Source: Bradyrhizobium sp. WSM1417 (GTDB lineage Bacteria; Pseudomonadota; Alphaproteobacteria; Rhizobiales; Xanthobacteraceae). From it: a stretch of DNA of 64,000 bases. This document shows, piece after piece, positions 1 to 64,000 of the stretch (the stretch's first letter is position 1; every line of letters begins with the position of its first letter). The stretch covers positions 6,807,831 through 6,871,830 of the forward strand of contig NZ_KI911783.1 of the NCBI RefSeq assembly GCF_000515415.1, read 5' to 3'. A program made the translations under genes and the position numbers. Under the pieces are notes generated by a model, which saw only the letters and a program-made list of their open reading frames with translations, was not told where the DNA came from and searched no databases.

Positions 1-1005
1 GTGCGCCTGCAGCCCGATGTGCGGCTGGTGCTCAACCTGCTGGCGTCGCTCAACCTCCCGCCGATCGAGTCGATGGGCGCGCAAGGCGCCTGCGCCTTCG
101 TCAATGAGTTCAACAAGGGCCGTCCCGCCGGACGGCCGATCGGCGAGATCGTCGACGGTACGCTGCCCGGTGCCGACGGTCCCTTGCCTTATCGGGTCTA
201 CAAGCCGGCAACATCAGGGCCGCATCCGGTCGTGGTCTATTTCCACGGCGGCGGCTGGGTGCTCGGCGACGAGCAGTCGGACGAGCCGTTCTGCCGCGAC
301 ATGGTGCGGCGGACCGGCATGATGCTCGTCAGCGTCGGCTATCGTCATGCGCCCGAGCATCGTTTCCCGGCCGCGACCGAGGACGGCTATGCGGCGACGC
401 GCTGGATCGCCGAGCATGCCGCCGAGCTCGGCGGCAAGCCAGGCCCGGTGCTGGTCGCGGGCTGGAGTGCCGGCGGCAACATCGCCGCCGTCACCTGCCA
501 GCTCGCACGCGATCGCGGCGGGCCTGAGATCGCGGGCCAGCTCCTGATCTGCCCGGTCACTGACTGCACCTTCGACCGCCCCTCCTACAACGACAATGCG
601 ACCGGCTATTTCCTGACCCGCTCGTTGATGTACTGGTTCTGGGACCTCTATTGCTCGCCGGCCGACCGCACCGATCCCCGCGCCTCGCCGCTCCGCGGCA
701 AGGTCGCAGGCCTGCCGCCGGCCTTCGTCGTCACCTGCGAATTCGATCCGCTGCGCGACGAAGGCATCGCCTATGCCGAGGCAATGGCGGCCGCCGGTGT
801 CCCGGTCGAGCAACTCAAGGCGCGCGGCCATTTCCACTCGTCCTTCACGATGGTGGACGTGATCATCACCGGCGCGCCGGGCCGGGTGCAGATGGCCGAG
901 GCCTTGCGGCGCTTTGCCGGGTTGCCACCGGAGGTCAGCCGCGGCGACGATCGCAGTCAGGCTCATACCAGCCCGGGGCATAAGATCGCCGCGGCCGCGA
1001 GCTGA
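1..1005 (+). CDS. alpha/beta hydrolase, HSL (hormone-sensitive lipase) family, 5' end at window edge
   Basis: Predicted carboxylesterase of the alpha/beta hydrolase-3 (HSL) family, probably cytoplasmic, acting on short acyl esters; the true substrate is unknown. The oxyanion-hole motif HGGGW is at residues 82-86. The nucleophile elbow is GWSAGG with Ser156, where Trp replaces the Asp of the usual GDSAGG. The other triad members fit Asp249 (in EFDPLRDEG) and His279 (in GHFHSSF). The reading frame begins with GTG at base 1, so a few N-terminal codons may lie outside the window. At 334 residues the protein is close to full length. A hairpin terminator follows about 80 bases after the stop. The fold call is firm; substrate is not. 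Confidence 0.88.
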
Positions 1006-1084
1006 AAGCGAATAATCGGCCGGGAACAATTTCCCGGTCATCGCGTTTGGTGCTGTGGCATTGAGATGCAGTAATGGGTGTGGG

Positions 1085-1120
1085 CCCCGGCACGCAGGCT
1101 AGTGTGCCGGGGTTCTTTTT
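1085..1120 (+). terminator. intrinsic terminator after the hydrolase gene
   Basis: A perfect 9-bp stem (CCCCGGCAC at 1085-1093 with GTGCCGGGG at 1104-1112) and a 10-nt loop are followed by TTCTTTTT at 1113-1120. The polarity fits the upstream plus-strand hydrolase gene, and the next plus-strand start is 16 bases further on. Confidence 0.85.
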
Positions 1121-1135
1121 GCGTGAGGCGGAACG

Positions 1136-1408
1136 ATGGGGGACGTGGTTGGGGATTCAAAGGTCGATTTTGGTGTCCTTGCGGTGCTGCATAAATGGCC
1201 ATCGCTTGCGAACCAGCGACGGTCGGACCGAGCGTCCTACCAGGTGATCGAGGGCACGCTCGACGAATGCATCTCGGCGTTCATGGCCAAGCCGGCGGCG
1301 ACCAGGCATCTCTATGAGATCCGCACCGTCGCGCAGCCGCCGCTGGTCACCGACATTCTCTCGCCCGAGCACATCACCGAGCTGGCGCGGCTGAGAGAAT
1401 TTCTCTGA
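1136..1408 (+). CDS. hypothetical protein, 90 aa
   Basis: Small soluble protein with no signal peptide or membrane segment and no domain I recognise. The reading frame is supported by plausible amino-acid composition and by its position directly after a strong terminator. The start ATG at 1136 has only a weak purine-rich stretch (GAGGCGGA) upstream. The middle of the protein (residues 35-90) looks like a compact alpha/beta domain ending in LARLREFL. It may be a lineage-specific rhizobial protein. No function is assigned. Confidence 0.55.
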   Translation: MGDVVGDSKVDFGVLAVLHKWPSLANQRRSDRASYQVIEGTLDECISAFMAKPAATRHLYEIRTVAQPPLVTDILSPEHITELARLREFL

Positions 1409-1488
1409 TCCTGGCAGAAAGCACCGGCTGAGCGCAGGAACCTTCTTCCGGTTTTTCCCGTTGATGGTGATCGGAAGCGAAGGCGTGA

Positions 1489-1803
1489 GTGCCTCAGATG
1501 CTTGAAGCCGGCGTGCCAGCCCCTGTCGTGCCCTATGGCGCAGACCAGACCCTGTTCGTGGTGATCGATCGCCTCGACAAGGCGACTGAAATCCGTGTCG
1601 AGCGAAGCGATCTCGACGCCACGATCGGCGAGCTCGTCGCGGGCTGCTTCAACGACCCCGTCAAGGTCATCTCGTTCAACACGCTCGAGCACTGGATGAA
1701 GGATATCTCGACCGACGTCGCCGGCGAGATCCGGGCGCGCTGTGACATCGATGGCGTGACGCTGCCCGACTATCTCAGCGACTTCGTCGAGAGCCACAGC
1801 TGA
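1489..1803 (+). CDS. hypothetical protein, 104 aa
   Basis: Unrecognised soluble acidic protein. It starts with GTG at 1489, or with ATG three codons later at 1498. A segment LFVVIDRLDKATEIRVERSDLDATIGELVAGCF (quoted in part: residues about 22-54) reads as a beta-strand followed by a helix. The C-terminal half contains a conserved-looking LEHWMKDISTDVAGEI stretch. It lies on the same strand as the 90-aa hypothetical 80 bases upstream and may be co-transcribed with it. No function is assigned. Confidence 0.55.
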   Translation: MPQMLEAGVPAPVVPYGADQTLFVVIDRLDKATEIRVERSDLDATIGELVAGCFNDPVKVISFNTLEHWMKDISTDVAGEIRARCDIDGVTLPDYLSDFVESHS

Positions 1804-1824
1804 GCGCGCGTGGGATAATGAGAA

Positions 1825-1980
1825 TCAGGCGCGCCGGTACTTGCCGGCGATGACCTCGATCTCGCGGCGGCGTTCGCCCGCGAAGGTCAGGAGCTTTTCG
1901 ATCGTCAATGTATCCGTGATCCGTTTGGCCAGCCGCTCGGCGCGTGCGGCCTGATCTTCGAGATACTGGATCGTATTCAA
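1825..1980 (-). CDS. small conserved-type protein, 51 aa, TTG start
   Basis: A short minus-strand gene reading LNTIQYLEDQAARAERLAKR at its N-terminus and ending in EVIAGKYRRA. It is strongly helical and charged, and resembles small cytoplasmic proteins common in Bradyrhizobium. The start is a TTG at 1980-1978, chosen because GGGAGG lies 6 bases upstream on the coding strand; no ATG or GTG is equally well placed. The frame stays open further upstream to about 2060, so a longer form cannot be excluded. Function unknown. Confidence 0.6.
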   Translation of the reverse strand: MNTIQYLEDQAARAERLAKRITDTLTIEKLLTFAGERRREIEVIAGKYRRA

Positions 1981-2093
1981 ACGCCGCCTCCCAAGAGCTT
2001 CAACCTGGAGTCCCGAATGTTTGGGTATCCATGGTGGCTGGAGACGGCTAACAGCCGGTTAAGCACAGCGCTTCGGATCGATGTAGCTGCAAA

Positions 2094-2609
2094 TTATCGC
2101 ACCACGTCGAGCCGGACATTGGTGACACCCTTGTCGACCATGCCGAGCGCCTCCGCCGCGGAGGGCGAGATGTCGACCACGCGTCCGCGAACATACGGCC
2201 CGCGATCGTTGATCCTGACCGTGACAAAGCGGCCGGATGAGACATCGGTGACGCGCAGCTTTGTGCCGAACGGCAGGCTGGGATGGGCCGCGGTCAATTC
2301 GTTCTTGTCGAACCGCTCGCCGCTCGCCGTCTCCGTATCCGAATAGAAGCTGGCGAGGCCGTGCGAGACGCTCTGCTTCCCGTCGCCGTCGGGGACGCGC
2401 GCCCGGCTGATCGGACGCGGATGCAGCGCCGCCACCCGGTGCGGGCGCTCGACGGCGGCTTGGCGGTGGGTACCTAGATCGGCCTTCTGGCGGCCGACGG
2501 GCGATTGCGCACACGCCGCAAGCGACGCCGCGCCGATGATGGCGAGCAGTATCCGGCACAGGGTTGCCGGCGAAATCCGGGCAGTTTCGGCACGTGCAAA
2601 TCGAGACAT
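2094..2609 (-). CDS. rlpA: septal ring lytic transglycosylase RlpA family lipoprotein
   Basis: RlpA-family envelope protein of 171 aa. The N-terminus carries a lipoprotein signal with lipobox LAAC (Cys33), so the mature protein should be lipid-anchored in the envelope. Residues about 84-171 form the double-psi beta-barrel domain, with the family motif INDRGPYVRGRVVDIS. RlpA proteins cleave denuded glycan strands at the septum in some bacteria. No SPOR domain follows the barrel, as in short rhizobial RlpA proteins. The ATG at 2609 is preceded by GGAGGGCGCATC, a good ribosome-binding site. The gene is flanked by unrelated small genes. Confidence 0.85.
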   Translation of the reverse strand: MSRFARAETARISPATLCRILLAIIGAASLAACAQSPVGRQKADLGTHRQAAVERPHRVAALHPRPISRARVPDGDGKQSVSHGLASFYSDTETASGERFDKNELTAAHPSLPFGTKLRVTDVSSGRFVTVRINDRGPYVRGRVVDISPSAAEALGMVDKGVTNVRLDVVR

Positions 2610-2703
2610 GATGCGCCCTCCGAACGACCCCGAGTTTCGGTGGGCAATGAGGGCAGAACCTTGTCGGAACGAAAGCGCGCCTGAGGCCGCCGCCGTTTCG
2701 CAT

Positions 2704-2928
2704 TTAGCTGTGACGATTCCACCACACTGGCTTGTCCTGAATCGAGACAGACTCGCGGGATAAGCCCGAGACGACGCGCCAGACGATCGGGCGCGTCTCC
2801 GGGGAAACCTCGCCAGGTTGGGCGCCAGCCCTCGAGAGCCGCGCGAGCTCGCGCCGATAGAGCCACGGCCAGCCGGTTTTCAGGCTGGCGAGAAAGTCGA
2901 GCTCCCGTTGTGTCAGCGTGCACATCAT
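2704..2928 (-). CDS. hypothetical protein, about 74 aa
   Basis: Small protein beginning MMCTLTQRELDFLASLKTG and ending PVWWNRHS. It is rich in Trp and Arg, with no signal peptide or membrane segment, and I do not recognise a family. The ATG at 2928 is chosen because it directly follows the DUF1501 gene (28 bases after its stop) on the same strand; the frame is open further upstream inside that gene. It could be the third gene of the DUF1800-DUF1501 operon. Confidence 0.5.
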   Translation of the reverse strand: MMCTLTQRELDFLASLKTGWPWLYRRELARLSRAGAQPGEVSPETRPIVWRVVSGLSRESVSIQDKPVWWNRHS

Positions 2929-2956
2929 GAACCCATCTGGTTGCAAAGCCGCGTCG

Positions 2957-4207
2957 TCAGCCGACGAGGCCTCCCATCGGTTTGACGTCGGCGCTGCCCG
3001 GGAAGACTGTTTCTGCGAGCACCTTCTCCTCGACACGCAGGTGATCCCTCAGCAGGCCCTTCAACACCGCGCGCAAATCCGTGGTCGGCTTGAGATCGCG
3101 ATCCTCGAAGAGCTGCGCCGGCTTCAGACCCGGCCAGTCCGCGATCACGCGGCCGCCGCTGAGCCCGCCACCGATCAGGAAAGCGACCGTGCCCGTGCCG
3201 TGGTCGGTGCCCTGCGTCCCGTTGATGCGCGCTGTTCGCCCGAACTCGGTGACAACCGCGACGACGGTCTCGCGCCACGCCTCGCCCATGTTGCTCTCGA
3301 TCGCGGCAAAGGCGCCGTCGAGCGCGCCGAGCAGATTGTAGAGCTGGCCCGAGGCCGCGCCCTCGGCGATGTGCGTATCCCAGCCGACGAAGCCCATGGC
3401 GCCGACACGCGGACCGTCGGGCTTTGCGAGATAGCGCGCGGCCGTGCCCGCGGCTTCGGCAAAATAGGCGCGCACGCGCGCGATGCCGGGCGGCGCCAAG
3501 GTCGGATCGTCGGACATCGGATCGCCCACGCCGGGCGCGCCGCCGAGCGAGGCGAGCCTCATGCGGGCCTGGAGCACGCTCGCGAGCTTCGGGTCGGTGT
3601 GCTGGTAGAGATCGAGCAGGCGGTTCTGCGTGTCCTCGCTCGCCGGCAACAATCGCTGCGGCACCCATGTCATGACGGGCGCCGAACCGCGCACCACCAG
3701 CGGCGTCACAGAGCCAATGCCGAGCGCGCGGCTGCCGCGTGGGTCGACAGGCCCGCCGGATTCGAGCGCGAGCAGCGCTCGGTTGAGCCATCCCGAACTC
3801 GTCATGCCTGGCTTGACGAGCCCGCTTTCCAGCACATCCTGGCCGTCGAAATGCGATCGCTCGCGGTAGGGCGTCGCGGTGGCATGGATGATTGCAGCCT
3901 TGCCGCTTTTGTAGAGCCGATGCAGGTTCGGCATCGCCGGATTGAGCGCGAAGAAGGCATCGAGCGGCAGCACCGGCGGCTTGCCGTCCAGCACCAGCGC
4001 GCGATCGCCACGCAAGGAGATCCAGTCGGGATCGCCGACCGGCGCGACCGCGCCAAGGCCGTCGAGCGCGCCGCGCAGCACGATGACCAGCAGGCGCGGA
4101 TCGCGCCCTTCTGCGCGCGCAATCCGCGGCATCTGGCTCCATGCGAATAGTGCGCCGGATCCGACCAGAAGCTCGCGCCGCGTGGGCAAATGATTGACGA
4201 CGCCCAT
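2957..4207 (-). CDS. DUF1501 domain protein, Tat-exported
   Basis: Protein of 416 aa in the DUF1501 family, which is related to the alkaline phosphatase/sulfatase fold. The N-terminus has a twin-arginine signal (TRRELL at residues 9-14, then a hydrophobic stretch ending IARAEG), so it should be folded in the cytoplasm and exported by Tat. Family landmarks include VTEFGRTARINGTQGTDHG near the C-terminal third and FVGWDTH. The ATG at 4207 is preceded by AGGAGGTGAGC, a near-perfect ribosome-binding site, two bases after the stop of the DUF1800 gene. DUF1501 and DUF1800 genes are paired across bacteria; their biochemical role is unknown. Upstream control is discussed under the promoter at 5723-5758. 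Confidence 0.9.
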   Translation of the reverse strand: MGVVNHLPTRRELLVGSGALFAWSQMPRIARAEGRDPRLLVIVLRGALDGLGAVAPVGDPDWISLRGDRALVLDGKPPVLPLDAFFALNPAMPNLHRLYKSGKAAIIHATATPYRERSHFDGQDVLESGLVKPGMTSSGWLNRALLALESGGPVDPRGSRALGIGSVTPLVVRGSAPVMTWVPQRLLPASEDTQNRLLDLYQHTDPKLASVLQARMRLASLGGAPGVGDPMSDDPTLAPPGIARVRAYFAEAAGTAARYLAKPDGPRVGAMGFVGWDTHIAEGAASGQLYNLLGALDGAFAAIESNMGEAWRETVVAVVTEFGRTARINGTQGTDHGTGTVAFLIGGGLSGGRVIADWPGLKPAQLFEDRDLKPTTDLRAVLKGLLRDHLRVEEKVLAETVFPGSADVKPMGGLVG

Positions 4208-4209
4208 GC

Positions 4210-5661
4210 TCACCTCCTCTGAAAATCCGCCGACATGAACAAGAGCGCCAACGCCTGCTGCCGGCTCTCGGCACGGCCGACCGCCTGCTTCACCTCGGGC
4301 GCGATCTCGGATCCGAACACGTCCTCGATGATCGCTTGAGGATCGGCCGTGGCCGCCACGCTCTCGGCAAAATTGTTGGCGATGTCGAGCCGCCGGCCGA
4401 CGCCGTCGATCCAGCTCGCCTCGTCGTCCGGATAGCCCTTGGGCGCGGACGGACGCCACAGCGCCTCGCCGAGCAGCTCCAGGCCGCCGGTGAAGCGGAC
4501 CGGATCAACCGTCGTGATCCCGGTCGCGCGCACCACGCCAACGCCCCACTCGCTGGGACGCTTGAGTTTCGACGTCGGCTCGCGCCAGGCTTCGTCGGAC
4601 GACACCATCGCGATCGCGACTTGCTTGAGATCGCCCTCGGTGTCGCGAAAAGTCTTCGCCATCTGCTCGATCAGCACAGGCGGCGGCTCGTCGGCGACGA
4701 AGTGCCGGGCGAGCTTGGTCGCGACATGGGTCGCGGTGGCCGGATTCGCGGCGAGATCGCGCAGCACCGCACGGCCCTGCTCGACATCTTCCTGTTCGTA
4801 GCGCTTGCCGAGCACGGTCTGCCCGCCGGGCTCGTGCAGCCGCGGATTGAAGGTGAATTCGCCACCGTGCTCGGGATTGTCGCCGGGCGGCACCAGCGTC
4901 CATCCCGTCAGCACATTGGCGAAGCTGATGACGTCGTCCTGAGTGTAGCCGGTCCGCACACCGAGCGTATGCAGCTCCATGATCTCGCGCGCGATGTTCT
5001 CGTTGAGGCCGCGGCTGCGGTTGATGCCGGCGATCGAGTTGGCGCCCATCGAGCCGAGATTGTCGAGATAGAACAGCATCGCCGGGTGGCCCTCGACGGC
5101 CAACAGGAGATCGACGAAGCGGCCGAGCGCATTGGCGCGAACGGCCTCGCGCTCATAGGCGCCGGACATGCTCCGGATCTTGTTGGCCGAGACGCAGAAA
5201 TGGTTGGACCAGAACCACACCAGCCGCTCGGCAAAGCCGATGTCTGCGGAAAGCGCCGCTTCCGTGCGCACCTTGGCTTCCTGCAAATAGATCGGACGCC
5301 CTGGATCGGGAATGGCATCGGCCGCTTGCTTCGCCGCCATCTCGGCGGCGTCCTTGTCCGCTCCCTGCCCTTGCGTCTGGTCTTCCGACATGGTCGGCGT
5401 CGCCGCCACCTGCTGCTTTTTTGCCTGCTGCTGAGCCTGCTTGGCGCGCGCGGCGCGCCGCGCATTGGCATCGGCCACGGTGCGATAGGCCTTTGCGCTG
5501 GAAGGAAGACTCGCGGCGGCGTTCAGGACGAGCGGGCGGTCGAGCTCGGCTATCAGCGCGCCACGCGGGTCGGTCCCGAGAGCCGCGATCGACCCCGGAC
5601 GCGGCCCCATCCCGAAGCGATGAAGTGCGATCACGGCCTCGGCCTTTGCAGAACTGCTCAT
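4210..5661 (-). CDS. DUF1800 domain protein
   Basis: DUF1800-family protein, 483 aa. Typical landmarks are LHRFGMGPRPG near the N-terminus, WFWSNHFCVSANKIR, LYNLGS-type DNLGSMGANS, NENIAREIMELHTLGV, DVISFANVLTGW, and KLARHFVADEPP. A Gln/Lys-rich low-complexity linker occurs around residues 65-100. No clear signal peptide is seen, so export may rely on its Tat-exported DUF1501 partner; this is inference. The start ATG at 5661 is chosen because the family N-terminus begins shortly after; its ribosome-binding site is weak. It is the first gene of the operon and lies about 60 bases from a BlaI-type operator. Confidence 0.9.
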   Translation of the reverse strand: MSSSAKAEAVIALHRFGMGPRPGSIAALGTDPRGALIAELDRPLVLNAAASLPSSAKAYRTVADANARRAARAKQAQQQAKKQQVAATPTMSEDQTQGQGADKDAAEMAAKQAADAIPDPGRPIYLQEAKVRTEAALSADIGFAERLVWFWSNHFCVSANKIRSMSGAYEREAVRANALGRFVDLLLAVEGHPAMLFYLDNLGSMGANSIAGINRSRGLNENIAREIMELHTLGVRTGYTQDDVISFANVLTGWTLVPPGDNPEHGGEFTFNPRLHEPGGQTVLGKRYEQEDVEQGRAVLRDLAANPATATHVATKLARHFVADEPPPVLIEQMAKTFRDTEGDLKQVAIAMVSSDEAWREPTSKLKRPSEWGVGVVRATGITTVDPVRFTGGLELLGEALWRPSAPKGYPDDEASWIDGVGRRLDIANNFAESVAATADPQAIIEDVFGSEIAPEVKQAVGRAESRQQALALLFMSADFQRR

Positions 5662-5722
5662 GGCGAATGCCCAATTCTTTCGAGCCTGCCGACGGCGCCG
5701 GCGTGAAGCTACAAACCGTAAT

Positions 5723-5758
5723 GCTACATATCGTAGCATTCACGGCGTGGGTCTGCAA
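5723..5758 (-). promoter_or_regulatory. promoter with BlaI-type operator for the DUF1800-DUF1501 operon
   Basis: Read on the minus strand, a -35 box TTGCAG (5758-5753), a 17-nt spacer and a -10 box TACGAT (5735-5730) precede DUF1800. A near-perfect palindrome, AATGCTAC-5nt-GTAGCATT at 5720-5740, covers the -10 box. A weaker second half-site pair, GCTAC-5nt-GTA, lies at 5708-5720. The 24 nt at 5723-5746 match the 24 nt at 8767-8790 in front of the blaI-like gene at 20 positions, with the same -35/-10 spacing. This points to repression by the neighbouring BlaI-type protein. It is seen directly in sequence; binding is inferred. Confidence 0.75.
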
Positions 5759-5823
5759 GCGCAGATTGAGCGATCGCCGCCATGAACTCGGGAGCCGCCG
5801 GTCCCGCAGCGGCGGCGCTCGTC

Positions 5824-8343
5824 CTAAAAATTCGGCCCGAGCGCGATCTTGGTGATCGTGCCGTTTCTGACGCCGATGCGCCATTCCGCCGAACCGTTGG
5901 CGAACTGGGCAACATAGATATCGCTGTCGAGCGCGGTGACGCCGCGGAAGGAGACCGCACGCAGCGCACCCAGCCGCGTCAGGATCGCCTGATCGAAGGG
6001 AAGCTGCGCGCGTGTGATGTCGGCGACTTCGGACGTCATGCGTTCGTAGTCCGGCTGTCCCTTGCCGACGCCCTCGATGTAGCGGCGCAGCATCTCCTCG
6101 CCATTGGCAATCGGAACGGCGCGCCGCGCTGCGCGACCCGGACGTGCGCCGAGGTTTGAGGCCTCGACATTGTGAAAGCGCGTTTGCCGACCAGGCACCA
6201 GGATCTCCATGCACCGTCCCGACTTGTCGGCAATCACCCACGGATTGTTCACGGTGGTGGTGGAGGCCCAGGTCATGTTGGGCCTGACGGCGCTCTGCGT
6301 CTTGCGATTGCCGTCGGCATCGAGATTGAAAACCTGGATGTCGTCGCCCATCTCGTTATAGACCATGATCCTGATCGGCGAGGTGCCGGCGCGGCCGCGC
6401 ACGTTCGCCTCCTCAGAGCAAGGCACGATGCCACCGAGCTCGTCGTTGCCGTCGGCTCTGAAGATGACATCGCCGGCTTTGCCGTCGGGCTCGAGCAGCA
6501 GCCGGAATTCGGCCGTGCCGTTCTCGAATTTCGCGCCGTAGATGTCGTAGCCGCCGGGTCCGACGCCGCGGAAGAAGATCGATTCCAGCCCGCCGAGCGC
6601 AACGAAAATCGCGTGCATTTCATTGAGCTGGCGGTGGAGCTTGGCGGCGAGCGGTGCGCTCATGCGCTCGTAGTTCGGCGTGCCGGCGCGCAGATCCTCG
6701 ATCCCGCGCACGATCATCTCCTTGCCGCCGACGGCTGGGACCTGCTCCCTGAAGCGATCGGGGACTTCGGCAAGGCGGCGCGCGAAATCCGCTTCGACGG
6801 CCTGAGCCACCGCCGCATCGACCCGGGCCGCAAGACGGGCGCCGAAAACCGCACTTTGTAGCAACACGCGCGAGACCCTCGACCGCTCGTCGCGCAGGAA
6901 GATCACGAGATGGTCGCCGCGGAAGGAGAAGGCATCAGTGCCCTCGGCAAGGATTTGCGTCGTGCCCTGCCCGGTTTCCTGCAACCAGAGACGGTCGTCA
7001 TCGCGGCGCACGGTGAGCACGCGGTTCGGCGCAATCCTGTACCAGCCGACATATTGATCGAGCGAGGCAGGTTCGGTCGCAGGCGCCGGCATCTCGGCGA
7101 CACGCACCGCGCGCACGTCGCGGCCGTTGAGCCGCAGCATCAGTTCGGAGGAGCGACGTTCCGCATCGAGCGGGAACGTGATCTCGCCCGACGAAGCCAT
7201 GTAGGAGGCGGTGCCGTCACTGCCGACCGTCAGGCGCAGCCGGCGCTGCCCGGTGAGCTGCCCGGAGAGATCGTCACCCTCGCGGAAGACGGCGAACACC
7301 GAGGTCGGGCCCATGGCGTAGAAATTGACGAAGGGGCGGTAATGCTGGGCCGGCACCTCGCCGCTATCCGCAGCGAGCGGCGCAGGCTCCGGGGTGCGAT
7401 AGGCGATCATGCCGGCGGACACGATCACGGCCGGAACGATCGCGGCCGCGATCCACGCCCGCTTGCGCCAGCCGACCGCGACGGGCATCGCGGAGGTCGC
7501 GATGATGCGCTCGACGCGGGCGCGCACGGTCGAGGCCCGTGCCATCGCGAGCTCGAGCGGCCGCGGGCTTACCGTGCTTGCGAAATCAAGCAGGATTTCC
7601 GCATAGGACAGCCGGTCGTCGATCACCTCGATCGCCTCGGCGTCGCTGATGATCTCGGCAAGTTCGGCAAGACGCGCGAGCTGCCACCAGGCGAACGGGC
7701 TGAACCAGAACACCGCGCGATTGAGCGAGGCGAGCAGGAGGATATGGAAATCGCGGTTGGCGACATGCGCGCCCTCATGCGCGAGCACCGCGAGGCGCTT
7801 CTTGGCGTCCCAGCCGGCAAATTGCGGCGGCACCAGAATGGTCGAGCCAAACGTGACGGGACCGCCGACGTCGCGGCTGACGCGCACGTCGGCGTCGACC
7901 AGGTGCGGACCGTTGATCGGCCTTGCCGCGCGCGCGAGGCGCCAGGTCAGACAGAGGCCGATCGCCAGCCGCAGCAGCAACAGGCTGGCGACGGCGAGAT
8001 GGATGATTGTGGCGATCAGCCACCAATTGATCGAGACGCCGCTCTTCGCCGGCGAAACAATTGCCGCGCCGGGCGCGATCGGCTGCATGGGCTGCGGCAT
8101 CTCGAGCATCGAGATATCAGCCGGCAGGACGTCATCCGGCACCGATACCGGCAATGGCAGCCGGGTGATCGTGACCGTCGGCCAATGCATTACTAGAGGC
8201 ATCGCCAGCGATGCCAGCAGCACGACGACCCACGCCGTCATGTGGACGTGCGGATTGCGCACGCGAAACAGGTTGAGGCCGAACCAGACGACGCCTCCCA
8301 GCACAAGGGAGCGCAGCGCCGCCTCCGCCAGAGTTGCGATCAT
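5824..8343 (-). CDS. BlaR1-like M56 family membrane metallopeptidase with VHL-beta-like sensor region
   Basis: An 839-aa relative of BlaR1/MecR1. The N-terminal part has several membrane helices and an M56 zinc protease domain with HEGAH at residues 189-193, followed by a last helix near 350. The periplasmic C-terminus differs from beta-lactam sensors: no penicillin-binding SxxK domain is evident. A DUF3471-like stretch (YVGWYRIAPNRVLTVRRDDD) comes first. Then come two copies of a roughly 90-residue module (about 538-628 and 746-839, both with ..EM...IE......P.YERM...) flanking a VHL-beta-like domain (about 655-720). It overlaps the blaI-like gene by ATGA. Expected role: sense an envelope signal and cleave the repressor. 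Confidence 0.88.
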   Translation of the reverse strand: MIATLAEAALRSLVLGGVVWFGLNLFRVRNPHVHMTAWVVVLLASLAMPLVMHWPTVTITRLPLPVSVPDDVLPADISMLEMPQPMQPIAPGAAIVSPAKSGVSINWWLIATIIHLAVASLLLLRLAIGLCLTWRLARAARPINGPHLVDADVRVSRDVGGPVTFGSTILVPPQFAGWDAKKRLAVLAHEGAHVANRDFHILLLASLNRAVFWFSPFAWWQLARLAELAEIISDAEAIEVIDDRLSYAEILLDFASTVSPRPLELAMARASTVRARVERIIATSAMPVAVGWRKRAWIAAAIVPAVIVSAGMIAYRTPEPAPLAADSGEVPAQHYRPFVNFYAMGPTSVFAVFREGDDLSGQLTGQRRLRLTVGSDGTASYMASSGEITFPLDAERRSSELMLRLNGRDVRAVRVAEMPAPATEPASLDQYVGWYRIAPNRVLTVRRDDDRLWLQETGQGTTQILAEGTDAFSFRGDHLVIFLRDERSRVSRVLLQSAVFGARLAARVDAAVAQAVEADFARRLAEVPDRFREQVPAVGGKEMIVRGIEDLRAGTPNYERMSAPLAAKLHRQLNEMHAIFVALGGLESIFFRGVGPGGYDIYGAKFENGTAEFRLLLEPDGKAGDVIFRADGNDELGGIVPCSEEANVRGRAGTSPIRIMVYNEMGDDIQVFNLDADGNRKTQSAVRPNMTWASTTTVNNPWVIADKSGRCMEILVPGRQTRFHNVEASNLGARPGRAARRAVPIANGEEMLRRYIEGVGKGQPDYERMTSEVADITRAQLPFDQAILTRLGALRAVSFRGVTALDSDIYVAQFANGSAEWRIGVRNGTITKIALGPNF

Positions 8344-8732
8344 TCTTTCTTCACTCCCCTCGCCTTCTTCGCCTTGGCCACCTGGTCGGCCAGTGTGCGC
8401 AACTGCTGCTGGTCGAGCATTGCATTGTCGACCATGCCGACGAGGACCTCCTCCATCGAGCCGTTGCAGAACCAATCGACGATGCGCTGCACCGCCTTGG
8501 CCGCAACCCGCGCGCGCGCTTCGGCTGCGTGGTAGACATAGGTGCGTCCGTCCACCGTGTGCCGAGCATAGCCCTTTTCTTCCAGCCGGCGCAGCACCGT
8601 GCGGACGGTCGATTCCTTCAGCCGACGCGACAGCTTCTCGCGCACCACCTCGGCCGTGACAGGACCATGGGCCCAAACCAGTTGCATGACCTCGTGCTCG
8701 AGATCGCCCAGTTCGGGCAAACGATCGTCCAT
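8340..8732 (-). CDS. blaI: BlaI/MecI/CopY family transcriptional repressor
   Basis: Winged-helix repressor of 130 aa. The family start LPELGDLEHEVMQLVWAHGPVTAEVV is recognisable, with the recognition helix around KESTVRTVLRRLEEKGY and the dimerisation tail containing the region normally cleaved by BlaR1-type proteases. ATG at 8732 was chosen by family length; AAAGGTCAG lies upstream. It is translationally coupled to the M56 protease (4-nt overlap), the standard pairing of this regulatory system. No beta-lactamase or penicillin-binding protein gene is nearby, so the regulated output is likely the adjacent DUF1800-DUF1501 operon and itself. Confidence 0.92.
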   Translation of the reverse strand: MDDRLPELGDLEHEVMQLVWAHGPVTAEVVREKLSRRLKESTVRTVLRRLEEKGYARHTVDGRTYVYHAAEARARVAAKAVQRIVDWFCNGSMEEVLVGMVDNAMLDQQQLRTLADQVAKAKKARGVKKE

Positions 8733-8761
8733 GGCGGCTGACCTTTGTTTCGAATTTTCTT

Positions 8762-8802
8762 GTAGCGCTACGGATCGTCGCATACACGGCCGCGCCGTGC
8801 AA
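8762..8802 (-). promoter_or_regulatory. autoregulated promoter/operator of the blaI-like operon
   Basis: On the minus strand a -35 box TTGCAC (8802-8797), 17-nt spacer and -10 GACGAT (8779-8774) precede the repressor gene. The palindrome-like GCTAC-GGATC-GTCGC lies over the -10 box (8767-8781), and a perfect 10-bp palindrome GTAGCGCTAC sits at 8762-8771. The element matches the DUF1800 promoter at 20 of 24 positions. This is the architecture expected for repressor autoregulation. Confidence 0.72.
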
Positions 8803-9077
8803 CGGGGTTTCTACCAGAAATGGTATCGCGTGCTGACCGAACCGGGGAAATAACGTCTCGGGAGTCGGATCGACTTTCGATCGGGCTAGCGGACTGCCCT
8901 GCCCCTCACCCGGATTGCGCCGGACGATGCTTCACATCGCCGGGGTCAATCCGACCTCTCCCCGCAGAAGAGCGGGGAGAGGTTAGGAGGCAACCTCTCT
9001 CACTCCCTCGCCCCGTTCTTACGGGGAGAGGGTGGGGTGAGGGGCTGCCTCCGCAAATTCAGATCGAATTGTAAGCC
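8803..9077. repeat. intergenic region with rhizobial palindromic repeat
   Basis: No gene was found between the blaI promoter and the malic enzyme gene. The stretch 8955-9048 holds palindromes of the dispersed type CCTCTCCCCGC...GCGGGGAGAGG and a second CCCCGTTCTTACGGGGAGAGG hairpin. The same CTCTCCCGC/GCGGGAGAG core recurs at 10946-10975, 11069-11094 and 60452-60470. Confidence 0.7.
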
Positions 9078-10730
9078 TCAGTACTGCGGCTCGTACATCT
9101 GGGACTGAACCAGCCCCTTCACGTCGTTGGGCGCAGGACCGTCCGCGAGCCCGCGCTGAAAGGCGACGTCGGCGACAGCGGCGGCGATGCGGACCGAGAC
9201 CTCGCGGATGCGCGGCAGCGCCGGGTAGAGGCTGCCTTGCGCGAGATCGTCCTTGCCGACGCAATCCGCGAGCGTATGGGCGGCCGCCATGAACATCTCG
9301 TCCGTTACCAGCCGCGAGCGGCTGGCGATCACGCCGAGGCCGACGCCCGGGAAGATGTAGGAGTTGTTGCCCTGGCGCGGCACGAAGGTGCGGCCGTTGA
9401 GCTTGACCGGGTCATACGGACTGCCGCAGGCAAACAGCGCGCGGCCGCCGGTGTAGCGGTAGGCGTCCTCCGCCGAGCATTCGGCCTTCGAGGTCGGATT
9501 GGAGAGCGCGAACACGATCGGCTGTTCGTTGAGCTCGGCCATCGCCTTGAGCACGTCGGGCGTGAAGGCGCCGCCGACCGCGGCAACACCGATGATCGCC
9601 GTCGGCTTCAGCGTCCTGATCGCGGTGAGGAAGTCGGCGATCGGCGCCTGGTCGGCATGGGCATAACGGAGCTTGTGACCGGACAGGCCTTCACGGCCGC
9701 CGACGACGAGGCCGCGGGAATCCACCAGCCAGTTGCGGCGGAGCGCTTCCGGCTCGGAGGCACCTTCCGCCATCATCGCGGACGTCACGAGATCGGCGAT
9801 GCCGGTCGCGGCCTCGCCCGCGCCGAGGAACAGGATGCGCTGATCCTTCAGCTTGCCGCCGTTGATGCGAAGCGCCGAAAACAGGCCGGCGAGCGCCACC
9901 GCAGCCGTGCCCTGGATGTCGTCGTTGAAGACGCAGGCCTCATCGCGGTATTTATGCAGCAGCTTGAACGCTGAATGATTCGCGAAATCCTCGAACTGGA
10001 TCAGCACACCCGGAAAGGTCTTACGCGCGGCGACCATGAACTCGTCGACGAAGCTATCATAGGCCTCGCCCGTGAGCCGCCGCTCGCGCAAGCCGAGATA
10101 ATATGGATCCTTCAAGAGCTCTTCGTTGTTGGTGCCGACGTCGAGCACGATCGGCAGGCACGTTTCGGGATGCACGCCGGCGCAGGCGGAATAGAGCGAG
10201 AGTTTTCCGACTGGAATGCCCATGCCGTTGGCGCCGAGATCGCCGAGGCCGAGGATGCGCTCGCCATCGGTAACGACGATCAGCTTGGCCGGATAGGGCC
10301 AGTTCTTCAGGATCTCGGCGATCTGGCCGCGATCGCGCGAGGAAATGAACATGCCGCGCGGCCGCTGGAAGATCAGGCCGTATTTCTGGCAGGCGAGCCC
10401 GACCGTTGGCGTGTAGATGATCGGCTGGATCTCGTCGATATTGTCGACGACGACGCGGAAGAACAGCGCCTCGTTGCGGTCGTGCAAGGCATTCAGCGCG
10501 ACGTATTTTTCGAGATCGGTCGGCAGCGTGCGCAGATTGACGAGCACCCGCTCGACCTGGGTCTCCATCGTCAGCACGCAAGGCGGAAGCAAGCCGCGCA
10601 GGCCGAGCGCATCGCGCTCCTTCGCGGTGAAGGCGGTGCCCTTGTTGAGCAGGGGATCGCGCAGCAGCGCCATGCCGTGCACGGAATCGGACGATGTCGA
10701 ATGGGCGCGGACCCGAGCAGGTCTATTCAC
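9078..10730 (-). CDS. malic enzyme (oxaloacetate-decarboxylating), large eukaryote-like type
   Basis: Malic enzyme of 550 aa, converting malate to pyruvate and CO2 with NAD(P). It belongs to the long SfcA/MaeA type rather than the phosphotransacetylase-fused MaeB type. Landmarks are LLNKGTAFTAKERDALGLRGLLPP, IIYTPTVGLACQKYG, VVTDGERILGLGDLGANGMGIPVGK, FEDFANHSAFKLL, FNDDIQGTAAVALAG, the Rossmann motif FLGAGEAATGIA and ALSNPTSKAECSAEDAY. In rhizobia malic enzymes feed acetyl-CoA synthesis from C4 acids. The GTG start at 10730 is preceded by GGGGGAATTC. The cofactor preference cannot be settled here. The gene stands alone between two repeat-containing spacers. Confidence 0.93.
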   Translation of the reverse strand: MNRPARVRAHSTSSDSVHGMALLRDPLLNKGTAFTAKERDALGLRGLLPPCVLTMETQVERVLVNLRTLPTDLEKYVALNALHDRNEALFFRVVVDNIDEIQPIIYTPTVGLACQKYGLIFQRPRGMFISSRDRGQIAEILKNWPYPAKLIVVTDGERILGLGDLGANGMGIPVGKLSLYSACAGVHPETCLPIVLDVGTNNEELLKDPYYLGLRERRLTGEAYDSFVDEFMVAARKTFPGVLIQFEDFANHSAFKLLHKYRDEACVFNDDIQGTAAVALAGLFSALRINGGKLKDQRILFLGAGEAATGIADLVTSAMMAEGASEPEALRRNWLVDSRGLVVGGREGLSGHKLRYAHADQAPIADFLTAIRTLKPTAIIGVAAVGGAFTPDVLKAMAELNEQPIVFALSNPTSKAECSAEDAYRYTGGRALFACGSPYDPVKLNGRTFVPRQGNNSYIFPGVGLGVIASRSRLVTDEMFMAAAHTLADCVGKDDLAQGSLYPALPRIREVSVRIAAAVADVAFQRGLADGPAPNDVKGLVQSQMYEPQY

Positions 10731-11182
10731 GAATTCCCCCAGGGAGTTTCTTATTGAAGGGCGGGCATTGTCGGCCAGCGCTCACCCGAGATCAAGGACG
10801 CAGAAGCCTGCGGCAAGCATCGTGATCCCGCACCGCAGCGAGGTTTTCGCGACAGACCGGTCGTCGTGCACGAAAAGGTTAACGCCGCAAAGCTAGTCAC
10901 TCCTCTCATGTGAGGGTGTGCAAGACGCGCCGCGTTGGCGGTGGGGCTCCCTCTCCCGCTTGCGGGGGAGGGTTGGGGTGGGGGTATCTCCGCGTCGGGA
11001 CTGTCGAGAATCGCGGCGGATGTTCCTGTGTGGTGAGAGCCCTCACCCGCCGCGCTCTGCGGCGCGTCGGCCTCTCCCGCAAGCGGGAGAGGCAAGCCCG
11101 CGCGATCTCACTCGCGGCCATCCTTCGAGACGGTCGCTGCGCGACCTCCTCAGGATGAGGAAAGCGCTTGTGGCGCCGCAAG
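10731..11182. repeat. intergenic region with two dispersed palindromic repeat families
   Basis: This 452-base spacer has no convincing gene. At 10946-10975 and 11069-11094 it carries CTCTCCCGC(T/A)(T/A)GCGGGAGAG-like hairpins. At 11118-11160 there is an inverted element CATCCTTCGAGACG...CCTCAGGATGAGG that recurs twice near 60.28-60.41 kb. The remaining part (10740-10930) probably contains the malic enzyme promoter, but no clear -35/-10 pair was identified. Confidence 0.65.
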
Positions 11183-12181
11183 CTACTCCGCCTTGATGTC
11201 GGCGGCCTTCACGATCGGCCACCATTTCTCGGTCTCGGCCTTCTGGAAGGCTCCGAGCGCTGCGGGCGTCTGCTGATCGGGCGGAGGAATCTCCTGCCCC
11301 AATTCGCCAAAGCGCTGCTTGACGGCAGGATCGGCAAGCACGGTGACGATGGCGGCGTTGAGCTTCGCGACGATCTCCTTCGGCGTGTTCTTCGGTGCCC
11401 AGATGCCGTGCCAGTAGGAGATGTAGAGACCGGGCAGCCCCGCCTCGTCGACCGTCGGGATATCGGGCGCGGAGGCGAGCCGCGTCGGCGACGTCACCGC
11501 GAACGCCTTGATCGTACCGTTCTTGTAGTGCGGCAGCGAGTTCGAGGCCTGATCGAACATGATGTCGATCTGCCCGGCCACGAGGTCGATCATGGCGGGC
11601 CCCGCGCCGCGATAGGGCACGAACTGGAAGTCGGTGCCGGTTCTCTCCTTGAAGAAGACACCGGCGACGTGGGCACCCGTGCCGGCACCGGCGGTACCGG
11701 CAGTCACCTTGCCGGGATTGGCCTTCAGCCACGCGATCATCTCTTTCAGAGTGTTGGCCTCGAGCGACTTCCGGCCGACGATGAGCTGCGTGCCCATCGC
11801 GATCGTCGCGACCGGCTCGAAATCGGCGATCACATCGTATGGCAGCTTGAAGATCGCGCCGTTGAGCACATGCGTGCCCCAATGGCCGATCGTGATCGTG
11901 GTGCCATCAGGCGTTGCACGCGCAACGCGGGCGCCGGCGATGCTGCCGGAGGCGCCCGCCACGTTTTCGACCACGATCGTCGCGTGCAATTCGGCGGCGA
12001 TGCGTTCGGACAGGATGCGTGCCAGCGTGTCGGTCGGACCGCCCGCCGCGAACGGCACCACGAGGGTGATCGGCCGCGACGGAAACGGCTGGGCGTTTGC
12101 CGGTGTGGCCCACGCCGCACATCCGATCAAGGCGCACACGACCATCACGTGGCCACGCAGTCCAGCCCACCGCCCCCGCAT
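11183..12181 (-). CDS. Bug family tripartite tricarboxylate transporter substrate-binding protein
   Basis: Periplasmic solute-binding protein of the TctC/Bug family, 332 aa. A Sec signal peptide (MRGRWAGLRGHVMVVCALIG, cleavage after ANA) is followed by the hallmark start FPSRPITLVVPFAAGGPTDTLAR. Other family features are the GSIAGARVARATPDGTT segment, VPYRGAGPAMIDLVAGQID and FDQASNSLPHYKNG. Bug proteins bind carboxylates such as citrate, glutamate or aromatic acids; the ligand here is unknown. No TctA/TctB genes adjoin it; the nearest are at 46.7-49.0 kb. ATG at 12181 has AGGGTGG upstream; a GTG three codons earlier is an alternative. Confidence 0.9.
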   Translation of the reverse strand: MRGRWAGLRGHVMVVCALIGCAAWATPANAQPFPSRPITLVVPFAAGGPTDTLARILSERIAAELHATIVVENVAGASGSIAGARVARATPDGTTITIGHWGTHVLNGAIFKLPYDVIADFEPVATIAMGTQLIVGRKSLEANTLKEMIAWLKANPGKVTAGTAGAGTGAHVAGVFFKERTGTDFQFVPYRGAGPAMIDLVAGQIDIMFDQASNSLPHYKNGTIKAFAVTSPTRLASAPDIPTVDEAGLPGLYISYWHGIWAPKNTPKEIVAKLNAAIVTVLADPAVKQRFGELGQEIPPPDQQTPAALGAFQKAETEKWWPIVKAADIKAE

Positions 12182-12279
12182 TCCATCCACCCTTTTTCAC
12201 CGCCCGCATGTCGTCAGCGGGCTGGGGCGAAGTGAACGCTGCCGGTTCGACCAAGGCAAGCGGTAAGTTTACCAAGCGA

Positions 12280-14610
12280 CTATCCTGCCGCTCGACGCGG
12301 CGTCAGATGAGCGGCGCTATCAGCCGGCGGCGCGATGTGCATCAGGATGGTCTGGGTGGCGGATGCGACCTCGATGCCGTTGTGCTGGAAACGCTGCTTC
12401 ATGCGGCGGTTGAATTCGCGCTGCACCGGCCAGCGGCCGGCCTCGGTGCAACGGATCTGGCCGACGATCGACACCATGGCGCCATCGACCTTGTCGATGC
12501 CCCAGAGCTCGAGATCGCCGCGGATCAGGCTGCGGAATTCCGCCTCGCGGCGCATCTCGTCGACGATGTCCTTGAGGATCTGGCCGGCGCGGTCGGTGTC
12601 CTCCTTGTAGGCGACGTTGACGCTGACGGACGCATTGCCGGCGCCGCGGCTGGCATTGGTGATGGTCGTGACCGCGCTGAACGGCACGATGTGCACGGCA
12701 CCGTCGCCAGCCCGCAGCCTGATCGTGCGGATCGAGACGTTCTCGACCACGCCCGAGAGCCCCGACACGCTGACGCTGTCGCCGACCTGGACGGTGTTCT
12801 CCAGCAGCAGGAATAGCCCGGTGATGAGATCCTGCACCAGCTTTTGCGAACCGAAGCCGATGGCGATGCCGACGATGCCGGCGCCCGCCAGCAGCGGCGC
12901 GACGTTGACGCCGATCTCGCTGAGCGCCGTGAGGCCGACGACGGTGGCGATCACGCACAGCAAGGCCGTGCGCAGCATCGGCTGAAAGGTCCGCAGCCGC
13001 GCGGCGCGGGCATAGTGGCCGTCGCGCGACAGCGAATTTATCTGGCGGTCCAGCAGCGCGTTACTGGCTTCCCAGATCGCCGCTGCGATGAACACGGCAA
13101 GGCCGATCGTCACCACCGCCGAGATCAGTCGGCTGCCGATCTGGCCGCCATAGAACCAGACGATGGCGTCGACGCCCCAGACTTCGAGCACGGCCACCAG
13201 GCCGATGAAGGCGATGACGCCGGATACGATCTTGCGCAGCAGCGGCAGGTAGCGGTTGGCGCGAATCTCGAGGCCCGGAAAGCGCTGGAGGATCTCCGGC
13301 TTGATGCGGAAGCCGCGGTCGATCAGGCCCAGCGTCAGCATGATGGCAACGCGCGTGATCAGCGCTACCGCGATGGTGCCGACGAAATATTGCAGCAGTA
13401 ACGAATAGCCGTTGCGAATGTTCAGCGCCCACACCGCCCACAGCGCCAGGTCGAGCGCGATGGCGAGATAATGCCAGCCGCCCGCAATGCGGTTGCGCAG
13501 TCCCGCCGCGATCCCCTGCCGGTCGGCCGGCGCGCGGATGGCTTCGGCGACCTGGCGGCGGCATTGCAGGATGATGACGACGATGAAGAGATGCACGACC
13601 AGCATCACCATGCGCAGGAGCGCGGCATAGCCGCCGCGATGCAGGCCCAGTAGCAGCGCCACATTGGCAAAGGCGATGCCGGAGACGCCGACACCGACGA
13701 TACGGCGCGCCCAGATCTCGATATAGGCGGCGGTTTCGGCCTTGACCGGAAACAAGCCGAACGGCCCCGCCAGCACACGGACCACACAGATGAGCCCGCG
13801 CGAGAATGCATAGGCGTTGACGACCGCGAGGATCACGAGGCGGACGGTGGCGGGCTCGCCGATCTCGGTGCCGAGCAGCGCCGTGGCGACGCCGACAAAG
13901 ACCAACACGGGAAGCAGCTCGAGCAGAAAGCGTCCCAGCACGAGGGGCAACCGCAGCATGATTTGCCAGGCCCGCGCCAGGCTGTGGCGGCGCCTGTGCA
14001 GTTCGGGCGCGGGGGTGACATCGGCCACCGATGACGGCGGATCGGCAATGGGCAACACCTGCACCGGCAGACGCGCCGTTTGCGGCATGCGCCCTTCAAG
14101 GAACACGACAGGGCGCCGGATCAGACGGAAGACCAGCCATTCGGCGCAAAAGGCGCAGCCGAACACCAGCGCAAGCTTCCAGGCGATCTCGATCAGGAGA
14201 TTGTAGGCCGCGGGGTCGTTCACGGTACGCACGATCCAGTAATAGAACGCCGGGAAGTGCGTGAGCGTCCTGGCCATATCGGCGACCTCTCGCGAAATTT
14301 CGCCGATCTCCTCGGACACGGTGAGCATGAGCTGCGCACCGAGACCGTCGGCCGCGAGCGGGATCGGCGATTTTGGCTCGGGCGCGGGCTGCTGTGCACC
14401 GGACGCATTCGCGATCACGCGCAGCGTGTCGATCATCTGCGCGCGTTTCTTGTCGTCCTGAAGCGTGTCCAGCGCGCGCTTGGCCTCATCGGGCGACAAC
14501 GCGGCAGCGCTGTTTGCCGCCGGTGCAGGCGGCGCGGCGCGGGTGCTGGAGAGAGATGAGATCGCGATCAAGAACGCGGCGAGAAGCGCGGAGGCAAGCT
14601 TATGCGACAC
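12280..14610 (-). CDS. MscS family mechanosensitive ion channel, large form
   Basis: Membrane protein of 776 aa. It has a signal peptide ending near TRAAPP, an extended periplasmic helical region, about ten membrane helices, and a C-terminal MscS core. The core includes the pore-lining helix stretch GIVGIAIGFGSQKLVQDLITG and the beta-domain around Glu623 (SGVVENVSIRTIRLR, then IVPFSAVTTITNAS). It resembles the YbdG/YnaI/MscK-like large channels that release solutes under hypo-osmotic stress. The GTG start at 14610 is chosen because AGGGAA precedes it and the signal peptide begins there; an upstream ATG at 14673 would add 21 unlikely residues. It is transcribed alone. Confidence 0.88.
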   Translation of the reverse strand: MSHKLASALLAAFLIAISSLSSTRAAPPAPAANSAAALSPDEAKRALDTLQDDKKRAQMIDTLRVIANASGAQQPAPEPKSPIPLAADGLGAQLMLTVSEEIGEISREVADMARTLTHFPAFYYWIVRTVNDPAAYNLLIEIAWKLALVFGCAFCAEWLVFRLIRRPVVFLEGRMPQTARLPVQVLPIADPPSSVADVTPAPELHRRRHSLARAWQIMLRLPLVLGRFLLELLPVLVFVGVATALLGTEIGEPATVRLVILAVVNAYAFSRGLICVVRVLAGPFGLFPVKAETAAYIEIWARRIVGVGVSGIAFANVALLLGLHRGGYAALLRMVMLVVHLFIVVIILQCRRQVAEAIRAPADRQGIAAGLRNRIAGGWHYLAIALDLALWAVWALNIRNGYSLLLQYFVGTIAVALITRVAIMLTLGLIDRGFRIKPEILQRFPGLEIRANRYLPLLRKIVSGVIAFIGLVAVLEVWGVDAIVWFYGGQIGSRLISAVVTIGLAVFIAAAIWEASNALLDRQINSLSRDGHYARAARLRTFQPMLRTALLCVIATVVGLTALSEIGVNVAPLLAGAGIVGIAIGFGSQKLVQDLITGLFLLLENTVQVGDSVSVSGLSGVVENVSIRTIRLRAGDGAVHIVPFSAVTTITNASRGAGNASVSVNVAYKEDTDRAGQILKDIVDEMRREAEFRSLIRGDLELWGIDKVDGAMVSIVGQIRCTEAGRWPVQREFNRRMKQRFQHNGIEVASATQTILMHIAPPADSAAHLTPRRAAG

Positions 14611-15454
14611 GAGGGATTCCCTGGGAAAAATGAATGCGACGGCGACGTCGGGACCGTCACCGCCGAAGCACATGCATCATGTCGGATCGACGCTATTCGC
14701 CCGGGCGCTGTGTCGGAAGTTGGCCAATGAGGCGACATTCTCTTGGCATTTGCCGCGGTGCAGGAAACGGGAACCGCGGTCTCAAGCCCGGACGCGCGCC
14801 ACTGGAATGCGGACGCACAAAACCTCTACCGTCACTCCGGGAGTCGGCCCGGAATGACGGCGATGAGGAGGAGAGAAGCACGATGTCAAAACGTGGCGGC
14901 CGCGTCACGGCCATCCGACATAATTCGGTGTGATGCAATCGATGTGACGTAGAATACAGCGCCGGGCAGGTAGGGGCTATGCCACACTGATGCAGCCCTC
15001 TAAACCTTGGCCCGGCGTGCCGTTCGCGTTTCTGCCGCTATGCGATAGTCCGAACGAGCTCCATCGCACTTAACGCGGCTGGTTCTGCGGAGGTGGTGTC
15101 ATAGACCTCCCCTTGCTCTTGATGTGGACGTTGCGCGTCGCTTGTCTGCGACCGCTGCGATGGTCCTCCCGTGACGCAGGACTGTCAAGCACGATCAACG
15201 GCGCGCAAATCACATTTGAAAACGCGTTCCATTCCAGCGCGACGGATTCGCCGCTGCCGAAACACGAGAAGTGGACGAGTTACGAGACCGCCCTTCCCGC
15301 CGCTGTGGAGCGCGTCTGCTACGGTGGCCCGCGGGTCCTGAGGAATTTGGGGATGATGACATCATACCCCTGTTTTGCCCGACGAGTCAAACCACTTCGA
15401 TAAATCCGCAATCGATCGAGCTGACCTTCAAGTCATTGATTTCGTTATCCCCGG
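14611..15454. other. 844-base intergenic region, mostly uncharacterised
   Basis: No convincing gene. A plus-strand frame of 96 codons at 15113-15403 has poor ribosome-binding context and unlikely composition, and is not called. At 14829-14861 there is an imperfect inverted repeat CGTCACTCCGGG/CCCGGAATGACG of the dispersed rhizobial type. At 15360-15384 lies a 25-mer (CATCATACCCCTGTTTTGCC and five more bases) that recurs inverted at 56043-56067. The rest may be an eroded element; nothing else is recognised. Confidence 0.5.
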
Positions 15455-16405
15455 CTACTGTGCATGGGGTTGTTTTCGCGTTTTTTGTTTCTTGCCCGCC
15501 TTCTCCTCCTTCTCCAGCGCCTTGCGCACCTCGTCGAACTCGCCCAGCGAGGCCTTGTCGGCGCGGGGAAATCGCAGATCGAGTTTTTCGAGCGCCGCGA
15601 CGATGGCCGACCCGATCACGACGCGGGCGAACCATTTGTGGTCGGCCGGCACGACATACCACGGCGCATGAGGCGTTGCCGTGTGCCGGACGATGTCCTG
15701 ATAGACCGCCTGGTAGCGCGGCCACAGCGCGCGCTCCTTGATGTCGTCCATGGAGAACTTCCACTGCTTGGACGGATCCTCCAGCCGGTCGAGGAAGCGC
15801 TCGCGCTGCTCGTCCTTGGACAGATTGAGGAAGAATTTCAGCACCACGGTGCCGTTGCGACAGAGATAGCGCTCCCACGCAGAGATGTCCTCGAATCGCT
15901 CCTTCCAGATGCTCTTGGTGACGAGCTTCGGCGGCAGCTTCTCCTTGCCGAGGATCTCCGGGTGCACGCGCGTCACCAGGCATTCCTCATAGTGGGAGCG
16001 GTTGAAGATGCCGATATGGCCCCGCTCCGGCAGCGCGACCACATGGCGCCAGAGGAAATCGTGGTCGAGCTCCTTGCTGCTCGGCGCCTTGAAGGCACTG
16101 ACTTCGCAGCCCTGCGGATTGATGCCCTCGAAGATCGCCTTGATCGCAGAATCCTTGCCGCCGGCGTCCATCGCCTGGAACACGATCAGCACCGACCAGC
16201 GGTCCTGGGCGTAGAGCTTCTCCTGAAAGGAAATCAGCCGCTTCATGTTGGCATCGAGAATCTCCTGGGCCTTCTCCTTATCGAGGTCGCCCTTCTCGTT
16301 GGTCTTGTGGTCCTTGAGATGAAACTTGCCCGAGCCATCGTAGCGGAACGGCGTGATGTAGCGATCAAGTTCCTGGGCGAGCGATTTGGACGACTTCTTG
16401 CTCAT
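15455..16405 (-). CDS. ppk2: polyphosphate kinase 2 family protein
   Basis: PPK2-family phosphotransferase, 316 aa, which uses polyphosphate to phosphorylate nucleoside mono- or diphosphates (or the reverse). The Walker A-like motif is FQAMDAGGKDSAIKAIF. The lid and Walker B regions are visible as FNRSHYEECLVTRVHPE and RNGTVVLKFFLNLSKDEQRERF, followed by the family's WKFSMDDIKERALWPRY and WYVVPADHKWFARV. The C-terminus is a Lys-rich tail. Start ATG at 16405 overlaps the end of livM by 41 bases; a GTG two codons earlier (16411) has AAGGTG placed upstream and is equally possible. It is the last gene of the ABC importer operon. Confidence 0.92.
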   Translation of the reverse strand: MSKKSSKSLAQELDRYITPFRYDGSGKFHLKDHKTNEKGDLDKEKAQEILDANMKRLISFQEKLYAQDRWSVLIVFQAMDAGGKDSAIKAIFEGINPQGCEVSAFKAPSSKELDHDFLWRHVVALPERGHIGIFNRSHYEECLVTRVHPEILGKEKLPPKLVTKSIWKERFEDISAWERYLCRNGTVVLKFFLNLSKDEQRERFLDRLEDPSKQWKFSMDDIKERALWPRYQAVYQDIVRHTATPHAPWYVVPADHKWFARVVIGSAIVAALEKLDLRFPRADKASLGEFDEVRKALEKEEKAGKKQKTRKQPHAQ

Positions 16406-17384
16406 GAGCACGGGGCACCTTGCGTTGCGGCTTCAATCGGTCGAGCAAGCTACCAAGGATGCCCTTCGGAAGGAATATGATGAAAAGCACGAGCAGCACG
16501 CCGTAGACGAGATTGTCCCAGCCGACCGCCTTGGTGCCAAAGCCGATGCGCAGGGTCTCGGCCAGCATAATCGTGATGACGGCGCCGAATGTCGGGCCGA
16601 GCGAGACGAACAGGCCGCCGACGATGGCCGCGAACACCATCTGGAGCGACACCGCGATGCCGCTGACGGTGTCCGGCGTGATGAACATCTGGTACTGGCA
16701 ATAGATCGCGCCGGCCAAGGCCGTCATCAGCGCGCTGAGCAGCGTGATCTTCAGCTTCTCCGCGGTGACGTCGACACCGGCGGCGGCCGCGGCGTCCTCG
16801 TCCTCCGAGATCGCCTCCAGCGCATAGCGCGCCATGCTGCGATCGACCCAGTGCCAGACCACGATGCCGAACAGCCAGACCCCGAGCGCGATCAGGTACC
16901 AGGTGATCTTGTCGTCGAATTGCAGCGACCAGAGCTTGTTGCCCGCGGCCCGGTTCGGCGTGTAGCCGAGCGAGCCGCCGGTATAGTCGCGCGTCGCCGT
17001 GATGACCTGAAGCACGATGCCGGAGAGCGCGAGCGTCACCAGCACGAAATAATGCCCGGTGATGCGGAAGCGAAAACAGGGATAGCCGACGATCAGCGCC
17101 AGCGCACCGGCCGCGACCATGCCGATGGGAATGCCGATCCAGGGCGACCATCCCAGGTGATTCCAGACTAGCGCGGTGACATAGGCGCCTATGCCCATGA
17201 AACCGCCGTGGCCGAGCGAGACCAGGCCGAACCGCCCCATCATCGACCAGGACGTATAGGCGAACGACCAGATCAGGATCAGCACCAGGATGTGCAGATG
17301 ATAGGGATCGCGATAGACGAAAGGCAGCGCGACCAGCGCGGCCAGTCCGATCCCCCAGGCCGCAAGCCGTCCCCGCCCCATCAT
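16365..17384 (-). CDS. livM: branched-chain amino-acid type ABC transporter permease LivM
   Basis: Inner-membrane permease of 339 aa with about nine to ten helices, LivM type. Landmarks are SLGHGGFMGIGAYVTAL (the conserved SLG.. start of the family core), the cytoplasmic coupling loop ALEAISEDEDAAAAAGVDV, and GLFVSLGPTFGAVITIMLAETLR near the C-terminus. It pairs with LivH to form the translocation channel. ATG at 17384 overlaps the livH stop as ATGA, indicating translational coupling; the longer frame upstream is ignored. Substrate may be a branched-chain amino acid, amide or another small compound. Confidence 0.92.
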   Translation of the reverse strand: MMGRGRLAAWGIGLAALVALPFVYRDPYHLHILVLILIWSFAYTSWSMMGRFGLVSLGHGGFMGIGAYVTALVWNHLGWSPWIGIPIGMVAAGALALIVGYPCFRFRITGHYFVLVTLALSGIVLQVITATRDYTGGSLGYTPNRAAGNKLWSLQFDDKITWYLIALGVWLFGIVVWHWVDRSMARYALEAISEDEDAAAAAGVDVTAEKLKITLLSALMTALAGAIYCQYQMFITPDTVSGIAVSLQMVFAAIVGGLFVSLGPTFGAVITIMLAETLRIGFGTKAVGWDNLVYGVLLVLFIIFLPKGILGSLLDRLKPQRKVPRAHEQEVVQIARPGT

Positions 17385-18262
17385 CGGCGCCTCGCGAGCA
17401 GGCCCGCGGGCCGGATGAACATCATGACGATGAAGAACGCGAAGGCGAGCACATAGCCCCATTCGAGATCGGAGAACAGGCCGCCGAGCGAGATGATCTC
17501 GGCGAACACGAAGGCCGCGATGAAGCCGCCGATGAAATTGCCCAAGCCCCCGAGCACGCAGATCAGGAAAGTGATCGGCCCGAACGACAGACCGACGAAG
17601 GGATGCACGTCATATTGCAGCACAAGGAGGCACGCTGCGAGCCCGGCCAGCCCGCCGCCGATCGCGGAGGTGATGAGATAGATCCTCTTCGTGTCGACGC
17701 CCATCAGCGCCATGATCTGCCGGTCCTGCGAGATCGCCCGGATCGCGGTGCCGGTGAAGGTCCGCGTCATGAACAGATAGACCGCGACCATGCCGACCAG
17801 CGCAGCCAGGAAAGACAGAAGTCGTGCGTAGCTGAAATTCATGTCGCCGAAGGCGAGCACCGGCAGGCGGATGCCGAGGTTGCGGAAGTCGATGCCGAAG
17901 GCGACGGTGGCAAAGCTCTGCAGCACGAACAGCACCCCGCCGGTCGCCAGCAACTGGTTGATCGGCGGCGCGGTGAGCAGCGGAGCTATCACGAGGTAGT
18001 GCAGCGCCGCGCCGAGCAGCGCGACCAGCAGGATGGTGAGCGGCGCGGCGAGGAAATAGCTGATGCCGTAATACTGCACCAGGAAGTACATGGCGTACAT
18101 GCCGATCATCACCAGCTCGGCATAGCAGATCCAGGTCACGTCGATGACGCCGAAGATCAAATTGAGCCCGAGCGCGAGCAGCGCCAGCACGCCGCCGAGC
18201 AGGATGCCGTTGATCACGGCCTCCAGCAGGTAGATATCGAAAATGTCCAAAAATGCTTGCAT
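17381..18262 (-). CDS. livH: branched-chain amino-acid type ABC transporter permease LivH
   Basis: LivH-type permease, 293 aa, with about eight helices. Family features: NGILLGGVLALLALGLNLIFGVIDV at the N-terminus, the coupling loop FTGTAIRAISQDRQIMALMGVD, and GLGNFIGGFIAAFVFAEI near the C-terminus, ending in FFIVMMFIRPAGLLARRR. It lies 13 bases after livF and overlaps livM by 4 bases. Together with LivM it forms the membrane core of the importer. Confidence 0.93.
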   Translation of the reverse strand: MQAFLDIFDIYLLEAVINGILLGGVLALLALGLNLIFGVIDVTWICYAELVMIGMYAMYFLVQYYGISYFLAAPLTILLVALLGAALHYLVIAPLLTAPPINQLLATGGVLFVLQSFATVAFGIDFRNLGIRLPVLAFGDMNFSYARLLSFLAALVGMVAVYLFMTRTFTGTAIRAISQDRQIMALMGVDTKRIYLITSAIGGGLAGLAACLLVLQYDVHPFVGLSFGPITFLICVLGGLGNFIGGFIAAFVFAEIISLGGLFSDLEWGYVLAFAFFIVMMFIRPAGLLARRR

Positions 18263-18275
18263 GCCCCGATGAACC

Positions 18276-18980
18276 TCACACCCCGAGATACGCTTCCTTG
18301 ACCGTGTCGCTCGCCAGCATCTCGGCCGAGGTACCTGAGGACCTGATCGTGCCCGCCTCGATCAGATAGGCGCGATCGACCACTTTCAGCACCTGCTGCA
18401 CATTCTGCTCGACGATCAGCACGGTCAGCCCGCTGGCGCGGATCCGCTTCACCAGCTCGAACACCTGCTGCACCACGACCGGCGCGAGCCCCGCCGACGG
18501 CTCGTCGAGCAGCAGCAGCTTTGGATTCGACATCAGCGCGCGGCCGATCGCGCACATCTGCTGCTCGCCGCCGGACATGGTGCCGGCCATCTGGTGGCGG
18601 CGCTCCTTCAGGCGCGGAAACAGCTCGAACACCACGTCCAGCCGCTCGGCATAGTGGCCGCGCGCCTCCTGCATGAAGGCGCCCATCTTGAGATTGTCGT
18701 CGACCGAGAGCTGCGGAAACAGCCGCCGGTTCTCCGGCACATGCGCGATCCCGAGGCTGACGATCTTGTGCGGCGGCGTGGCCACGACGTCGACGGCTTC
18801 CATTCTGATCGAACCACGCGAGGGACGGATCAGCCCGGAGATGACGCGCATCAGGGTGGTCTTGCCGGCCCCGTTGGGCCCGATGACCCCGACAGCCTCC
18901 CCCGCCTTCACGTCGAGATCGACGTCGAACAGTGCCTGGAACGTGCCATAGCCGGCATTGACGCCGCGGAGCTCAAGCAT
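18276..18980 (-). CDS. livF: branched-chain amino-acid type ABC transporter ATP-binding protein LivF
   Basis: ATPase subunit of 234 aa. Walker A is GPNGAGKTT (residues 34-42), the signature is MSGGEQQMCAIGRAL, Walker B is LLLLDEPSAGLAP, and the switch His is replaced in context IVEQNVQQVL, as usual for LivF. The C-terminus ends EAYLGV, the normal LivF ending. The ATG at 18980 overlaps the livG stop by one base (TGATG); a GTG one codon earlier is possible. It energises uptake together with LivG. Confidence 0.95.
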   Translation of the reverse strand: MLELRGVNAGYGTFQALFDVDLDVKAGEAVGVIGPNGAGKTTLMRVISGLIRPSRGSIRMEAVDVVATPPHKIVSLGIAHVPENRRLFPQLSVDDNLKMGAFMQEARGHYAERLDVVFELFPRLKERRHQMAGTMSGGEQQMCAIGRALMSNPKLLLLDEPSAGLAPVVVQQVFELVKRIRASGLTVLIVEQNVQQVLKVVDRAYLIEAGTIRSSGTSAEMLASDTVKEAYLGV

Positions 18981-19750
18981 CACTGCACCCCCGCGCGGCG
19001 GCGCGCGGCGGCGGCCGCGGCCTGCGTGGTCTCGGCATCGGTGCCGAGATAGACCTCGATGACACGGGGATCGCCGGCAACGGCACTCGGTAAGCCTTCC
19101 GAGATCTTCTCGCCGTGATCGAGCACCATGACGCGATCGACGACGCGCATCAGCACGCCCATGATGTGCTCGACCCAGATGATGGTAATGCCGAGCTCGT
19201 CGCGGATGTTGCGCAGCATGTCGGCCGCCTGCCCCATCTCGGCCTCGTCGAGACCGCCGAGGCTCTCGTCGGCCAGCAGGAGTTTCGGGGCGGTGGCGAG
19301 CGCTTTCGCCAGTTCGAGCTTTTTCAGGCCGGCTGCGCCGAGGCCGTCGACGCTGGCATGGCGATCGGTCGGCAGGCCGACCATCGCCAGCGATCGCTCG
19401 GCCGCCTCCTCGGCCCTGGCACGGCTATGGCGGCCCTGGCCGTAGAATCCGGCGAGCGCGACGTTCTCGAAGATCGTCAGGCGGCGGAATGGCCGCGGGA
19501 TCTGGAAGGTGCGGCCGATGCCGCTGTTGATGATCCGGTGCGGCGGAAGGCCTGCGATCTCGGAGCCGTCGAACAGGATCGAACCGGACGTCGGCGCCAG
19601 CGTGCCCGAGAGCATATTGAAGATCGTGCTCTTGCCCGAGCCGTTGGGGCCGATCAGGCCGAGGATCTCGCCCTGGCCGACCTTGAACGACACATTGTTG
19701 ACGGCGGTGAAGCCACCAAACCGCTTCACCAGCCCGCTGACTTCCAGCAC
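18980..19750 (-). CDS. livG: branched-chain amino-acid type ABC transporter ATP-binding protein LivG, degenerate signature
   Basis: ATPase subunit of 256 aa. Walker A is GPNGSGKST (34-42), Walker B is KLLLADESLGGL, and the switch region is IIWVEHIMGVLMRV. The ABC signature, normally LSYGQ or LSGGQ, reads LGAAGLKKLELAKAL. This is unusual but seems to occur in a subset of LivG proteins. It lies 30 bases after the binding-protein gene and is coupled to livF. Confidence 0.92.
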   Translation of the reverse strand: MLEVSGLVKRFGGFTAVNNVSFKVGQGEILGLIGPNGSGKSTIFNMLSGTLAPTSGSILFDGSEIAGLPPHRIINSGIGRTFQIPRPFRRLTIFENVALAGFYGQGRHSRARAEEAAERSLAMVGLPTDRHASVDGLGAAGLKKLELAKALATAPKLLLADESLGGLDEAEMGQAADMLRNIRDELGITIIWVEHIMGVLMRVVDRVMVLDHGEKISEGLPSAVAGDPRVIEVYLGTDAETTQAAAAAARRRAGVQ

Positions 19751-19780
19751 CGTCCCGCTCTCCTCTCTGCGCCCATTGCG

Positions 19781-21103
19781 CTATTGGTTGCTGTAAGTGG
19801 TGCCCTTCGGCAACGGCAGCACGGCCTCGCGCTGCGCCTGGCTCTTGGGCCACACCACGGAGGACTTGTCGTCGATGTACTGGATCACGACCGGGAACGA
19901 GCGCTCGTTCTGCCCGGCCATCGGCGTGCCCTCGCCGTAAAACTTGACGCCGAAGCCGAGCATGGTGCCTCCTTCGGGAATATCAGTGTCGAGCGCAGCC
20001 TTGCGCAGCGCATCCGGATCGACCCCGCCATACTTCTTGATCGCGCGCGGCAGCACGTCATTCATGAACACATAGGTGTTGGACGCACCGATGCCGACAT
20101 GCGCCGAGCGGATAGCGACGCCGGGCCGGATCTTGTCGAACTCCTCGCCGACCATCTTGATCACAGGCGGAAGCTTAGGATCCATGGTCTTCTGGTTGGC
20201 AAGCCAGATCGAGATCGGGTCGGTGTTGAAGATGTAGGTGGCATCGGCGCCCATGCCTTCCTTCAGTTTTTCATAGACCCCGTAACCCGCACCATGCCCC
20301 ATCAGCGCGCCGAATTTCAGCCCCTGCTCGCGCGCCTGACGCAGCAACAGCGTGATATCGGGGTTGTAGCCGGTGTGGAAAATGACGTCGGGCTTGGCGC
20401 GCTTCAACTTGGTCACCAGCGCGGAGAGGTCAGGCGCGGTGGCCGAATAGCCCTCCTTCATCACGACGTTGAAGCCCGCCTTCTTCGCGCCGGCCTCGTT
20501 GCCCCTGGACACGTCGACGCCATAGGCGCCGTCTTCGTGAATGATGGCGACGCGCAGATCCTTCGGCTCCTTGTCGAACTTCGCCTTGGCGTTCTGCGCG
20601 ATGAAATCCATCGTCATCATGCCGAACTGGTCGCCGCTCGCCTGCGGGCGGAAGACGTATTTGTAGCCCTTCTCGTTGAACACGGCCGACGAGATGCAGG
20701 TCGTCATCCACATGAATTTCTTGAGCTGCTCGACGCGGGCGGCGACCGGCACGCATTGCGCCGAGGAGAAGAAGCCGAGCACCATGTCGACCTTCTCCTG
20801 CTCGAGCAGGCGGACGGATTCGTTGATCGCGATGTCGGGCTTGCTCTGCGCGTCGGCGTAGACCGCTTCGATCTTGTAACCCTCGACGCCGGTCTTGGCG
20901 AAATGGTCGAGGACGATCTTTGCGCCGATATAACCGAGTTCAGAGCCGCCGCCGGCGAGAGGCCCGGTCAGATCGAATACGACGCCGATCTTGATCTTCT
21001 TGTCTTTGCCTTGATCCTGGGCCTGGGCGGACAGCGCCAGGCCCGTCGCCGATATCGCGACCAACAGCCCACGTACCAAACGGGCAGCCATGCGCACGCG
21101 CAT
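19781..21103 (-). CDS. branched-chain amino-acid type ABC transporter substrate-binding protein
   Basis: Periplasmic binding protein of 440 aa, Leu/Ile/Val-binding (type I periplasmic) family. A Sec signal ends at ALSAQAQ. The mature start KIKIGVVFDLTGPLAGGGSELGYIGAKIV is diagnostic. Other features are VDMVLGFFSSAQCVPVAARVEQLKKF and IIHEDGAYGVDVSRGNEAGA. The length exceeds LivJ (about 345 mature residues), closer to amide or aromatic-acid binders, so the ligand is open. ATG at 21103 follows GGAGGTTTTG. It heads the operon binding protein-livG-livF-livH-livM-ppk2. An inverted repeat upstream may be its operator. Confidence 0.92.
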   Translation of the reverse strand: MRVRMAARLVRGLLVAISATGLALSAQAQDQGKDKKIKIGVVFDLTGPLAGGGSELGYIGAKIVLDHFAKTGVEGYKIEAVYADAQSKPDIAINESVRLLEQEKVDMVLGFFSSAQCVPVAARVEQLKKFMWMTTCISSAVFNEKGYKYVFRPQASGDQFGMMTMDFIAQNAKAKFDKEPKDLRVAIIHEDGAYGVDVSRGNEAGAKKAGFNVVMKEGYSATAPDLSALVTKLKRAKPDVIFHTGYNPDITLLLRQAREQGLKFGALMGHGAGYGVYEKLKEGMGADATYIFNTDPISIWLANQKTMDPKLPPVIKMVGEEFDKIRPGVAIRSAHVGIGASNTYVFMNDVLPRAIKKYGGVDPDALRKAALDTDIPEGGTMLGFGVKFYGEGTPMAGQNERSFPVVIQYIDDKSSVVWPKSQAQREAVLPLPKGTTYSNQ

Positions 21104-21155
21104 CAAAACCTCCCTGGACGATTGTGCATTGCATTCTTTTTGGTTTTGTATTTTT

Positions 21156-21170
21156 GCCCATCACATGGGC
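21156..21170. promoter_or_regulatory. inverted repeat upstream of the binding-protein gene
   Basis: GCCCAT-CAC-ATGGGC, a perfect 6-bp inverted repeat with a 3-nt loop, lies 53-67 bases upstream of the ATG at 21103. No U-tract follows on the minus strand, so it is more likely an operator than a terminator of the upstream Nudix gene. The regulator is unknown. Confidence 0.4.
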
Positions 21171-21198
21171 TGAGCGCAGCGATGTCAAGCCTCGCGCA

Positions 21199-21903
21199 TC
21201 AGCGCGACGCGAACTGCTGCTCGACGAAGGCCGTGACAAATCGCGGCATGGACGGCGTGAGATCGCTCATCCCGCGCACGAGATGGATGGACGAGAGCTC
21301 CGGCTCGGCCTCGCGCGCCAGATTGGCTTCGATCCGCGCACGGGCCACATCACCCGGCATGTCCAGGTTGACAATTTGCAACATCGCAATCGTTGGGCCG
21401 GTGACGACGCAATGCCAGTCCGGCTCGACCCGATAGTCCGCCGCGGTCAGGCCGGTCTCTTCCTCGAGTTCGCGGATCACGCTGCCGGGAATGTCCAGCG
21501 TGTCGCCCCTGACGTCGTCGAGATCGGGCGTGCCCGACGGGAAATAGATCCGGCCAGCATTGGCGGTGTGCTGCGCCATCTCGCCCATGACGAAGGCGCC
21601 GTCGGAGGCGCGCAACGCGCCCATGCCAAAACCGTTGAACACGGCCTTGTCGGGAAAACCCCAGTCGCGCCAGGCGAGGAAGCTCGCGAAATCGGTCTCG
21701 AAATAGGTCGCAGAAAGATGCCCGTCGGCGAACGTTGCATCACGCCCGAGCAGGACGCGACCGTTCCAGATCTTTGGCCGCTCGCGCTGCTTCTCGGCGA
21801 AATGCACCGCGATCTCGTCACGCCGCTCCTCCGCGAATGGCCAGACGACCGGCCGCACGGCAAGATCAAGCGTCGTGACGCGATGAATGATTGGTGACGT
21901 CAT
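21199..21903 (-). CDS. Nudix hydrolase family protein
   Basis: Protein of 234 aa with a Nudix fold. The second half of the Nudix box is intact (RELEEETGL), giving the metal-binding glutamates. The first half is atypical: the positions of the usual Gly and Glu read Asp and Leu (DDVRGDTLDIPGSVI). Such proteins hydrolyse nucleoside diphosphate-linked compounds; the substrate here cannot be told. The ATG at 21903 lies 29 bases after the stop of the NMT1-type binding protein, so it is probably co-transcribed with it. Confidence 0.78.
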   Translation of the reverse strand: MTSPIIHRVTTLDLAVRPVVWPFAEERRDEIAVHFAEKQRERPKIWNGRVLLGRDATFADGHLSATYFETDFASFLAWRDWGFPDKAVFNGFGMGALRASDGAFVMGEMAQHTANAGRIYFPSGTPDLDDVRGDTLDIPGSVIRELEEETGLTAADYRVEPDWHCVVTGPTIAMLQIVNLDMPGDVARARIEANLAREAEPELSSIHLVRGMSDLTPSMPRFVTAFVEQQFASR

Positions 21904-21932
21904 AGCGCCTGATGACCACGCCTTCGCGTCAG

Positions 21933-22958
21933 TTATTTGGCGCTCCCCGTGGTCTTCTTGGCCTGCTCGACATATTTGTTGGTGAAGGTCTTGCTGACGT
22001 CGATCTTGGCGTTCGCCACATCGGGTGAGCCGACGCTGAACACCGCGAGCACTGCGTCGGCGCCCTTCGGGTCCATCTTGCCGGTTTCGGAGTACATCGG
22101 GATCGTGTTCTTCAGCGCCGCGAGATAGAGGTCCTTGTTCTTGCCGACCGTCTCCTCCGGCATCTTTGCCATGATCTCCTCGGGCGAGTGCGAGTGGATC
22201 CAGGCGAGCGTGCCCAGGATCGCATTGGTCAGCGCCTGCGTCTCCTTCTCGTGGCCGGCCACCCAAGCCGCGGTCGAGTACAGCGCGCCGCCCGGATATT
22301 CGCCCCCGAACGTCTCGAGCGTATCCTTTTGCGTGCGGGTGTCCGAGAGGATGCGCAGATCCTTGTGGCTGCCTTGGAGCACGGTCACCGACGGGTCGAG
22401 CATCACGGCCGCGTCGATCTGGCCCTGCTCCATGGCGGCAACCGCAGTGGCCCCGAGGCCGACGCCGATCACGGCGGTGCTGGTGGGATCGACGCCGTTC
22501 TTCTTCAGCATATACTTCAGGAAGAAGTCCGTGGAGGAGCCGGGCGCGCTGACGCCGACCTTCTTGCCGGCGAGGTCCTTGATCGACTTGATCTCGTTGG
22601 TGTGCGACGGCGAAACCACCAGCACGAGGCCGGGATAGCGGTCATAGACGACGAACGCCTGAAGCTCCTGTTTCTTAGCGGCCAGGTTGACGCAATGGTC
22701 GAAATAGCCGGAGACCACGTCGGCGCTGCCGCCGAGCACGGCCTTGAGCGCATCCGAGCCGCCCTTGAGGTCCACGAGCTCGACACTGAGGCCGGCCTTG
22801 TCGTATTCGCCGAGCTGCTTTGCCAGCACCGTCGGCAAATAGCACAGGCAGGAGCCGCCGCCGATCGCGATGGTGACCTTGCTTTGCGCCGCGGCAAGAC
22901 CGGTGGTGAGCGTCAGCGCGATCAACGCGCCCGCGAGCCTGGCTATCGTGTTCTTCAT
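21933..22958 (-). CDS. ABC transporter substrate-binding protein, NMT1/SsuA/TauA-like
   Basis: Periplasmic binding protein of 341 aa. The signal peptide ends TTGLAAAQS; the mature start KVTIAIGGGSCLCYLPTVLAKQLG fits the NMT1/THI5-like family (nitrate, sulfonate, taurine, pyrimidine precursor importers). Family features include VELVDLKGGSDALKAVLGGSADVV and KSIKDLAGKKVGVSAPGSSTDFF. ATG at 22958 follows GGAGGAAACCA. Its likely partners, a permease and an ATPase on the same strand at 23.6-25.2 kb, are separated from it by the divergent cupin gene, so this gene has its own promoter. Confidence 0.9.
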   Translation of the reverse strand: MKNTIARLAGALIALTLTTGLAAAQSKVTIAIGGGSCLCYLPTVLAKQLGEYDKAGLSVELVDLKGGSDALKAVLGGSADVVSGYFDHCVNLAAKKQELQAFVVYDRYPGLVLVVSPSHTNEIKSIKDLAGKKVGVSAPGSSTDFFLKYMLKKNGVDPTSTAVIGVGLGATAVAAMEQGQIDAAVMLDPSVTVLQGSHKDLRILSDTRTQKDTLETFGGEYPGGALYSTAAWVAGHEKETQALTNAILGTLAWIHSHSPEEIMAKMPEETVGKNKDLYLAALKNTIPMYSETGKMDPKGADAVLAVFSVGSPDVANAKIDVSKTFTNKYVEQAKKTTGSAK

Positions 22959-23095
22959 TGGTTTCCTCCGTTCGGCTGGCGGCACCATAGAGCAGCCGGA
23001 CTGGCTTGAGAAGCAGGACCGAAGGCGCTGGCCATCGGCCTTTCGGCGCAATAGCATGAGCCCACAAGAACAATTTTTGATGGGGAGGATCATCC

Positions 23096-23545
23096 ATGAA
23101 TCGCCTTGCAATCGGACTGTCGATCGCCACCGCTTTTGCTGCCGGATGCGGCGCAACCCACCTGCTGCGGCCGGCGCTGGCCGCGGAGAACATCATGCCG
23201 CAGATCATCCACACCGGCGAGATGGAGGGCGACGCGCTCGGAAACGCCAACGCCGTCGGCTACCGTTCCAAGATGTTCGCAAGCGCCGATGGTGCCACCA
23301 TCTCGATCCAGGTCGGCAACGTGCCCAAGCACATGCATCCCAACACCAACGAGATCCAGTACATTTTAGAGGGCACCGGCACGATCTGGTTCGGCGACAA
23401 GGAAGTCACGGTGAAGCCGGGCGATCTCGTCATCATCCCGAAGGGGACGCCGCACGGCGGCACCAAGCCGATCAGCGGACAGGTCAAGGCGATCGCGATC
23501 AAGACGCCGCCGCAGGCGCCCGACGACACCAAGCTGCTGGATTGA
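23096..23545 (+). CDS. secreted cupin domain protein
   Basis: A 149-aa protein with a signal peptide (about residues 1-30, ending ALAAE) and one cupin barrel. Metal-ligand type residues are visible in the first cupin motif (PKHMHPNTNEIQYILEGTG) and the second (GDLVIIPKGTPHGG). Single-domain secreted cupins bind small ligands or act as dioxygenases/isomerases; the role is unknown. ATG at 23096 follows GGGGAGGATCATCC. The gene is oriented opposite to its neighbours and sits inside an ABC importer locus, so it may act on the same substrate. Confidence 0.85.
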   Translation: MNRLAIGLSIATAFAAGCGATHLLRPALAAENIMPQIIHTGEMEGDALGNANAVGYRSKMFASADGATISIQVGNVPKHMHPNTNEIQYILEGTGTIWFGDKEVTVKPGDLVIIPKGTPHGGTKPISGQVKAIAIKTPPQAPDDTKLLD

Positions 23546-23584
23546 TCGATCCGGGGCTCGCACGCCGTGCGGGCCCCTTGCGGC

Positions 23585-24370
23585 CTAGCCGCGCCCGTCC
23601 ACGGTCGGGCGCCAGACCAGCAGTCTCCGCTCGACCAGCGTCACACCAAAATCGATCAGAATGACGAAGGCCGACAGCACGAACATGCCGGCGAACACGC
23701 CGGCGACGTCGAATATGCCTTCAGCCTGCTGAATGAGATAGCCGAGCCCCGCCGCCGATCCCAAATATTCGCCGACGACCGCACCGACCACGGCAAAACC
23801 GACCGACGTGTGCAGCGAGGAGAACATCCACGACAGTGCCGAGGGCCAATAGACGTGCTGCATCAGCTGCCGCTCGCTCATGCCGAGCATGCGACCGTTA
23901 TCGAGCACGGTGCGGCTGACCTCCTTGACGCCTTGATAGACGTTGAAGAACACGATGAAGAACACCAGCGTCACGCCGAGCGCGACCTTGGACCAGATGC
24001 CGAGCCCAAGCCACAGCGCGAAGATCGGCGCCAGCACCACACGCGGCAGTGCGTTGACCATCTTGACGTAGGGATCGAACACCGCGGCGACCAGCGGCTG
24101 GCGCGCGAACCAGAAGCCGATCAGCACGCCGCCCGCCGATCCGATCACGAAGGCCAGGATCGATTCCGTCAGCGTGATGCCGAGATGCTTCCAGATCACA
24201 CCGGACGAGAACCATTTGACGATCTGGGCGAAGACATCGACTGGGTTGGAGAAGAAGAACGGCGGCAGCAGGATCTTGCCGAACACGGGCACGGTCGATA
24301 GCAATTGCCACAGCGCGAGGCAGACCACCGCGACCAGCACTTGCAGCGAGAGCAGCGTCACGCGCGACAT
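23585..24370 (-). CDS. ABC transporter permease, SsuC/TauC-like
   Basis: Inner-membrane permease of 261 aa with about six helices, binding-protein-dependent transport family. The EAA-type coupling loop reads GVKEVSRTVLDNGRMLGMSERQLMQHVYWPSALSWM. Other features are LITESILAFVIGSAGG-like LTESILAFVIGSAGGVLIGF and GYLIQQAEGIFDVAGVFAG. ATG at 24370 overlaps the ATPase stop by one base (TGATG). It should work with the ATPase upstream and probably the binding protein at 21.9-23.0 kb. Confidence 0.9.
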   Translation of the reverse strand: MSRVTLLSLQVLVAVVCLALWQLLSTVPVFGKILLPPFFFSNPVDVFAQIVKWFSSGVIWKHLGITLTESILAFVIGSAGGVLIGFWFARQPLVAAVFDPYVKMVNALPRVVLAPIFALWLGLGIWSKVALGVTLVFFIVFFNVYQGVKEVSRTVLDNGRMLGMSERQLMQHVYWPSALSWMFSSLHTSVGFAVVGAVVGEYLGSAAGLGYLIQQAEGIFDVAGVFAGMFVLSAFVILIDFGVTLVERRLLVWRPTVDGRG

Positions 24371-25188
24371 CACACGGCCTCCGCCGCTTGCGTGGACTGC
24401 GCGTAGCCCTTCATGACCTCGTCCTTGAGCACGCTCCAGATCTCGCGATGAAGCGCATGAAACTCCTTGTCCAGCCGCACTTCGAAAATGTCGCGCGGGC
24501 GTGGCAGGCTCACGCGCCAGTCGCCGATGATGCGGGAGGACGGCCCCGCCGACATGATCACGACGCGATCGGCGAGCGCGATCGCCTCTTCCAGATCATG
24601 GGTGACGAACAGCACGGCCTTGCGGTCGGCGTTCCAGAGGTCGAGCAGCAGGTTGCCCATCACCTGCCGGGTCTGTGCATCCAGCGGCCCGAACGGCTCG
24701 TCCATGAGCAGGATCTTCGGATCGCGGATCAGCACCTGCGCCAGCGCCACGCGCTTGCGCTGGCCGCCCGAGAGCATGTGTGGATAGCGGTTGGCGAAGG
24801 CGCCCAGGCCGACCGAGGTCAGCCATGTCTGCGCCCGCGGCAGCGCCTCGCTGCGCGACGTGCCGCTGACTTCGAGCCCGATCGCGACATTGTCGAGCGC
24901 GGTCTTCCAGGGGAACAGCGCATCGGCCTGGAACAGATAGCCGGCATCCCGATTCAGCCCGGCGAGCGGCTGGTCGAATATCCTAACGCTCCCGGCAGCC
25001 GGCTTCAGCAGCCCGGCCGCGACGTTGAGCAGCGTCGATTTCCCGCAGCCGGTCGGGCCGACGATGGCGACGAACTCGCCCTGCGCTACCGTCAGATGCG
25101 CCTTCTCCACCGCCGTATAGACCCGCCCGTCCCCCAGCTGGAACGCGACCTTGGCATCTTCCAGCGCCACTGCCGTAGGCGTTATCAT
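24370..25188 (-). CDS. ABC transporter ATP-binding protein, SsuB/TauB-like
   Basis: ATPase of 272 aa. Walker A is GPTGCGKST (44-52), the Q-loop YLFQADALFPWKTALDNV, signature LSGGQRKRVALAQVL, Walker B ILLMDEPFGPLDAQTR and switch FVTHDLEEAI are all intact. This arrangement is typical for nitrate/sulfonate/taurine-type importers. ATG at 25188 is preceded by GGAGGGAACAC; the longer frame upstream is not used. It is the first gene of a two-gene unit with the permease. Confidence 0.92.
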   Translation of the reverse strand: MITPTAVALEDAKVAFQLGDGRVYTAVEKAHLTVAQGEFVAIVGPTGCGKSTLLNVAAGLLKPAAGSVRIFDQPLAGLNRDAGYLFQADALFPWKTALDNVAIGLEVSGTSRSEALPRAQTWLTSVGLGAFANRYPHMLSGGQRKRVALAQVLIRDPKILLMDEPFGPLDAQTRQVMGNLLLDLWNADRKAVLFVTHDLEEAIALADRVVIMSAGPSSRIIGDWRVSLPRPRDIFEVRLDKEFHALHREIWSVLKDEVMKGYAQSTQAAEAV

Positions 25189-25320
25189 GTGTTCCCTCCG
25201 AACTTGGCCCGATGCCTTAGCCGCTCGCGCGGCCAAGTTCAATCAAGCCGCCAAGCGTGGTACGCATGGGCCTCGTCATCCCCTGCCCTACGGGCGGGTT
25301 AGCGTAGTGAGCCCCGCCCG

Positions 25321-26103
25321 ATGCCATCCAGGCCGATGATTGGCTATGCCCACGTCACCAAGAGCTTCGGCGCGCTCAAGGCCGTGGACGATGTGTCACT
25401 CGACATCGCCGAAGGCGAGTTTGTGGCCGTCGTCGGCGGCTCGGGTTCGGGCAAGACGACGCTGCTGCGGCTCGCCAACCGTCTGATCGAGGCGGATGGC
25501 GGCACGATCACAGTCGAGGGCGACGACGTGCAATCGATTGATCCGGTCGCGCTGCGGCGCCGCATCGGCTACGTCTTCCAGAGCGGCGGGCTGTTCCCGC
25601 ATCTGAGCGTCGCCGACAATATCGGGATCACGCCAAAACTGCTCGGCGTCCCGGCGGCGGATATCGCAACGCGGGTCGACGAGTTGCTCGAGCTCGTGCA
25701 GCTCGACCGCGCCGCCCATCGCGAGCGGTTGCCGGATGCGCTCTCGGGCGGCCAGCGCCAGCGTGTCGGCGTGGCGCGCGCGCTTGCGGCAAGCCCCCGC
25801 ATCGTGCTGATGGACGAGCCCTTCGGCGCGCTCGATCCCCTCACCCGCGATGCGCTCGGCGAGGATTTTCGCGAGCTGCACCGCAAGCTCGGCCTGACCA
25901 CCGTGATGATCACCCACGACATGACGGAAGCGATCCTGCTCGCGGACCGCATCGCGGTGATGCGCAGCGGGAAGATGCTCTCGCAGGGCACGCCAGTGGA
26001 GCTCTCGAAAAGCAGCGACGCCTACGTGCTGGAGCTGTTGCGGACGCCACGACGCCAGGTCGAGCGATTGAACGCGTTGCTGCCACAGAGCGGGGCGGCA
26101 TGA
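25321..26103 (+). CDS. osmoprotectant (glycine betaine/choline-type) ABC transporter ATP-binding protein
   Basis: ATPase of 260 aa in the OpuCA/ProV/OsmV group. Walker A is GGSGSGKTT (39-47), signature LSGGQRQRVGVARAL, Walker B IVLMDEPFGALDPLTR and switch VMITHDMTEAI. No C-terminal CBS domains are present, so it is the short form. ATG at 25321 or the internal ATG at 25336 could be the start. It overlaps the next gene as ATGA, so the pair is one transport unit. The gene is divergent from the SsuB-like operon, 132 bases between starts. Confidence 0.9.
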   Translation: MPSRPMIGYAHVTKSFGALKAVDDVSLDIAEGEFVAVVGGSGSGKTTLLRLANRLIEADGGTITVEGDDVQSIDPVALRRRIGYVFQSGGLFPHLSVADNIGITPKLLGVPAADIATRVDELLELVQLDRAAHRERLPDALSGGQRQRVGVARALAASPRIVLMDEPFGALDPLTRDALGEDFRELHRKLGLTTVMITHDMTEAILLADRIAVMRSGKMLSQGTPVELSKSSDAYVLELLRTPRRQVERLNALLPQSGAA

Positions 26104-27659
26104 GCCTGTTCACCGATCCGCGCTGGGGCGAGGCGCTGGGGCATTTGCCCGACTATCTCGGCAACCACGTCCGGGTGAGTCTCGCCGCACTCGCGCTCGG
26201 CCTGATCATCAGCCTGCCGCTGGCGATCCTGACGCGCAACCGCCCCACGCCGCGCGCCGTCCTGCTCGCGCTCGCCAGCATCGTGCAGACGGTGCCCGGG
26301 CTGGCGCTGCTCGCGCTGTTCTATCCGCTCCTGCTGCTCGCGGCCTCGGTGACGCTGGCCTGGTTCGGCGTCTCCTTCTCCGCTTTCGGCTTCCTGCCGG
26401 CGATGCTGGCGCTGGCGCTCTATTCGATGCTGCCGGTGCTGCGCAATGGCATCACCGGCCTCAACGGCATCGATCCCGCGCTGATCGAGGCTGCGAAAGG
26501 CGTCGGAATGACCGCACGGCAGTCGCTGGTGATGGTTGAACTGCCGCTGGCCCTCCCCGTGATGATGGCTGGCATCCGTACCGCCGCAGTGTGGGTGATC
26601 GGCACTGCGACGCTGTCGACCCCGATCGGGCAGACCAGCCTCGGCAATTACATCTTTGCCGGGCTCCAGACCCAGAACTGGGTGTTCGTGCTGTTCGGCT
26701 GCTTTGCCTCCGCCCTGCTGGCGCTCGCCGTCGATCAACTGCTCGGGCTGATCGAGAGCGGCCTGCGCCGGCGCAGCCGCGTGCGTACGGCGCTTGGCGC
26801 GGCCGGGATCGCCGCACTGGTCGCCGCAACATTGGTGCCGACGATGGGGCGCTCGACACAGAGCTATGTCGTCGGCGCCAAGACGTTTGCGGAGCAATAT
26901 GTGCTGTCGGCGCTGATGCGGGACCGGCTGCAGGCCGCCGGTCTTTCCGCCGTCGCACGATCCGGTCTCGGCTCGAGCGTGATCTTCGAGGCGTTGAGGG
27001 CCGGCGATATCGATCTCTACGTCGATTATTCCGGCACGCTCTGGGCCAATCAGCTTCACCGCACGGACATCAAGCCGCGCGCGGAGCTGTTGGCGGAGCT
27101 GCAGACGACGCTTGCGAAGGAGAGCATCACCCTGCTCGGCGAGCTCGGTTTCGAGAATGCCTATGCGCTGGTGATCCCGAAGAAGCGCGCCGAGGCGCTC
27201 GGCATCCGCACTATCGCCGATCTCGCCGCGCATGCGTCGACGCTGTCGATCGCCGGCGATTATGAGTTCTTCTCGCGACCCGAATGGGCGGCGCTGCAAA
27301 AGGCCTATGGCCTCTCGTTCCGCGCCCAGCGACAGATGCAGCCGGACTTCATGTATGCGGCGGTCGCCAGCGGCGAGGTCGATGTCATCGCGGGCTACAC
27401 CAGCGACGGGCTGATCGCAAAATATGATCTCGTTGCGCTCGACGATCCCAGGCACGCGATCCCGCCTTACGATGCCATCCTGCTGCTGGCCCCGAAGCGC
27501 GCCGGCGACGAGCGGCTACAGGCCGCGCTGAAACCGCTGCTCGGCAAGATCGACATCGCCACGATGCGCGAAGCGAATTTGCGGGCGGCCGGCAACGATG
27601 CGAATTCGTCGCCGGATGCAGTGGCGAAATGGCTGTGGGCGAAGGTGGGTGGGCGGTAG
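26100..27659 (+). CDS. osmoprotectant ABC transporter permease/substrate-binding fusion
   Basis: A 519-aa fusion. Residues 1 to about 235 form an OpuCB-like permease with about six helices (coupling loop LIEAAKGVGMTARQSLVMVELPLALPVMMAGIRTA). After a final helix (about 240-258) the protein continues as an OpuAC/ProX-type binding domain (VVGAKTFAEQYVLSALMRDRL, then DIDLYVDYSGTLW and GEVDVIAGYTSDGLIAKY). Such fusions display the binding domain on the outer face of the membrane, so no free binding protein is needed. Typical ligands are glycine betaine, choline or related compounds. It is translationally coupled to the ATPase. Confidence 0.92.
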   Translation: MSLFTDPRWGEALGHLPDYLGNHVRVSLAALALGLIISLPLAILTRNRPTPRAVLLALASIVQTVPGLALLALFYPLLLLAASVTLAWFGVSFSAFGFLPAMLALALYSMLPVLRNGITGLNGIDPALIEAAKGVGMTARQSLVMVELPLALPVMMAGIRTAAVWVIGTATLSTPIGQTSLGNYIFAGLQTQNWVFVLFGCFASALLALAVDQLLGLIESGLRRRSRVRTALGAAGIAALVAATLVPTMGRSTQSYVVGAKTFAEQYVLSALMRDRLQAAGLSAVARSGLGSSVIFEALRAGDIDLYVDYSGTLWANQLHRTDIKPRAELLAELQTTLAKESITLLGELGFENAYALVIPKKRAEALGIRTIADLAAHASTLSIAGDYEFFSRPEWAALQKAYGLSFRAQRQMQPDFMYAAVASGEVDVIAGYTSDGLIAKYDLVALDDPRHAIPPYDAILLLAPKRAGDERLQAALKPLLGKIDIATMREANLRAAGNDANSSPDAVAKWLWAKVGGR

Positions 27660-27664
27660 GCCGG

Positions 27665-29377
27665 CTACAGCCCCCTGATCATCCCCGCATTGATCAGCAG
27701 CCGGTTCAACCGGCGCGCCTCGGCGCCGTCCTTGCAGCCGTAGAAGATGCCCTTGCAGCGGAGCATGATCTCCTTCTGCTCGGCGAAGGACGGATCGAGC
27801 GGGATGCCGGCAGCTTCCTGGATGACCAATGGCAGATACGGACCATCGACCGTGTCCATCACGGCCTCGCTCTTCACCGGCTCGAAATTGACGGCGTCGA
27901 TCGCGTAATAGGTCGCGTAGAGGCGCGGATCGTAGGCGTCGAGCTTTTTGCCGATTGCACCCTCGTCGAGCCCGGGCTCGAGGATACCGGGCGCAAACTC
28001 GGGCTGATGGTCGCCATAGCGCACGATCAGGAAAGGCTCGCCGGGAAAATTCTTCTTCAAGCCCGCGAGGAAAGCCTTGTACTGCTCGGCGCTCATCGCC
28101 TGCCGGCGCAGATATTCGTCGATGGACGGCACATTGCCCGGTGCGCGCCAGTTCGGCAGCAGATCCGGGCGGAAGCGCGTCTCCCAGGGGAAATGATTGG
28201 CGCCGAGATAGATGAAGGTGAACAGCGGCTTGTTCGGCGTTCGCTCACCCATCAGCCGGAGCGCCTTGTCGTAGAAGAAGCTATCCGGCTCGACATCCTT
28301 GGCGCCGAGATCCTTGGAGTCGAGGAAGCGTTCGATGCCGGCCGTCATCTGAAAGCTGCGCGCGGCCATGAAGCCGCCATTGGCGGGGTAGAGCGACATC
28401 GTGTCGTAGCCGCAGCGGCGCAGCGCCAGCGGCAGGCCGCGCTCGACACGGCCTGTTGCAATGCGCGTCACGAAATAGGCGAAGCGGCCGAACGAGCGCG
28501 ACGACAACCCCGCGAGCACGTTGTATTCGGTGAACCAGCTCGGCCCGCCATTGCTCTCGGCCAGAAACGCGCGCTCCTTGCCGTCCCAGGATTTGAAATG
28601 GCTGCCGTAGCCCGGCGGCACCTTGATGCCCTGCGCGGCGCGGATGTCGAAGCTCGATTCATCATGGACCATGATGATGTTCGGCCGCCGGCCGGCGGGA
28701 TGGCAGGCATCGACCAGCGGCATGTTGAGCCGTTCGTTGGTCGAAGCGGCCGACTCCATGAAGCCGTATTGCGCGAAGTCGGAGACCGCGCTGACGCCCG
28801 AGCGGAAGAACTTGGAGAGATAGCCGTCGTCATAATAGCCGCGCCAGGCCTCGTCCGGATGATAGAGCGAATAGCCGACCAGCGCGGCGAGGCAGGCGAG
28901 CTTGCAGGCGAGTGCCGGTAGCCTACGGATGCGGAAAGGGTCGAGCCACCACAGCGCATACATCAGCGGCAGCGTGACGAGGCCGGCCCCGATCACCGAC
29001 CAGCGCAAATTCGGGAAGATCGTGAACAGGAACGCCACCGTGTCGCGATCGATCATCATCAGGTCGATGAAGTTGACCGTCATCTGCACGACGTCGTGCT
29101 TCAGCCGCGACAGCAGCACCAGGACCACGACCATGGTCAGCGACAGCGCACCCGAGAGCGCCGGCCGCCGCAGCAGCGCGATCCAGAAGAAATTGAGGAT
29201 GCCCCAGGCCAGCACGAAGGAGAGCCGTGCGCCGAAATCCGTCTCGGTCTCGTACATCAGCACGAGCGCCGCGAGATGCGGCGCCGCAACCGCGAGCAGC
29301 CGCCAGATACCGAGCGCGGCGACGCTCGCCAGCACAGCGGTCGTGGCAGAAGGACCTGGATTGGGCGCGGACGCCAT
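27665..29377 (-). CDS. LTA synthase-like sulfatase-family phosphotransferase, membrane-bound
   Basis: Protein of about 570 aa. An N-terminal part with about five membrane helices is followed by a periplasmic alkaline-phosphatase-superfamily domain. Landmarks are IIMVHDESSFDIR (nucleophile region), FIYLGANHFPWETRF and LIVRYGDHQPEF (metal-binding C-terminal motif). Members transfer phosphoglycerol, phosphoethanolamine or similar groups to lipids or glycans. The ATG at 29377 fits the start of the first helix, but its ribosome-binding site is weak and GTG four codons upstream is possible. A PHO-box-like sequence lies about 90 bases upstream. It is convergent with the osmoprotectant fusion gene, 5 bases apart. 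Confidence 0.82.
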   Translation of the reverse strand: MASAPNPGPSATTAVLASVAALGIWRLLAVAAPHLAALVLMYETETDFGARLSFVLAWGILNFFWIALLRRPALSGALSLTMVVVLVLLSRLKHDVVQMTVNFIDLMMIDRDTVAFLFTIFPNLRWSVIGAGLVTLPLMYALWWLDPFRIRRLPALACKLACLAALVGYSLYHPDEAWRGYYDDGYLSKFFRSGVSAVSDFAQYGFMESAASTNERLNMPLVDACHPAGRRPNIIMVHDESSFDIRAAQGIKVPPGYGSHFKSWDGKERAFLAESNGGPSWFTEYNVLAGLSSRSFGRFAYFVTRIATGRVERGLPLALRRCGYDTMSLYPANGGFMAARSFQMTAGIERFLDSKDLGAKDVEPDSFFYDKALRLMGERTPNKPLFTFIYLGANHFPWETRFRPDLLPNWRAPGNVPSIDEYLRRQAMSAEQYKAFLAGLKKNFPGEPFLIVRYGDHQPEFAPGILEPGLDEGAIGKKLDAYDPRLYATYYAIDAVNFEPVKSEAVMDTVDGPYLPLVIQEAAGIPLDPSFAEQKEIMLRCKGIFYGCKDGAEARRLNRLLINAGMIRGL

Positions 29378-29465
29378 CGACGACACGCAACTGCTGGTCC
29401 GGCACGGTGATGCCGAGCCGGCTGACCGGGCCTGCGGCGTTCGGCGCAGCCGGAAGGCCTGCACC

Positions 29466-29483
29466 GTGTCATAAAACTGTAAT
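29466..29483 (+). promoter_or_regulatory. PHO-box-like sequence upstream of the LTA synthase-like gene
   Basis: GTGTCATAAAACTGTAAT contains two TGT(C/A)AT-like repeats with PHO-box spacing, matching the known CTGTCATAAATCTGTAAC-type consensus at most positions. It reads on the plus strand, opposite to the downstream gene, which weakens the case. Confidence 0.4.
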
Positions 29484-29610
29484 TGAACGGTCACCGACAA
29501 GCAACGCGTGGCGCGATCCGACCTTCGCTTAATGTTAGCGGAAGCCGATCGGTCTTCGCGCCCAATTCGTCCAGCCAGAGCGATCCCGCAGTGCAGAACC
29601 GACTTGGCGG

Positions 29611-29901
29611 CTAGTCGAGGCCCTCGACGCTGACCAGGCGGGCAGAACTGCAAGCGTCCCGGACCGCTTTGAGTCCCTGGTAGGTCGCGCCTGTGTAGAA
29701 CGCCTCCCAGGCGGCGACGGACGGGAATTCCAGCAGAACGATCCTGCGGGGCTGCCAGTCTCCCTCGTAGACCTTGTGGGCGCCCCCTCGCGTCAGATAT
29801 CTGGCTCCAGCGGCCTCCAGGGCGGGCTTCACGCCCAACATGAAGCTTTGGTACTGCTGCAAATCCCTGATCTCGACGTCGAAAATCACATAAGCCGGCA
29901 T
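29611..29901 (-). CDS. DUF1330 domain protein
   Basis: Small protein of 96 aa with a ferredoxin-like dimeric alpha/beta-barrel fold. The family start MPAYVIFDVEIRD and the motif RIVLLEFPSVAAWEAFY are clear. Function of DUF1330 proteins is unknown; members occur as stand-alone cytoplasmic proteins. ATG at 29901 is set by family alignment. It is transcribed between the LTA-synthase-like gene and the SDR, on the same strand, 62 bases after the SDR stop. Confidence 0.88.
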   Translation of the reverse strand: MPAYVIFDVEIRDLQQYQSFMLGVKPALEAAGARYLTRGGAHKVYEGDWQPRRIVLLEFPSVAAWEAFYTGATYQGLKAVRDACSSARLVSVEGLD

Positions 29902-29963
29902 CTCAAGACGCTCCCACGATCGGAAATCGATCACCTGTCTGGCAATGGTCTCACCTCGGAGGC

Positions 29964-30815
29964 TCAGCCCTGCGGCAGCAGCCCGAGCCGCTTGGCGATG
30001 ATACGGTCGACCACACGCTTGGGCAGCGCGGCCGTCATCAAATGTCGCATCCGGTCCGGCGTGATCTGGTAGCGAACCTTGGGCCTCTCGGCGGTGAGCG
30101 CCTCGAAAACGACCTCGGCGATCCGCTCGGCCGGCAGCCCGGTCTCGCCGAGCTTCATCATGAACGCCATGACCTTGTTCAGCGCCGGCAGATAAGGCGA
30201 GTTCTGGTAGACCGAGAGATCGATCTGCTCGGCCTTGCCCCAGATCGGCGTCTTGACTGCGCCGGGGGCGACGATGATGACGTCAATGCCGAACAGCATC
30301 AATTCGCGCCGCAAGCTTTCCGATAAGCCTTCGATGGCATGCTTGGAAGTGCAGTATGGAGCCAACAACGGATTGCCGTTCTTGCCTGCGACCGAGCTGA
30401 TCATCACGATCCGTCCCTTCGGCCCCTTCAGCGACGGATCGGCGCCGAGCAGCGGCCCGAAAGCCTGCGTCGCGATGACCGGGCCGATGACGTTGATGTC
30501 CATCTGCCGGCGGAAGTCGTCGGCCGACAGTTCGAGCACGGGACCGGCGACCGCGACGCCGGCGTTGTTGACGAGACCGGCCAGCGTCTCGCCGCCCAGC
30601 GCCTCGCGGACTTTTCGCGCAGCCGCGAGGACCGCCGCCTCGTCGGTGACGTCGAACAGCAGCGGCGTGAAGTTCGCACCGAATTCACCCGTGAGCCGGT
30701 CCGCATCGGCCTGCTTGCGGACACTACCGAAAACACGATGGCCGCGCCCGAGCAGGAACTTCGCAATGGCCCAGCCAATGCCGGTGGACGCGCCGGTGAC
30801 GACGACGGATCGCAT
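29964..30815 (-). CDS. short-chain dehydrogenase/reductase
   Basis: Classical SDR of 283 aa. The NAD(P)-binding motif is TGASTGIG near the N-terminus, the NNAG motif is intact (GLVNNAGVAVAG), and the catalytic Ser and YxxxK are in VMISSVAGKNGNPLLAPYCTSKHAIEGL. Arg in SVRKQ after the second strand suggests NADP preference. The C-terminal extension (GKAEQ...LLPQG) is typical of SDRs acting on steroid- or retinol-like compounds, but the substrate is not known. ATG at 30815 is preceded by GGGGGGAAAAGACC. Confidence 0.9.
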   Translation of the reverse strand: MRSVVVTGASTGIGWAIAKFLLGRGHRVFGSVRKQADADRLTGEFGANFTPLLFDVTDEAAVLAAARKVREALGGETLAGLVNNAGVAVAGPVLELSADDFRRQMDINVIGPVIATQAFGPLLGADPSLKGPKGRIVMISSVAGKNGNPLLAPYCTSKHAIEGLSESLRRELMLFGIDVIIVAPGAVKTPIWGKAEQIDLSVYQNSPYLPALNKVMAFMMKLGETGLPAERIAEVVFEALTAERPKVRYQITPDRMRHLMTAALPKRVVDRIIAKRLGLLPQG

Positions 30816-31151
30816 GGTCTTTTCCCCCCGAAGAGCTCCCGCGATCATGCAGTGGAAAGGTGCCGCGGCGCAATGCCGTCCACCGCTCAAGGAGACGCCG
30901 CCGATGTCAGTTTTTAAGTTGAAGGCAGGTGCGAATGTCGCGACGTGAGATCGACTGCAACGTGAAGATATGGATGAAGAGCCGAATCTTTGACTCTGAA
31001 GACGCTCGGCTTTTGAGGATCGGGAGCTTCTGAGAAATTCCGAAAAACAACGCGAGACGAAGAATGTGGTTTAAGCGTCAGTTCTTCGTGCTCAGGGAGC
31101 ACTTCAGCTCGCGAAGAATTTGAATGAGGCAGCAATGCTTCGCGCGAGACG

Positions 31152-31184
31152 AAAAGAGCGAGACCGCTGGTTGCGATCTCGCTC
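31152..31184 (-). terminator. terminator-like hairpin downstream of ilvC
   Basis: GAGCGAGA (31156-31163) pairs with TCTCGCTC (31177-31184), an 8-bp stem; on the minus strand it is followed by TTTTC (31155-31151). It lies about 110 bases after the ilvC stop in the correct orientation. Confidence 0.6.
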
Positions 31185-31250
31185 GAATATAGCCGCGAAA
31201 GATTTAAGAATTGGTTTGGCAAGCGAAGCTTGTGTTTTCGCTCGCGTGTC

Positions 31251-31281
31251 CGGATGCGGCGTAACCGATACGCCGCATCCG
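31251..31281. terminator. 13-bp perfect hairpin just after ilvC
   Basis: A 13-bp perfect inverted repeat with a 5-nt loop (31251-31263 with 31269-31281, core GGATGCGGCGTA) begins 13 bases after the ilvC stop. No U-tract follows, so it may stabilise the mRNA 3' end or act with the next hairpin. Confidence 0.6.
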
Positions 31282-31293
31282 AACGGCCGCGAC

Positions 31294-32358
<1,065 letters not shown>

Positions 32359-32456
32359 TTATCAGGTCTCGGATGGTGAAATTTGCGGATTTCGGGGGCT
32401 GTCTAGAGCATTTTCGGCCCCCTGGGAAACCCGTTTCTGCATGGAAAGCTCGGGCA

Positions 32457-33059
32457 TCATGCATCCATGACGACGGGATAGAGGGACGCCAGCAGCAGGA
32501 TCGCCATCAGGATATTGAAGGCGCGGACCAGCCGCACGGAGGTTAGGACGGGCCGCAGTGCTGTGCCGAAGAAGGCCCAGACGACCGTCGAGACCGTGCC
32601 CACGAGCAGGCTGATCAAGGTCTGGATCGCGATGTTGAGCGGGAATTTGGCGATCGCTGCATAGGCGGTGATGGTGCCGATCACGATCACCCAGCCTTTT
32701 GCGTTGATCCATTGGAACATGGCGGCACCCAGGAAGGTCATCGGGCCGCGGCCGTCTCCCTCGCCCGGCTTCGCCGGACCCGAGAAAGCGATCACGGCGG
32801 CCAGGTAGATCAAGTAGGCGGCGCCGGCGTATTTCAAAATAGTCTGCAGGATCGGATAGGCCAGGAACACGGTGCCGAGCCCGAGGCCGACCGCTGCAAT
32901 CATGAAGGCGAAGCCGATGACGACGCCGGCGATGTGCGGAATCGTGCGCCGGAAGCCATAAGTCAGCCCCGAGGACAGCAACATGATGTTGTTCGGCCCA
33001 GGCGTGAAATACATCACGGCCATGAAGGCGAGGAAGGCATACAGCAGCGACTGGGACAT
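32457..33059 (-). CDS. LysE family translocator
   Basis: Membrane protein of 200 aa with about six helices. The LysE/RhtB family core is clear: YFTPGPNNIMLLSSGLTYGFRRTIPHIAGVVIGF at the N-terminus and YLIYLAAVIAF in the middle. The family exports amino acids. The ATG at 33059 lies two bases after the EamA stop; a GTG two codons earlier is possible. Its position between ilv genes suggests export of branched-chain or related amino acids, which is inference. Confidence 0.88.
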   Translation of the reverse strand: MSQSLLYAFLAFMAVMYFTPGPNNIMLLSSGLTYGFRRTIPHIAGVVIGFAFMIAAVGLGLGTVFLAYPILQTILKYAGAAYLIYLAAVIAFSGPAKPGEGDGRGPMTFLGAAMFQWINAKGWVIVIGTITAYAAIAKFPLNIAIQTLISLLVGTVSTVVWAFFGTALRPVLTSVRLVRAFNILMAILLLASLYPVVMDA

Positions 33060-33061
33060 GC

Positions 33062-33955
33062 TCACCTCACGCGGCCTTCGGCTGCGGTTCTTGGTAACGC
33101 CTCGGGGCGTTTCGCCAGCACCATCACCGCGATACCGCCGATCACGGTGAGCATGCCGGCGAGGCGCAGCGGGCCGAACCGCTCGCCGAACACGATGCTG
33201 GACGCGGCCGAGCCGACGAACGGCACCAGCAGCGCGAACGGCACCACCTGCGCAGGGGGATAGTCACGCAGCAGCCGACCCCACAGCCAATAGGCGATGC
33301 TGGTGGAGATGCCGCCGATCAACAGCAGGCAAATGAGGCCGGTGAGCGACATGTGGATCAGCGACTGCCAGGTCGGCGTCGGTCCGTTGACGATCAGCGT
33401 GAGCGCGAACAGCGGCACCGCGGTGGCCAGGCACAACCAGGCGAACAGATCGAACATCGGCACGCCGCGGGCGCCGCGCAGCAAGATATTGCCGACCGCA
33501 AAGCTGACCGGCGCGATCATCAGCACGGCGAAGGCACCGATGCTGAAATCATAGCCGACAGTACCGCAGATCATCAAAAGGCCGACGGCTGCGATGCCGA
33601 TACCCAGCGTCTGCACCGGCGTCGGCCGCTCGCCGAATGCGATCGCGGCAAAGCCGATCGTGAACAGCGCCTGGCTCTGCACGACGACGCTGGTCAGCCC
33701 CACCGGCACGCCATGAGCGATGCCATAGGCCTGGCTCAGAAATTGGCCGAGAAAGAGCGTGAAGCTGATCGCGATCAGGAGCGGCCAGGCGACTTTCGGC
33801 TTGCGAATGAACAGACACGGGACCGCGGCAATGGTGAAGCGCATCGCCGTCATCAGCTCCGGCGAAAATTCGTCGAGCGCGATCCGGCTCGCCACGAAGG
33901 CAAGCCCCCAGATGACCGCCACCAGGATGGCGATGAGGATGTCGGCCGGCTTCAT
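33062..33955 (-). CDS. EamA/DMT family transporter
   Basis: Membrane protein of 297 aa with ten helices in two EamA repeats. Features: AVIWGLAFVASRIALDEFSPELMTAMRF at the N-terminus, the centre VGLTSVVVQSQALFTIGFAAIAFGERP, and the C-terminal LLVPFVGSAASSIVFGERFGPLRLAGMLTVIGG. DMT exporters transport amino acids or metabolites outward. It is directly coupled to the LysE-type gene downstream. Substrate unknown. Confidence 0.9.
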   Translation of the reverse strand: MKPADILIAILVAVIWGLAFVASRIALDEFSPELMTAMRFTIAAVPCLFIRKPKVAWPLLIAISFTLFLGQFLSQAYGIAHGVPVGLTSVVVQSQALFTIGFAAIAFGERPTPVQTLGIGIAAVGLLMICGTVGYDFSIGAFAVLMIAPVSFAVGNILLRGARGVPMFDLFAWLCLATAVPLFALTLIVNGPTPTWQSLIHMSLTGLICLLLIGGISTSIAYWLWGRLLRDYPPAQVVPFALLVPFVGSAASSIVFGERFGPLRLAGMLTVIGGIAVMVLAKRPEALPRTAAEGRVR

Positions 33956-34024
33956 TGTCGTTCCCGGTTCTGCCCTGTCGTGCAGCCCTGTTTGTTGTTC
34001 TGGTCGAGCCTTGCTCGCCGGCCG

Positions 34025-34714
34025 TCACGTGGAAGAATTGGGTTTCCGCAGCAGATAAGTGCCGTGCATCGGGGCGTGATAATCGGCCGAGACCATCGTG
34101 AAGCCGACGTCGGTCAGCATCCGCTCCATGACCCAGCCAAAAGTGGAATACTCGTCGCGCATGTGGGTGACGACGCTTTCACGCGGCACATCGTGGTTCT
34201 TGATCTCGAAGTCGGCCCATTGATCGACGTCGCGCTCGAGCGCATCGGGCATCGAGGCGTAGACGATGTCGCGCAAATAGAAGGTGGCACCGGGCTTGAG
34301 CGCGCGATAGATCCGCGACATCGCCACCGCCTTCCAGAAATCCGGCAGATGGTGCAGCGTGAACTCGCTGACGATGAGGTCATAGGATTCCGGCCGGTAG
34401 GCGAAGCTGAGCAGGCCGGCGGACTGCGTGCGCACGGGCGCCTTGCGGTCGCGCGCGTAGATCTCGGCGAGAGCCAGCATCGCGGGCGAGATGTCGATAG
34501 CGTCGACCTCGGCGCCCATCAGCGCCGCCTCGGTCGCAAGCACGCCGTTGCCGCAACCGATGTCGGCGATGCGCCAGCCGCGCTGGACGCCGAGCATTTT
34601 CAGCGCGGCGCGCGCGCGTAGATCGGCATCGTCATGACTGTCGTAGATCGAGGCCACTGCAGGCCCGATCCCCATCCGGTTCCGCTCGTTGTAATACCAG
34701 TCGCGCGCCAGCAT
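34025..34714 (-). CDS. class I SAM-dependent methyltransferase
   Basis: Methyltransferase of 229 aa. Motif I is ADIGCGNGVLATEAA, the acidic residue after strand 2 is in VDAIDISPAML, and motif IV is YDLIVSEFTLHHLPDFWKAV. Motif post-I to VI spacing fits ubiE/small-molecule types. The N-terminus YYNERNRMGIGPAVASIYDSHDDAD is characteristic but I cannot tie it to a substrate. It starts three bases after the ilvN stop and is probably co-transcribed with it. Confidence 0.88.
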   Translation of the reverse strand: MLARDWYYNERNRMGIGPAVASIYDSHDDADLRARAALKMLGVQRGWRIADIGCGNGVLATEAALMGAEVDAIDISPAMLALAEIYARDRKAPVRTQSAGLLSFAYRPESYDLIVSEFTLHHLPDFWKAVAMSRIYRALKPGATFYLRDIVYASMPDALERDVDQWADFEIKNHDVPRESVVTHMRDEYSTFGWVMERMLTDVGFTMVSADYHAPMHGTYLLRKPNSST

Positions 34715-34717
34715 GGC

Positions 34718-35260
34718 TCACATTCCTTCAGGCCCGCGACCAATCGCGGCAACACCGGTGCGCGACACTTCGACGAGGCCAAGCGGACGCATCAGGTCGA
34801 TAAACTGATTGATCTTGTCGGTGTTGCCTGTGATCTCGAACACAAAACTCTCGGTGGTGGCGTCGATCACGCGGGCGCGGAACGCGTCCGCCAGCCGCAG
34901 CGCCTCGACGCGATGCTCGCCCTCTCCGCGCACCTTGACCATTGCAAGCTCGCGCTCGATCGAGCGTTTCGTCAGCGTCATGTCGACGACGCGATACACA
35001 GGGATCATGCGGTCGAGCTGATGCTTGATCTGCTCGATCACCATCGGCGTACCCGTGGTGACGATGGTGATGCGCGAGAGATGCTTCTGGCTCTCGGTCT
35101 CGGAGACCGTGAGGCTCTCGATGTTGTAGCCGCGCCCCGAGAACAGGCCGATGACGCGCGCGAGCACGCCGGGCTCGTTCTGCACGAGCACCGAAAGCGT
35201 GTGCGTCTCGTTCGGATCGTGGCGTTCCTCGATGAAATAGGCGGATGCGGGCTGGTTCAT
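34718..35260 (-). CDS. ilvN: acetolactate synthase small (regulatory) subunit
   Basis: Regulatory subunit of 180 aa. The ACT domain occupies residues about 15-90 (THTLSVLVQNEPGVLARVIGLFSGRGYNIESLTV), followed by the C-terminal regulatory domain (VDATTESFVFEITGNTDKINQFIDLM). It binds valine and controls IlvB. ATG at 35260 follows AGGGGACGACA; the longer upstream frame is not used. It is separated from ilvB by the dehydratase gene and a palindromic repeat. In many rhizobia ilvN (ilvH) is near ilvB and ilvC, as here. Confidence 0.96.
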   Translation of the reverse strand: MNQPASAYFIEERHDPNETHTLSVLVQNEPGVLARVIGLFSGRGYNIESLTVSETESQKHLSRITIVTTGTPMVIEQIKHQLDRMIPVYRVVDMTLTKRSIERELAMVKVRGEGEHRVEALRLADAFRARVIDATTESFVFEITGNTDKINQFIDLMRPLGLVEVSRTGVAAIGRGPEGM

Positions 35261-35283
35261 TGTCGTCCCCTTTATTCTCATCG

Positions 35284-36267
35284 TCACGCCGTCGCCCGAT
35301 GAGCGACCGGCGCATCCGTCCCGACCCAACCGCGGAACAGATCGAAATCGATATTGCCGCCGGACAGCACTAGACCGACGCGCTTGTCCTGTAGCTTGGT
35401 CTTTTCCTGAAGCGCCGCAGCGAGCGCGGCGGCGCCGGCGCCTTCGGCGAGATTGTGCGTGTCGATCCAGAGCGCATGGATCGCGAGCGCGATCTCATCG
35501 TCCGTCACCTGGACGATACGCGAGGCGCCCTTGAGGATGACCGCGAGCGCTTCCGGATCGGGAATCCGCGTCGCCATGCCATCCGCGAGCGTGTTGCTGG
35601 TCTCGGTGGTCACGACATGACCGGCCGCGAACGACAGCGCGTAGGACGGCGCCTCGGTCGATTGCACGCCGACGACCTCGGTCTTCAGGCCGAGCAGATC
35701 GCGCGCCATGATACAGCCGCAGATCCCCGAGCCCTGCCCGATCGGCACATAGAGGATGTCGAGATCGGGCGCGGCCCGGAGCAATTCGAGCGCATAGGTC
35801 GCCACGCCCAGCACCAGGTCCGTATGGAACGACGGCACCATGTGCAGCCCGGCGAACTGCGCGTGGCGCCCGGCTTCCTCGCGTGCGGCCTGAAAGTCCT
35901 CGCCGTGCTCGACGAGTTCGGCGCCGAATGCCTTCATCGCACGGTTCTTCTCGACCGAATTGCCGCGCGGCACATAGATCACGGCAGGCACGCCATGGCG
36001 GCTCGCCGCAAAGGCGAGGCTCTGGCCATGATTGCCACGCGTCGCCGAGATGATGCCCGGAATGTTCGGCCGTTCGCGCTTCAGCCGATCGAGATAGACC
36101 AACCCGCCGCGCACCTTGAAGGCGCCCGTCGGCGTGTGATTCTCGTGCTTGACCACGACCTGCGTGCCGAGCCGCTGGCTGAGCAGCGGCCAGGCGTGCG
36201 CCGGCGTCGGCGGCACCGCCTGCCCCACGATCGCATGCGCGCGTTCGAGCTCGTTCAGGTCGAACAT
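35284..36267 (-). CDS. threonine dehydratase-like PLP enzyme, no regulatory domain
   Basis: Fold-type II PLP enzyme of 327 aa. The PLP lysine is Lys51 in PTGAFKVRGG. Phosphate-binding region reads GQGSGICG where Gly-rich GGGGL is usual, and the C-terminal GGNIDFDLF is intact. The protein resembles catabolic or short threonine/serine dehydratases, with no ACT-like regulatory domain. Its place between ilvB and ilvN suggests it could supply 2-oxobutyrate for isoleucine synthesis; serine/threonine racemase or other ammonia-lyase activity is an alternative. GTG/ATG start: ATG at 36267. Confidence 0.85.
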   Translation of the reverse strand: MFDLNELERAHAIVGQAVPPTPAHAWPLLSQRLGTQVVVKHENHTPTGAFKVRGGLVYLDRLKRERPNIPGIISATRGNHGQSLAFAASRHGVPAVIYVPRGNSVEKNRAMKAFGAELVEHGEDFQAAREEAGRHAQFAGLHMVPSFHTDLVLGVATYALELLRAAPDLDILYVPIGQGSGICGCIMARDLLGLKTEVVGVQSTEAPSYALSFAAGHVVTTETSNTLADGMATRIPDPEALAVILKGASRIVQVTDDEIALAIHALWIDTHNLAEGAGAAALAAALQEKTKLQDKRVGLVLSGGNIDFDLFRGWVGTDAPVAHRATA

Positions 36268-36297
36268 TTCACCTTCTCATCGATCCATCTCTCGCGA

Positions 36298-36400
36298 CTG
36301 TCATCCCGGCGAAGGCGGGGATCCAGTATTCCAGAGGCCCCCGAGAGCGATCGAGAGGCCGCGGCGTACTGGATCGCCCGGTCAAGCCGGGCGATGACAG
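36298..36400. repeat. composite palindromic repeat (103 nt) between ilvB and the dehydratase
   Basis: The element starts CTGTCAT, contains two hairpins and an internal inverted pair GATCCAGTATT...GTACTGGATC, and ends ATGACAG. The same layout and length occur at 40413-40515. It separates ilvB from the ilvA-like gene and may be processed or act as a boundary in the mRNA. Confidence 0.8.
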
Positions 36401-36421
36401 CGAAATTTGTGACCATCACGC

Positions 36422-38197
36422 TCACACCAGCGCCTTGCCGCCGGCGAACGCCTTTGCGGTCGCCTCGTCGTTCGCCTGCTCCGGCAACAGCATCTCGTTG
36501 TGCGCCTTGCCGGAGGGGATCATCGGGAAGCAGTTTTCCAGCGACGCGACGCGGCAGTCGAACAGCACCGGGCGCTTGACCGAGATCATCTCCTGGATGG
36601 CGCCGTCGAGATCGCCCGGCTTGTGCACCTGGATGCCGACGCCGCCATAGGCTTCCGCGAGCTTGACGAAGTCCGGCATCGCCTCCGAGTAGGAATGCGA
36701 CAGGCGGTTGCCGTGGAGCAGCTGCTGCCACTGCCGCACCATGCCCATATATTGGTTGTTCAGGATGAAGATCTTGATCGGCAGCTCATACTGCACCGCC
36801 GTCGACATCTCCTGCATCGTCATCTGCACCGAGGCATCACCCGCGATGTCGATGACGAGGCTGTCGGGATGGGCAACCTGCACGCCGACCGCAGCCGGCA
36901 AGCCGTAGCCCATGGTGCCGAGACCGCCCGAGGTCATCCAGCGATGCGGCTCCTCGAAGCCGTAGAACTGCGCGGCCCACATCTGATGCTGGCCGACCTC
37001 GGTGGTGATGTAGGTGTCCTTGCCGCGGGTCGCCTCGAACAGGCTCTGGATCGCATGCTGCGGCAGGATGACGTCGTTGCTCTTCCTGTAATAGAGCGAG
37101 TTGCGGGCGCGCCACTGCGCGATCTGCTGCCACCACGCCTTGATGTCGGGCTTCTTCGCCTCCGCCTTGAACACCTGGAGAATGTCGCCGAGGACGTTGC
37201 CGCAGTCGCCGATGATCGGCACGTCAACGCGGATGTTCTTGTTGATCGAGGACGGGTCGATGTCGATGTGGATCTTCTTCGAGCCCGGCGAGAACGCATC
37301 GACCCTGCCGGTGATGCGGTCGTCGAAGCGCGCACCGACACACAGCATGACGTCGCAATCATGCATGGTCATGTTGGCTTCGTAGGTGCCGTGCATGCCG
37401 AGCATGCCGAGCCAGCTCTTGCCCGACGCGGGATATGCGCCGAGGCCCATTAGCGTGGAGGTGATCGGAAAGCCGGTGACCTCGACCAGCTCGCGCAGCA
37501 GCCTAGTGGCCTCGGGACCGGAATTGATCACGCCGCCGCCGCTGTAGATCACGGGGCGCTTGGCGCCTGCGAGCAGCGCCACGGCCTTGCGGATCTGCGT
37601 CGCATCGCCCTTCACGCGCGGCGCGTAGGAGCGATGCACGTCGGACTTGCGCGGCGGATGATAGGTGCCGGTCGCGAACTGCACGTCCTTAGGCACGTCG
37701 ACGAGCACCGGGCCCGGTCGACCCGTCGTCGCAACGTAGAAGGCCTCGTGCAGCACCTTTGCGAGATCGTTGACGTCGCGAACCAGCCAGTTGTGTTTGG
37801 TGCAGGGGCGCGTGATGCCGACGGTGTCGCATTCCTGGAACGCGTCGTTGCCGATCAGATGCGTCGGCACCTGACCGGAGATGCAGACCAGCGGGATCGA
37901 GTCCATCAGCGCGTCGGTGAGCGGCGTCACCATGTTGGTGGCGCCGGGGCCCGAGGTCACCAGTGCAACGCCCGGCCTGCCGGTCGAACGCGCATAGCCC
38001 TCGGCGGCGTGGCCCGCGCCCTGCTCGTGGCGGACCAGGATGTGCTGGACCTCGCTCTGCTGGAAGATCTCGTCGTAGATCGGGAGCACCGCGCCGCCGG
38101 GATAGCCGAAAATGTCGGTCACGCCATGATCGATGAGCGCGCGGACGATCATCGCGGCGCCGGTCATCTGGTTCGGATCGTGGCTCTTGTCGCTCAT
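36422..38197 (-). CDS. ilvB: acetolactate synthase large (catalytic) subunit
   Basis: Thiamine-diphosphate enzyme of 591 aa, catalysing the first common step of valine, leucine and isoleucine synthesis. The N-terminal domain carries GVTDIFGYPGGAVLPIYDEIF and the catalytic-Glu region RHEQGAGHAAEGYARSTG. The central domain has SGGGVINSGPEATRLLRELVE; the C-terminal TPP motif is GDASVQMTMQEMSTAVQYELPIKIFILNNQYMGMVRQWQ. FAD-binding residues lie between. ATG at 38197 starts MSDKSHDPNQMTGAAMIV. It is controlled by the attenuator 111-214 bases upstream. Confidence 0.98.
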   Translation of the reverse strand: MSDKSHDPNQMTGAAMIVRALIDHGVTDIFGYPGGAVLPIYDEIFQQSEVQHILVRHEQGAGHAAEGYARSTGRPGVALVTSGPGATNMVTPLTDALMDSIPLVCISGQVPTHLIGNDAFQECDTVGITRPCTKHNWLVRDVNDLAKVLHEAFYVATTGRPGPVLVDVPKDVQFATGTYHPPRKSDVHRSYAPRVKGDATQIRKAVALLAGAKRPVIYSGGGVINSGPEATRLLRELVEVTGFPITSTLMGLGAYPASGKSWLGMLGMHGTYEANMTMHDCDVMLCVGARFDDRITGRVDAFSPGSKKIHIDIDPSSINKNIRVDVPIIGDCGNVLGDILQVFKAEAKKPDIKAWWQQIAQWRARNSLYYRKSNDVILPQHAIQSLFEATRGKDTYITTEVGQHQMWAAQFYGFEEPHRWMTSGGLGTMGYGLPAAVGVQVAHPDSLVIDIAGDASVQMTMQEMSTAVQYELPIKIFILNNQYMGMVRQWQQLLHGNRLSHSYSEAMPDFVKLAEAYGGVGIQVHKPGDLDGAIQEMISVKRPVLFDCRVASLENCFPMIPSGKAHNEMLLPEQANDEATAKAFAGGKALV

Positions 38198-38255
38198 TGG
38201 CTTGCTCCGGATGCGCTGTTGTCAGCGGCTTCATTCGTGTCGGGTTTTCGGAAAT

Positions 38256-38278
38256 AAAAAAGGCCCCGAAGAGGGCCC
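38256..38278 (-). terminator. ilvB attenuator terminator
   Basis: On the minus strand GGCCC (38277-38273), a CUCUUCG-type loop and GGGCC (38266-38262) form a stem followed by six U (38261-38256). It lies between the leader peptide and ilvB. Upstream, GCACACCGCC inside the leader coding sequence can pair with GGCGGTGTGC (38281-38290), which offers alternative pairings. Confidence 0.8.
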
Positions 38279-38307
38279 ATGCACACCGCCTGTCATGTGG
38301 ATGGCAG

Positions 38308-38373
38308 CTAGCCACCCCCGGCGGTGTGCCTGGGTACGACGGCGATAAGGAGTTTGGTAATAATGTTACGCAT
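38308..38373 (-). CDS. ilvB leader peptide, 21 aa
   Basis: A 21-codon minus-strand frame reading MRNIITKLLIAVV and then PRHTAGGG before TAG. Seven of the ten residues 4-13 are Ile, Leu or Val (I4, I5, L8, L9, I10, V12, V13), the control codons expected of a branched-chain amino-acid attenuator. It begins about 26 bases after the predicted transcription start and ends about 30 bases before the terminator hairpin. Shortage of charged Ile/Leu/Val tRNA would stall the ribosome here and prevent the terminator from forming. Its own ribosome-binding site is weak. Confidence 0.82.
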   Translation of the reverse strand: MRNIITKLLIAVVPRHTAGGG

Positions 38374-38405
38374 GGCAGGTGCCCGGCTTCCCAAAGGTTG
38401 CGCGA

Positions 38406-38433
38406 AACATAGCGGCCGGCGCCCCGATGTCAA
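38406..38433 (-). promoter_or_regulatory. sigma70-type promoter of the ilvB leader
   Basis: On the minus strand TTGACA (38433-38428), a 16-nt spacer and TATGTT (38411-38406) precede the leader peptide. Transcription should start near 38399. The hexamers are among the best promoter matches in the window. Confidence 0.75.
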
Positions 38434-38527
38434 GGCAATGCGGCCGTTCCCGCGCGATTTTGGCAGTGTAGCGGTGTTCCCGGGGTTGGGCGAGAGGTAA
38501 ATTCGGGAGCCGAGGCACAAAAGCGTG

Positions 38528-39484
38528 TCAACGGGGGTCCCGCGCCACGTTCACGATCGCCGCCAGCCAGCCCCGAATCTCCTCCGGCTTCACCCACTCG
38601 AATTCGGGCAATTGGTGCCGGAACCAGGTAAACTGCCGCTTGGCGTAGTGGCGGGTGTCGGCGCGGCCGATGGTGGCCGCCTGCTCCAGGCTGAGCTCAC
38701 CACGCAGATGCCGGATCAGCGCCGGCACGCCATGAGCCTTCATCGCCGGCAGCAGCGGATCGAGGTTTCGGGCGGCGAGACGCTCGACCTCCTCCAGCGC
38801 ACCGGCACCCAACATGACGTCGAAGCGGGCGTCGATGCGCGCATAGAGCTCGTCGCGCTCGGGCGCGAGGAACACCGCGCGAAAACTGTCCTTGGGCAAG
38901 AGCGGCGGCTGGCCCTCATGGTGCCAGTCCAGCAGCGAGCGGCCGGTGGCTTCGACCACTTCGAGCGCGCGCGCAATGCGCGTGCGATCACGCAGGTTCA
39001 ATCGCTCGGCCGCCCGCGGATCGGAGGCTGCGAGTTCGGCGTGCAGCGCCTCGACGCCATTCCGCTCCAGCCGCGCCCGGACGTCCTCGCGCACCTCGGC
39101 GGGGATCGGCGGGACCACGGAAAGGCCCGCCGTCAGCGCCTTGAAATACAGCCCGGTGCCGCCGATGAAGATGGGCAGGCGGCCTTCGGCTTGCGACTGT
39201 TCAAGCGCCTTGGCCGCGTCGCCCACCCAGGCGCCAGCCGAAAAATTCACGGCCGCATCGACATGGCCGTACAGGCGATGAGGCGCCCGCGCCTCGTCGC
39301 CATCTGTGGGGCGCGCGGTGATGATGCGGAGGTCGCGGTAAACCTGCATGGAATCGGCATTGATCACGACCCCGCCCGCAGCGAGCGCAAGCTCGAACGC
39401 CAGCGCCGACTTGCCGCTGGCGGTCGGGCCTGCGATAAGCACCGCCTTGCCAACATGCCTTCTGCCGACTTGCCCCTCGCTCAC
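38528..39484 (-). CDS. miaA: tRNA dimethylallyltransferase
   Basis: MiaA, 318 aa, adds a dimethylallyl group to A37 of tRNAs reading UNN codons. The P-loop [20 protein letters not shown] is at the N-terminus; also seen are [36 protein letters not shown], and the tRNA-binding [20 protein letters not shown] and [15 protein letters not shown]. The start is GTG at 39484, supported by GAGG upstream and by family length; a longer frame upstream is rejected. The start codon is 11 bases from that of serB on the other strand. MiaA modification affects translation of Leu codons and so could influence the neighbouring ilv attenuator. Confidence 0.95.
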
Positions 39485-39495
39485 GAAAACCTCAA

Positions 39496-40401
39496 ATGTC
39501 CCTCGTTGCCACGCTGATCTGCAACCCGAATAATCCCGCGCTCGACTCGACCATCGTCGACGGCGCCCGCGCGGTGCTGCCACAGGCGGCTCCCGCGCAC
39601 TGGCTGTTCGACGGGGTTGCAGTCGACATCCCCTTCGGCGCCGACAGTAACCTCGAAGGCGACCGTCACGCCATCGAGCAGCGGCTCCGCGAGCTTCGCG
39701 GCGACCTGCCCATCGACATCGTCGTGCAGCCAGTCGGCTTCCGGCGCAAGAAGCTTTTTCTCGCCGACATGGATTCCACCATGATCGGCCAGGAATGTAT
39801 CGACGAGCTCGCCGATTTCGTCGGGGTGAAGGCCCATGTGGCCGCCATCACCGAACGCGCGATGCGCGGCGAGGTCGAGTTCGAGCCGGCGCTGCGCGAG
39901 CGCGTCGCGCTGCTCAAGGACCTCCCCGCCAGTGCCGTCGACGAGGTGCTGGCCAAGCGCATTACGCTGACGCCGGGTGGCCGCGAACTGGTCGCGACCA
40001 TGCGCGCCCATGGCGCCTATGCCTGTCTCGTCTCCGGCGGCTTCACACTGTTCACCAGCGCGGTCGCCACCAGGATCGGCTTCCAGGAGAACCGCGCCAA
40101 CGAGCTCGTCGTCCGCGACGGCAAGTTCACCGGCGAGGTGAAGGAGCCGATCTTGGGGCGCGCGGCAAAGCTCGCGACGCTGGTGGATCTGATGGAGTCG
40201 TTCGATCTCGACGACATCGACTCGCTGGCGGTCGGCGACGGCGCCAATGATCTCGCGATGATCCAGGCGGCGGGGCTGGGCGTGGCGTATCACGCCAAGC
40301 CCGCGGTGGCCGCCGCTGCGGCGGCGCGGATCGATCATGGCGATCTCACCGCGCTGCTGTACGCGCAGGGGTATCGACGCGAGGAGTTCGTGGAGGGGTA
40401 G
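39496..40401 (+). CDS. serB: phosphoserine phosphatase
   Basis: HAD-family phosphatase of 301 aa, last step of serine synthesis. The HAD nucleophile motif is [11 protein letters not shown] (catalytic Asp in DMDST). Further motifs are [12 protein letters not shown], and [24 protein letters not shown] for the loop-4 aspartates. The N-terminal ~85 residues are an ACT-like domain as in other alphaproteobacterial SerB. The ATG at 39496 is close to the divergent miaA start. A palindromic repeat follows the stop. Confidence 0.96.
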
Positions 40402-40412
40402 TCTCCTCTCCG

Positions 40413-40515
40413 CTGTCATCACCCGCGAAAGCGGGTGATCCAGTATTTCAGAGACAGGCGAGGATACGGAAAAGCCGCGGCGTACTGGATGCCCCGCTTT
40501 CGCGGAGCATGACAG
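40413..40515. repeat. composite palindromic repeat (103 nt) after serB
   Basis: Same layout as 36298-36400: CTGTCAT, hairpin ACCCGCGAAAGCGGGT, GATCCAGTATTTCAGAG, then GCGGCGTACTGGAT, hairpin CCCGCTTTCGCGG(A), ATGACAG. It lies between the convergent ends of serB and the DegP-like gene and could serve as a bidirectional terminator. Confidence 0.8.
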
Positions 40516-40538
40516 TGAATGGGTGGCTGCTCGTGCGC

Positions 40539-42041
40539 CTACTGCACGCTCAACGCCACAAACCGCAGCTCGCCCTCGGCGTTCGACACCAATAGCAACA
40601 CCGACTTCTTGCCGTCCTTCTTGAGCTGGTCGACCCGTTTCTGGATGTCGGCACCGCTGGAGACGGCCTCCTGCGCGACTTCGACGATGACGTCGCCGGC
40701 GGAGAGGCGCTTCTCGGCGGCATCCGAATTGGCGTCGACATTGGTGACGACCACGCCCTTGACGCTGTCCTTGATCTTATAGCGCGTACGCAAATCCTTG
40801 CTCAGCGCCGCGAGATCGAGGCCGAGCGCCTTCTGTGTCACGGTCTTTTCAGGTGCGGGCTCGTCGGTCTTCACTGCGGCCTGCACCTTGTCGGGATCCT
40901 GCAGCCGGCCGAGCATGACCTTCTTGGTCTCCTCCTGGCCCTTGCGGATGATGACGACGTCGACCTCCTTGCCGACCGCGGTGTCGGCGACCACGCGAGA
41001 GAGATCCTTGGGGTCCTTGACGTCCTTGCCGTCGAACTTGACGACGACATCGCCGGGCTCGATGCCGGCCGGTTTGGCCGGGCCCTTGTCGTCGACGCCG
41101 GCAACCAGCGCGCCGCGCGGCGGCTTGATGTTGAGGCTCTCGGCGATCTCGTCGGTGACGCTCTGGATGCGCACGCCCAGCCAGCCGCGGCGCAACTCGC
41201 CGAACTGGCGGAGCTGGTCGACGACACCCGCGACCGTCTTCGACGGTACGGCGAAGCCGATGCCGATCGAGCCGCCGGACGGCGAGATGATCAGTGTGTT
41301 GACGCCGATTACGTCGCCATCGAGGTTGAACAGCGGACCGCCGGAATTGCCGCGGTTGATGGAGGCGTCGGTCTGAATGTAGCTGTCATAGGGACCTGAC
41401 GAGATGTCACGGTTCTTCGCCGAGACGATACCGGCCGTCACGGTGCCGCCGAGGCTGAAAGGATTGCCAATCGCGACGACCCAGTCGCCGAGGCGCAGCT
41501 TGTCGGAATCGCCGAACTTCACCGACACCAGCGGCTTCGACGGCTTGAACTTGAGCACGGCAAGATCGGTCTTCTTGTCGACGCCGACCAGCTCGGCCTT
41601 GATCTTGGTCCCGTCGTTGAGGATGACGTTGATCTCATCGGCGTCCGCGATGACATGGTTGTTGGTGACGACGACGCCTGACGTGTCGATGATGAAGCCT
41701 GAGCCGAGCGAGTTGGTCTTGCGCGGCGCCGGGCTGTTCTCGCCGCCCTTGCTGCCGCCGCCGGGACCCTTGCGGTTCTTGAAGAAGTCGTCGAAGAACT
41801 CCTCGAAGGGCGAACCGGGCGGCAGTTGCGGCATGGCATTTCCGCCGCCGCCCCCGCCTTTGGCTTCGACGGTCTGCGAGGTCGAGATGTTGACGACCGC
41901 GTCGATCACCTTCTCGGCGACGTCGGCGATGCCATCCGGTCCGCGCGCATAGGCCGGTGTGCCGAGTGCGCTGAAAGCGCCAACGGCGAGCGCGGCCAGC
42001 CCTAAGCGCAAACGGGTCGGGGCAATGGTGGCAGCGGTCAT
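40539..42041 (-). CDS. DegP/HtrA-type periplasmic serine protease
   Basis: Trypsin-like protease of 500 aa with a signal peptide (ending GTPAYA) and two PDZ domains. The triad is His129 (TNNHVIAD), Asp159 (KKTDLAV) and Ser233 (GNSGGPL). PDZ1 starts around GWLGVRIQSVTDEIAESL and PDZ2 around LGLDLAALSKDLRTRY. A Gly-rich linker precedes the protease domain. It degrades or refolds misfolded envelope proteins. ATG at 42041 follows GGAGATCACA. It lies downstream of hflKC, an arrangement common in alphaproteobacteria. Confidence 0.95.
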   Translation of the reverse strand: MTAATIAPTRLRLGLAALAVGAFSALGTPAYARGPDGIADVAEKVIDAVVNISTSQTVEAKGGGGGGNAMPQLPPGSPFEEFFDDFFKNRKGPGGGSKGGENSPAPRKTNSLGSGFIIDTSGVVVTNNHVIADADEINVILNDGTKIKAELVGVDKKTDLAVLKFKPSKPLVSVKFGDSDKLRLGDWVVAIGNPFSLGGTVTAGIVSAKNRDISSGPYDSYIQTDASINRGNSGGPLFNLDGDVIGVNTLIISPSGGSIGIGFAVPSKTVAGVVDQLRQFGELRRGWLGVRIQSVTDEIAESLNIKPPRGALVAGVDDKGPAKPAGIEPGDVVVKFDGKDVKDPKDLSRVVADTAVGKEVDVVIIRKGQEETKKVMLGRLQDPDKVQAAVKTDEPAPEKTVTQKALGLDLAALSKDLRTRYKIKDSVKGVVVTNVDANSDAAEKRLSAGDVIVEVAQEAVSSGADIQKRVDQLKKDGKKSVLLLVSNAEGELRFVALSVQ

Positions 42042-42184
42042 TGTGATCTCCAGGAAACAAGGATTCGACGTCAAGACTGCGCTCGAACGGGGGGACGGCG
42101 CAAGCGCGGCCTTAACGGGCCTCAAGACGCGGACAATAAGGCGAAAACCGGTCCCTCGCCTTCACTTTGGCGTTGGTGCGACGG

Positions 42185-42391
42185 CTAAATTGGACGTCGC
42201 ATAACCCAGATCAGGACCAGGCCGGCCACGGCCGAACCAATGCCGACCGCCCGCAGGACATTGTCCGGCGTGGCCATCGCGCTTTTCATGGCCTTGCGCA
42301 TCCAGGCCGGGCTTGCCGCAAACATCAAGCCTTCCAGCACGAACAGGATGCCCAAACCGATGAGGAAGTCGGCGAACGCAATGGACCTCAT
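42185..42391 (-). CDS. DUF2065 family membrane protein
   Basis: A 68-aa protein with two membrane helices (about residues 5-26 and 46-64) and the DUF2065 pattern FADFLIGLGILFVLEGLMFAASP...MRKAM. DUF2065 genes lie next to hflC in many proteobacteria and may act with the HflKC complex; this is inferred from context. ATG at 42391 is preceded by GGGAGGTTCCAATCCG. Confidence 0.88.
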   Translation of the reverse strand: MRSIAFADFLIGLGILFVLEGLMFAASPAWMRKAMKSAMATPDNVLRAVGIGSAVAGLVLIWVMRRPI

Positions 42392-42462
42392 CGGATTGGA
42401 ACCTCCCGTTGTGCTGTTCTTGTCGGGACGAAGGGCGGCCAGACTTGCCGCCCTTGTCTCAC

Positions 42463-43359
42463 TTACGGCTTCGCTGGCGTCGTGGTCGCCGTCTTGCCGG
42501 ACGGGTTACCAAAGAACCGGAAGAAATCCGAGTCCGGGCGCAGCAGGAAGCGGGTGTCGTTCGCACGCAGCCCGGCCTCATAGGCCGCCATCGAACGGTA
42601 GAAGGCGAAGAAATCCGCATCCTGGCCGTAGGCTTCGGCGAACAGACGGTTGCGCTCGGCATCGCCGACGCCGCGCGTCTGCTCGGCCAGCGACCTTGCA
42701 TCCGCCTCGATCACGGTCGCCTCGCGGTCGGCCTTGGAGCGGATCTCCTGTGCCTTCTGGCCGCCCTGCGCGCGGAACTCGGCGGCTTCGCGTTCGCGTT
42801 CCGTCTTCATGCGCTGGTAGACCGCCTGGCTGTTCTGCTCCGGCAGATCGGCGCGGCGGATCCGGACGTCGACGACCTGGATGCCGTAGCCGTCGGCCTC
42901 GTGGTCGAGCTGATCGCGGATGCGCTGCATCAGCTTCTCGCGGTCGTCGCGGACCACGTTGATGAAGGTCACCTCGCCGAGCACGCGGCGCAGCGCCGCG
43001 TTCAAGAGCGTGGTGAGCTGGATGTTGGCGGCCTGGATCGAGCCGATGCTCTGATAGAAGCGCAGCGCGTCCTTGATGCGGTAACGCGCGAAGGCGTCGA
43101 CCACGAGCCGCTTCTGGTCGGACGCGATCGCTTCCTGCGACGGGTTCTCCAGATCGAGGATGCGCTTGTCGATGTTGATCACCGAATTCCACGGCGCCTT
43201 GAAGTGCAGGCCGGGAGCGGTGACGACGTCGACGGGCTTGCCGAACTGCAGCACGATGGTCTGCTCGGTCTGCGCCACCGTGAACAGGGACATGTAGCCC
43301 ACGATCACGACGAGCAGGAGGCCGAGCAGCGTGACGATACCTGTGACCGGAGATCTCAT
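42463..43359 (-). CDS. hflC: HflC, modulator of FtsH protease
   Basis: SPFH/band-7 protein of 298 aa with an N-terminal membrane helix (GIVTLLGLLLVVIVGYMSLF) and a large periplasmic prohibitin domain. The family sequences VDVRIRRADLPEQNSQAVYQRMKTEREREAAEFRAQG and EQTIVLQFGKPVDVV are clear. HflC forms with HflK a cage around FtsH. The C-terminal tail is Thr/Lys-rich. ATG at 43359 overlaps hflK by ATGA. Confidence 0.96.
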   Translation of the reverse strand: MRSPVTGIVTLLGLLLVVIVGYMSLFTVAQTEQTIVLQFGKPVDVVTAPGLHFKAPWNSVINIDKRILDLENPSQEAIASDQKRLVVDAFARYRIKDALRFYQSIGSIQAANIQLTTLLNAALRRVLGEVTFINVVRDDREKLMQRIRDQLDHEADGYGIQVVDVRIRRADLPEQNSQAVYQRMKTEREREAAEFRAQGGQKAQEIRSKADREATVIEADARSLAEQTRGVGDAERNRLFAEAYGQDADFFAFYRSMAAYEAGLRANDTRFLLRPDSDFFRFFGNPSGKTATTTPAKP

Positions 43360-44492
43360 CGGTTGCCTCCGGTCGTCTGCTGGCCGGTTGCAGGCGGCCG
43401 CTTGGCCGTCAACTCGCTGAGCGGCAGATAAGGCACGACGCCCTGTCCGGACTGGCCGCCGTCATAGATCAGCTTTTCCGAGCCGCCGAGCACGCGCTCC
43501 ATCGTCTCCAGATAAATCCGTTCACGCGTCACGTCGGGCGCCTTCTTGTATTCCTCGTAAACCTTCAGGAAGCGCGAGCTCTGGCCCTTGGCCTCGGCCA
43601 CCGTCTGCTCCCTGTAACCTTCGGCGGCCTGCATGATCTGGGCCGCACGTCCGCGTGCCTGCGGCACGACCTGGTTGGCATAGGTCTGCGCCTCGTTCTG
43701 CAGCTGCTCGAGGTTGGCGCGCGCGGCCTGGACGTCTCGGAAGGCGTCGATCACCTGTGCCGGGGGGTCGACCTTCTGCATCTGTACCTGGCTGATCTGA
43801 ATGCCGGCGCCGTAGCTATCCAGCGTCTTCTGGATCAGTTCCTGCACGCCCTGTTCGGTGACGTTGCGCGCGCCGGTCAGGATCGGCTGGATCTGCGAGC
43901 GGCCGATCACCTCGCGCATCGCGCTCTCGGCGACCGCCTTCACGGTGCCTTCGGGATTCTGGATGTTGAAGAGGAAATCACCGACTCCGTTGGGCTTGAT
44001 GCGCCAAAGCACGGTGAAGTCGACGTCGACGATGTTCTCGTCGCCGGTCAGCATCAGGCTCTCTTCCGGCACGTCACGAATGGAACGGCCGCGCCGCGCC
44101 GGATCGTCGATCAGCGTCATGCCGATGGAGATGGTGGAGACGCGCAATGCCTTTGGCAGCAGCACTGTCTCGATCGGATAGGGCAGATGGTAGTTCAGGC
44201 CGGGCTCCACGGTGCGGACATGCTTACCGAAGCGCAGCACGACGCCGAGCTCTTCGGACTGCACCCGGAAGAAGCCCGACAGCAGCCAGAACGCGACGAT
44301 GAGCAGCACGATCAGCGTGATGCCGATGCCGGAGAAATAGCCACCCGGCATGATCTGCTGGAGGCGATCCTGGCCGCGCCGCAGAAGGTCTTCCAGATCC
44401 GGCGGCCTCGGCCCGACCGGTTGCGGGCCGTTGCCCCATGGTCCCTTCGGACCCGAGCCCCATGGGCCACCGCCCTGATTCTTCCACGGCAT
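43356..44492 (-). CDS. hflK: HflK, modulator of FtsH protease
   Basis: SPFH/band-7 protein of 378 aa. A Gly/Pro-rich cytoplasmic N-terminus (PWKNQGGGPWGSGPKGPWG) precedes one membrane helix (about 50-72) and the prohibitin domain (VQSEELGVVLRFGKHVRTVEPGLNYHLPYPIE...). The coiled-coil part ends in RVLGGSEKLIYDGG. It forms a complex with HflC. The gene is the first of hflK-hflC-DUF2065-degP; a 14-bp palindrome lies 130 bases upstream. Confidence 0.96.
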   Translation of the reverse strand: MPWKNQGGGPWGSGPKGPWGNGPQPVGPRPPDLEDLLRRGQDRLQQIMPGGYFSGIGITLIVLLIVAFWLLSGFFRVQSEELGVVLRFGKHVRTVEPGLNYHLPYPIETVLLPKALRVSTISIGMTLIDDPARRGRSIRDVPEESLMLTGDENIVDVDFTVLWRIKPNGVGDFLFNIQNPEGTVKAVAESAMREVIGRSQIQPILTGARNVTEQGVQELIQKTLDSYGAGIQISQVQMQKVDPPAQVIDAFRDVQAARANLEQLQNEAQTYANQVVPQARGRAAQIMQAAEGYREQTVAEAKGQSSRFLKVYEEYKKAPDVTRERIYLETMERVLGGSEKLIYDGGQSGQGVVPYLPLSELTAKRPPATGQQTTGGNR

Positions 44493-44621
44493 TCGACGCT
44501 CTCCTCGGCAGGGTGAAATTGCCCCCGCCCGCTTTGTCCGGTCCGGCTTTATAGGGGACAGGCAGGTCCCTTACAACGCAGCCATCGCCGCCCTCCGAGC
44601 TAAGCTTGGGGGCAGAAAAGT

Positions 44622-44635
44622 CAATGTTAACATTG
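44622..44635. promoter_or_regulatory. 14-bp perfect palindrome upstream of hflK
   Basis: CAATGTTAACATTG is a perfect palindrome in the 153-base gap between folA and hflK, both minus-strand. It stands out as AT-rich against GC-rich surroundings and is placed as an operator for hflK. The regulator is not identified. Confidence 0.45.
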
Positions 44636-44645
44636 GCAAATGCGG

Positions 44646-45155
44646 TTAATGGCCCGCCCGCCGACGATATGTCACATAGGAGTAGTCGGCGCTGTCCTGG
44701 GGTCCGGCAGGATGACGGGTGCGCTCAACCTCATCCCACTCGGCCCTATCGATGTCGAAATGCGTGTCGCCTTCGGGGCGCGCATGCACTTCGGTGATTT
44801 CGAGGCGATCGGCGCGATCGAGCCATTGCCGGAAGATTTCGGCACCGCCAATCACGGCGATCTCGGTGACCGAACGCCGCAGGGCATCGCCGCGCGCGAT
44901 GGCGTCTGCGGCGGCAGTCGATGTCGTCACGATGGCGCCGGCGGCGCGATAATCCGCATCGCGCGTGACGACGATGTTGGTGCGGCCCGGAAGCGGCCGG
45001 GGCAGGGATTCGAAGGTCCTGCGGCCCATGATCACGGGCTTGCCGATGGTGAGCGCCTTGAAGCGCGCCATGTCGGATTTCATTCGCCACGGCATCGCGT
45101 TGCCGGCCCCGATGACGCCGTTCTCCGCGATCGCGACGACGAAGACGATCTCCAT
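44646..45155 (-). CDS. folA: dihydrofolate reductase
   Basis: DHFR of 169 aa, reducing dihydrofolate with NADPH. Landmarks: VVAIAENGVIGAGNAMPWRMKSDMARFK, VIMGRRTFESLPRPLPGRTNIVVTRD and VIGGAEIFRQWLDRADRLEITEV. The ATG at 45155 overlaps the stop of the GNAT gene by one base. It forms a folate/dTMP unit with thyA two genes upstream, a common operon in bacteria because ThyA consumes methylene-THF and produces dihydrofolate. Confidence 0.96.
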   Translation of the reverse strand: MEIVFVVAIAENGVIGAGNAMPWRMKSDMARFKALTIGKPVIMGRRTFESLPRPLPGRTNIVVTRDADYRAAGAIVTTSTAAADAIARGDALRRSVTEIAVIGGAEIFRQWLDRADRLEITEVHARPEGDTHFDIDRAEWDEVERTRHPAGPQDSADYSYVTYRRRAGH

Positions 45156-45640
45156 CAGGACGGGCTCCCGGCAAGCCGCGTCAGCGCAGGCCCGATAACG
45201 CGGCACAGCGTCCAGTCCTCCAGCATGACGGCACCGAGCGATTTGTAGAACGCGATCGACGGCGCGTTCCAGTCGAGCACCGCCCATTGCAGCCGCGACC
45301 AGCCGTTCTCGACGCATTCCCTGGCAAGGTGCACGAGCAGAGCCTTGCCGAGGCCCCTGCCCCGGTGTGACGGCCGCACATACAAATCTTCGAGATAGAG
45401 GCCGTGGCGGCCGTTGAACGTCGAGAAATTCACAAACCACACCGCGAAGCCGACCGGCTCGCCGTTCCACTCGGCGAGGGCGCAATGGAGTTGCGGTCGC
45501 TCGCCGAACAGTGCGTCGGCGATGTCAGCCTCGGTCGCCTCGACCTCGTGCGAAAGCTTTTCGTACTCGGCGAGCTCGCGGATGAAAGCGAGAACAAGCC
45601 CGGCTTCGCCGGGACGCACACGGCGGATATTGAGCGACAT
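45155..45640 (-). CDS. GNAT family N-acetyltransferase
   Basis: Acetyltransferase of 161 aa, similar to diamine/thialysine N-acetyltransferases. The acetyl-CoA binding motif is LYVRPSHRGRGLGKALLVHLA, with GHLYLEDL-like HGLYLEDLYV ahead of it and DWNAPSIAFYKSLGA after. Start ATG at 45640. It sits between thyA (5-base gap) and folA (overlap), so it is part of their operon; the substrate is not known. Confidence 0.9.
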   Translation of the reverse strand: MSLNIRRVRPGEAGLVLAFIRELAEYEKLSHEVEATEADIADALFGERPQLHCALAEWNGEPVGFAVWFVNFSTFNGRHGLYLEDLYVRPSHRGRGLGKALLVHLARECVENGWSRLQWAVLDWNAPSIAFYKSLGAVMLEDWTLCRVIGPALTRLAGSPS

Positions 45641-45645
45641 CGGCG

Positions 45646-46440
45646 TCAGACCGCGACTGCCGCCTTGATGTGCGGATGCGGATCGTAGCCGACGAGCTCA
45701 AAGTCCTCGTAACTGAAGGAGAAGATGTCCTTCACGTCGGGATTGATCCGCATCACCGGCAGCGCGCGCGGCGCGCGCGTGAGCTGGAGCTTCGCCTGCT
45801 CCAGATGGTTGGAATAGAGATGGGTGTCACCGAACGAATGCACGAAGTCGCCGGGCTTCAAGCCCGTGACCTGCGCCACCATCATGGTGAGCAGCGCGTA
45901 GGAGGCGATGTTGAAGGGTACGCCGAGGAACACGTCAGCCGAGCGCTGATAGAGCTGGCACGACAGCTTGCCGTTTGCGACGTAGAACTGGAACAGGCAG
46001 TGGCACGGCGGCAGCGCCATCTTGTCGACCTCGGCCGGATTCCAGGCCGAGACGATCAGGCGGCGCGAGTCCGGATTGCGCTTGATCATGTCGATCACGT
46101 TCGCGATCTGATCGATGCTGCGTCCGTCCGGCGCTGGCCAGGAGCGCCACTGATGACCGTAGACGGGGCCGAGATCGCCGTTGGCGTCGGCCCACTCGTC
46201 CCAGATGGTGACGCCGTTGTCGCGCAGATATTTGATGTTGGTATCGCCTTTCAGGAACCACAACAGCTCATGCACGATCGCCTTCAGCGGCAGGCGCTTG
46301 GTGGTCAGCATCGGAAAACCGGCAGACAGGTTGAAGCGCATCTGATGGCCGAACACCGACAGCGTGCCGGTGCCGGTCCGGTCGGTCTTTTCGGCGCCGT
46401 CTGAAAGAATCCGCTCGAGCAGGTCCTGATACTGGTGCAT
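45646..46440 (-). CDS. thyA: thymidylate synthase
   Basis: ThyA of 264 aa, methylating dUMP to dTMP. Family sequences: [33 protein letters not shown], the catalytic-Cys motif [33 protein letters not shown] and [15 protein letters not shown]. Length matches the E. coli enzyme (264). It is the first gene of thyA-GNAT-folA. Confidence 0.98.
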
Positions 46441-46558
46441 GTGCGTGAGCCTTTGGGGAGGCGGCGAATTTAGCGGCCGCCCCCGCGCTGCGACAGCGGC
46501 GATTCGCCATCCATACGCATTATACCCGGAAAAGTGAGCGTTCCCGGTGCAAACGACA

Positions 46559-46585
46559 AGGGGCGGAACTCAGCGTCCCGCCCCT
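46559..46585 (-). terminator. terminator-like hairpin after tctA
   Basis: AGGGGCGG (46559-46566) pairs with CCGCCCCT (46578-46585), an 8-bp stem, about 80 bases downstream of the tctA stop on the minus strand. The following U-content is low (TTGTCGTTTG), so termination may be partial. No gene lies in 46441-46663. Confidence 0.5.
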
Positions 46586-46663
46586 CGTCTATCAGATTGA
46601 TCCTGCTGGCCAACTTGCCAACTTGGGTTCGAGCCACGGCGCGCCGACGCAGGCGCCGCGACC

Positions 46664-48229
46664 CTAGTTTTCGGATTCGGTGAACACCTCGTCGCGCTTG
46701 GCACGCAACGCGGGCAGCACCGTCAGCACCAGGAGGAAGGCCGCGATCGCGAGCAGCACGGCCGAGAGCGGACGCGTCAGGAACACGCTCCAGTCGCCGC
46801 GCGAGATCAGCAGCGCGCGGCGCAGGTTCTCTTCCATCAGCGGTCCGAGCACCATGCCGAGGAGCAGCGGCGCCGGCTCGAAATCGTGCTTGATCAGCCA
46901 GTAGCCGACCAGACCGAACACGCCTGCCAGGATGACGTCGACCGGCGCGTTGTTCACCGAGTAGATGCCGATCGCGCAGAAGATCACGATCGAGGGGAAC
47001 ATCAGCCGGTAGGGGACGCGCAACAGCCGCACCCAGATTCCGACCAGCGGCAGGTTGATGATGATCAGCATCAGATTGCCGATCCACATCGAGGCGATCA
47101 TGCCCCAGACCAGCTCCGGCTGCTTCTGCATCACTTGCGGACCCGGCACGATGCCGTGGATGGTCATCGCACCCACCATCAGCGCCATCACGGCGTTGGG
47201 CGGAATGCCGAGTGTCAGGAGCGGGATGAAGGAGGTCTGCGCCGCGGCATTGTTGGCGCTTTCCGGCGCCGCAACGCCCTCGATCGCACCGCGGCCGAAC
47301 CGCGACGGGTTCTTGGCGATCTTCTTCTCGAGCGTGTAGGACGCAAAGGACGCGATGACGGCGCCACCGCCCGGCAGGATGCCGAGGATCGAGCCGAGCA
47401 CGGTGCCGCGCAGGATCGCAGGCGCCGAGTCGACCAGATCTTTCCTGGTGGGCATCAGGCCGGTGATCTTCTGCTGCACCAGGTCGCGGTTCATCTCGGC
47501 GCCGGCATCGAGATTGCGGATGATCTCGGCGAAGCCAAACACGCCCATCGCCACCGTCGCAAAGCCGAGACCGTCGGCAAGCTCCGGAATGTTGAACGCC
47601 ATGCGCGAGGCGCCGGTCTCGATGTCGGAGCCGACCATCGACAGCATCAGGCCGAACACGATCATCGCGATCGCCTTCAGCACCGAGCCCTTGGCCAGCA
47701 CCACCGCGAAGATCAGGCCGAGCACCATCAGCGAGAAATATTCGGCCGGACCGAACGCCAGCGCGAGCTTGGTCAGCGGCGCGCCGAGCACGGCGATGAG
47801 CACGGTCGCGACGCAGCCGGCAAAGAACGAGCCGATCGCCGCGATGGCCAGCGCCGGGCCGGCACGGCCCTGCTTCGCCATCTGGTGACCATCGATGGCG
47901 GTGACGACCGACGTCGCCTCACCGGGAATGTTGACCAGGATTGAGGTGGTCGAGCCGCCGTACTGGGCGCCATAATAAATGCCGGCGAGCATGATCAGCG
48001 CGCCGACCGGCGGCAATCCGAACGTGATCGGCAGGAGCATCGCCACGGTTGCGACGGTGCCGATACCGGGCAGCACACCGACCAGCGTGCCGACCAATGC
48101 ACCAATCAGGCACATGAGAATATTGATCGAGATCGGGAGCGACAAACCGTAGAGCCACCAGGGTGACCACCAGGAGATCTGAAACACCACACCGAAACCG
48201 AGGCCCAGATTGTGGAAGAGATCGAACAT
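46664..48229 (-). CDS. tctA: tripartite tricarboxylate transporter permease TctA
   Basis: Large membrane subunit, 521 aa, about 11-12 helices. Hallmarks are GVLPGIGTVATVAMLLPITFGLPP, YGAQYGGSTTSILVNIPGEATSVVTAIDGHQMAKQGRAGPALAIAAIGSF, and the duplicated GLMPTRKDL...GILPGGGAVIASFASYTLEKK with GAIEGVAAPESANNAAAQTSFIPLLTLGIPPNAVMALM. It takes up carboxylates with a proton or sodium gradient together with TctB and a TctC binding protein. ATG at 48229 follows GAGGGTGTG. No tctC is adjacent. Confidence 0.95.
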   Translation of the reverse strand: MFDLFHNLGLGFGVVFQISWWSPWWLYGLSLPISINILMCLIGALVGTLVGVLPGIGTVATVAMLLPITFGLPPVGALIMLAGIYYGAQYGGSTTSILVNIPGEATSVVTAIDGHQMAKQGRAGPALAIAAIGSFFAGCVATVLIAVLGAPLTKLALAFGPAEYFSLMVLGLIFAVVLAKGSVLKAIAMIVFGLMLSMVGSDIETGASRMAFNIPELADGLGFATVAMGVFGFAEIIRNLDAGAEMNRDLVQQKITGLMPTRKDLVDSAPAILRGTVLGSILGILPGGGAVIASFASYTLEKKIAKNPSRFGRGAIEGVAAPESANNAAAQTSFIPLLTLGIPPNAVMALMVGAMTIHGIVPGPQVMQKQPELVWGMIASMWIGNLMLIIINLPLVGIWVRLLRVPYRLMFPSIVIFCAIGIYSVNNAPVDVILAGVFGLVGYWLIKHDFEPAPLLLGMVLGPLMEENLRRALLISRGDWSVFLTRPLSAVLLAIAAFLLVLTVLPALRAKRDEVFTESEN

Positions 48230-48236
48230 CACACCC

Positions 48237-48998
48237 TCACTGAACCAGGAAGCGCGGGAACATCGGCATCGGCAGGCCGAGCACGTAGGGGAAGAGCACC
48301 GCGCAGCCGAGCGTCAGGCAGGCGCCGACGATGAGCGCTTCGACCCAGCGCGTCTCATGCGTGCCCATCGCCGCGATCATGAAGCTTGCGAACGCCGTAA
48401 CCACCACCCCAAGCGGACGAATCGCCAGTGCGAAGAACACGATCGAGACCATCACGAAGAGCGGCCCACGCCAGGCATAGTGCGCCATGCCCGGCCCGTC
48501 GGTCAGCAGTCCCGTCAACGCAATGCCGGCGCCAAGTGCGACCAGCAGCCCGCCAAACATCCGCGGCGCCGTGCCGGCGCCGAAGGAGAAGCCGCGCATC
48601 CCCTGCAAATCGCTGGAGGCCCACAGCGCGAACAAGGCGAGCGCCATCAGCACGATCCCGCCGACATAGTCCTGGGCCGACCTGATCGTCATGAAGAATG
48701 TGAGAATCGCCACCGCAAAGATCGGATAGGAATAGATCAGCGCCAGCAGCACATCGGATGACGCCTTCTTCGTGTCACCGCCGGCCGCCCCCAGCAACGC
48801 GCCGGGCGCGCCCGCGAGCAGCGCCGTAGCGTGGCTGATCACCACGGCGGCCGGGCCGCGTCCCGCGCCCCAGCCAAAGATCGTCCCGAACGACCAGATG
48901 AATTCGAAAATCTGCGGCGCTATGGCCAGCAGACAAAAGCTGATCACCACCGAGGTGTTTCGGTTGGCTGTCGCCGAGTGGCCCATCGTATCGGCCAT
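48237..48998 (-). CDS. tctB: TctB family small membrane subunit
   Basis: Membrane protein of 253 aa upstream of tctA. It is longer than typical TctB (about 150-180 aa): residues 1-100 add helices before the usual four-helix core starting near SAQDYVGGIVLMALALFALWASSDL. The core continues FSFGAGTAPRMFGGLLVALGAGIALTGLL and GPLFVMVSIVFFALAIRPLGVVVTAFASFMIA. It stabilises TctA in the transporter. Gap to tctA is 7 bases. Confidence 0.85.
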   Translation of the reverse strand: MADTMGHSATANRNTSVVISFCLLAIAPQIFEFIWSFGTIFGWGAGRGPAAVVISHATALLAGAPGALLGAAGGDTKKASSDVLLALIYSYPIFAVAILTFFMTIRSAQDYVGGIVLMALALFALWASSDLQGMRGFSFGAGTAPRMFGGLLVALGAGIALTGLLTDGPGMAHYAWRGPLFVMVSIVFFALAIRPLGVVVTAFASFMIAAMGTHETRWVEALIVGACLTLGCAVLFPYVLGLPMPMFPRFLVQ

Positions 48999-49093
48999 GC
49001 ATGTCTCCTCCGCGACCCGTAAGCCACGAGCAATGTTGTTCTAATCGGCTGGAAATCGATGCCCCCGCCCGGATCCCTGCCTAGCCATTTTCA

Positions 49094-49624
49094 TTACACA
49101 ATGCCAGCAAAACCCAACAAGCCCCCGACCAGCAAAATCCATAGTGGATTGATGCGCGAGACGGATGCGACCACTGCAACCGTCGCGGTCAGGAGCAGCG
49201 CAGCAAGCGTGCGATCGGTCGACTCGGCGAGGATCAGGGCGCTCGCCGCCATCAAGCCGATCGAGAGCGGAACCAGTGCAGCCTGGATCAGCCCGGGCCA
49301 GCGCGATTGGCTCGGCCGGTTGAGGAGCCGGCTGACATAATAGGCAAGCAGCGCGGTGGGCAGGCACATGGCCAAGGTCGCTGCCAGGGCGCCGGGGATG
49401 CCGGCGACGGCATAGCCGATTAACGTGACGATAAGTACGTTCGGACCTGGTGAGAGCTGCGCGATCGCATAGGCGTCGGCGAACTGCTTGTCGGTCATCC
49501 AGTGATGCACATCGACCGCGATGCGGTGCATCTCGGGCACCGCCGCCGCGGCGCCGCCGACTGCGAACAGCGACATCAGACCGAAGGTCGAGATCAGCGC
49601 CCAGATCGGGTTCTCCGCGTTCAT
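49094..49624 (-). CDS. chromate transporter family half-protein (CHR), second of pair
   Basis: A 176-aa membrane protein with one CHR domain. The motif YAIAQLSPGPNVLIVTLIGYAVAGIPGALAATLAM is characteristic, with FAVGGAAAAVPEMHR near the start. In the short-chain CHR systems two such proteins of opposite topology function as a heterodimer, matching the coupled upstream gene. Chromate efflux is the family role, but half-size proteins may export other anions. ATG at 49624 overlaps the upstream stop as ATGA. Confidence 0.9.
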   Translation of the reverse strand: MNAENPIWALISTFGLMSLFAVGGAAAAVPEMHRIAVDVHHWMTDKQFADAYAIAQLSPGPNVLIVTLIGYAVAGIPGALAATLAMCLPTALLAYYVSRLLNRPSQSRWPGLIQAALVPLSIGLMAASALILAESTDRTLAALLLTATVAVVASVSRINPLWILLVGGLLGFAGIV

Positions 49625-50238
49625 GCTGCTACCTTGCGCCGCGTCAGAGAAGTGGCGCCGATACTGACGGGGATCGCGACCAAGAGCACGGCCTGGAGCG
49701 GCAGGCGAAGGACGCCGATGGCGAGGAAGACGCCCATCATCAGGATGAGCGCCAAGGCGTCCAGCCGCTTGAGCAGCGGCGTCATCATCCGAAAGACCAC
49801 CGCGATCAAGAGGCCGACGGCCGCACATGAGATGCCCGCGAGGATGCGGCGCAGCACCTCCACATCGCCGAACCTGGCGTAGACGATCGCGAGCACCGTC
49901 ATGATCAGCGTGGGCGGCAGCAACAGCCCCGCAAAGGCGGCAATGCCGCCGGCGATCCCGCGCAGCCGCGCGCCGAACACCATTGACAGATTGACGATGT
50001 TGGGCCCGGGCAGGAAATGGCAGAGCGCAAACGTCTCGTTGAACTCGTCCGCCGTCATCCAGCGGTGCTGCTCGACGATGGCCTGCCGGGCGAACACCAA
50101 AACCCCGCCGAAGCCCGCCAGCGACATCCGGGCGAAGGCCAGGAACAGCGCGAGCAAGCCCGGCGGAACGGCGCTGGTGGCGGGACGGTCCGGCTCTTGA
50201 ACTGGTTGTTGGGCGGCCGGTGCGGAATCCTCGGACAT
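49621..50238 (-). CDS. chromate transporter family half-protein (CHR), first of pair
   Basis: A 205-aa membrane protein with one CHR domain. The motif FALCHFLPGPNIVNLSMVFGARLRGIAGGIAAFAGLLLPP and LAGFGGVLVFARQAIVEQHRWMTADEFNE identify it. A Pro-rich cytoplasmic N-terminus (residues 1-28) precedes the first helix. It is coupled to the second CHR gene. The pair is the only gene unit between the TctB gene and ssrA. Confidence 0.9.
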   Translation of the reverse strand: MSEDSAPAAQQPVQEPDRPATSAVPPGLLALFLAFARMSLAGFGGVLVFARQAIVEQHRWMTADEFNETFALCHFLPGPNIVNLSMVFGARLRGIAGGIAAFAGLLLPPTLIMTVLAIVYARFGDVEVLRRILAGISCAAVGLLIAVVFRMMTPLLKRLDALALILMMGVFLAIGVLRLPLQAVLLVAIPVSIGATSLTRRKVAA

Positions 50239-50359
50239 GTCAGGAGCTTAGAACGCCGGCCGGCGCGCGGCCAAGCCTGCCGGGAACCTATCCAAAGGGA
50301 ACCTCGGAATGGTCGCTCGAAACACCTGTTATTTGAAACCTTTGCCCCCTATATTGGGA

Positions 50360-50690
50360 GTGCCGGTTCGCCGGCTATGGAAATAAACGGTCGTCGCAAT
50401 AAACCATTCGGACCCGGGGGCGGTACCCGGCGCCTCCACCAAAGCCCACCAGTGGGCTAGCCCTGAAGGCGGGCTTTGGCGGGGGCGAAATAGGATCGAC
50501 GAGGGCGTAAAGGGCGTTCTTTTTCTCGGTATTGTTCCGCCGTTATCGGGCTATGCAATAGTTGCCAACGACAACTTTGCTCCGGTTGCTCAGGCTGCGT
50601 AACGCAGTTTGAAAAACCATTCTGAAGTCCTAACGGGTTAAGCTCCGTTAGGCGGGGTTCGGAGGCACCTGGCAACAGAAGCCTCCACTT
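50360..50690 (+). ncRNA. ssrA: transfer-messenger RNA, circularly permuted two-piece type
   Basis: Permuted alphaproteobacterial tmRNA. The acceptor piece ends GCCTCCACCA with the CCA at 50439-50441; its T-arm reads CCGGG-GGCGGTA-CCCGG. A linker of about 39 nt follows. The coding piece begins GGGGGCG at 50481, which pairs over 7 bp (one G-U) with CGCCTCC of the acceptor piece, followed by the usual AAATAGGATCGACG. The tag frame starts with the resume codon GCC at 50564 and encodes ANDNFAPVAQAA, ending in TAA at 50600-50602. A hairpin GGAGGC...GCCTCC lies near the 3' end. Outer ends are approximate; a TATATT at 50350-50355 may be the -10 box. Confidence 0.92.
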
Positions 50691-50803
50691 ACCTCTTATT
50701 TCCTACCCCGCGGGGACTCCTGTTGACCCGTCAGGCGCGGTACTATTGCGGCTTGGCGAGTCGGGCCGGCAGGGCCCAGCTCCTGGCATGCAACAGGACC
50801 ACC

Positions 50804-51319
50804 ATGGCGACCGATCATATCCGATACGATGTGCTGGCCCGCGACGCGCTGCGCGGCGTGTTGCGCAAGGTGCTGACCGACGCCGCGTCCCAGGGACTGC
50901 CCGGCGAGCATCATTTCTTCATCACCTTCGTGTCGAAGGCCGAGGGCGTTAAATTGTCGTCGCGGCTGCTGGCCCAATATCCGGAAGAGATGACGATCAT
51001 CCTGCAGCACCAGTTCTGGGATCTGACCGTGCTCGAGGACCGCTTCGAGGTCGGCCTGTCCTTCGGGGGCATTCCGGAGCGGCTGATCGTGCCGTTCAGC
51101 GCCATCAAGAGCTTCCTCGATCCGTCCGTGAAATTCGGCCTCCAGTTCGACACCTCCGATGTCGCCGACGTTTCGGCCGAGACATTGCCGGCCGCTCCCG
51201 CCCCGTCCGCGGTCGCGGTGCCCCCTGCCACTGAACCGGCGGAAGGCACTGAGGAGCCGGCGGCCCCGAACCAGGGCGGCGCCGAAGTCGTGCGATTGGA
51301 TCGTTTCCGCAAGAAATGA
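50804..51319 (+). CDS. sspB: SspB-type adaptor for ClpXP, alphaproteobacterial form
   Basis: Adaptor of 171 aa that tethers ssrA-tagged proteins to ClpXP. The tag-binding core is residues about 1-120 (DHIRYDVLARDALRGVLRKVLTD, EHHFFITFVSKAEGVKLS, DLTVLEDRFEVGLSFGGIPERLIVPFSAIKSFLDPSVKFGLQF). A flexible Pro/Ala/Glu linker follows, ending in the ClpX-binding tail VVRLDRFRKK. ATG at 50804 follows AGGACCACC; an upstream frame to 50723 overlaps the 3' flank of ssrA and is rejected. The close placement next to ssrA (113 bases) suits their joint role. Confidence 0.93.
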   Translation: MATDHIRYDVLARDALRGVLRKVLTDAASQGLPGEHHFFITFVSKAEGVKLSSRLLAQYPEEMTIILQHQFWDLTVLEDRFEVGLSFGGIPERLIVPFSAIKSFLDPSVKFGLQFDTSDVADVSAETLPAAPAPSAVAVPPATEPAEGTEEPAAPNQGGAEVVRLDRFRKK

Positions 51320-51373
51320 TCTAGATCAGGCTGGAGCCGGTCGCAGGCGGCCAAACTCCCTATATAGAGGCAC

Positions 51374-52879
51374 ATGAAGAGGCCGCGTGGCATTTCGCGC
51401 GGCGGAATGGATGTGCTCATGGCCAAAACTTCCCTCTCGAAGACTTCCCGCTCGACGGCTGCCCGCGCGAAGACAGACCGCTCCTCGCGCCCGGCGACCC
51501 GCACCGAGACCGACAGCTTCGGCCCGATCGAGGTCCTCGCCGATCGCTATTGGGGCGCGCAGACCGAACGCTCGCGGCAGAATTTTCGCATCGGCATCGA
51601 TCGCATACCGATCTCGCTCGTGCACGCGCTCGGCATCGTCAAGCTCGCCGCGGCGCAGACCAACCAGGAGCTCGGCCTGCTCGACCAGCGCCGCGCCAAC
51701 GCCATCATCCGCGCCGCCCGCGAGGTAATCGAGGGCAAGCTGGACGATCATTTCCCGCTGGTGGTGTGGCAGACCGGCTCGGGCACGCAGAGCAACATGA
51801 ATCTCAACGAGGTCATCGCCAACCGCGCCAATGAGCTCCTGGGCGGCGAGCTCGGCGCCAAGAAGCCGGTGCATCCCAACGATCACGTCAACATGAGCCA
51901 GTCGTCGAATGACTCGTTCCCGACCGCGATGCACATCGCGGCGGCAAGCCGCATCACCGCCGATCTCGTCCCTGCGCTCGGCGAATTGCTGCGCGCGCTG
52001 TGCAAGAAGGAGAAGGAGTTCGCAAAGATCGTCAAGATCGGCCGCACCCACACCCAGGACGCGACGCCGCTGACGCTCGGCCAGGAATTTTCCGGCTATG
52101 CCGCGCAGGTCGAAAGCGGCATCGCCCGGCTCAAGGTCGCGGTGAAGGAGCTCTATCCGCTGGCGCAGGGTGGCACCGCCGTCGGCACCGGGCTGAATTC
52201 GAAGCCGCGCTTTGCAAAACTGTTCGCAAAGCACGCGGCCAGCATCACGAAGCTGCCCTTCACCAGTGCTGCCAACAAATTCGAGGCACTGGCCTCGAAC
52301 GACGCCTACGTGTCCGTGCACGGCGCCATCAATTCGGTCGCGACAGGCCTGTTCAAGATCGCCAACGACATCCGCCTGCTCGGATCGGGTCCGCGGTCGG
52401 GCCTCGGCGAACTGATGCTGCCGGAGAACGAGCCGGGCTCCTCGATCATGCCGGGCAAGGTCAATCCGACGCAGTGCGAGGCGATGACGATGGTGTGCTG
52501 CCAGGTGTTCGGCAATCACACTGCGATTACGGTCGCCGGCAGCCAGGGCCATTTCGAGCTCAACGTCTACAAGCCCGTGCTGGCCTACAACATGCTGCAC
52601 TCGATCCGGCTGATGGCGGACGCAGCGCGCTCCTTCACCGAGCATTGCGTCAGCGGCATCCGCGCCGACGAGAAGCGCATCAAGGAGCTGATGCAGCGTT
52701 CGCTGATGCTGGTGACGGCGCTCGCCCCCAAGATCGGCTACGACAACGCGGCCAAGGTGGCCAAAACGGCGCATGCCAACGGCACCACTCTGAAAGAAGA
52801 GGCGCTGCGGCTCGGCTTCGTCTCGGCGGAGGAGTTCGACCGCCTGGTGCGCCCCGAGAAGATGACCAGCCCGGGATAA
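51374..52879 (+). CDS. fumC: fumarate hydratase, class II
   Basis: Class II fumarase, 501 aa from the first ATG. Compared with the usual 463 aa it has a Ser/Thr/Arg-rich N-terminal extension of about 40 residues; starts at 51407 or 51419 would shorten it. The signature [11 protein letters not shown] begins at Gly355. The substrate-binding residues are in [39 protein letters not shown] and [17 protein letters not shown]. The enzyme hydrates fumarate to malate in the TCA cycle and lacks the oxygen-sensitive iron-sulfur cluster. Confidence 0.97.
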
Positions 52880-52955
52880 ATTCCGAATTCCGATAGCCAT
52901 CCGTAATGATACGGAGCCCCAAGCTCCATTAAATGTAGGGCTTAAAGGACGGGAT

Positions 52956-52969
52956 TTGATTACCGTCAA
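52956..52969 (+). promoter_or_regulatory. FixK/FNR-type binding site
   Basis: TTGATTACCGTCAA matches the FixK2 consensus TTGA-N6-TCAA and differs from the TTGAT-N4-ATCAA palindrome at one position. It lies 87 bases after fumC and about 190 bases before the DUF4169 gene. If centred at -41.5, transcription would start near 53003; TGTTAC at 52989-52994 could be the -10 box. A GGGGCGG hairpin follows at 53004-53020. Confidence 0.6.
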
Positions 52970-53156
52970 TGTCGCGGCGGGATTTGCGTGTTACGCAGCC
53001 CCTCCGCCCCCGCGGGGCGGAATTCATCGTTTGATGGCCCAAGGGTCGATTGACGAGGACAAGCGAATGGCGATCAAATCTCATTGGGCGCAGTGCGGCG
53101 CACAGTTTCTGAATGTTTCATCCTGCCCACGGAGGATCGGATGATGGAGACGCGAC

Positions 53157-53345
53157 ATGGGGAACGTCATCAACCTGAATCGTTTCCGGAAGCGCGCCGA
53201 GCGGCAAGCCACGGCGAAGCAGGCGGACGCCAACCGAACGAAGTTCGGCCGCACGAAGGCGGAGCGGTCGGCGGAGGAGACGCGCGCGGACCAGGCGAAG
53301 GCGCACCTGGACCAGCACCAGATCGATCCCGAGGAGCAGCCATGA
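53157..53345 (+). CDS. DUF4169 family protein
   Basis: A 62-aa, highly charged helical protein. The DUF4169 N-terminal motif MGNVINLNRFRKRAERQ and FGRTKAER are recognisable. The function of the family is unknown; it occurs widely in alphaproteobacteria next to a ribbon-helix-helix gene. ATG at 53157 follows GGAGACGCGAC. It overlaps the next gene by ATGA, so the two are co-translated. Confidence 0.85.
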   Translation: MGNVINLNRFRKRAERQATAKQADANRTKFGRTKAERSAEETRADQAKAHLDQHQIDPEEQP

Positions 53346-53596
53346 AGTCGCCCGTCGTGAAACGGTCGATCGTCGTCGCCGGTCACAAGACCAGCGTCAG
53401 CCTGGAAGAGGCGTTCTGGAACGGCATGAAGGAGATCTCGGGCCTGCGCAACATGACGCTGTCCGAGCTGGTCGGCGAGATCGACGGCAACCGCCAGCAG
53501 GGCAATCTGTCCTCGGCGATCCGCCTGTTCGTGCTCGACTACTTCAAGAGCCGCGCCATGGCCGCCATCCAGGCGGAAAAGGTCCCGGCCCAGTAG
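53342..53596 (+). CDS. ribbon-helix-helix domain protein
   Basis: An 84-aa protein of the RHH_4 type. The N-terminal strand (VVKRSIVVAGHKTSVSLEEAFWNGMKEIS) and the helices that follow (MTLSELVGEID, SSAIRLFVLDYFKSR) fit a DNA-binding dimer. Targets are unknown. It is translationally coupled to the DUF4169 gene and lies 140 bases upstream of feoA, on the same strand. Confidence 0.85.
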   Translation: MKSPVVKRSIVVAGHKTSVSLEEAFWNGMKEISGLRNMTLSELVGEIDGNRQQGNLSSAIRLFVLDYFKSRAMAAIQAEKVPAQ

Positions 53597-53660
53597 CCGT
53601 CTTGGTGCCGAGCTTGGCGCCCGATCCTGGCGCCGATCGCCTCCGTCACGAAGCTGGTAC

Positions 53661-53677
53661 TTTAAAATCACTCTAAG
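53661..53677 (+). promoter_or_regulatory. Irr (ICE)-like element upstream of feoA
   Basis: TTTAAAATCACTCTAAG resembles the Irr box TTTAGAA-N3-TTCTAAA known from Bradyrhizobium, with three mismatches in the 14 conserved positions. It lies 60 bases upstream of the feoA ATG. The location in front of an iron transporter supports the assignment; proof would need binding data. Confidence 0.45.
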
Positions 53678-53736
53678 GTGCAGTTTCAGCGACCGAGCGC
53701 GCTTGACCTCGATGCCCTGCGTTGAAAATACAGGGC

Positions 53737-54012
53737 ATGACCGACATCCATGATACGCGACCGCAGATGCCGCTGGGCCTGGCCCAGCGCGGCTATACCG
53801 GCGTCATCCAGCACCTTTCCCCCAAGGACGCAGGCTCGGCGCTCTCGGACATCGAGCTCGAGAGCCGGCTGATCGAGCTCGGCTTCGTCGAGGGCGCCCG
53901 GGTCGAGGTCCTGCACGAGGGTCTGGTCGGACGCGACCCGATTGCAGTGCGGGTCGACAGCATCACCATCGCGGTCCGCCGTCGCGAAGCCATGGCCATC
54001 ATCGTCGCCTGA
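53737..54012 (+). CDS. feoA: ferrous iron transport protein A
   Basis: FeoA, 91 aa, an SH3-like protein that assists FeoB. Typical residues are LESRLIELGFVEGARVEVLHEGLVGRDPIAVRVDSITIAVRRREAMAI. ATG at 53737 is chosen over a TTG at 53722 because AGGGC precedes it. It is followed by feoB after 20 bases. Confidence 0.94.
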   Translation: MTDIHDTRPQMPLGLAQRGYTGVIQHLSPKDAGSALSDIELESRLIELGFVEGARVEVLHEGLVGRDPIAVRVDSITIAVRRREAMAIIVA

Positions 54013-54032
54013 AGCGACCGGACCCCAACTTC

Positions 54033-55904
54033 ATGGAATTGCCCTTACTTCATCTCGCCCTGGTCGGCACGCCAAACAGCGGCAAGACCTCGCTGTTCAA
54101 TGCGCTGACCGGCAGCCGGCAGAAGGTCGCGAACTATCCCGGCGTCACCGTCGAGCGCAAGGAAGGATTCTTCGTCACCCCGTTGGGCCGCCAGGTCTCC
54201 GTGGTCGACCTGCCCGGCACCTATTCGCTGCGCGGCCGCAGCCCGGACGAGGAGATCACCCGCGACTTCGTGCTCGGCAAGGCCACCGGCGAGACCCTGC
54301 CCGACCTCGTGCTGTGCGTGGCGGATTCCACCAATCTGCGCCTGACCATCCGCCTGCTGCTCGAGCTCAAGCGCACCGGCCGGCCGATGATCCTCGTGCT
54401 CAACATGTTCGACATCGCGACCCGCCGCGGCATCACTGTCGACGTCGAGCGGCTCGCCAAGGAGCTCGGCGTGCCCGTGGTCACCTCGATCGCGGTGCGC
54501 AAGGGGGGCACGGCCGACCTGCTGTCGCTGACCGACGAGATTTCGGCAAAGCTCGCCGCCGAGCCGGGAGAGAACAATTGGCGGGCGCTCAGCGTGGCCG
54601 ATCTGCGCGCCACCCAGCGCGAAGCCGACCGCATCATCGCCGATTGCGTCAGCCTTCCCAGCCGGCCCGACACCTGGACCGCGCGGATCGACGCGATCGT
54701 GCTGCATCCCGTCGGCGGGCTGATCGTGCTCGCGGCGATCCTGTTCGTGATGTTCCAGGCGGTGTTCGCCTGGGCGCAGCCGCTGATGGAGCTGCTCAAC
54801 TCGGGCTTCGACTCCCTCGGCGAGTTCGTGCACGCCACCCTGCCCGCCGGCTTGCTGCAGAGCTTCCTTCAGAACGGCGTGATCTCAGGCGTCGGCAGCG
54901 TCATCGTGTTCCTGCCGCAGATCATCATCATCTTCCTCTTCATCCTGCTGCTGGAAGATTTCGGCTACATGGCGCGTGCCGCGTTCCTGATGGACCGCAT
55001 CATGGGCGGCGCCGGCCTGCACGGCCGCGCCTTCATTCCGCTGCTGTCAAGCTTTGCCTGCGCCATCCCCGGCATCATGGCGACGCGCGTGATCGACAAC
55101 AAGCGCGACCGGCTGACCACGATCCTGATCGCGCCGCTGATGACCTGCTCGGCACGCATTCCCGTCTACACGCTGATCATCTCCGCCTTCATTCCGGCAA
55201 AGGAAGTCTGGGGCTTCATCAACCTCCAGGGCCTCGTGATGTTCGGCCTCTACGCGGCCGGCATCATCAGCGCGCTTGCCGTCTCGTTCCTCATCAAATT
55301 CTTCATGCTGCGCGACTATGCGCCGGCGCCGTTCATGCTGGAGCTGCCGGACTACAAGATGCCGCGGCTGAAATCGATCGCGATCGGCGTCTATACGCGT
55401 GCCAAGATGTTCCTGCACCGCGCCGGCACCACGATCTTCTCGATGATGGTGCTGATCTGGTTCCTTGCCTCGTTCCCGCAGCCGCCCGCGGGCGCAACCG
55501 AACCGGCGATCGACTTCAGCCTGGCTGCGATCATCGGCAAGGCGCTCGAACCGCTGCTGGCGCCGGTCGGCTTCAATTGGCAGATCGCGGTCGCGCTGAT
55601 CCCGGGCATGGCGGCGCGCGAGGTCGCGGTCGCAGCACTCGGCACCGTCTATGCGATCGAAGGCGGCAAGGAAGCGGCCGAGCAGATCGGCCAGGTGCTG
55701 GCGACGAAATGGTCGCTCGCGACCGCGCTGTCGATGCTGGCCTGGTACATCTTCGCCCCGCAATGCGCATCCACGCTGGCCGTGATCCGGCGTGAGACCG
55801 GAAGCTGGACCTGGATGGCCGTCACCTTCTTCTACATGCTGGTGCTGGCCTATGCCGCGAGCCTTCTGACCTACAATGTCGCGGTCGCGTTCGGGGCGGG
55901 ATAG
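54033..55904 (+). CDS. feoB: ferrous iron transporter FeoB
   Basis: FeoB, 623 aa, with an N-terminal G domain and a transmembrane channel. G1 is GTPNSGKT (12-19), switch Thr39, G3 DLPG (59-62) and G4 NMFD (124-127). The membrane part contains the Gate motifs FLPQIIIIFLFILLLEDFGYMARAAFLMDRIM and SFACAIPGIMATRVI, ending with PGMAAREVAVAALGTVYAIEG and APQCASTLAVI. Length is shorter than E. coli FeoB (773). No feoC follows. The pair imports Fe2+, mainly under low oxygen. Confidence 0.97.
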   Translation: MELPLLHLALVGTPNSGKTSLFNALTGSRQKVANYPGVTVERKEGFFVTPLGRQVSVVDLPGTYSLRGRSPDEEITRDFVLGKATGETLPDLVLCVADSTNLRLTIRLLLELKRTGRPMILVLNMFDIATRRGITVDVERLAKELGVPVVTSIAVRKGGTADLLSLTDEISAKLAAEPGENNWRALSVADLRATQREADRIIADCVSLPSRPDTWTARIDAIVLHPVGGLIVLAAILFVMFQAVFAWAQPLMELLNSGFDSLGEFVHATLPAGLLQSFLQNGVISGVGSVIVFLPQIIIIFLFILLLEDFGYMARAAFLMDRIMGGAGLHGRAFIPLLSSFACAIPGIMATRVIDNKRDRLTTILIAPLMTCSARIPVYTLIISAFIPAKEVWGFINLQGLVMFGLYAAGIISALAVSFLIKFFMLRDYAPAPFMLELPDYKMPRLKSIAIGVYTRAKMFLHRAGTTIFSMMVLIWFLASFPQPPAGATEPAIDFSLAAIIGKALEPLLAPVGFNWQIAVALIPGMAAREVAVAALGTVYAIEGGKEAAEQIGQVLATKWSLATALSMLAWYIFAPQCASTLAVIRRETGSWTWMAVTFFYMLVLAYAASLLTYNVAVAFGAG

Positions 55905-56097
55905 CCCCTCTCGAAACTAAAAGCGCGAAAACAACCCCATGCACAGTAGACGGGGGTCGTGAAATCAATGGCTTACGCGTGTGCTAAAATCAGCTGACCG
56001 TAGCTGGCCAGAAGCAACGCCGGCACACAAGGCCGGTTGCGCCGTCGGGCAAAACAGGCGCATGATGGTATTGTCAGAGAATTGGCGCGGCGTTCTG
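55905..56097. repeat. convergent spacer with dispersed 25-mer
   Basis: Between feoB and the histidine kinase (both ending here). 56043-56067 is the inverted copy of the 25-mer at 15360-15384 (23 of 25 identical; core CCTGTTTTGCCCGACG in reverse complement). No gene or clear terminator hairpin was seen. Confidence 0.65.
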
Positions 56098-57273
56098 TCA
56101 GCCACCGCCCGGTCCCGCCGGGAACGACGCGGTGAACACCGTTTCATCCCGTATCGACGACGCGACGATCAATCCACCATGGGCGCGCGCGATCTCCTGG
56201 GCGATGTACAATCCGAGCCCAAGCCCTTTCTGGTTCGGCAGAACGTCGCCACGATCGAACGCAGTGAAAAGGCGCGGGATCGCATCAGCCGGAATTGGCG
56301 CACCTTTGTTGACAACGCTGATGTCGAAGCCAGCGCCGGTCGCCTGCGCCAGCACCCTGATCGGCTCGCTGGCGGCACCATAGGAAATCGCGTTGCCTAG
56401 AAGATTGGACAGCATCTGGCCTATGCGGTCGGCGTCGATTCTCACACTCACCGGAACGTTGACGACCGTTTCGATGACGCGATCCGGATGCACGTTCTCG
56501 AACTCCGCGACGATCTGCTTGATGACAGGCTCGAGTGGCTGTTCTTTCAGCTTGAGCTGCATGCCGGCGCCGAGCCGCGCGCGGGCGAAGTCCATGACAT
56601 TGTCGATCAGGCCCGCCATCCGGGCCACGCTTCCCTGCAGCAGGTTGATCCAGTTCTTGCCCTCGTCATCGACCTTCTTGTTCAGAAGTCGCAGCCCGCC
56701 CTGGATCGAGGCGAGAGGGTTTCTGAGGTCGTGACCGAGCACGGCGATGAACTGCTCGCGCAGTTCAGCATTGCGTTGTTCCAGCGCGAGCCTGTTCTCG
56801 ATCAGTTCGACGCGCTCGGCCGCATCGAGGTGAGACGCGATCAGCTCAGCAAACAGCTTGAACATGCCGATGATCTCGGGGGTCCGAAGCTTGCGCGGCT
56901 TCGGATCGATCGCGCAAAGAGTTCCGAAGAATGAACCGTCGGGGAGAATGATCGGCACGGAGATGTAGCTTTGGAGGCCATATTGCGCAGGCGTGTGATG
57001 CGTGCAGTACGCGGCGTCTTCACTGACATTCTCGATGACAACCGCCTCGCGGCTCTGCCGGATCTCATGGCAGATCGTGGTCTCGACCTTGAGCTCGTCA
57101 CCGGGCTTCAGCCCGAACTCAAGTTCGTCACGCGAGGCACATGTGATCCACCTGTCCTCGGTGACGCGGGCAACGGCGGTAAACCCCATGCCCGTGGTCC
57201 GGCTGACCACGTCCAGGATGGTCGAGACCGCAGCGATCCCGCTGACCTTGGCTATGTCGCGCTCGAAATCCAT
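56098..57273 (-). CDS. GAF-domain sensor histidine kinase, orphan
   Basis: A 391-aa soluble kinase. The GAF domain occupies residues about 20-160 (CASRDELEFGLKPGDELKVETTICHEIRQ..., PIILPDGSFFGTLCAIDPKPRKL). The dimerisation H-box is VLGHDLRNPLASIQGG, the N-box LSNLLGNAISYG, and the G-boxes GLGLGLYIAQEIARAHGG. There is no membrane segment and no receiver domain or response regulator nearby, so it is an orphan sensor. The Cys in the GAF domain could bind a chromophore or sense redox, but this is speculative. ATG at 57273 follows GGAGTGGCA. Confidence 0.9.
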   Translation of the reverse strand: MDFERDIAKVSGIAAVSTILDVVSRTTGMGFTAVARVTEDRWITCASRDELEFGLKPGDELKVETTICHEIRQSREAVVIENVSEDAAYCTHHTPAQYGLQSYISVPIILPDGSFFGTLCAIDPKPRKLRTPEIIGMFKLFAELIASHLDAAERVELIENRLALEQRNAELREQFIAVLGHDLRNPLASIQGGLRLLNKKVDDEGKNWINLLQGSVARMAGLIDNVMDFARARLGAGMQLKLKEQPLEPVIKQIVAEFENVHPDRVIETVVNVPVSVRIDADRIGQMLSNLLGNAISYGAASEPIRVLAQATGAGFDISVVNKGAPIPADAIPRLFTAFDRGDVLPNQKGLGLGLYIAQEIARAHGGLIVASSIRDETVFTASFPAGPGGG

Positions 57274-57415
57274 TGCCACTCCGCGTCGGAACTTCGCCGG
57301 ACGACTGTCACCCCCACGAAAGCGCGTCCTTGCAATGGTAAGAAGCACTGCCAGCCAAGTTCTTCCGCGTCAATGTTACTCGACGCTCCGCCTTGGAAGG
57401 GGCTATCTGTTCCCA

Positions 57416-57913
57416 ATGGAACGTTTCAGCACGGCTAGGCTAACCGCCGAGAGACTTCGTGAGGATCACCTCGCGCACCTCGTCGCATTGCATCTCGATG
57501 CGGACGTGTCGCGCTATCTCGGCGGCGTCCGTTCGGCGGAGAGGACCAAGACCTATCTCGATGCGAATATCGCGCATTGGGACCAGCATGGCTTCGGGCT
57601 GTGGGTGCTGCGAACGAAAGACGGGGCATTCGCCGGGCGGGCGGGCATCCGGCACATCCTGGTGGACGATATCGACGAGATCGAGATTGCCTACGCGTTC
57701 AAGCGCGAATGCTGGGGCCGCGGCCTTGCAAGCGAGACCGCGACCGCGCTGACCGATATCGGACTGCTACACCACGAGCTGCCCTCCCTCATCGGCCTGG
57801 TCTATGCCGACAATGGTGCATCGCGCCGCGTTCTGGAGAAAGCCAACTATCTCCTCGAGCGACGCACGTTCCGTCACGGCGAGAACGGCGTTCTCTACCG
57901 GATTCGTCGATGA
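57416..57913 (+). CDS. GNAT family N-acetyltransferase, RimJ/RimL-like
   Basis: Acetyltransferase of 165 aa of the RimJ/RimL-like GNAT group. The N-terminus FSTARLTAERLREDHLAHLVALHLDADVSRYLGG and the acetyl-CoA motif YAFKRECWGRGLASETATALTDIG, then GLVYADNGASRRVLEKANYLLERR, fit the family. ATG at 57416 is set by alignment; AAGGGG lies 13 bases upstream. Substrate unknown, could be an antibiotic, protein N-terminus or amino acid. It is divergent from the kinase gene. Confidence 0.9.
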   Translation: MERFSTARLTAERLREDHLAHLVALHLDADVSRYLGGVRSAERTKTYLDANIAHWDQHGFGLWVLRTKDGAFAGRAGIRHILVDDIDEIEIAYAFKRECWGRGLASETATALTDIGLLHHELPSLIGLVYADNGASRRVLEKANYLLERRTFRHGENGVLYRIRR

Positions 57914-57928
57914 GAGACGGCCTGACGA

Positions 57929-58414
57929 TCACTCCGTGCGCAGCCGGACAACCGATCGCGGCAGGGAGGCCAGAAACAACACCGCGCACACGCACAGCAG
58001 GACGATGTCCTTGAACAGAAATTCGCCGGTCAGATTCCACGCCATCGGATCGGATGAAAGGCTCCATTTGACGACGCCGGGCGTCGTGAAAAAGAAGGAC
58101 CAGGTGATCGCAAAGGTCACCACGCCCATGAATGAACCGAGCGCGGACGAAACCGGGCTGAAGCTGCCTGCCGCGAGCAGCGCCGCAATCACGAATTCAG
58201 CGACACCGAGGACATAGGCCTCTCCCCTCAGGCCGAATACCGACAGCCAGGAGACGAACGGGCTGTTGCTGATGAACTGGGCGATGCCCTGCGCAGATTG
58301 CGGCGTGAATTTCTGCATGCCAAACGATACGAAGATGATCACCATGACCCAGCGCAGAATGGCAAGAGGACGATAGGAACCGCCCCCGACCTCAGCGACG
58401 TTGAACTCTTTCAT
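57929..58414 (-). CDS. DUF417 family membrane protein (YkgB/RclC-like)
   Basis: A 161-aa protein with four membrane helices. The family pattern LRWVMVIIFVSFGMQKFTPQSAQGIAQFISNSPFVSWLSVFGLRGEAYVLGVAEFV is clear. DUF417 proteins include E. coli RclC, induced by reactive chlorine; function here is not known. ATG at 58414 is chosen over upstream codons. It is convergent with the GNAT gene. No gene was found in 58415-58684. Confidence 0.85.
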   Translation of the reverse strand: MKEFNVAEVGGGSYRPLAILRWVMVIIFVSFGMQKFTPQSAQGIAQFISNSPFVSWLSVFGLRGEAYVLGVAEFVIAALLAAGSFSPVSSALGSFMGVVTFAITWSFFFTTPGVVKWSLSSDPMAWNLTGEFLFKDIVLLCVCAVLFLASLPRSVVRLRTE

Positions 58415-58684
58415 CCGACCATGTCTCCCCGGTTTCACATCCATCAGCTCTGCGAGACTACGCTCGCTGAAGGCTGTACGAAGAGGAGCTTCCGTCGTTA
58501 CCCGCGTCGGCAGGTTCCGGAGATCACAGCTGCGTGCGATGCGCGTGACCGCGCCATGCCCGCGCGGTCTGGGGCTGTCGGCGCGTTATTGTGCCATTGA
58601 AGGAGCGACGGCGGTGCCCTGCGCTCGCAATGACGGTGTGGAAACAACCGCGATCGCGCGGATGGAGCGGAGGCCTGCGGCGTC

Positions 58685-58927
58685 TTACCTGAAATAGCCC
58701 AGCACGAGATCGACATCCGCGCTGCCGGCTACGGTGCCGTTCAGCTCGGCGTCGATAACGCGGCGGCAGGCTTCAATCGCAGCGTGGTCGCCGAGGTCGT
58801 TGGCGGCTTCCAGCACGAGCCAGGCGGCATCGACCGAGGCCTGGTCCGCTGCTCCGCCGCCGATCTCGCCGGCTGCGGCCTTGTTGAGGTTCTTCTTGCG
58901 AACTGCGGTGCCGAATTGAGGCAACAT
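58685..58927 (-). CDS. hypothetical protein, 80 aa
   Basis: Small soluble protein starting MLPQFGTAVRKKNLNKAAAG with an Ala/Gly-rich middle and a helical acidic C-terminal part (AWLVLEAANDLGDHAAIEACRRVIDAELNG...). ATG at 58927 follows GGGAGTATTTGC, a usable ribosome-binding site. It lies 58 bases after the DUF2336 stop on the same strand and may share its transcript. No family recognised. Confidence 0.6.
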   Translation of the reverse strand: MLPQFGTAVRKKNLNKAAAGEIGGGAADQASVDAAWLVLEAANDLGDHAAIEACRRVIDAELNGTVAGSADVDLVLGYFR

Positions 58928-58985
58928 TGCAAATACTCCCTGCCAATTCCCGGATGATGCTCGGTGTACCTGTTCGGTGTACCGC

Positions 58986-60104
58986 TCAGTGCACCTGCAG
59001 CTCGGGCTGACGACCCGTGACGGGATCGGTGCCGGTCTTGCGCGACTGGTAGAACTTCAAGACGCTGCGCGAGGTCTCGATCTTGAGCTTGCCGAAATCG
59101 CGCTCGTTGTCGTGGAGCTCGCGCGCCGTGATCAGATGATCCTTGGCGCCGAGGAACAGCAGCGACATGGTGGTGTCCCAGGAGAAGTCGAGCGCCTTGC
59201 ACAGCACCAGGATCATCTCGCGATTGCGGTCCATCATCGCGCGCTCGATCACGTCGACCGGCAGCGACGACAGCAGCGACAGGCCGATCTGCACCTCGTC
59301 GAAGCGGTGCTGGCGCGCATAGTTCGAGATCGAGTCCTGGTTGAGGTTGCCCTGCCGGTACTGCGTCGTCACCACGCGCTTGGCGACGAAATAGCTGCGC
59401 GAGGACGGGCCGAACTTGGAGTGCAGATCGCCGGTGACGTCGCTTACCGAGCTCTGGATCTGCGCCATCATTTCCGGGCGCTCGTGCTCGAGCCGGCGGC
59501 GGACGTCTTCTGACGCCTTCGAGATCAGCTGCTGGAAGATGTGGCGCGGCACGTCCTTGCGCAGGCCAAGCTGCTCGGCAAGAATCGAGTCACCCTCGGC
59601 GCGCCGGACCATATGCAGAAGGCCCGAGCCGGAGAAACGCGCGCCCTCATTCCGGGCAACCGACGTCACGACCTCCTGGTCGCCGCGCTTGACCAGCACG
59701 TCGGTGACGGCCTCGCCGATCGACTTGCGCTGGGCGATCGCGAGCAGATGCGACTGGCTCTTGGTCATGGCGCTCTCGACCAGCAGCTTCTCGTCGATCC
59801 GATTGGAGTCGCGCAGCACGGGACCGGCGACCTCGATCTCGTCGGCGCTCGCGAGTTGCGCAATGACATTGAGCGGAGCGTGATCGCAGGCTGCCATCAC
59901 CTCGGAGAGTTGCACTCGCGCGGCAACTTCAATCTCGTCGGCGAGCCGGCCGATGACCTCGCCGAACGTGCTGATCTCGTCGTCGCTGTAGCGGCCGGTG
60001 ATCAGAATGTCGGTCGCATGCCATAACGCCTTGGTCCGGCTTTCGTCGGTGCCACGTGCGATCGCGTCGTCCAGATCCTGCAGAAGTGTTGTCGCGCCGT
60101 TCAT
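58986..60104 (-). CDS. DUF2336 domain protein
   Basis: A 372-aa all-helical protein. The DUF2336 repeats are visible, e.g. LADEIEVAARVQLSEVMAACDHAPLNVIAQLASADEIEVAGPVLRDSN. Residues about 270-350 continue with helices (IGLSLLSSLPVDVIERAMMDRNREMILVLCKALDFSW). The family occurs in alphaproteobacteria and is probably a protein-interaction scaffold; the function is unknown. ATG at 60104 is the only good start. The gene stands beside a repeat-rich spacer. Confidence 0.88.
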   Translation of the reverse strand: MNGATTLLQDLDDAIARGTDESRTKALWHATDILITGRYSDDEISTFGEVIGRLADEIEVAARVQLSEVMAACDHAPLNVIAQLASADEIEVAGPVLRDSNRIDEKLLVESAMTKSQSHLLAIAQRKSIGEAVTDVLVKRGDQEVVTSVARNEGARFSGSGLLHMVRRAEGDSILAEQLGLRKDVPRHIFQQLISKASEDVRRRLEHERPEMMAQIQSSVSDVTGDLHSKFGPSSRSYFVAKRVVTTQYRQGNLNQDSISNYARQHRFDEVQIGLSLLSSLPVDVIERAMMDRNREMILVLCKALDFSWDTTMSLLFLGAKDHLITARELHDNERDFGKLKIETSRSVLKFYQSRKTGTDPVTGRQPELQVH

Positions 60105-60503
60105 CCCGATGACCCCAGTTCTTGGCTAGCCATCCTGCTTGTGCCGGCAGGACGCCGAGTTCCTCTGGGAACAGAGACTAGGGAACAAACGCGAGAATCC
60201 GGTAAAGTCGGCAGATCAGTTTTGCCGGGGAAAATTCGTTAAAATGCGAGGCAATGAGTTTACCGGTGAAGCTGCAGCCATCCTTCGAGACGCCCGCCTA
60301 CGGCGGGCCCTCAGGATGAGGAATGAGTATGCGGCAGCATTTCAACGGAGACCGTTTCAGCTAAGCCTCATCCTGAGGAGACCGCGAAGCGGTCGTCTCG
60401 AAGGACGAGGCGCTCGCTCAGGCGGCGCTGAGACGTCATTTGCAATAGCCCTGCCCGCAAGCGGGAGAGGTTAAGAAGGCCAGCAGCCCGACCTCCAAAC
60501 CAA
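60105..60503. repeat. repeat-rich intergenic region
   Basis: No gene. It contains two copies of the CATCCTTCGAGACG...CTCAGGATGAGG element, at 60278-60322 and (inverted) 60366-60410, and a CCCGCAAGCGGGAGAGG hairpin at 60452-60470. The same families occur at 10946-11160. The DUF2336 promoter probably lies at its left end. Confidence 0.75.
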
Positions 60504-63500
60504 TCACGGATTTGACGGCGTCAGCACCAGCGGCGGCTTGGGCTTGGGCTTTGCGGGCGGCGGACCGGGGGCCGGCCTCACGTCGATCGGCGGAGGCAGC
60601 GGCGCGATCTGCGTGCTTGCAAGCGGCGGGCTTGGGGCCGCGGGAGCGGCCTGCGGCGCCTTCGGTGTCGGCGCGACCCTGATATCGGCCTTGGGCTTCG
60701 GCGGCGGCGCGCGGCGCGGATCGCGGCCGGGCATGGGCACATCCTGCAGCGACGGCTCCGGCATCGGATCTGGCGACACCAGGGTCGGCAATGCGGCGGT
60801 CGCCGGCGGCGGCTCGCCGCGCTCGATGGCGTCCAGCCGGCGCGTCTCGCGATCGATCGTGCGCACCGCGAGCCAGGACGACAGCGGCCCGAGATCGACG
60901 GTGCGGTTGAGCCTGTCGGGGGGACCGGCCGCGAACAGCTGGATCTCCGGCGGCGCGCCGGAGAGCCCGGTCATGATCGGCGTCAGGCTGGCGCGGATGT
61001 CGGCCTGGTCGGCGGGGATGTCGTAGCCGCCGGAGACGATGGCACGCGCGTTCTTCGCCTCTAGCGACGTTGCGCCGACGCGCAGGCGCCCGTCGCGGAT
61101 CGTGAACGGGATCTGCGCCGAGGCCACTGCAATCGGACCCGCCGACAGCGCGGGCTCGACCAGCTGCCGCAGCCGGTTGTCGTCGGCAATTTGGCCGCCG
61201 TCGCTGGCGCGGATGGCGATCTCGAAGGCGCGCGGATTGAGGCCGGAGATTTCAGCGGATTCGAGCGTCACCGTGCCGTTGCCGGCGAGCGCGCCGGTGA
61301 GGGCCGCGACGCTGCGGCCCTGGCTCGTCAACGCCATCTGCGCCGAGGCACGTCCCTTCGGCAGCGCGAGGTCGCGATAGCGCAGCGCCGCCGCATCGAC
61401 ATTGCCGAGCTCGATGCGCGCGTTCAACGTCAGACCGTTGGCGCCATTGCGCGCATCGAGGCTCGCCGACATCTCGCCGCCGCCGACGCCGCCCTTCATT
61501 GCGTCGAGCGCGAGCGACTGCCCGTCGCTCCGGATCGTACCGCCGAAGGGGCGCAGCTCGATGCCGCCGGGCAACGTGCCGTGCAACGCCTGGAAGGCGA
61601 CGCGGCCGCGCCAGCCGCCGAGAAGCCCGGCACTCAACGGCGCATTGGCATCGTGTCCGGCCGCGCCGATGGCCATCGCGAGCGCCGGCACGAGGTCGAG
61701 CGAATCGAGGCCGACTTCGCCGTCGACGGTCTTCTCCTGATCGAGCGTCACCGCCAGATGACCGCGCAAATGCGAGCCGGCCACGGTGCTGTCGAGATCG
61801 TTGAAGGTCAGGCGGTTGCCGGAGAGGCCGACGCGCGAGGACAGATTGACGCTCTGCACGGATTTATCGGCAGGGCTGGTGCCGAACAGCGGGGCCAGAT
61901 TGGCGTTGCGCACGCGCAAATTCACGCTGCCTTTCGGCTCCGACAATTCGACGGTGCCTTGTGCGTCCGCGTCCAGCCCGCCGCCGCTGAGCTTTGCAGT
62001 CAATTGCAGCTGATGACGCCACGCACCGCTCAAGCGGCCTTCGAACTGCGAAGCGCCCTCGCCTGCGGCGACCACGCGATCGAGCCCGAGCAAGGCCAGC
62101 AGCGCACTTCCCTGTGGTGTCGAGACTTTCGAATCCAGCGTGAAGTCGCTGTTGCGCAAGCGGTCGATATCGATGCCGTTGACGGCGGCGACCGGCGTCT
62201 GCGCGGCCAGCGTCGCGGTGGCCTTGAGCTGCGGCGCGTCGAGCTCGATTACCGCGCGCGCGTCGTTGCGATCGGCATGCTCGGCGTTCTTGTCGAGGCT
62301 GAGATCGAGCTTGAGGCGGATCGCACCTGGCAGCGATGGGATGGCGTCGAAGCGCGCGCGCACCGACGGTGCAAACGGCTCGAGCAGTGCGGTGAGATCG
62401 CGCAGCGAATTGGCGGAGGATTTCAGCGCGAGCTTGCCAGTGGCCTTGGCGCGGTCGAAGCTGCCGCTCGCTTCCGTGGTCACGCCGCTGGCCTGACCGA
62501 ACCGCAACTGCTCCAGCGAGAGCGATGCCGGGCCGTAGCCGAGTTTTGCAGTGAACGGCCGTAGCTCCTGCCCGGCCGAGATCGCGCGGCCGATATCGAG
62601 CGAAAGCTTCGCTTCCTCCGGCCATTCGCCCTGCGGCCCCGAAAGCGCCCGCACAAAACTTGCGGCGGCATCGAGGTCGAGGCGATCCGCCTTGAGCTCC
62701 GCGTCGATCCGCGAGCCCTTGCTCGCGCCGGTTTGGACGAAAGCGATGCGGCCTTCGACCGCGCCGCCCTCGATGTCGGCCTTCAACCTGTCGATGGCGA
62801 AATGGTTGGCGGCGATGGTCACGTCCCCGGCAAGGCGTAGCGGCCGCGTGCTGCGGCGGTTGACTTCGTTGCGGCCCTGGAGCCAGGCCACCAGCGTATC
62901 GGGATCGGCGGAATCGACGCTGAGACGGCCGCTGAAACTGTCGGCGCCGGGCGTCGCGCCGTTGAGCGAGAGCTGCGTCTGGCCCGGCGCGCGCAGCTCG
63001 AGCCGCTGGAAGGTCCAGGACCGTCCGTCGGTCGCAAGCTCGGCCGTGATGTTCTGGAGCGGCCGGCCGCCGAGCATGATCTGGTCGGAGTTGAACTCGA
63101 TCTGCGCCGGGATCGGCGCCTGCGGGATTGCGGCGAGCCCCGCACGGAGCGCCGGAAGGATGCGCTGCGGCTCGGTATCGTTCCTGGCCGTGAGCTTGTC
63201 GGCGTCGACCTGGCGCGCCGACAGCACCGCACGCAGCAGCGGCGACGCCCCGAACCTGATATCGCCGACGCCGCCGAGCTTCAGCGCGGAATCTTCGGGC
63301 CCGAAGCTGGCATCGACCTGCTCGAACTTGGCGCCGGCCGGATCGGCCTTGAGTTTCGTCGTGAGCTTCCAGGGCATCGGCCCCGCATCGCCCGGCTTCT
63401 TCGGCGCCGGCACCGCGAGTATCAGCGCGCCGTCGAATTTCGGCAGGCGGTTGTCGAAGGCGAGCACGCCTTCGAGATCAGCCAGGATGGCGCGTTCGCC

Positions 63501-64000
63501 GGGATCGATGTTGAGGTGGAGGCGGGTGGCGTTGCCGTCGGCGCTCGGGCCGGAGGAGACGCGGAACGGATAGCGGACGCCGGTGGCGGTGAAACTGCCG
63601 TCGCCCCGGACCGAGCCGGCCAGCGAGCGCACGTCGCCGGAGAAGGCGATGTCGTTGAGCTCCAGCGTCGACCGGCTGGCGGCATCATGCAGGGCGATGC
63701 GGCCGGTGAGGTTCAGCCGCTCGATCGCCAGCGAAGCCAGATTGAAGCTGCCGCTCGCGGTGGACGGCAAATCGACCCGCCCGCGCGCGTCGAGGCCGAG
63801 ATCGACCGCCATGCCGTTGACCGAAAGCTCGGTGGCGCGCCATTCGCCGCGCATCAGCGAGCTCAGGCTGAACTCGACGTCGAGCTTGTCGGCGCGCAGG
63901 CGGCCGAGATCATTGTTGCCGCCGAAGGTGACCCCGCGCAGCCGCAGCGTCGGCGCCGGCAAAAGCCGCGCGTCGAGCTCGCCCGCCACCCGCACCGGCA
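60504..64000 (-). CDS. AsmA family protein, N-terminus beyond the window
   Basis: At least 1163 aa of a very long AsmA-like envelope protein. Repeated beta-rich segments (e.g. LNLTGRIALHDAASRSTLELNDI, LRLAGDVTIAANHFAIDRLKADIEGGAVEGRI, LDARNGANGLTLNARIELGN) fit the lipid-binding groove of AsmA/YhdP-type bridge proteins. The conserved C-terminal AsmA_2 region is near IEISGLNPRAFEIAIRASDGGQ. The C-terminus is a Pro/Lys-rich tail of about 120 residues ending PPLVLTPSNP. The usual N-terminal membrane anchor is missing from this window. It probably aids lipid transport or outer-membrane assembly. Confidence 0.85.
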   Translation of the reverse strand, partial: PVRVAGELDARLLPAPTLRLRGVTFGGNNDLGRLRADKLDVEFSLSSLMRGEWRATELSVNGMAVDLGLDARGRVDLPSTASGSFNLASLAIERLNLTGRIALHDAASRSTLELNDIAFSGDVRSLAGSVRGDGSFTATGVRYPFRVSSGPSADGNATRLHLNIDPGERAILADLEGVLAFDNRLPKFDGALILAVPAPKKPGDAGPMPWKLTTKLKADPAGAKFEQVDASFGPEDSALKLGGVGDIRFGASPLLRAVLSARQVDADKLTARNDTEPQRILPALRAGLAAIPQAPIPAQIEFNSDQIMLGGRPLQNITAELATDGRSWTFQRLELRAPGQTQLSLNGATPGADSFSGRLSVDSADPDTLVAWLQGRNEVNRRSTRPLRLAGDVTIAANHFAIDRLKADIEGGAVEGRIAFVQTGASKGSRIDAELKADRLDLDAAASFVRALSGPQGEWPEEAKLSLDIGRAISAGQELRPFTAKLGYGPASLSLEQLRFGQASGVTTEASGSFDRAKATGKLALKSSANSLRDLTALLEPFAPSVRARFDAIPSLPGAIRLKLDLSLDKNAEHADRNDARAVIELDAPQLKATATLAAQTPVAAVNGIDIDRLRNSDFTLDSKVSTPQGSALLALLGLDRVVAAGEGASQFEGRLSGAWRHQLQLTAKLSGGGLDADAQGTVELSEPKGSVNLRVRNANLAPLFGTSPADKSVQSVNLSSRVGLSGNRLTFNDLDSTVAGSHLRGHLAVTLDQEKTVDGEVGLDSLDLVPALAMAIGAAGHDANAPLSAGLLGGWRGRVAFQALHGTLPGGIELRPFGGTIRSDGQSLALDAMKGGVGGGEMSASLDARNGANGLTLNARIELGNVDAAALRYRDLALPKGRASAQMALTSQGRSVAALTGALAGNGTVTLESAEISGLNPRAFEIAIRASDGGQIADDNRLRQLVEPALSAGPIAVASAQIPFTIRDGRLRVGATSLEAKNARAIVSGGYDIPADQADIRASLTPIMTGLSGAPPEIQLFAAGPPDRLNRTVDLGPLSSWLAVRTIDRETRRLDAIERGEPPPATAALPTLVSPDPMPEPSLQDVPMPGRDPRRAPPPKPKADIRVAPTPKAPQAAPAAPSPPLASTQIAPLPPPIDVRPAPGPPPAKPKPKPPLVLTPSNP

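Follow-up and report, generated by a model that had tools for sequence, protein, structure and literature searches.

The locus considered here raises the question of whether one BlaI-type repressor governs two operons, its own and a neighboring one that begins with a DUF1800 gene and a DUF1501 gene, members of widespread paired families. It lies in a window of 64,000 nucleotides (the whole stretch of DNA analysed) from the 8.05-Mb genome of Bradyrhizobium sp. WSM1417, which belongs to a genus of root-nodule bacteria. All genes and promoter elements described below are on the minus strand.

The repressor gene (8340..8732) encodes 130 amino acids, and the Penicillinase_R winged-helix domain (PF03965, 100.5 bits against a cut-off of 22.6) covers the whole protein (residues 8-118). 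This is the one Penicillinase_R match that a profile search finds in the genome, and the sequence relatives of the protein in the PDB include BlaI (1p6r) and MecI (1okr/1sax). Assignment to the CopY/TcrY copper repressors was ruled out: the CopY model gives 72 bits against a cut-off of 122, and the protein has one cysteine. The stop codon of blaI overlaps the start codon of a gene for an M56 membrane metalloprotease of BlaR1 type (5824..8343, 839 aa), which has the N-terminal membrane domain and M56 zinc metalloprotease (HExxH) that characterize BlaR1, with DUF3471 and further C-terminal domains. Judging from its sequence, the penicillin sensor domain of BlaR1 is missing: no class-D-beta-lactamase-like Pfam domain is found at E-values up to 10, the active-site serine motif S[TA]xK is absent, the PDB profile match to BlaR1 is limited to the protease part, and the NCBIfam model blaR1_generic gives 33.5 bits against a cut-off of 400. 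A model of the M56 protein predicts a sensor with a beta-barrel resembling the C-terminal domain of D-aminopeptidase and a sandwich resembling the beta domain of VHL.

The second operon is headed by the DUF1800 gene (4210..5661, 483 aa; PF08811, 388 bits), followed by the DUF1501 gene (2957..4207; PF07394, 100 bits) and, beginning 28 bp past the DUF1501 stop, by a conserved small ORF (2704..2928). The small ORF was seen in 45 of 60 relative loci, with a variability by codon position of 0.17/0.13/0.30, whereas the sequence immediately upstream shows about 0.6. It has some 55 aa in most relatives and 74 aa here, owing to the lack of the usual stop. A first-pass annotation called this operon secreted, a description that suits DUF1501, whose N-terminus, read by eye, looks Tat-like (TRRELLVGSGALFAW...ARAEG), and does not visibly suit DUF1800, at whose N-terminus no signal peptide is obvious.

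The promoters of the two operons have the same layout, as had been claimed: TTGCAG (5753..5758) and TACGAT (5730..5735) at DUF1800, TTGCAC (8797..8802) and GACGAT (8774..8779) at blaI, with 17 nt between the -35-like and -10-like hexamers in each. The TTG of the DUF1800 hexamer is kept in the consensus of relatives. Equally accurate was the count of 20 identical bases out of 24 between 5723-5746 and 8767-8790. The palindrome at DUF1800 had been described as nearly perfect, which understates it: GCTAC-N5-GTAGC (5723-5737) is exact, and the arms extend to 8 bp, AATGCTAC-N5-GTAGCATT. Directly adjoining it at 5708-5722 is another dyad, which reads GCTAC-N5-GTAAT on the plus strand, so that the whole element, which is conserved in relatives, runs from 5708 to 5737. 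The blaI promoter is without a second dyad, and its operator (8762..8781) consists of a first dyad with one mismatch, GCTAC-N5-GTCGC (8767-8781), and a half-site, GTAGC (8762-8766). In both cases the -10-like hexamer lies within the operator, and an operator that covers the -10 box normally blocks RNA polymerase.

How rare is such an element? By expectations computed from base composition, codon structure being ignored, the 10-base core is by itself no evidence, about nine exact copies being expected and one seen; the extended palindrome, with 16 fixed bases, is expected about 0.0003 times per genome. The genome search for further copies proposed earlier, made with the 21-base composite operator TGYKACN5GTARCRYTAC, gives two exact sites and none with one mismatch (about 0.05 and 2.3 expected), at the blaI and DUF1800 promoters only. 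The two-dyad form is exact at DUF1800 only, and the sole other place in the genome within three mismatches has three. A control with reversed patterns found many matches, in this genome more than the pattern itself for the core, composite and two-dyad searches; these I read as codon-rich sequence, and the base-composition expectations were relied on instead. A classical bla/mec target is not among the composite sites at up to one mismatch in this genome: no beta-lactamase or PBP2a gene carries one. The regulon in this genome is probably the blaI-M56 and DUF1800-DUF1501-small ORF operons alone. A second DUF1800 paralogue of the same genome (L184) was considered as a further target and rejected, having no site within two mismatches.

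The comparison set comprised 146 Bradyrhizobium genomes, 63 with a BlaI match and 83 without. Exact operators were found in 56 of the former and in none of the latter; the hypergeometric values computed in the comparison assume independent genomes, which these are not, and are not used as proof. Conservation of the operator before DUF1800 in relatives, on which the earlier proposal depended, was confirmed, the composite being exact at 43 of 44 DUF1800 promoters: 40 in a set of 41 and three more (L171, L172 and L183). The sole exception comes from a genome with an interrupted blaI reading frame; in G077, an interrupted blaI frame and operators with three mismatches may reflect decay or a read error. 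At L171 the DUF1800 operon stands apart from blaI, with no assembly gap on that side. The 60 blaI promoters (the window and 59 loci; those of G012 and G089 are outside the set) divide into 51, seven and two with zero, one and two mismatches, and the blaI promoter of L104 has three. In L105-L108, whose BlaI relatives are the most divergent within the genus (63-66%), the site has one mismatch and DUF1800 is absent from the locus. In three relatives the fetched locus has blaI with an incomplete M56 or none: remnants of it are left in L092 and L095, and L097 gives no match, so M56 is not always needed.

The promoter alignment took in 40 of the 41 DUF1800 promoters and 55 of the 60 blaI promoters. 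The arms of the first dyad are fixed (1.85-2.0 bits per base) while its spacer varies (1.1 and 0.8 bits); RYTAC carries 1.66 and 1.80 bits and the flanks 0.4-1.0. The second right arm has 1.62 bits at DUF1800 promoters versus 0.36 across the 55 blaI promoters, where it is not conserved; the spacer preceding it is fairly conserved there (1.41 bits, n = 55).

The element is found at other genes as well. An S9 peptidase (E-values up to 1e-180) occurs in eight of the 146 genomes, all with BlaI, and the operator, with at most one mismatch, lies 32-62 bp upstream of seven of the eight genes, the eighth standing directly behind DUF1501. Two of five orthologues of a beta-lactamase-family (PF00144) hydrolase in relatives are preceded by it, as are putative metallopeptidases and a TonB-receptor-like gene. 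In some relatives the same repressor seems, in addition, to have taken over the control of an S9 peptidase, of beta-lactamase-family hydrolases or of putative metallopeptidases. The small ORF keeps the operator (0-2 mismatches) in ten loci without DUF1800/DUF1501, and has an exact one in a Tardiphaga MAG; no operator stands before the small-ORF remnant of L092. Distant BlaI proteins in other taxa have the exact operator at their blaI promoter, and the blaI-promoter site is found in MAGs of Tardiphaga, Solibacter, Rhodospirillaceae and Proteobacteria and in G329.

Comparison with empty sites delimits a cassette of 6.2 kb (2752..8992), since homology to the one in L257 ends at 2751 and restarts at 8993. 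Within these limits lie blaI, M56, DUF1800 and DUF1501, the two operators and as much of the small ORF as is conserved; B. canariense BTA-1 (L194) is one of the strains that carry the cassette. By this comparison the small ORF is part of the cassette. Empty sites were found in all 25 informative loci, and these cassette-free loci have no operator site within two mismatches. Because these genes and operators are passed on together as a single cassette, finding blaI, DUF1800 and operator together there does not count as independent evidence.

Could the two sites be alike merely as promoters are alike, or through recent duplication of promoter DNA, with no regulatory meaning? They do have the -35, the spacing and the -10 in common, but across dozens of species the arms have stayed constant while spacer and flanks have diverged, and the element precedes genes as unrelated as those for the S9 peptidase, the PF00144 hydrolase, the putative metallopeptidases and the TonB-receptor-like protein, so that this explanation is extremely improbable. 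That the palindrome is the target of a regulator other than BlaI is also very unlikely, even though 15-bp dyads are bound by many regulators, given the confinement of exact sites to genomes with a BlaI match, the site at the blaI promoter in other taxa and in G329, and its absence, at up to two mismatches, from the 25 informative loci without the cassette.

BlaI might also bind both sites as an activator, or activate one operon and repress the other. The second full dyad at DUF1800, which the blaI operator does not have, would suit such a role, but both operators overlie the -10-like box, normally a blocking position, and I consider activation unlikely. Its precedent is PetR of Synechocystis, which, in the available part of its description, represses petE and activates petJ (PMC7896320).

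The explanation I favor, and hold to be very likely, is repression of both operons by BlaI and release through M56. A homodimeric BlaI-type repressor would bind the dyad TGYKAC-N5-GTARC, next to which stands a second dyad or a RYTAC half-site, overlapping the -10 box of the blaI-M56 and DUF1800-DUF1501-small ORF promoters and so blocking both. A periplasmic signal, probably not a beta-lactam, would activate the membrane protease M56, which would in turn inactivate BlaI by proteolysis and switch both operons on together. Control of both operons by one BlaI-type protein, as the first-pass annotation had proposed, is supported by the single Penicillinase_R match, the two composite operators, the conserved arms and the lack of exact sites in all 83 genomes without BlaI. 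The sequence comparison shows an operator that is rare in the genome as a whole, is conserved, occurs together with BlaI and turns up again at other promoters. The BlaI and M56 pair appears to control nearby, little-understood envelope genes rather than an antibiotic-resistance gene, and the DNA switch is kept across the genus. A more speculative and rather doubtful extension, which draws on the modelled sensor, is that the cassette is a self-contained signalling island, in which M56 with a non-BlaR1 periplasmic sensor would release the BlaI-type repressor and induce an envelope system of DUF1800, DUF1501 and small protein, along with peptidases and beta-lactamase-family hydrolases that are specific to particular lineages; its ligand would be not a beta-lactam but a peptide, one that might contain D-residues or hydroxyproline. 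If this is true, the DUF1800/DUF1501 pair would for the first time have a regulatory handle.

With repressor, operator and protease defined, that pair could be switched on and off directly and its signal sought, and a regulon with a constant core and additions that differ between species suggests how envelope genes unconnected with resistance can come under a BlaI/M56 pair. The classical pairs, BlaI/BlaR1 and MecI/MecR1 of staphylococci and Bacillus licheniformis, share with the present one a Penicillinase_R repressor, an M56 metalloprotease in the operon, a palindromic operator over the promoter (here with zero to two mismatches at all 60 blaI promoters) and, as would be expected here, autoregulation. 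Unlike them, the present system has no blaZ or mecA target that was found, and the sensor domain that binds penicillin is missing from its M56 protein. The half-sites TAC and GTA stand 5 nt apart here, whereas in classical bla/mec operators they are 4 nt apart.

The partial literature that could be consulted contains further points of comparison. DUF1501 is termed uncharacterised in the available part of PMC4452313, and the open-access literature searched, so far as it was accessible, yielded no function or regulator of the DUF1800/DUF1501 pair and, judged mostly from listings, no printed account of its control by BlaI. A DUF1800-DUF1501 pair beside a bacterial chitin synthase is likewise conserved, in a predicted operon and with a twin-arginine motif in DUF1501, with no mention of BlaI/M56 control in the excerpts available (PMC5122149). 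The claim that a BlaR1/BlaI-type system without beta-lactamase has not been described is too wide: PetR/PetP of Synechocystis is such a pair, with a BlaI-like regulator, a BlaR1-like protease, no beta-lactamase and a very small regulon. Compared by description, and within the same partial text, it differs in its targets (petE/petJ) and its cue (copper), and DUF1800/DUF1501 are not mentioned (commentary PMC7896320 on Garcia-Canas et al. 2021). According to the available sections on Clostridium thermocellum, BlaI_0696 and BlaI_1845 also have small regulons, two inverted-repeat pairs at their targets and autoregulation, and the inverted repeats of BlaI_0696 are also spaced by five nucleotides; their half-site (GTCTAT/GACTAT) and targets are different (PMC8457756). 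BlaI of Mycobacterium tuberculosis (Rv1846c), as partially accessible, represses blaC too and has another regulon, but it resembles the present repressor in having targets other than beta-lactamase, namely the Rv1303-ATP synthase operon and ftsQ (PMC12565901).

The genes considered here lie on the minus strand of the window (6,807,831-6,871,830 of an 8.05-Mb single-contig genome): blaI (8340-8732), the gene of an M56 metalloprotease (5824-8343), those of DUF1800 (4210-5661) and DUF1501 (2957-4207), a small ORF (2704-2928) and rlpA (2094-2609). A malic enzyme gene (9078-10730) is upstream of blaI. The stop codon of blaI overlaps the start codon of the M56 gene, and the DUF1800 and DUF1501 genes adjoin, which makes it likely that blaI-M56 and DUF1800-DUF1501 are two operons. 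The description of the latter as secreted, made in the first-pass annotation, suits DUF1501, whose N-terminus is Tat-like (in agreement with the Tat motif of DUF1501 next to chitin synthases in the available text of PMC5122149), but not visibly DUF1800, whose N-terminus shows no signal. For the C-terminal part of the M56 protein (residues 421-508 and 646-731), a structure model predicts a barrel of the D-aminopeptidase type and a beta sandwich like that of VHL, the latter without sequence support.

The promoter layout proposed earlier was reproduced in full: TTGCAC-17-GACGAT for blaI and TTGCAG-17-TACGAT for DUF1800, with 20 of 24 bases identical. The GCTAC-N5-GTAGC palindrome at DUF1800, earlier called nearly perfect, is present and is in fact perfect, with arms that extend to 8 bp. 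A second dyad abuts it in the DUF1800 operator (5708-5737), which reads GCTAC-N5-GTAGC-ATTAC-N5-GTAGC on the gene strand; the blaI promoter (operator 8762-8781) has a single dyad, with 1 mismatch, and a GCTAC half-site. The core GCTACN5GTAGC alone is no evidence, since base composition predicts about 9 copies in the genome and 1 is seen. Of the extended DUF1800 palindrome, about 0.0003 copies are expected. I searched the genome for further copies with the composite TGYKACN5GTARCRYTAC (the first dyad, TGYKAC-N5-GTARC, with the adjoining half-site RYTAC), and at up to 1 mismatch there are 2 sites, exactly the blaI and DUF1800 promoters, the expected numbers being about 0.05 for exact sites and 2.3 for sites with one mismatch. 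A search with the two-dyad form, allowing up to 3 mismatches, finds the DUF1800 site, which has none on the gene strand, and 1 other place, which has 3. No site at up to 2 mismatches occurs in the stretch fetched around the second DUF1800 paralogue of this genome (L184, G000:C1:7852512-7854065).

A BlaI match (E <=1e-8) was found in 63 of 146 Bradyrhizobium genomes, at 31% identity in G012 and 63-66% in G037, G056, G073 and G113. Sixty loci were fetched from 60 genomes, with G012 and the blaI contig of G089 left out. At the blaI promoters (the window and 59 loci, L104 being set apart), the composite has 0, 1 and 2 mismatches in 51, 7 and 2 cases, respectively. At adjacent DUF1800 promoters (the window and 40 loci), 40 of 41 copies are exact, the exception being L104, with 3 mismatches. 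The sites are exact as well at the non-adjacent or otherwise remaining orthologues in G064, G046 and G089, and so the operator upstream of DUF1800, whose conservation in relatives had been in question, is exact at 43 of the 44 orthologues among the matches listed. On the assumption of a circular contig, some 0.4 Mb separate the DUF1800 operon of G064 from blaI; the DUF1800 side is without an assembly gap and the blaI side has one.

Information content is concentrated in the two arms of the first dyad. An alignment of 40 DUF1800 promoters gives them 1.85 and 2.0 bits per base (first spacer 0.8, flanks 0.4-0.8), and one of 55 blaI promoters 1.88 and 1.94 (first spacer 1.1, flanks 0.4-1.0). The second spacer has 0.77 bits at DUF1800 and 1.41 at blaI. 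Since the second right arm has 1.62 bits at DUF1800 promoters as compared to 0.36 at blaI promoters, the complete second dyad is, in these alignments, a hallmark of the former and not of the latter; of 41 DUF1800 promoters, 32 have GTARC complete in this arm and 40 retain three or more of its 5 bases.

A few loci are irregular. In L104 (from G077) blaI is interrupted: its match is split in two near codon 40, the parts being in different frames. Both operators there share a junction, GTAGCATAC, that is one base shorter; the S9 peptidase operator of G077 (L187) keeps GTAGCGTTAC. The interruption and the shortened junction may reflect decay or a read error. L092 and L095 keep blaI with M56 only in pieces, and operators remain in L095 at blaI and the small ORF. 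In L097, blaI is kept and followed by transporter-like genes, and there is no M56 match.

Exact composite sites occur in 56 of the 146 genomes, every one of them among the 63 in which BlaI was matched, and in 0 of the remaining 83. Seven genomes have a BlaI match but lack an exact site: G012 (the 31% relative), G077, G037, G056, G073, G113 and G130 (L065), the last five of which have one-mismatch sites. Every one of the 44 DUF1800 orthologues among the matches listed (at least 72% identity) is in a genome with BlaI; a second DUF1800 family (about 45-53%) appears, among the matches listed, in many genomes both with and without BlaI, and at least 136 of the 146 have some DUF1800 match. As the genes make up a single cassette, these counts are not independent of one another. 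Of the 83 genomes lacking a BlaI match, 25 have an rlpA of 82% identity or more; empty sites were sampled from all of these, plus G056, whose 63% BlaI is located elsewhere; a contig end cuts L261 short, leaving 25 informative loci. In these the end of the malic enzyme gene is 166-444 bp from rlpA, with no match to BlaI, M56, DUF1800, DUF1501 or the small ORF, nor any operator with 2 mismatches or fewer. Compared with the empty site of G142, where identity in the main flanking blocks is 93-97%, homology ends at 2751 and restarts at 8993, which on this alignment places the cassette at 2752-8992.

The small ORF is present in 45 of 60 relative loci, including 34 of the 40 with DUF1800, and some of the loci lacking it end before its position. 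In 47 sequences, one a duplicate, its variability by codon position is 0.17/0.13/0.30, against a value of about 0.6 for the 33 nt that precede it. Ten loci with blaI and no DUF1800 or DUF1501 match (L055, L056, L058, L061, L065, L071, L073, L074, L077 and L095) have the operator (0-2 mismatches) in front of a conserved ORF, roughly 55 codons long, upstream of rlpA; L092, also without DUF1800, has no operator there. In a Tardiphaga MAG, blaI and M56 are accompanied by an exact operator and a small-ORF homologue. Because operator and ORF are thus kept without DUF1800 and DUF1501, the small protein looks like a core target, DUF1800-DUF1501 sitting between the small ORF and the operator in most species.

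Outside the cassette and not at DUF1800, the 146 genomes hold 11 exact sites, some of which may be chance, since about 3 random ones are expected in 63 genomes. Four precede a gene for a 643-aa S9 peptidase, 2 a gene for a PF00144 (beta-lactamase-family) serine hydrolase, and 2 a putative MA-clan metallopeptidase gene (Pfam match below cut-off), one also beside a PF00144 gene; 1 is near a gene in G021 that I read as recA-like, and 2 are close together in G145, where the target is not clear. The latter (L178) are 459 bp apart, one near a LanC-like gene and the other upstream of a short ORF whose start resembles a signal peptide. Eight of the 146 genomes, each with BlaI, encode the S9 peptidase (E <=1e-180), and in 7 of the 8 an operator (up to 1 mismatch) is 32-62 bp upstream; the eighth gene (G097) starts about 40 bp behind DUF1501, with no operator of its own. 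Orthologues of the PF00144 gene (E <=1e-120) are in 5 genomes, all with BlaI, with an operator in 2 and none in 3. The locus of G093 (L090) has no DUF1800 or DUF1501 match; in their place a PF00144 serine-hydrolase gene (minus strand, 2046-3338) follows the cassette's second operator.

Beyond Bradyrhizobium, an exact site is found at the blaI promoter of a Tardiphaga relative (BlaI 82% identical) and of G329 and Solibacter, Rhodospirillaceae and Proteobacteria MAGs (62-66%), and a one-mismatch site at that of a 48% relative; the relatives L253 and L254 (33-37%) have no site at up to 1 mismatch. The Rhodospirillaceae and Proteobacteria MAGs have a second exact site at the start of the upstream neighbor of blaI (L249 5968-5999; L250 5945-5980), with what I read as a TonB-receptor-like gene downstream, of 635 aa in L249. 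L226, from a record titled Frankia sp. RB7, encodes a BlaI 95% identical to that of the window; the record is probably misnamed.

The two sites genome-wide, the single Penicillinase_R match in this genome and the conserved operators support what the first-pass annotation had proposed, that one BlaI-type repressor very probably serves both the blaI-M56 and the DUF1800-DUF1501 operons. Analogy to BlaR1 and PetP, together with synteny, suggests, with somewhat less assurance, that proteolysis by M56 would release the repression. The inducing signal is likely something other than a beta-lactam, since M56 is without the penicillin sensor.

The system had been thought new. BlaI control of DUF1800/DUF1501 was not found in the open-access literature searched; regulators of the BlaI type that act on genes other than a beta-lactamase have already been published, and DUF1800-DUF1501 has been described as a conserved pair in a predicted operon (PMC5122149, in the text available). 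What would be new is the link between the two, each half being known already. Targets other than beta-lactamase are shared, as far as the available text of these sources goes, with PetR/PetP of Synechocystis (commentary PMC7896320), with the mycobacterial BlaI that acts on the ATP synthase operon (PMC12565901), and with the BlaI proteins of C. thermocellum, which have small regulons and paired inverted repeats (PMC8457756).
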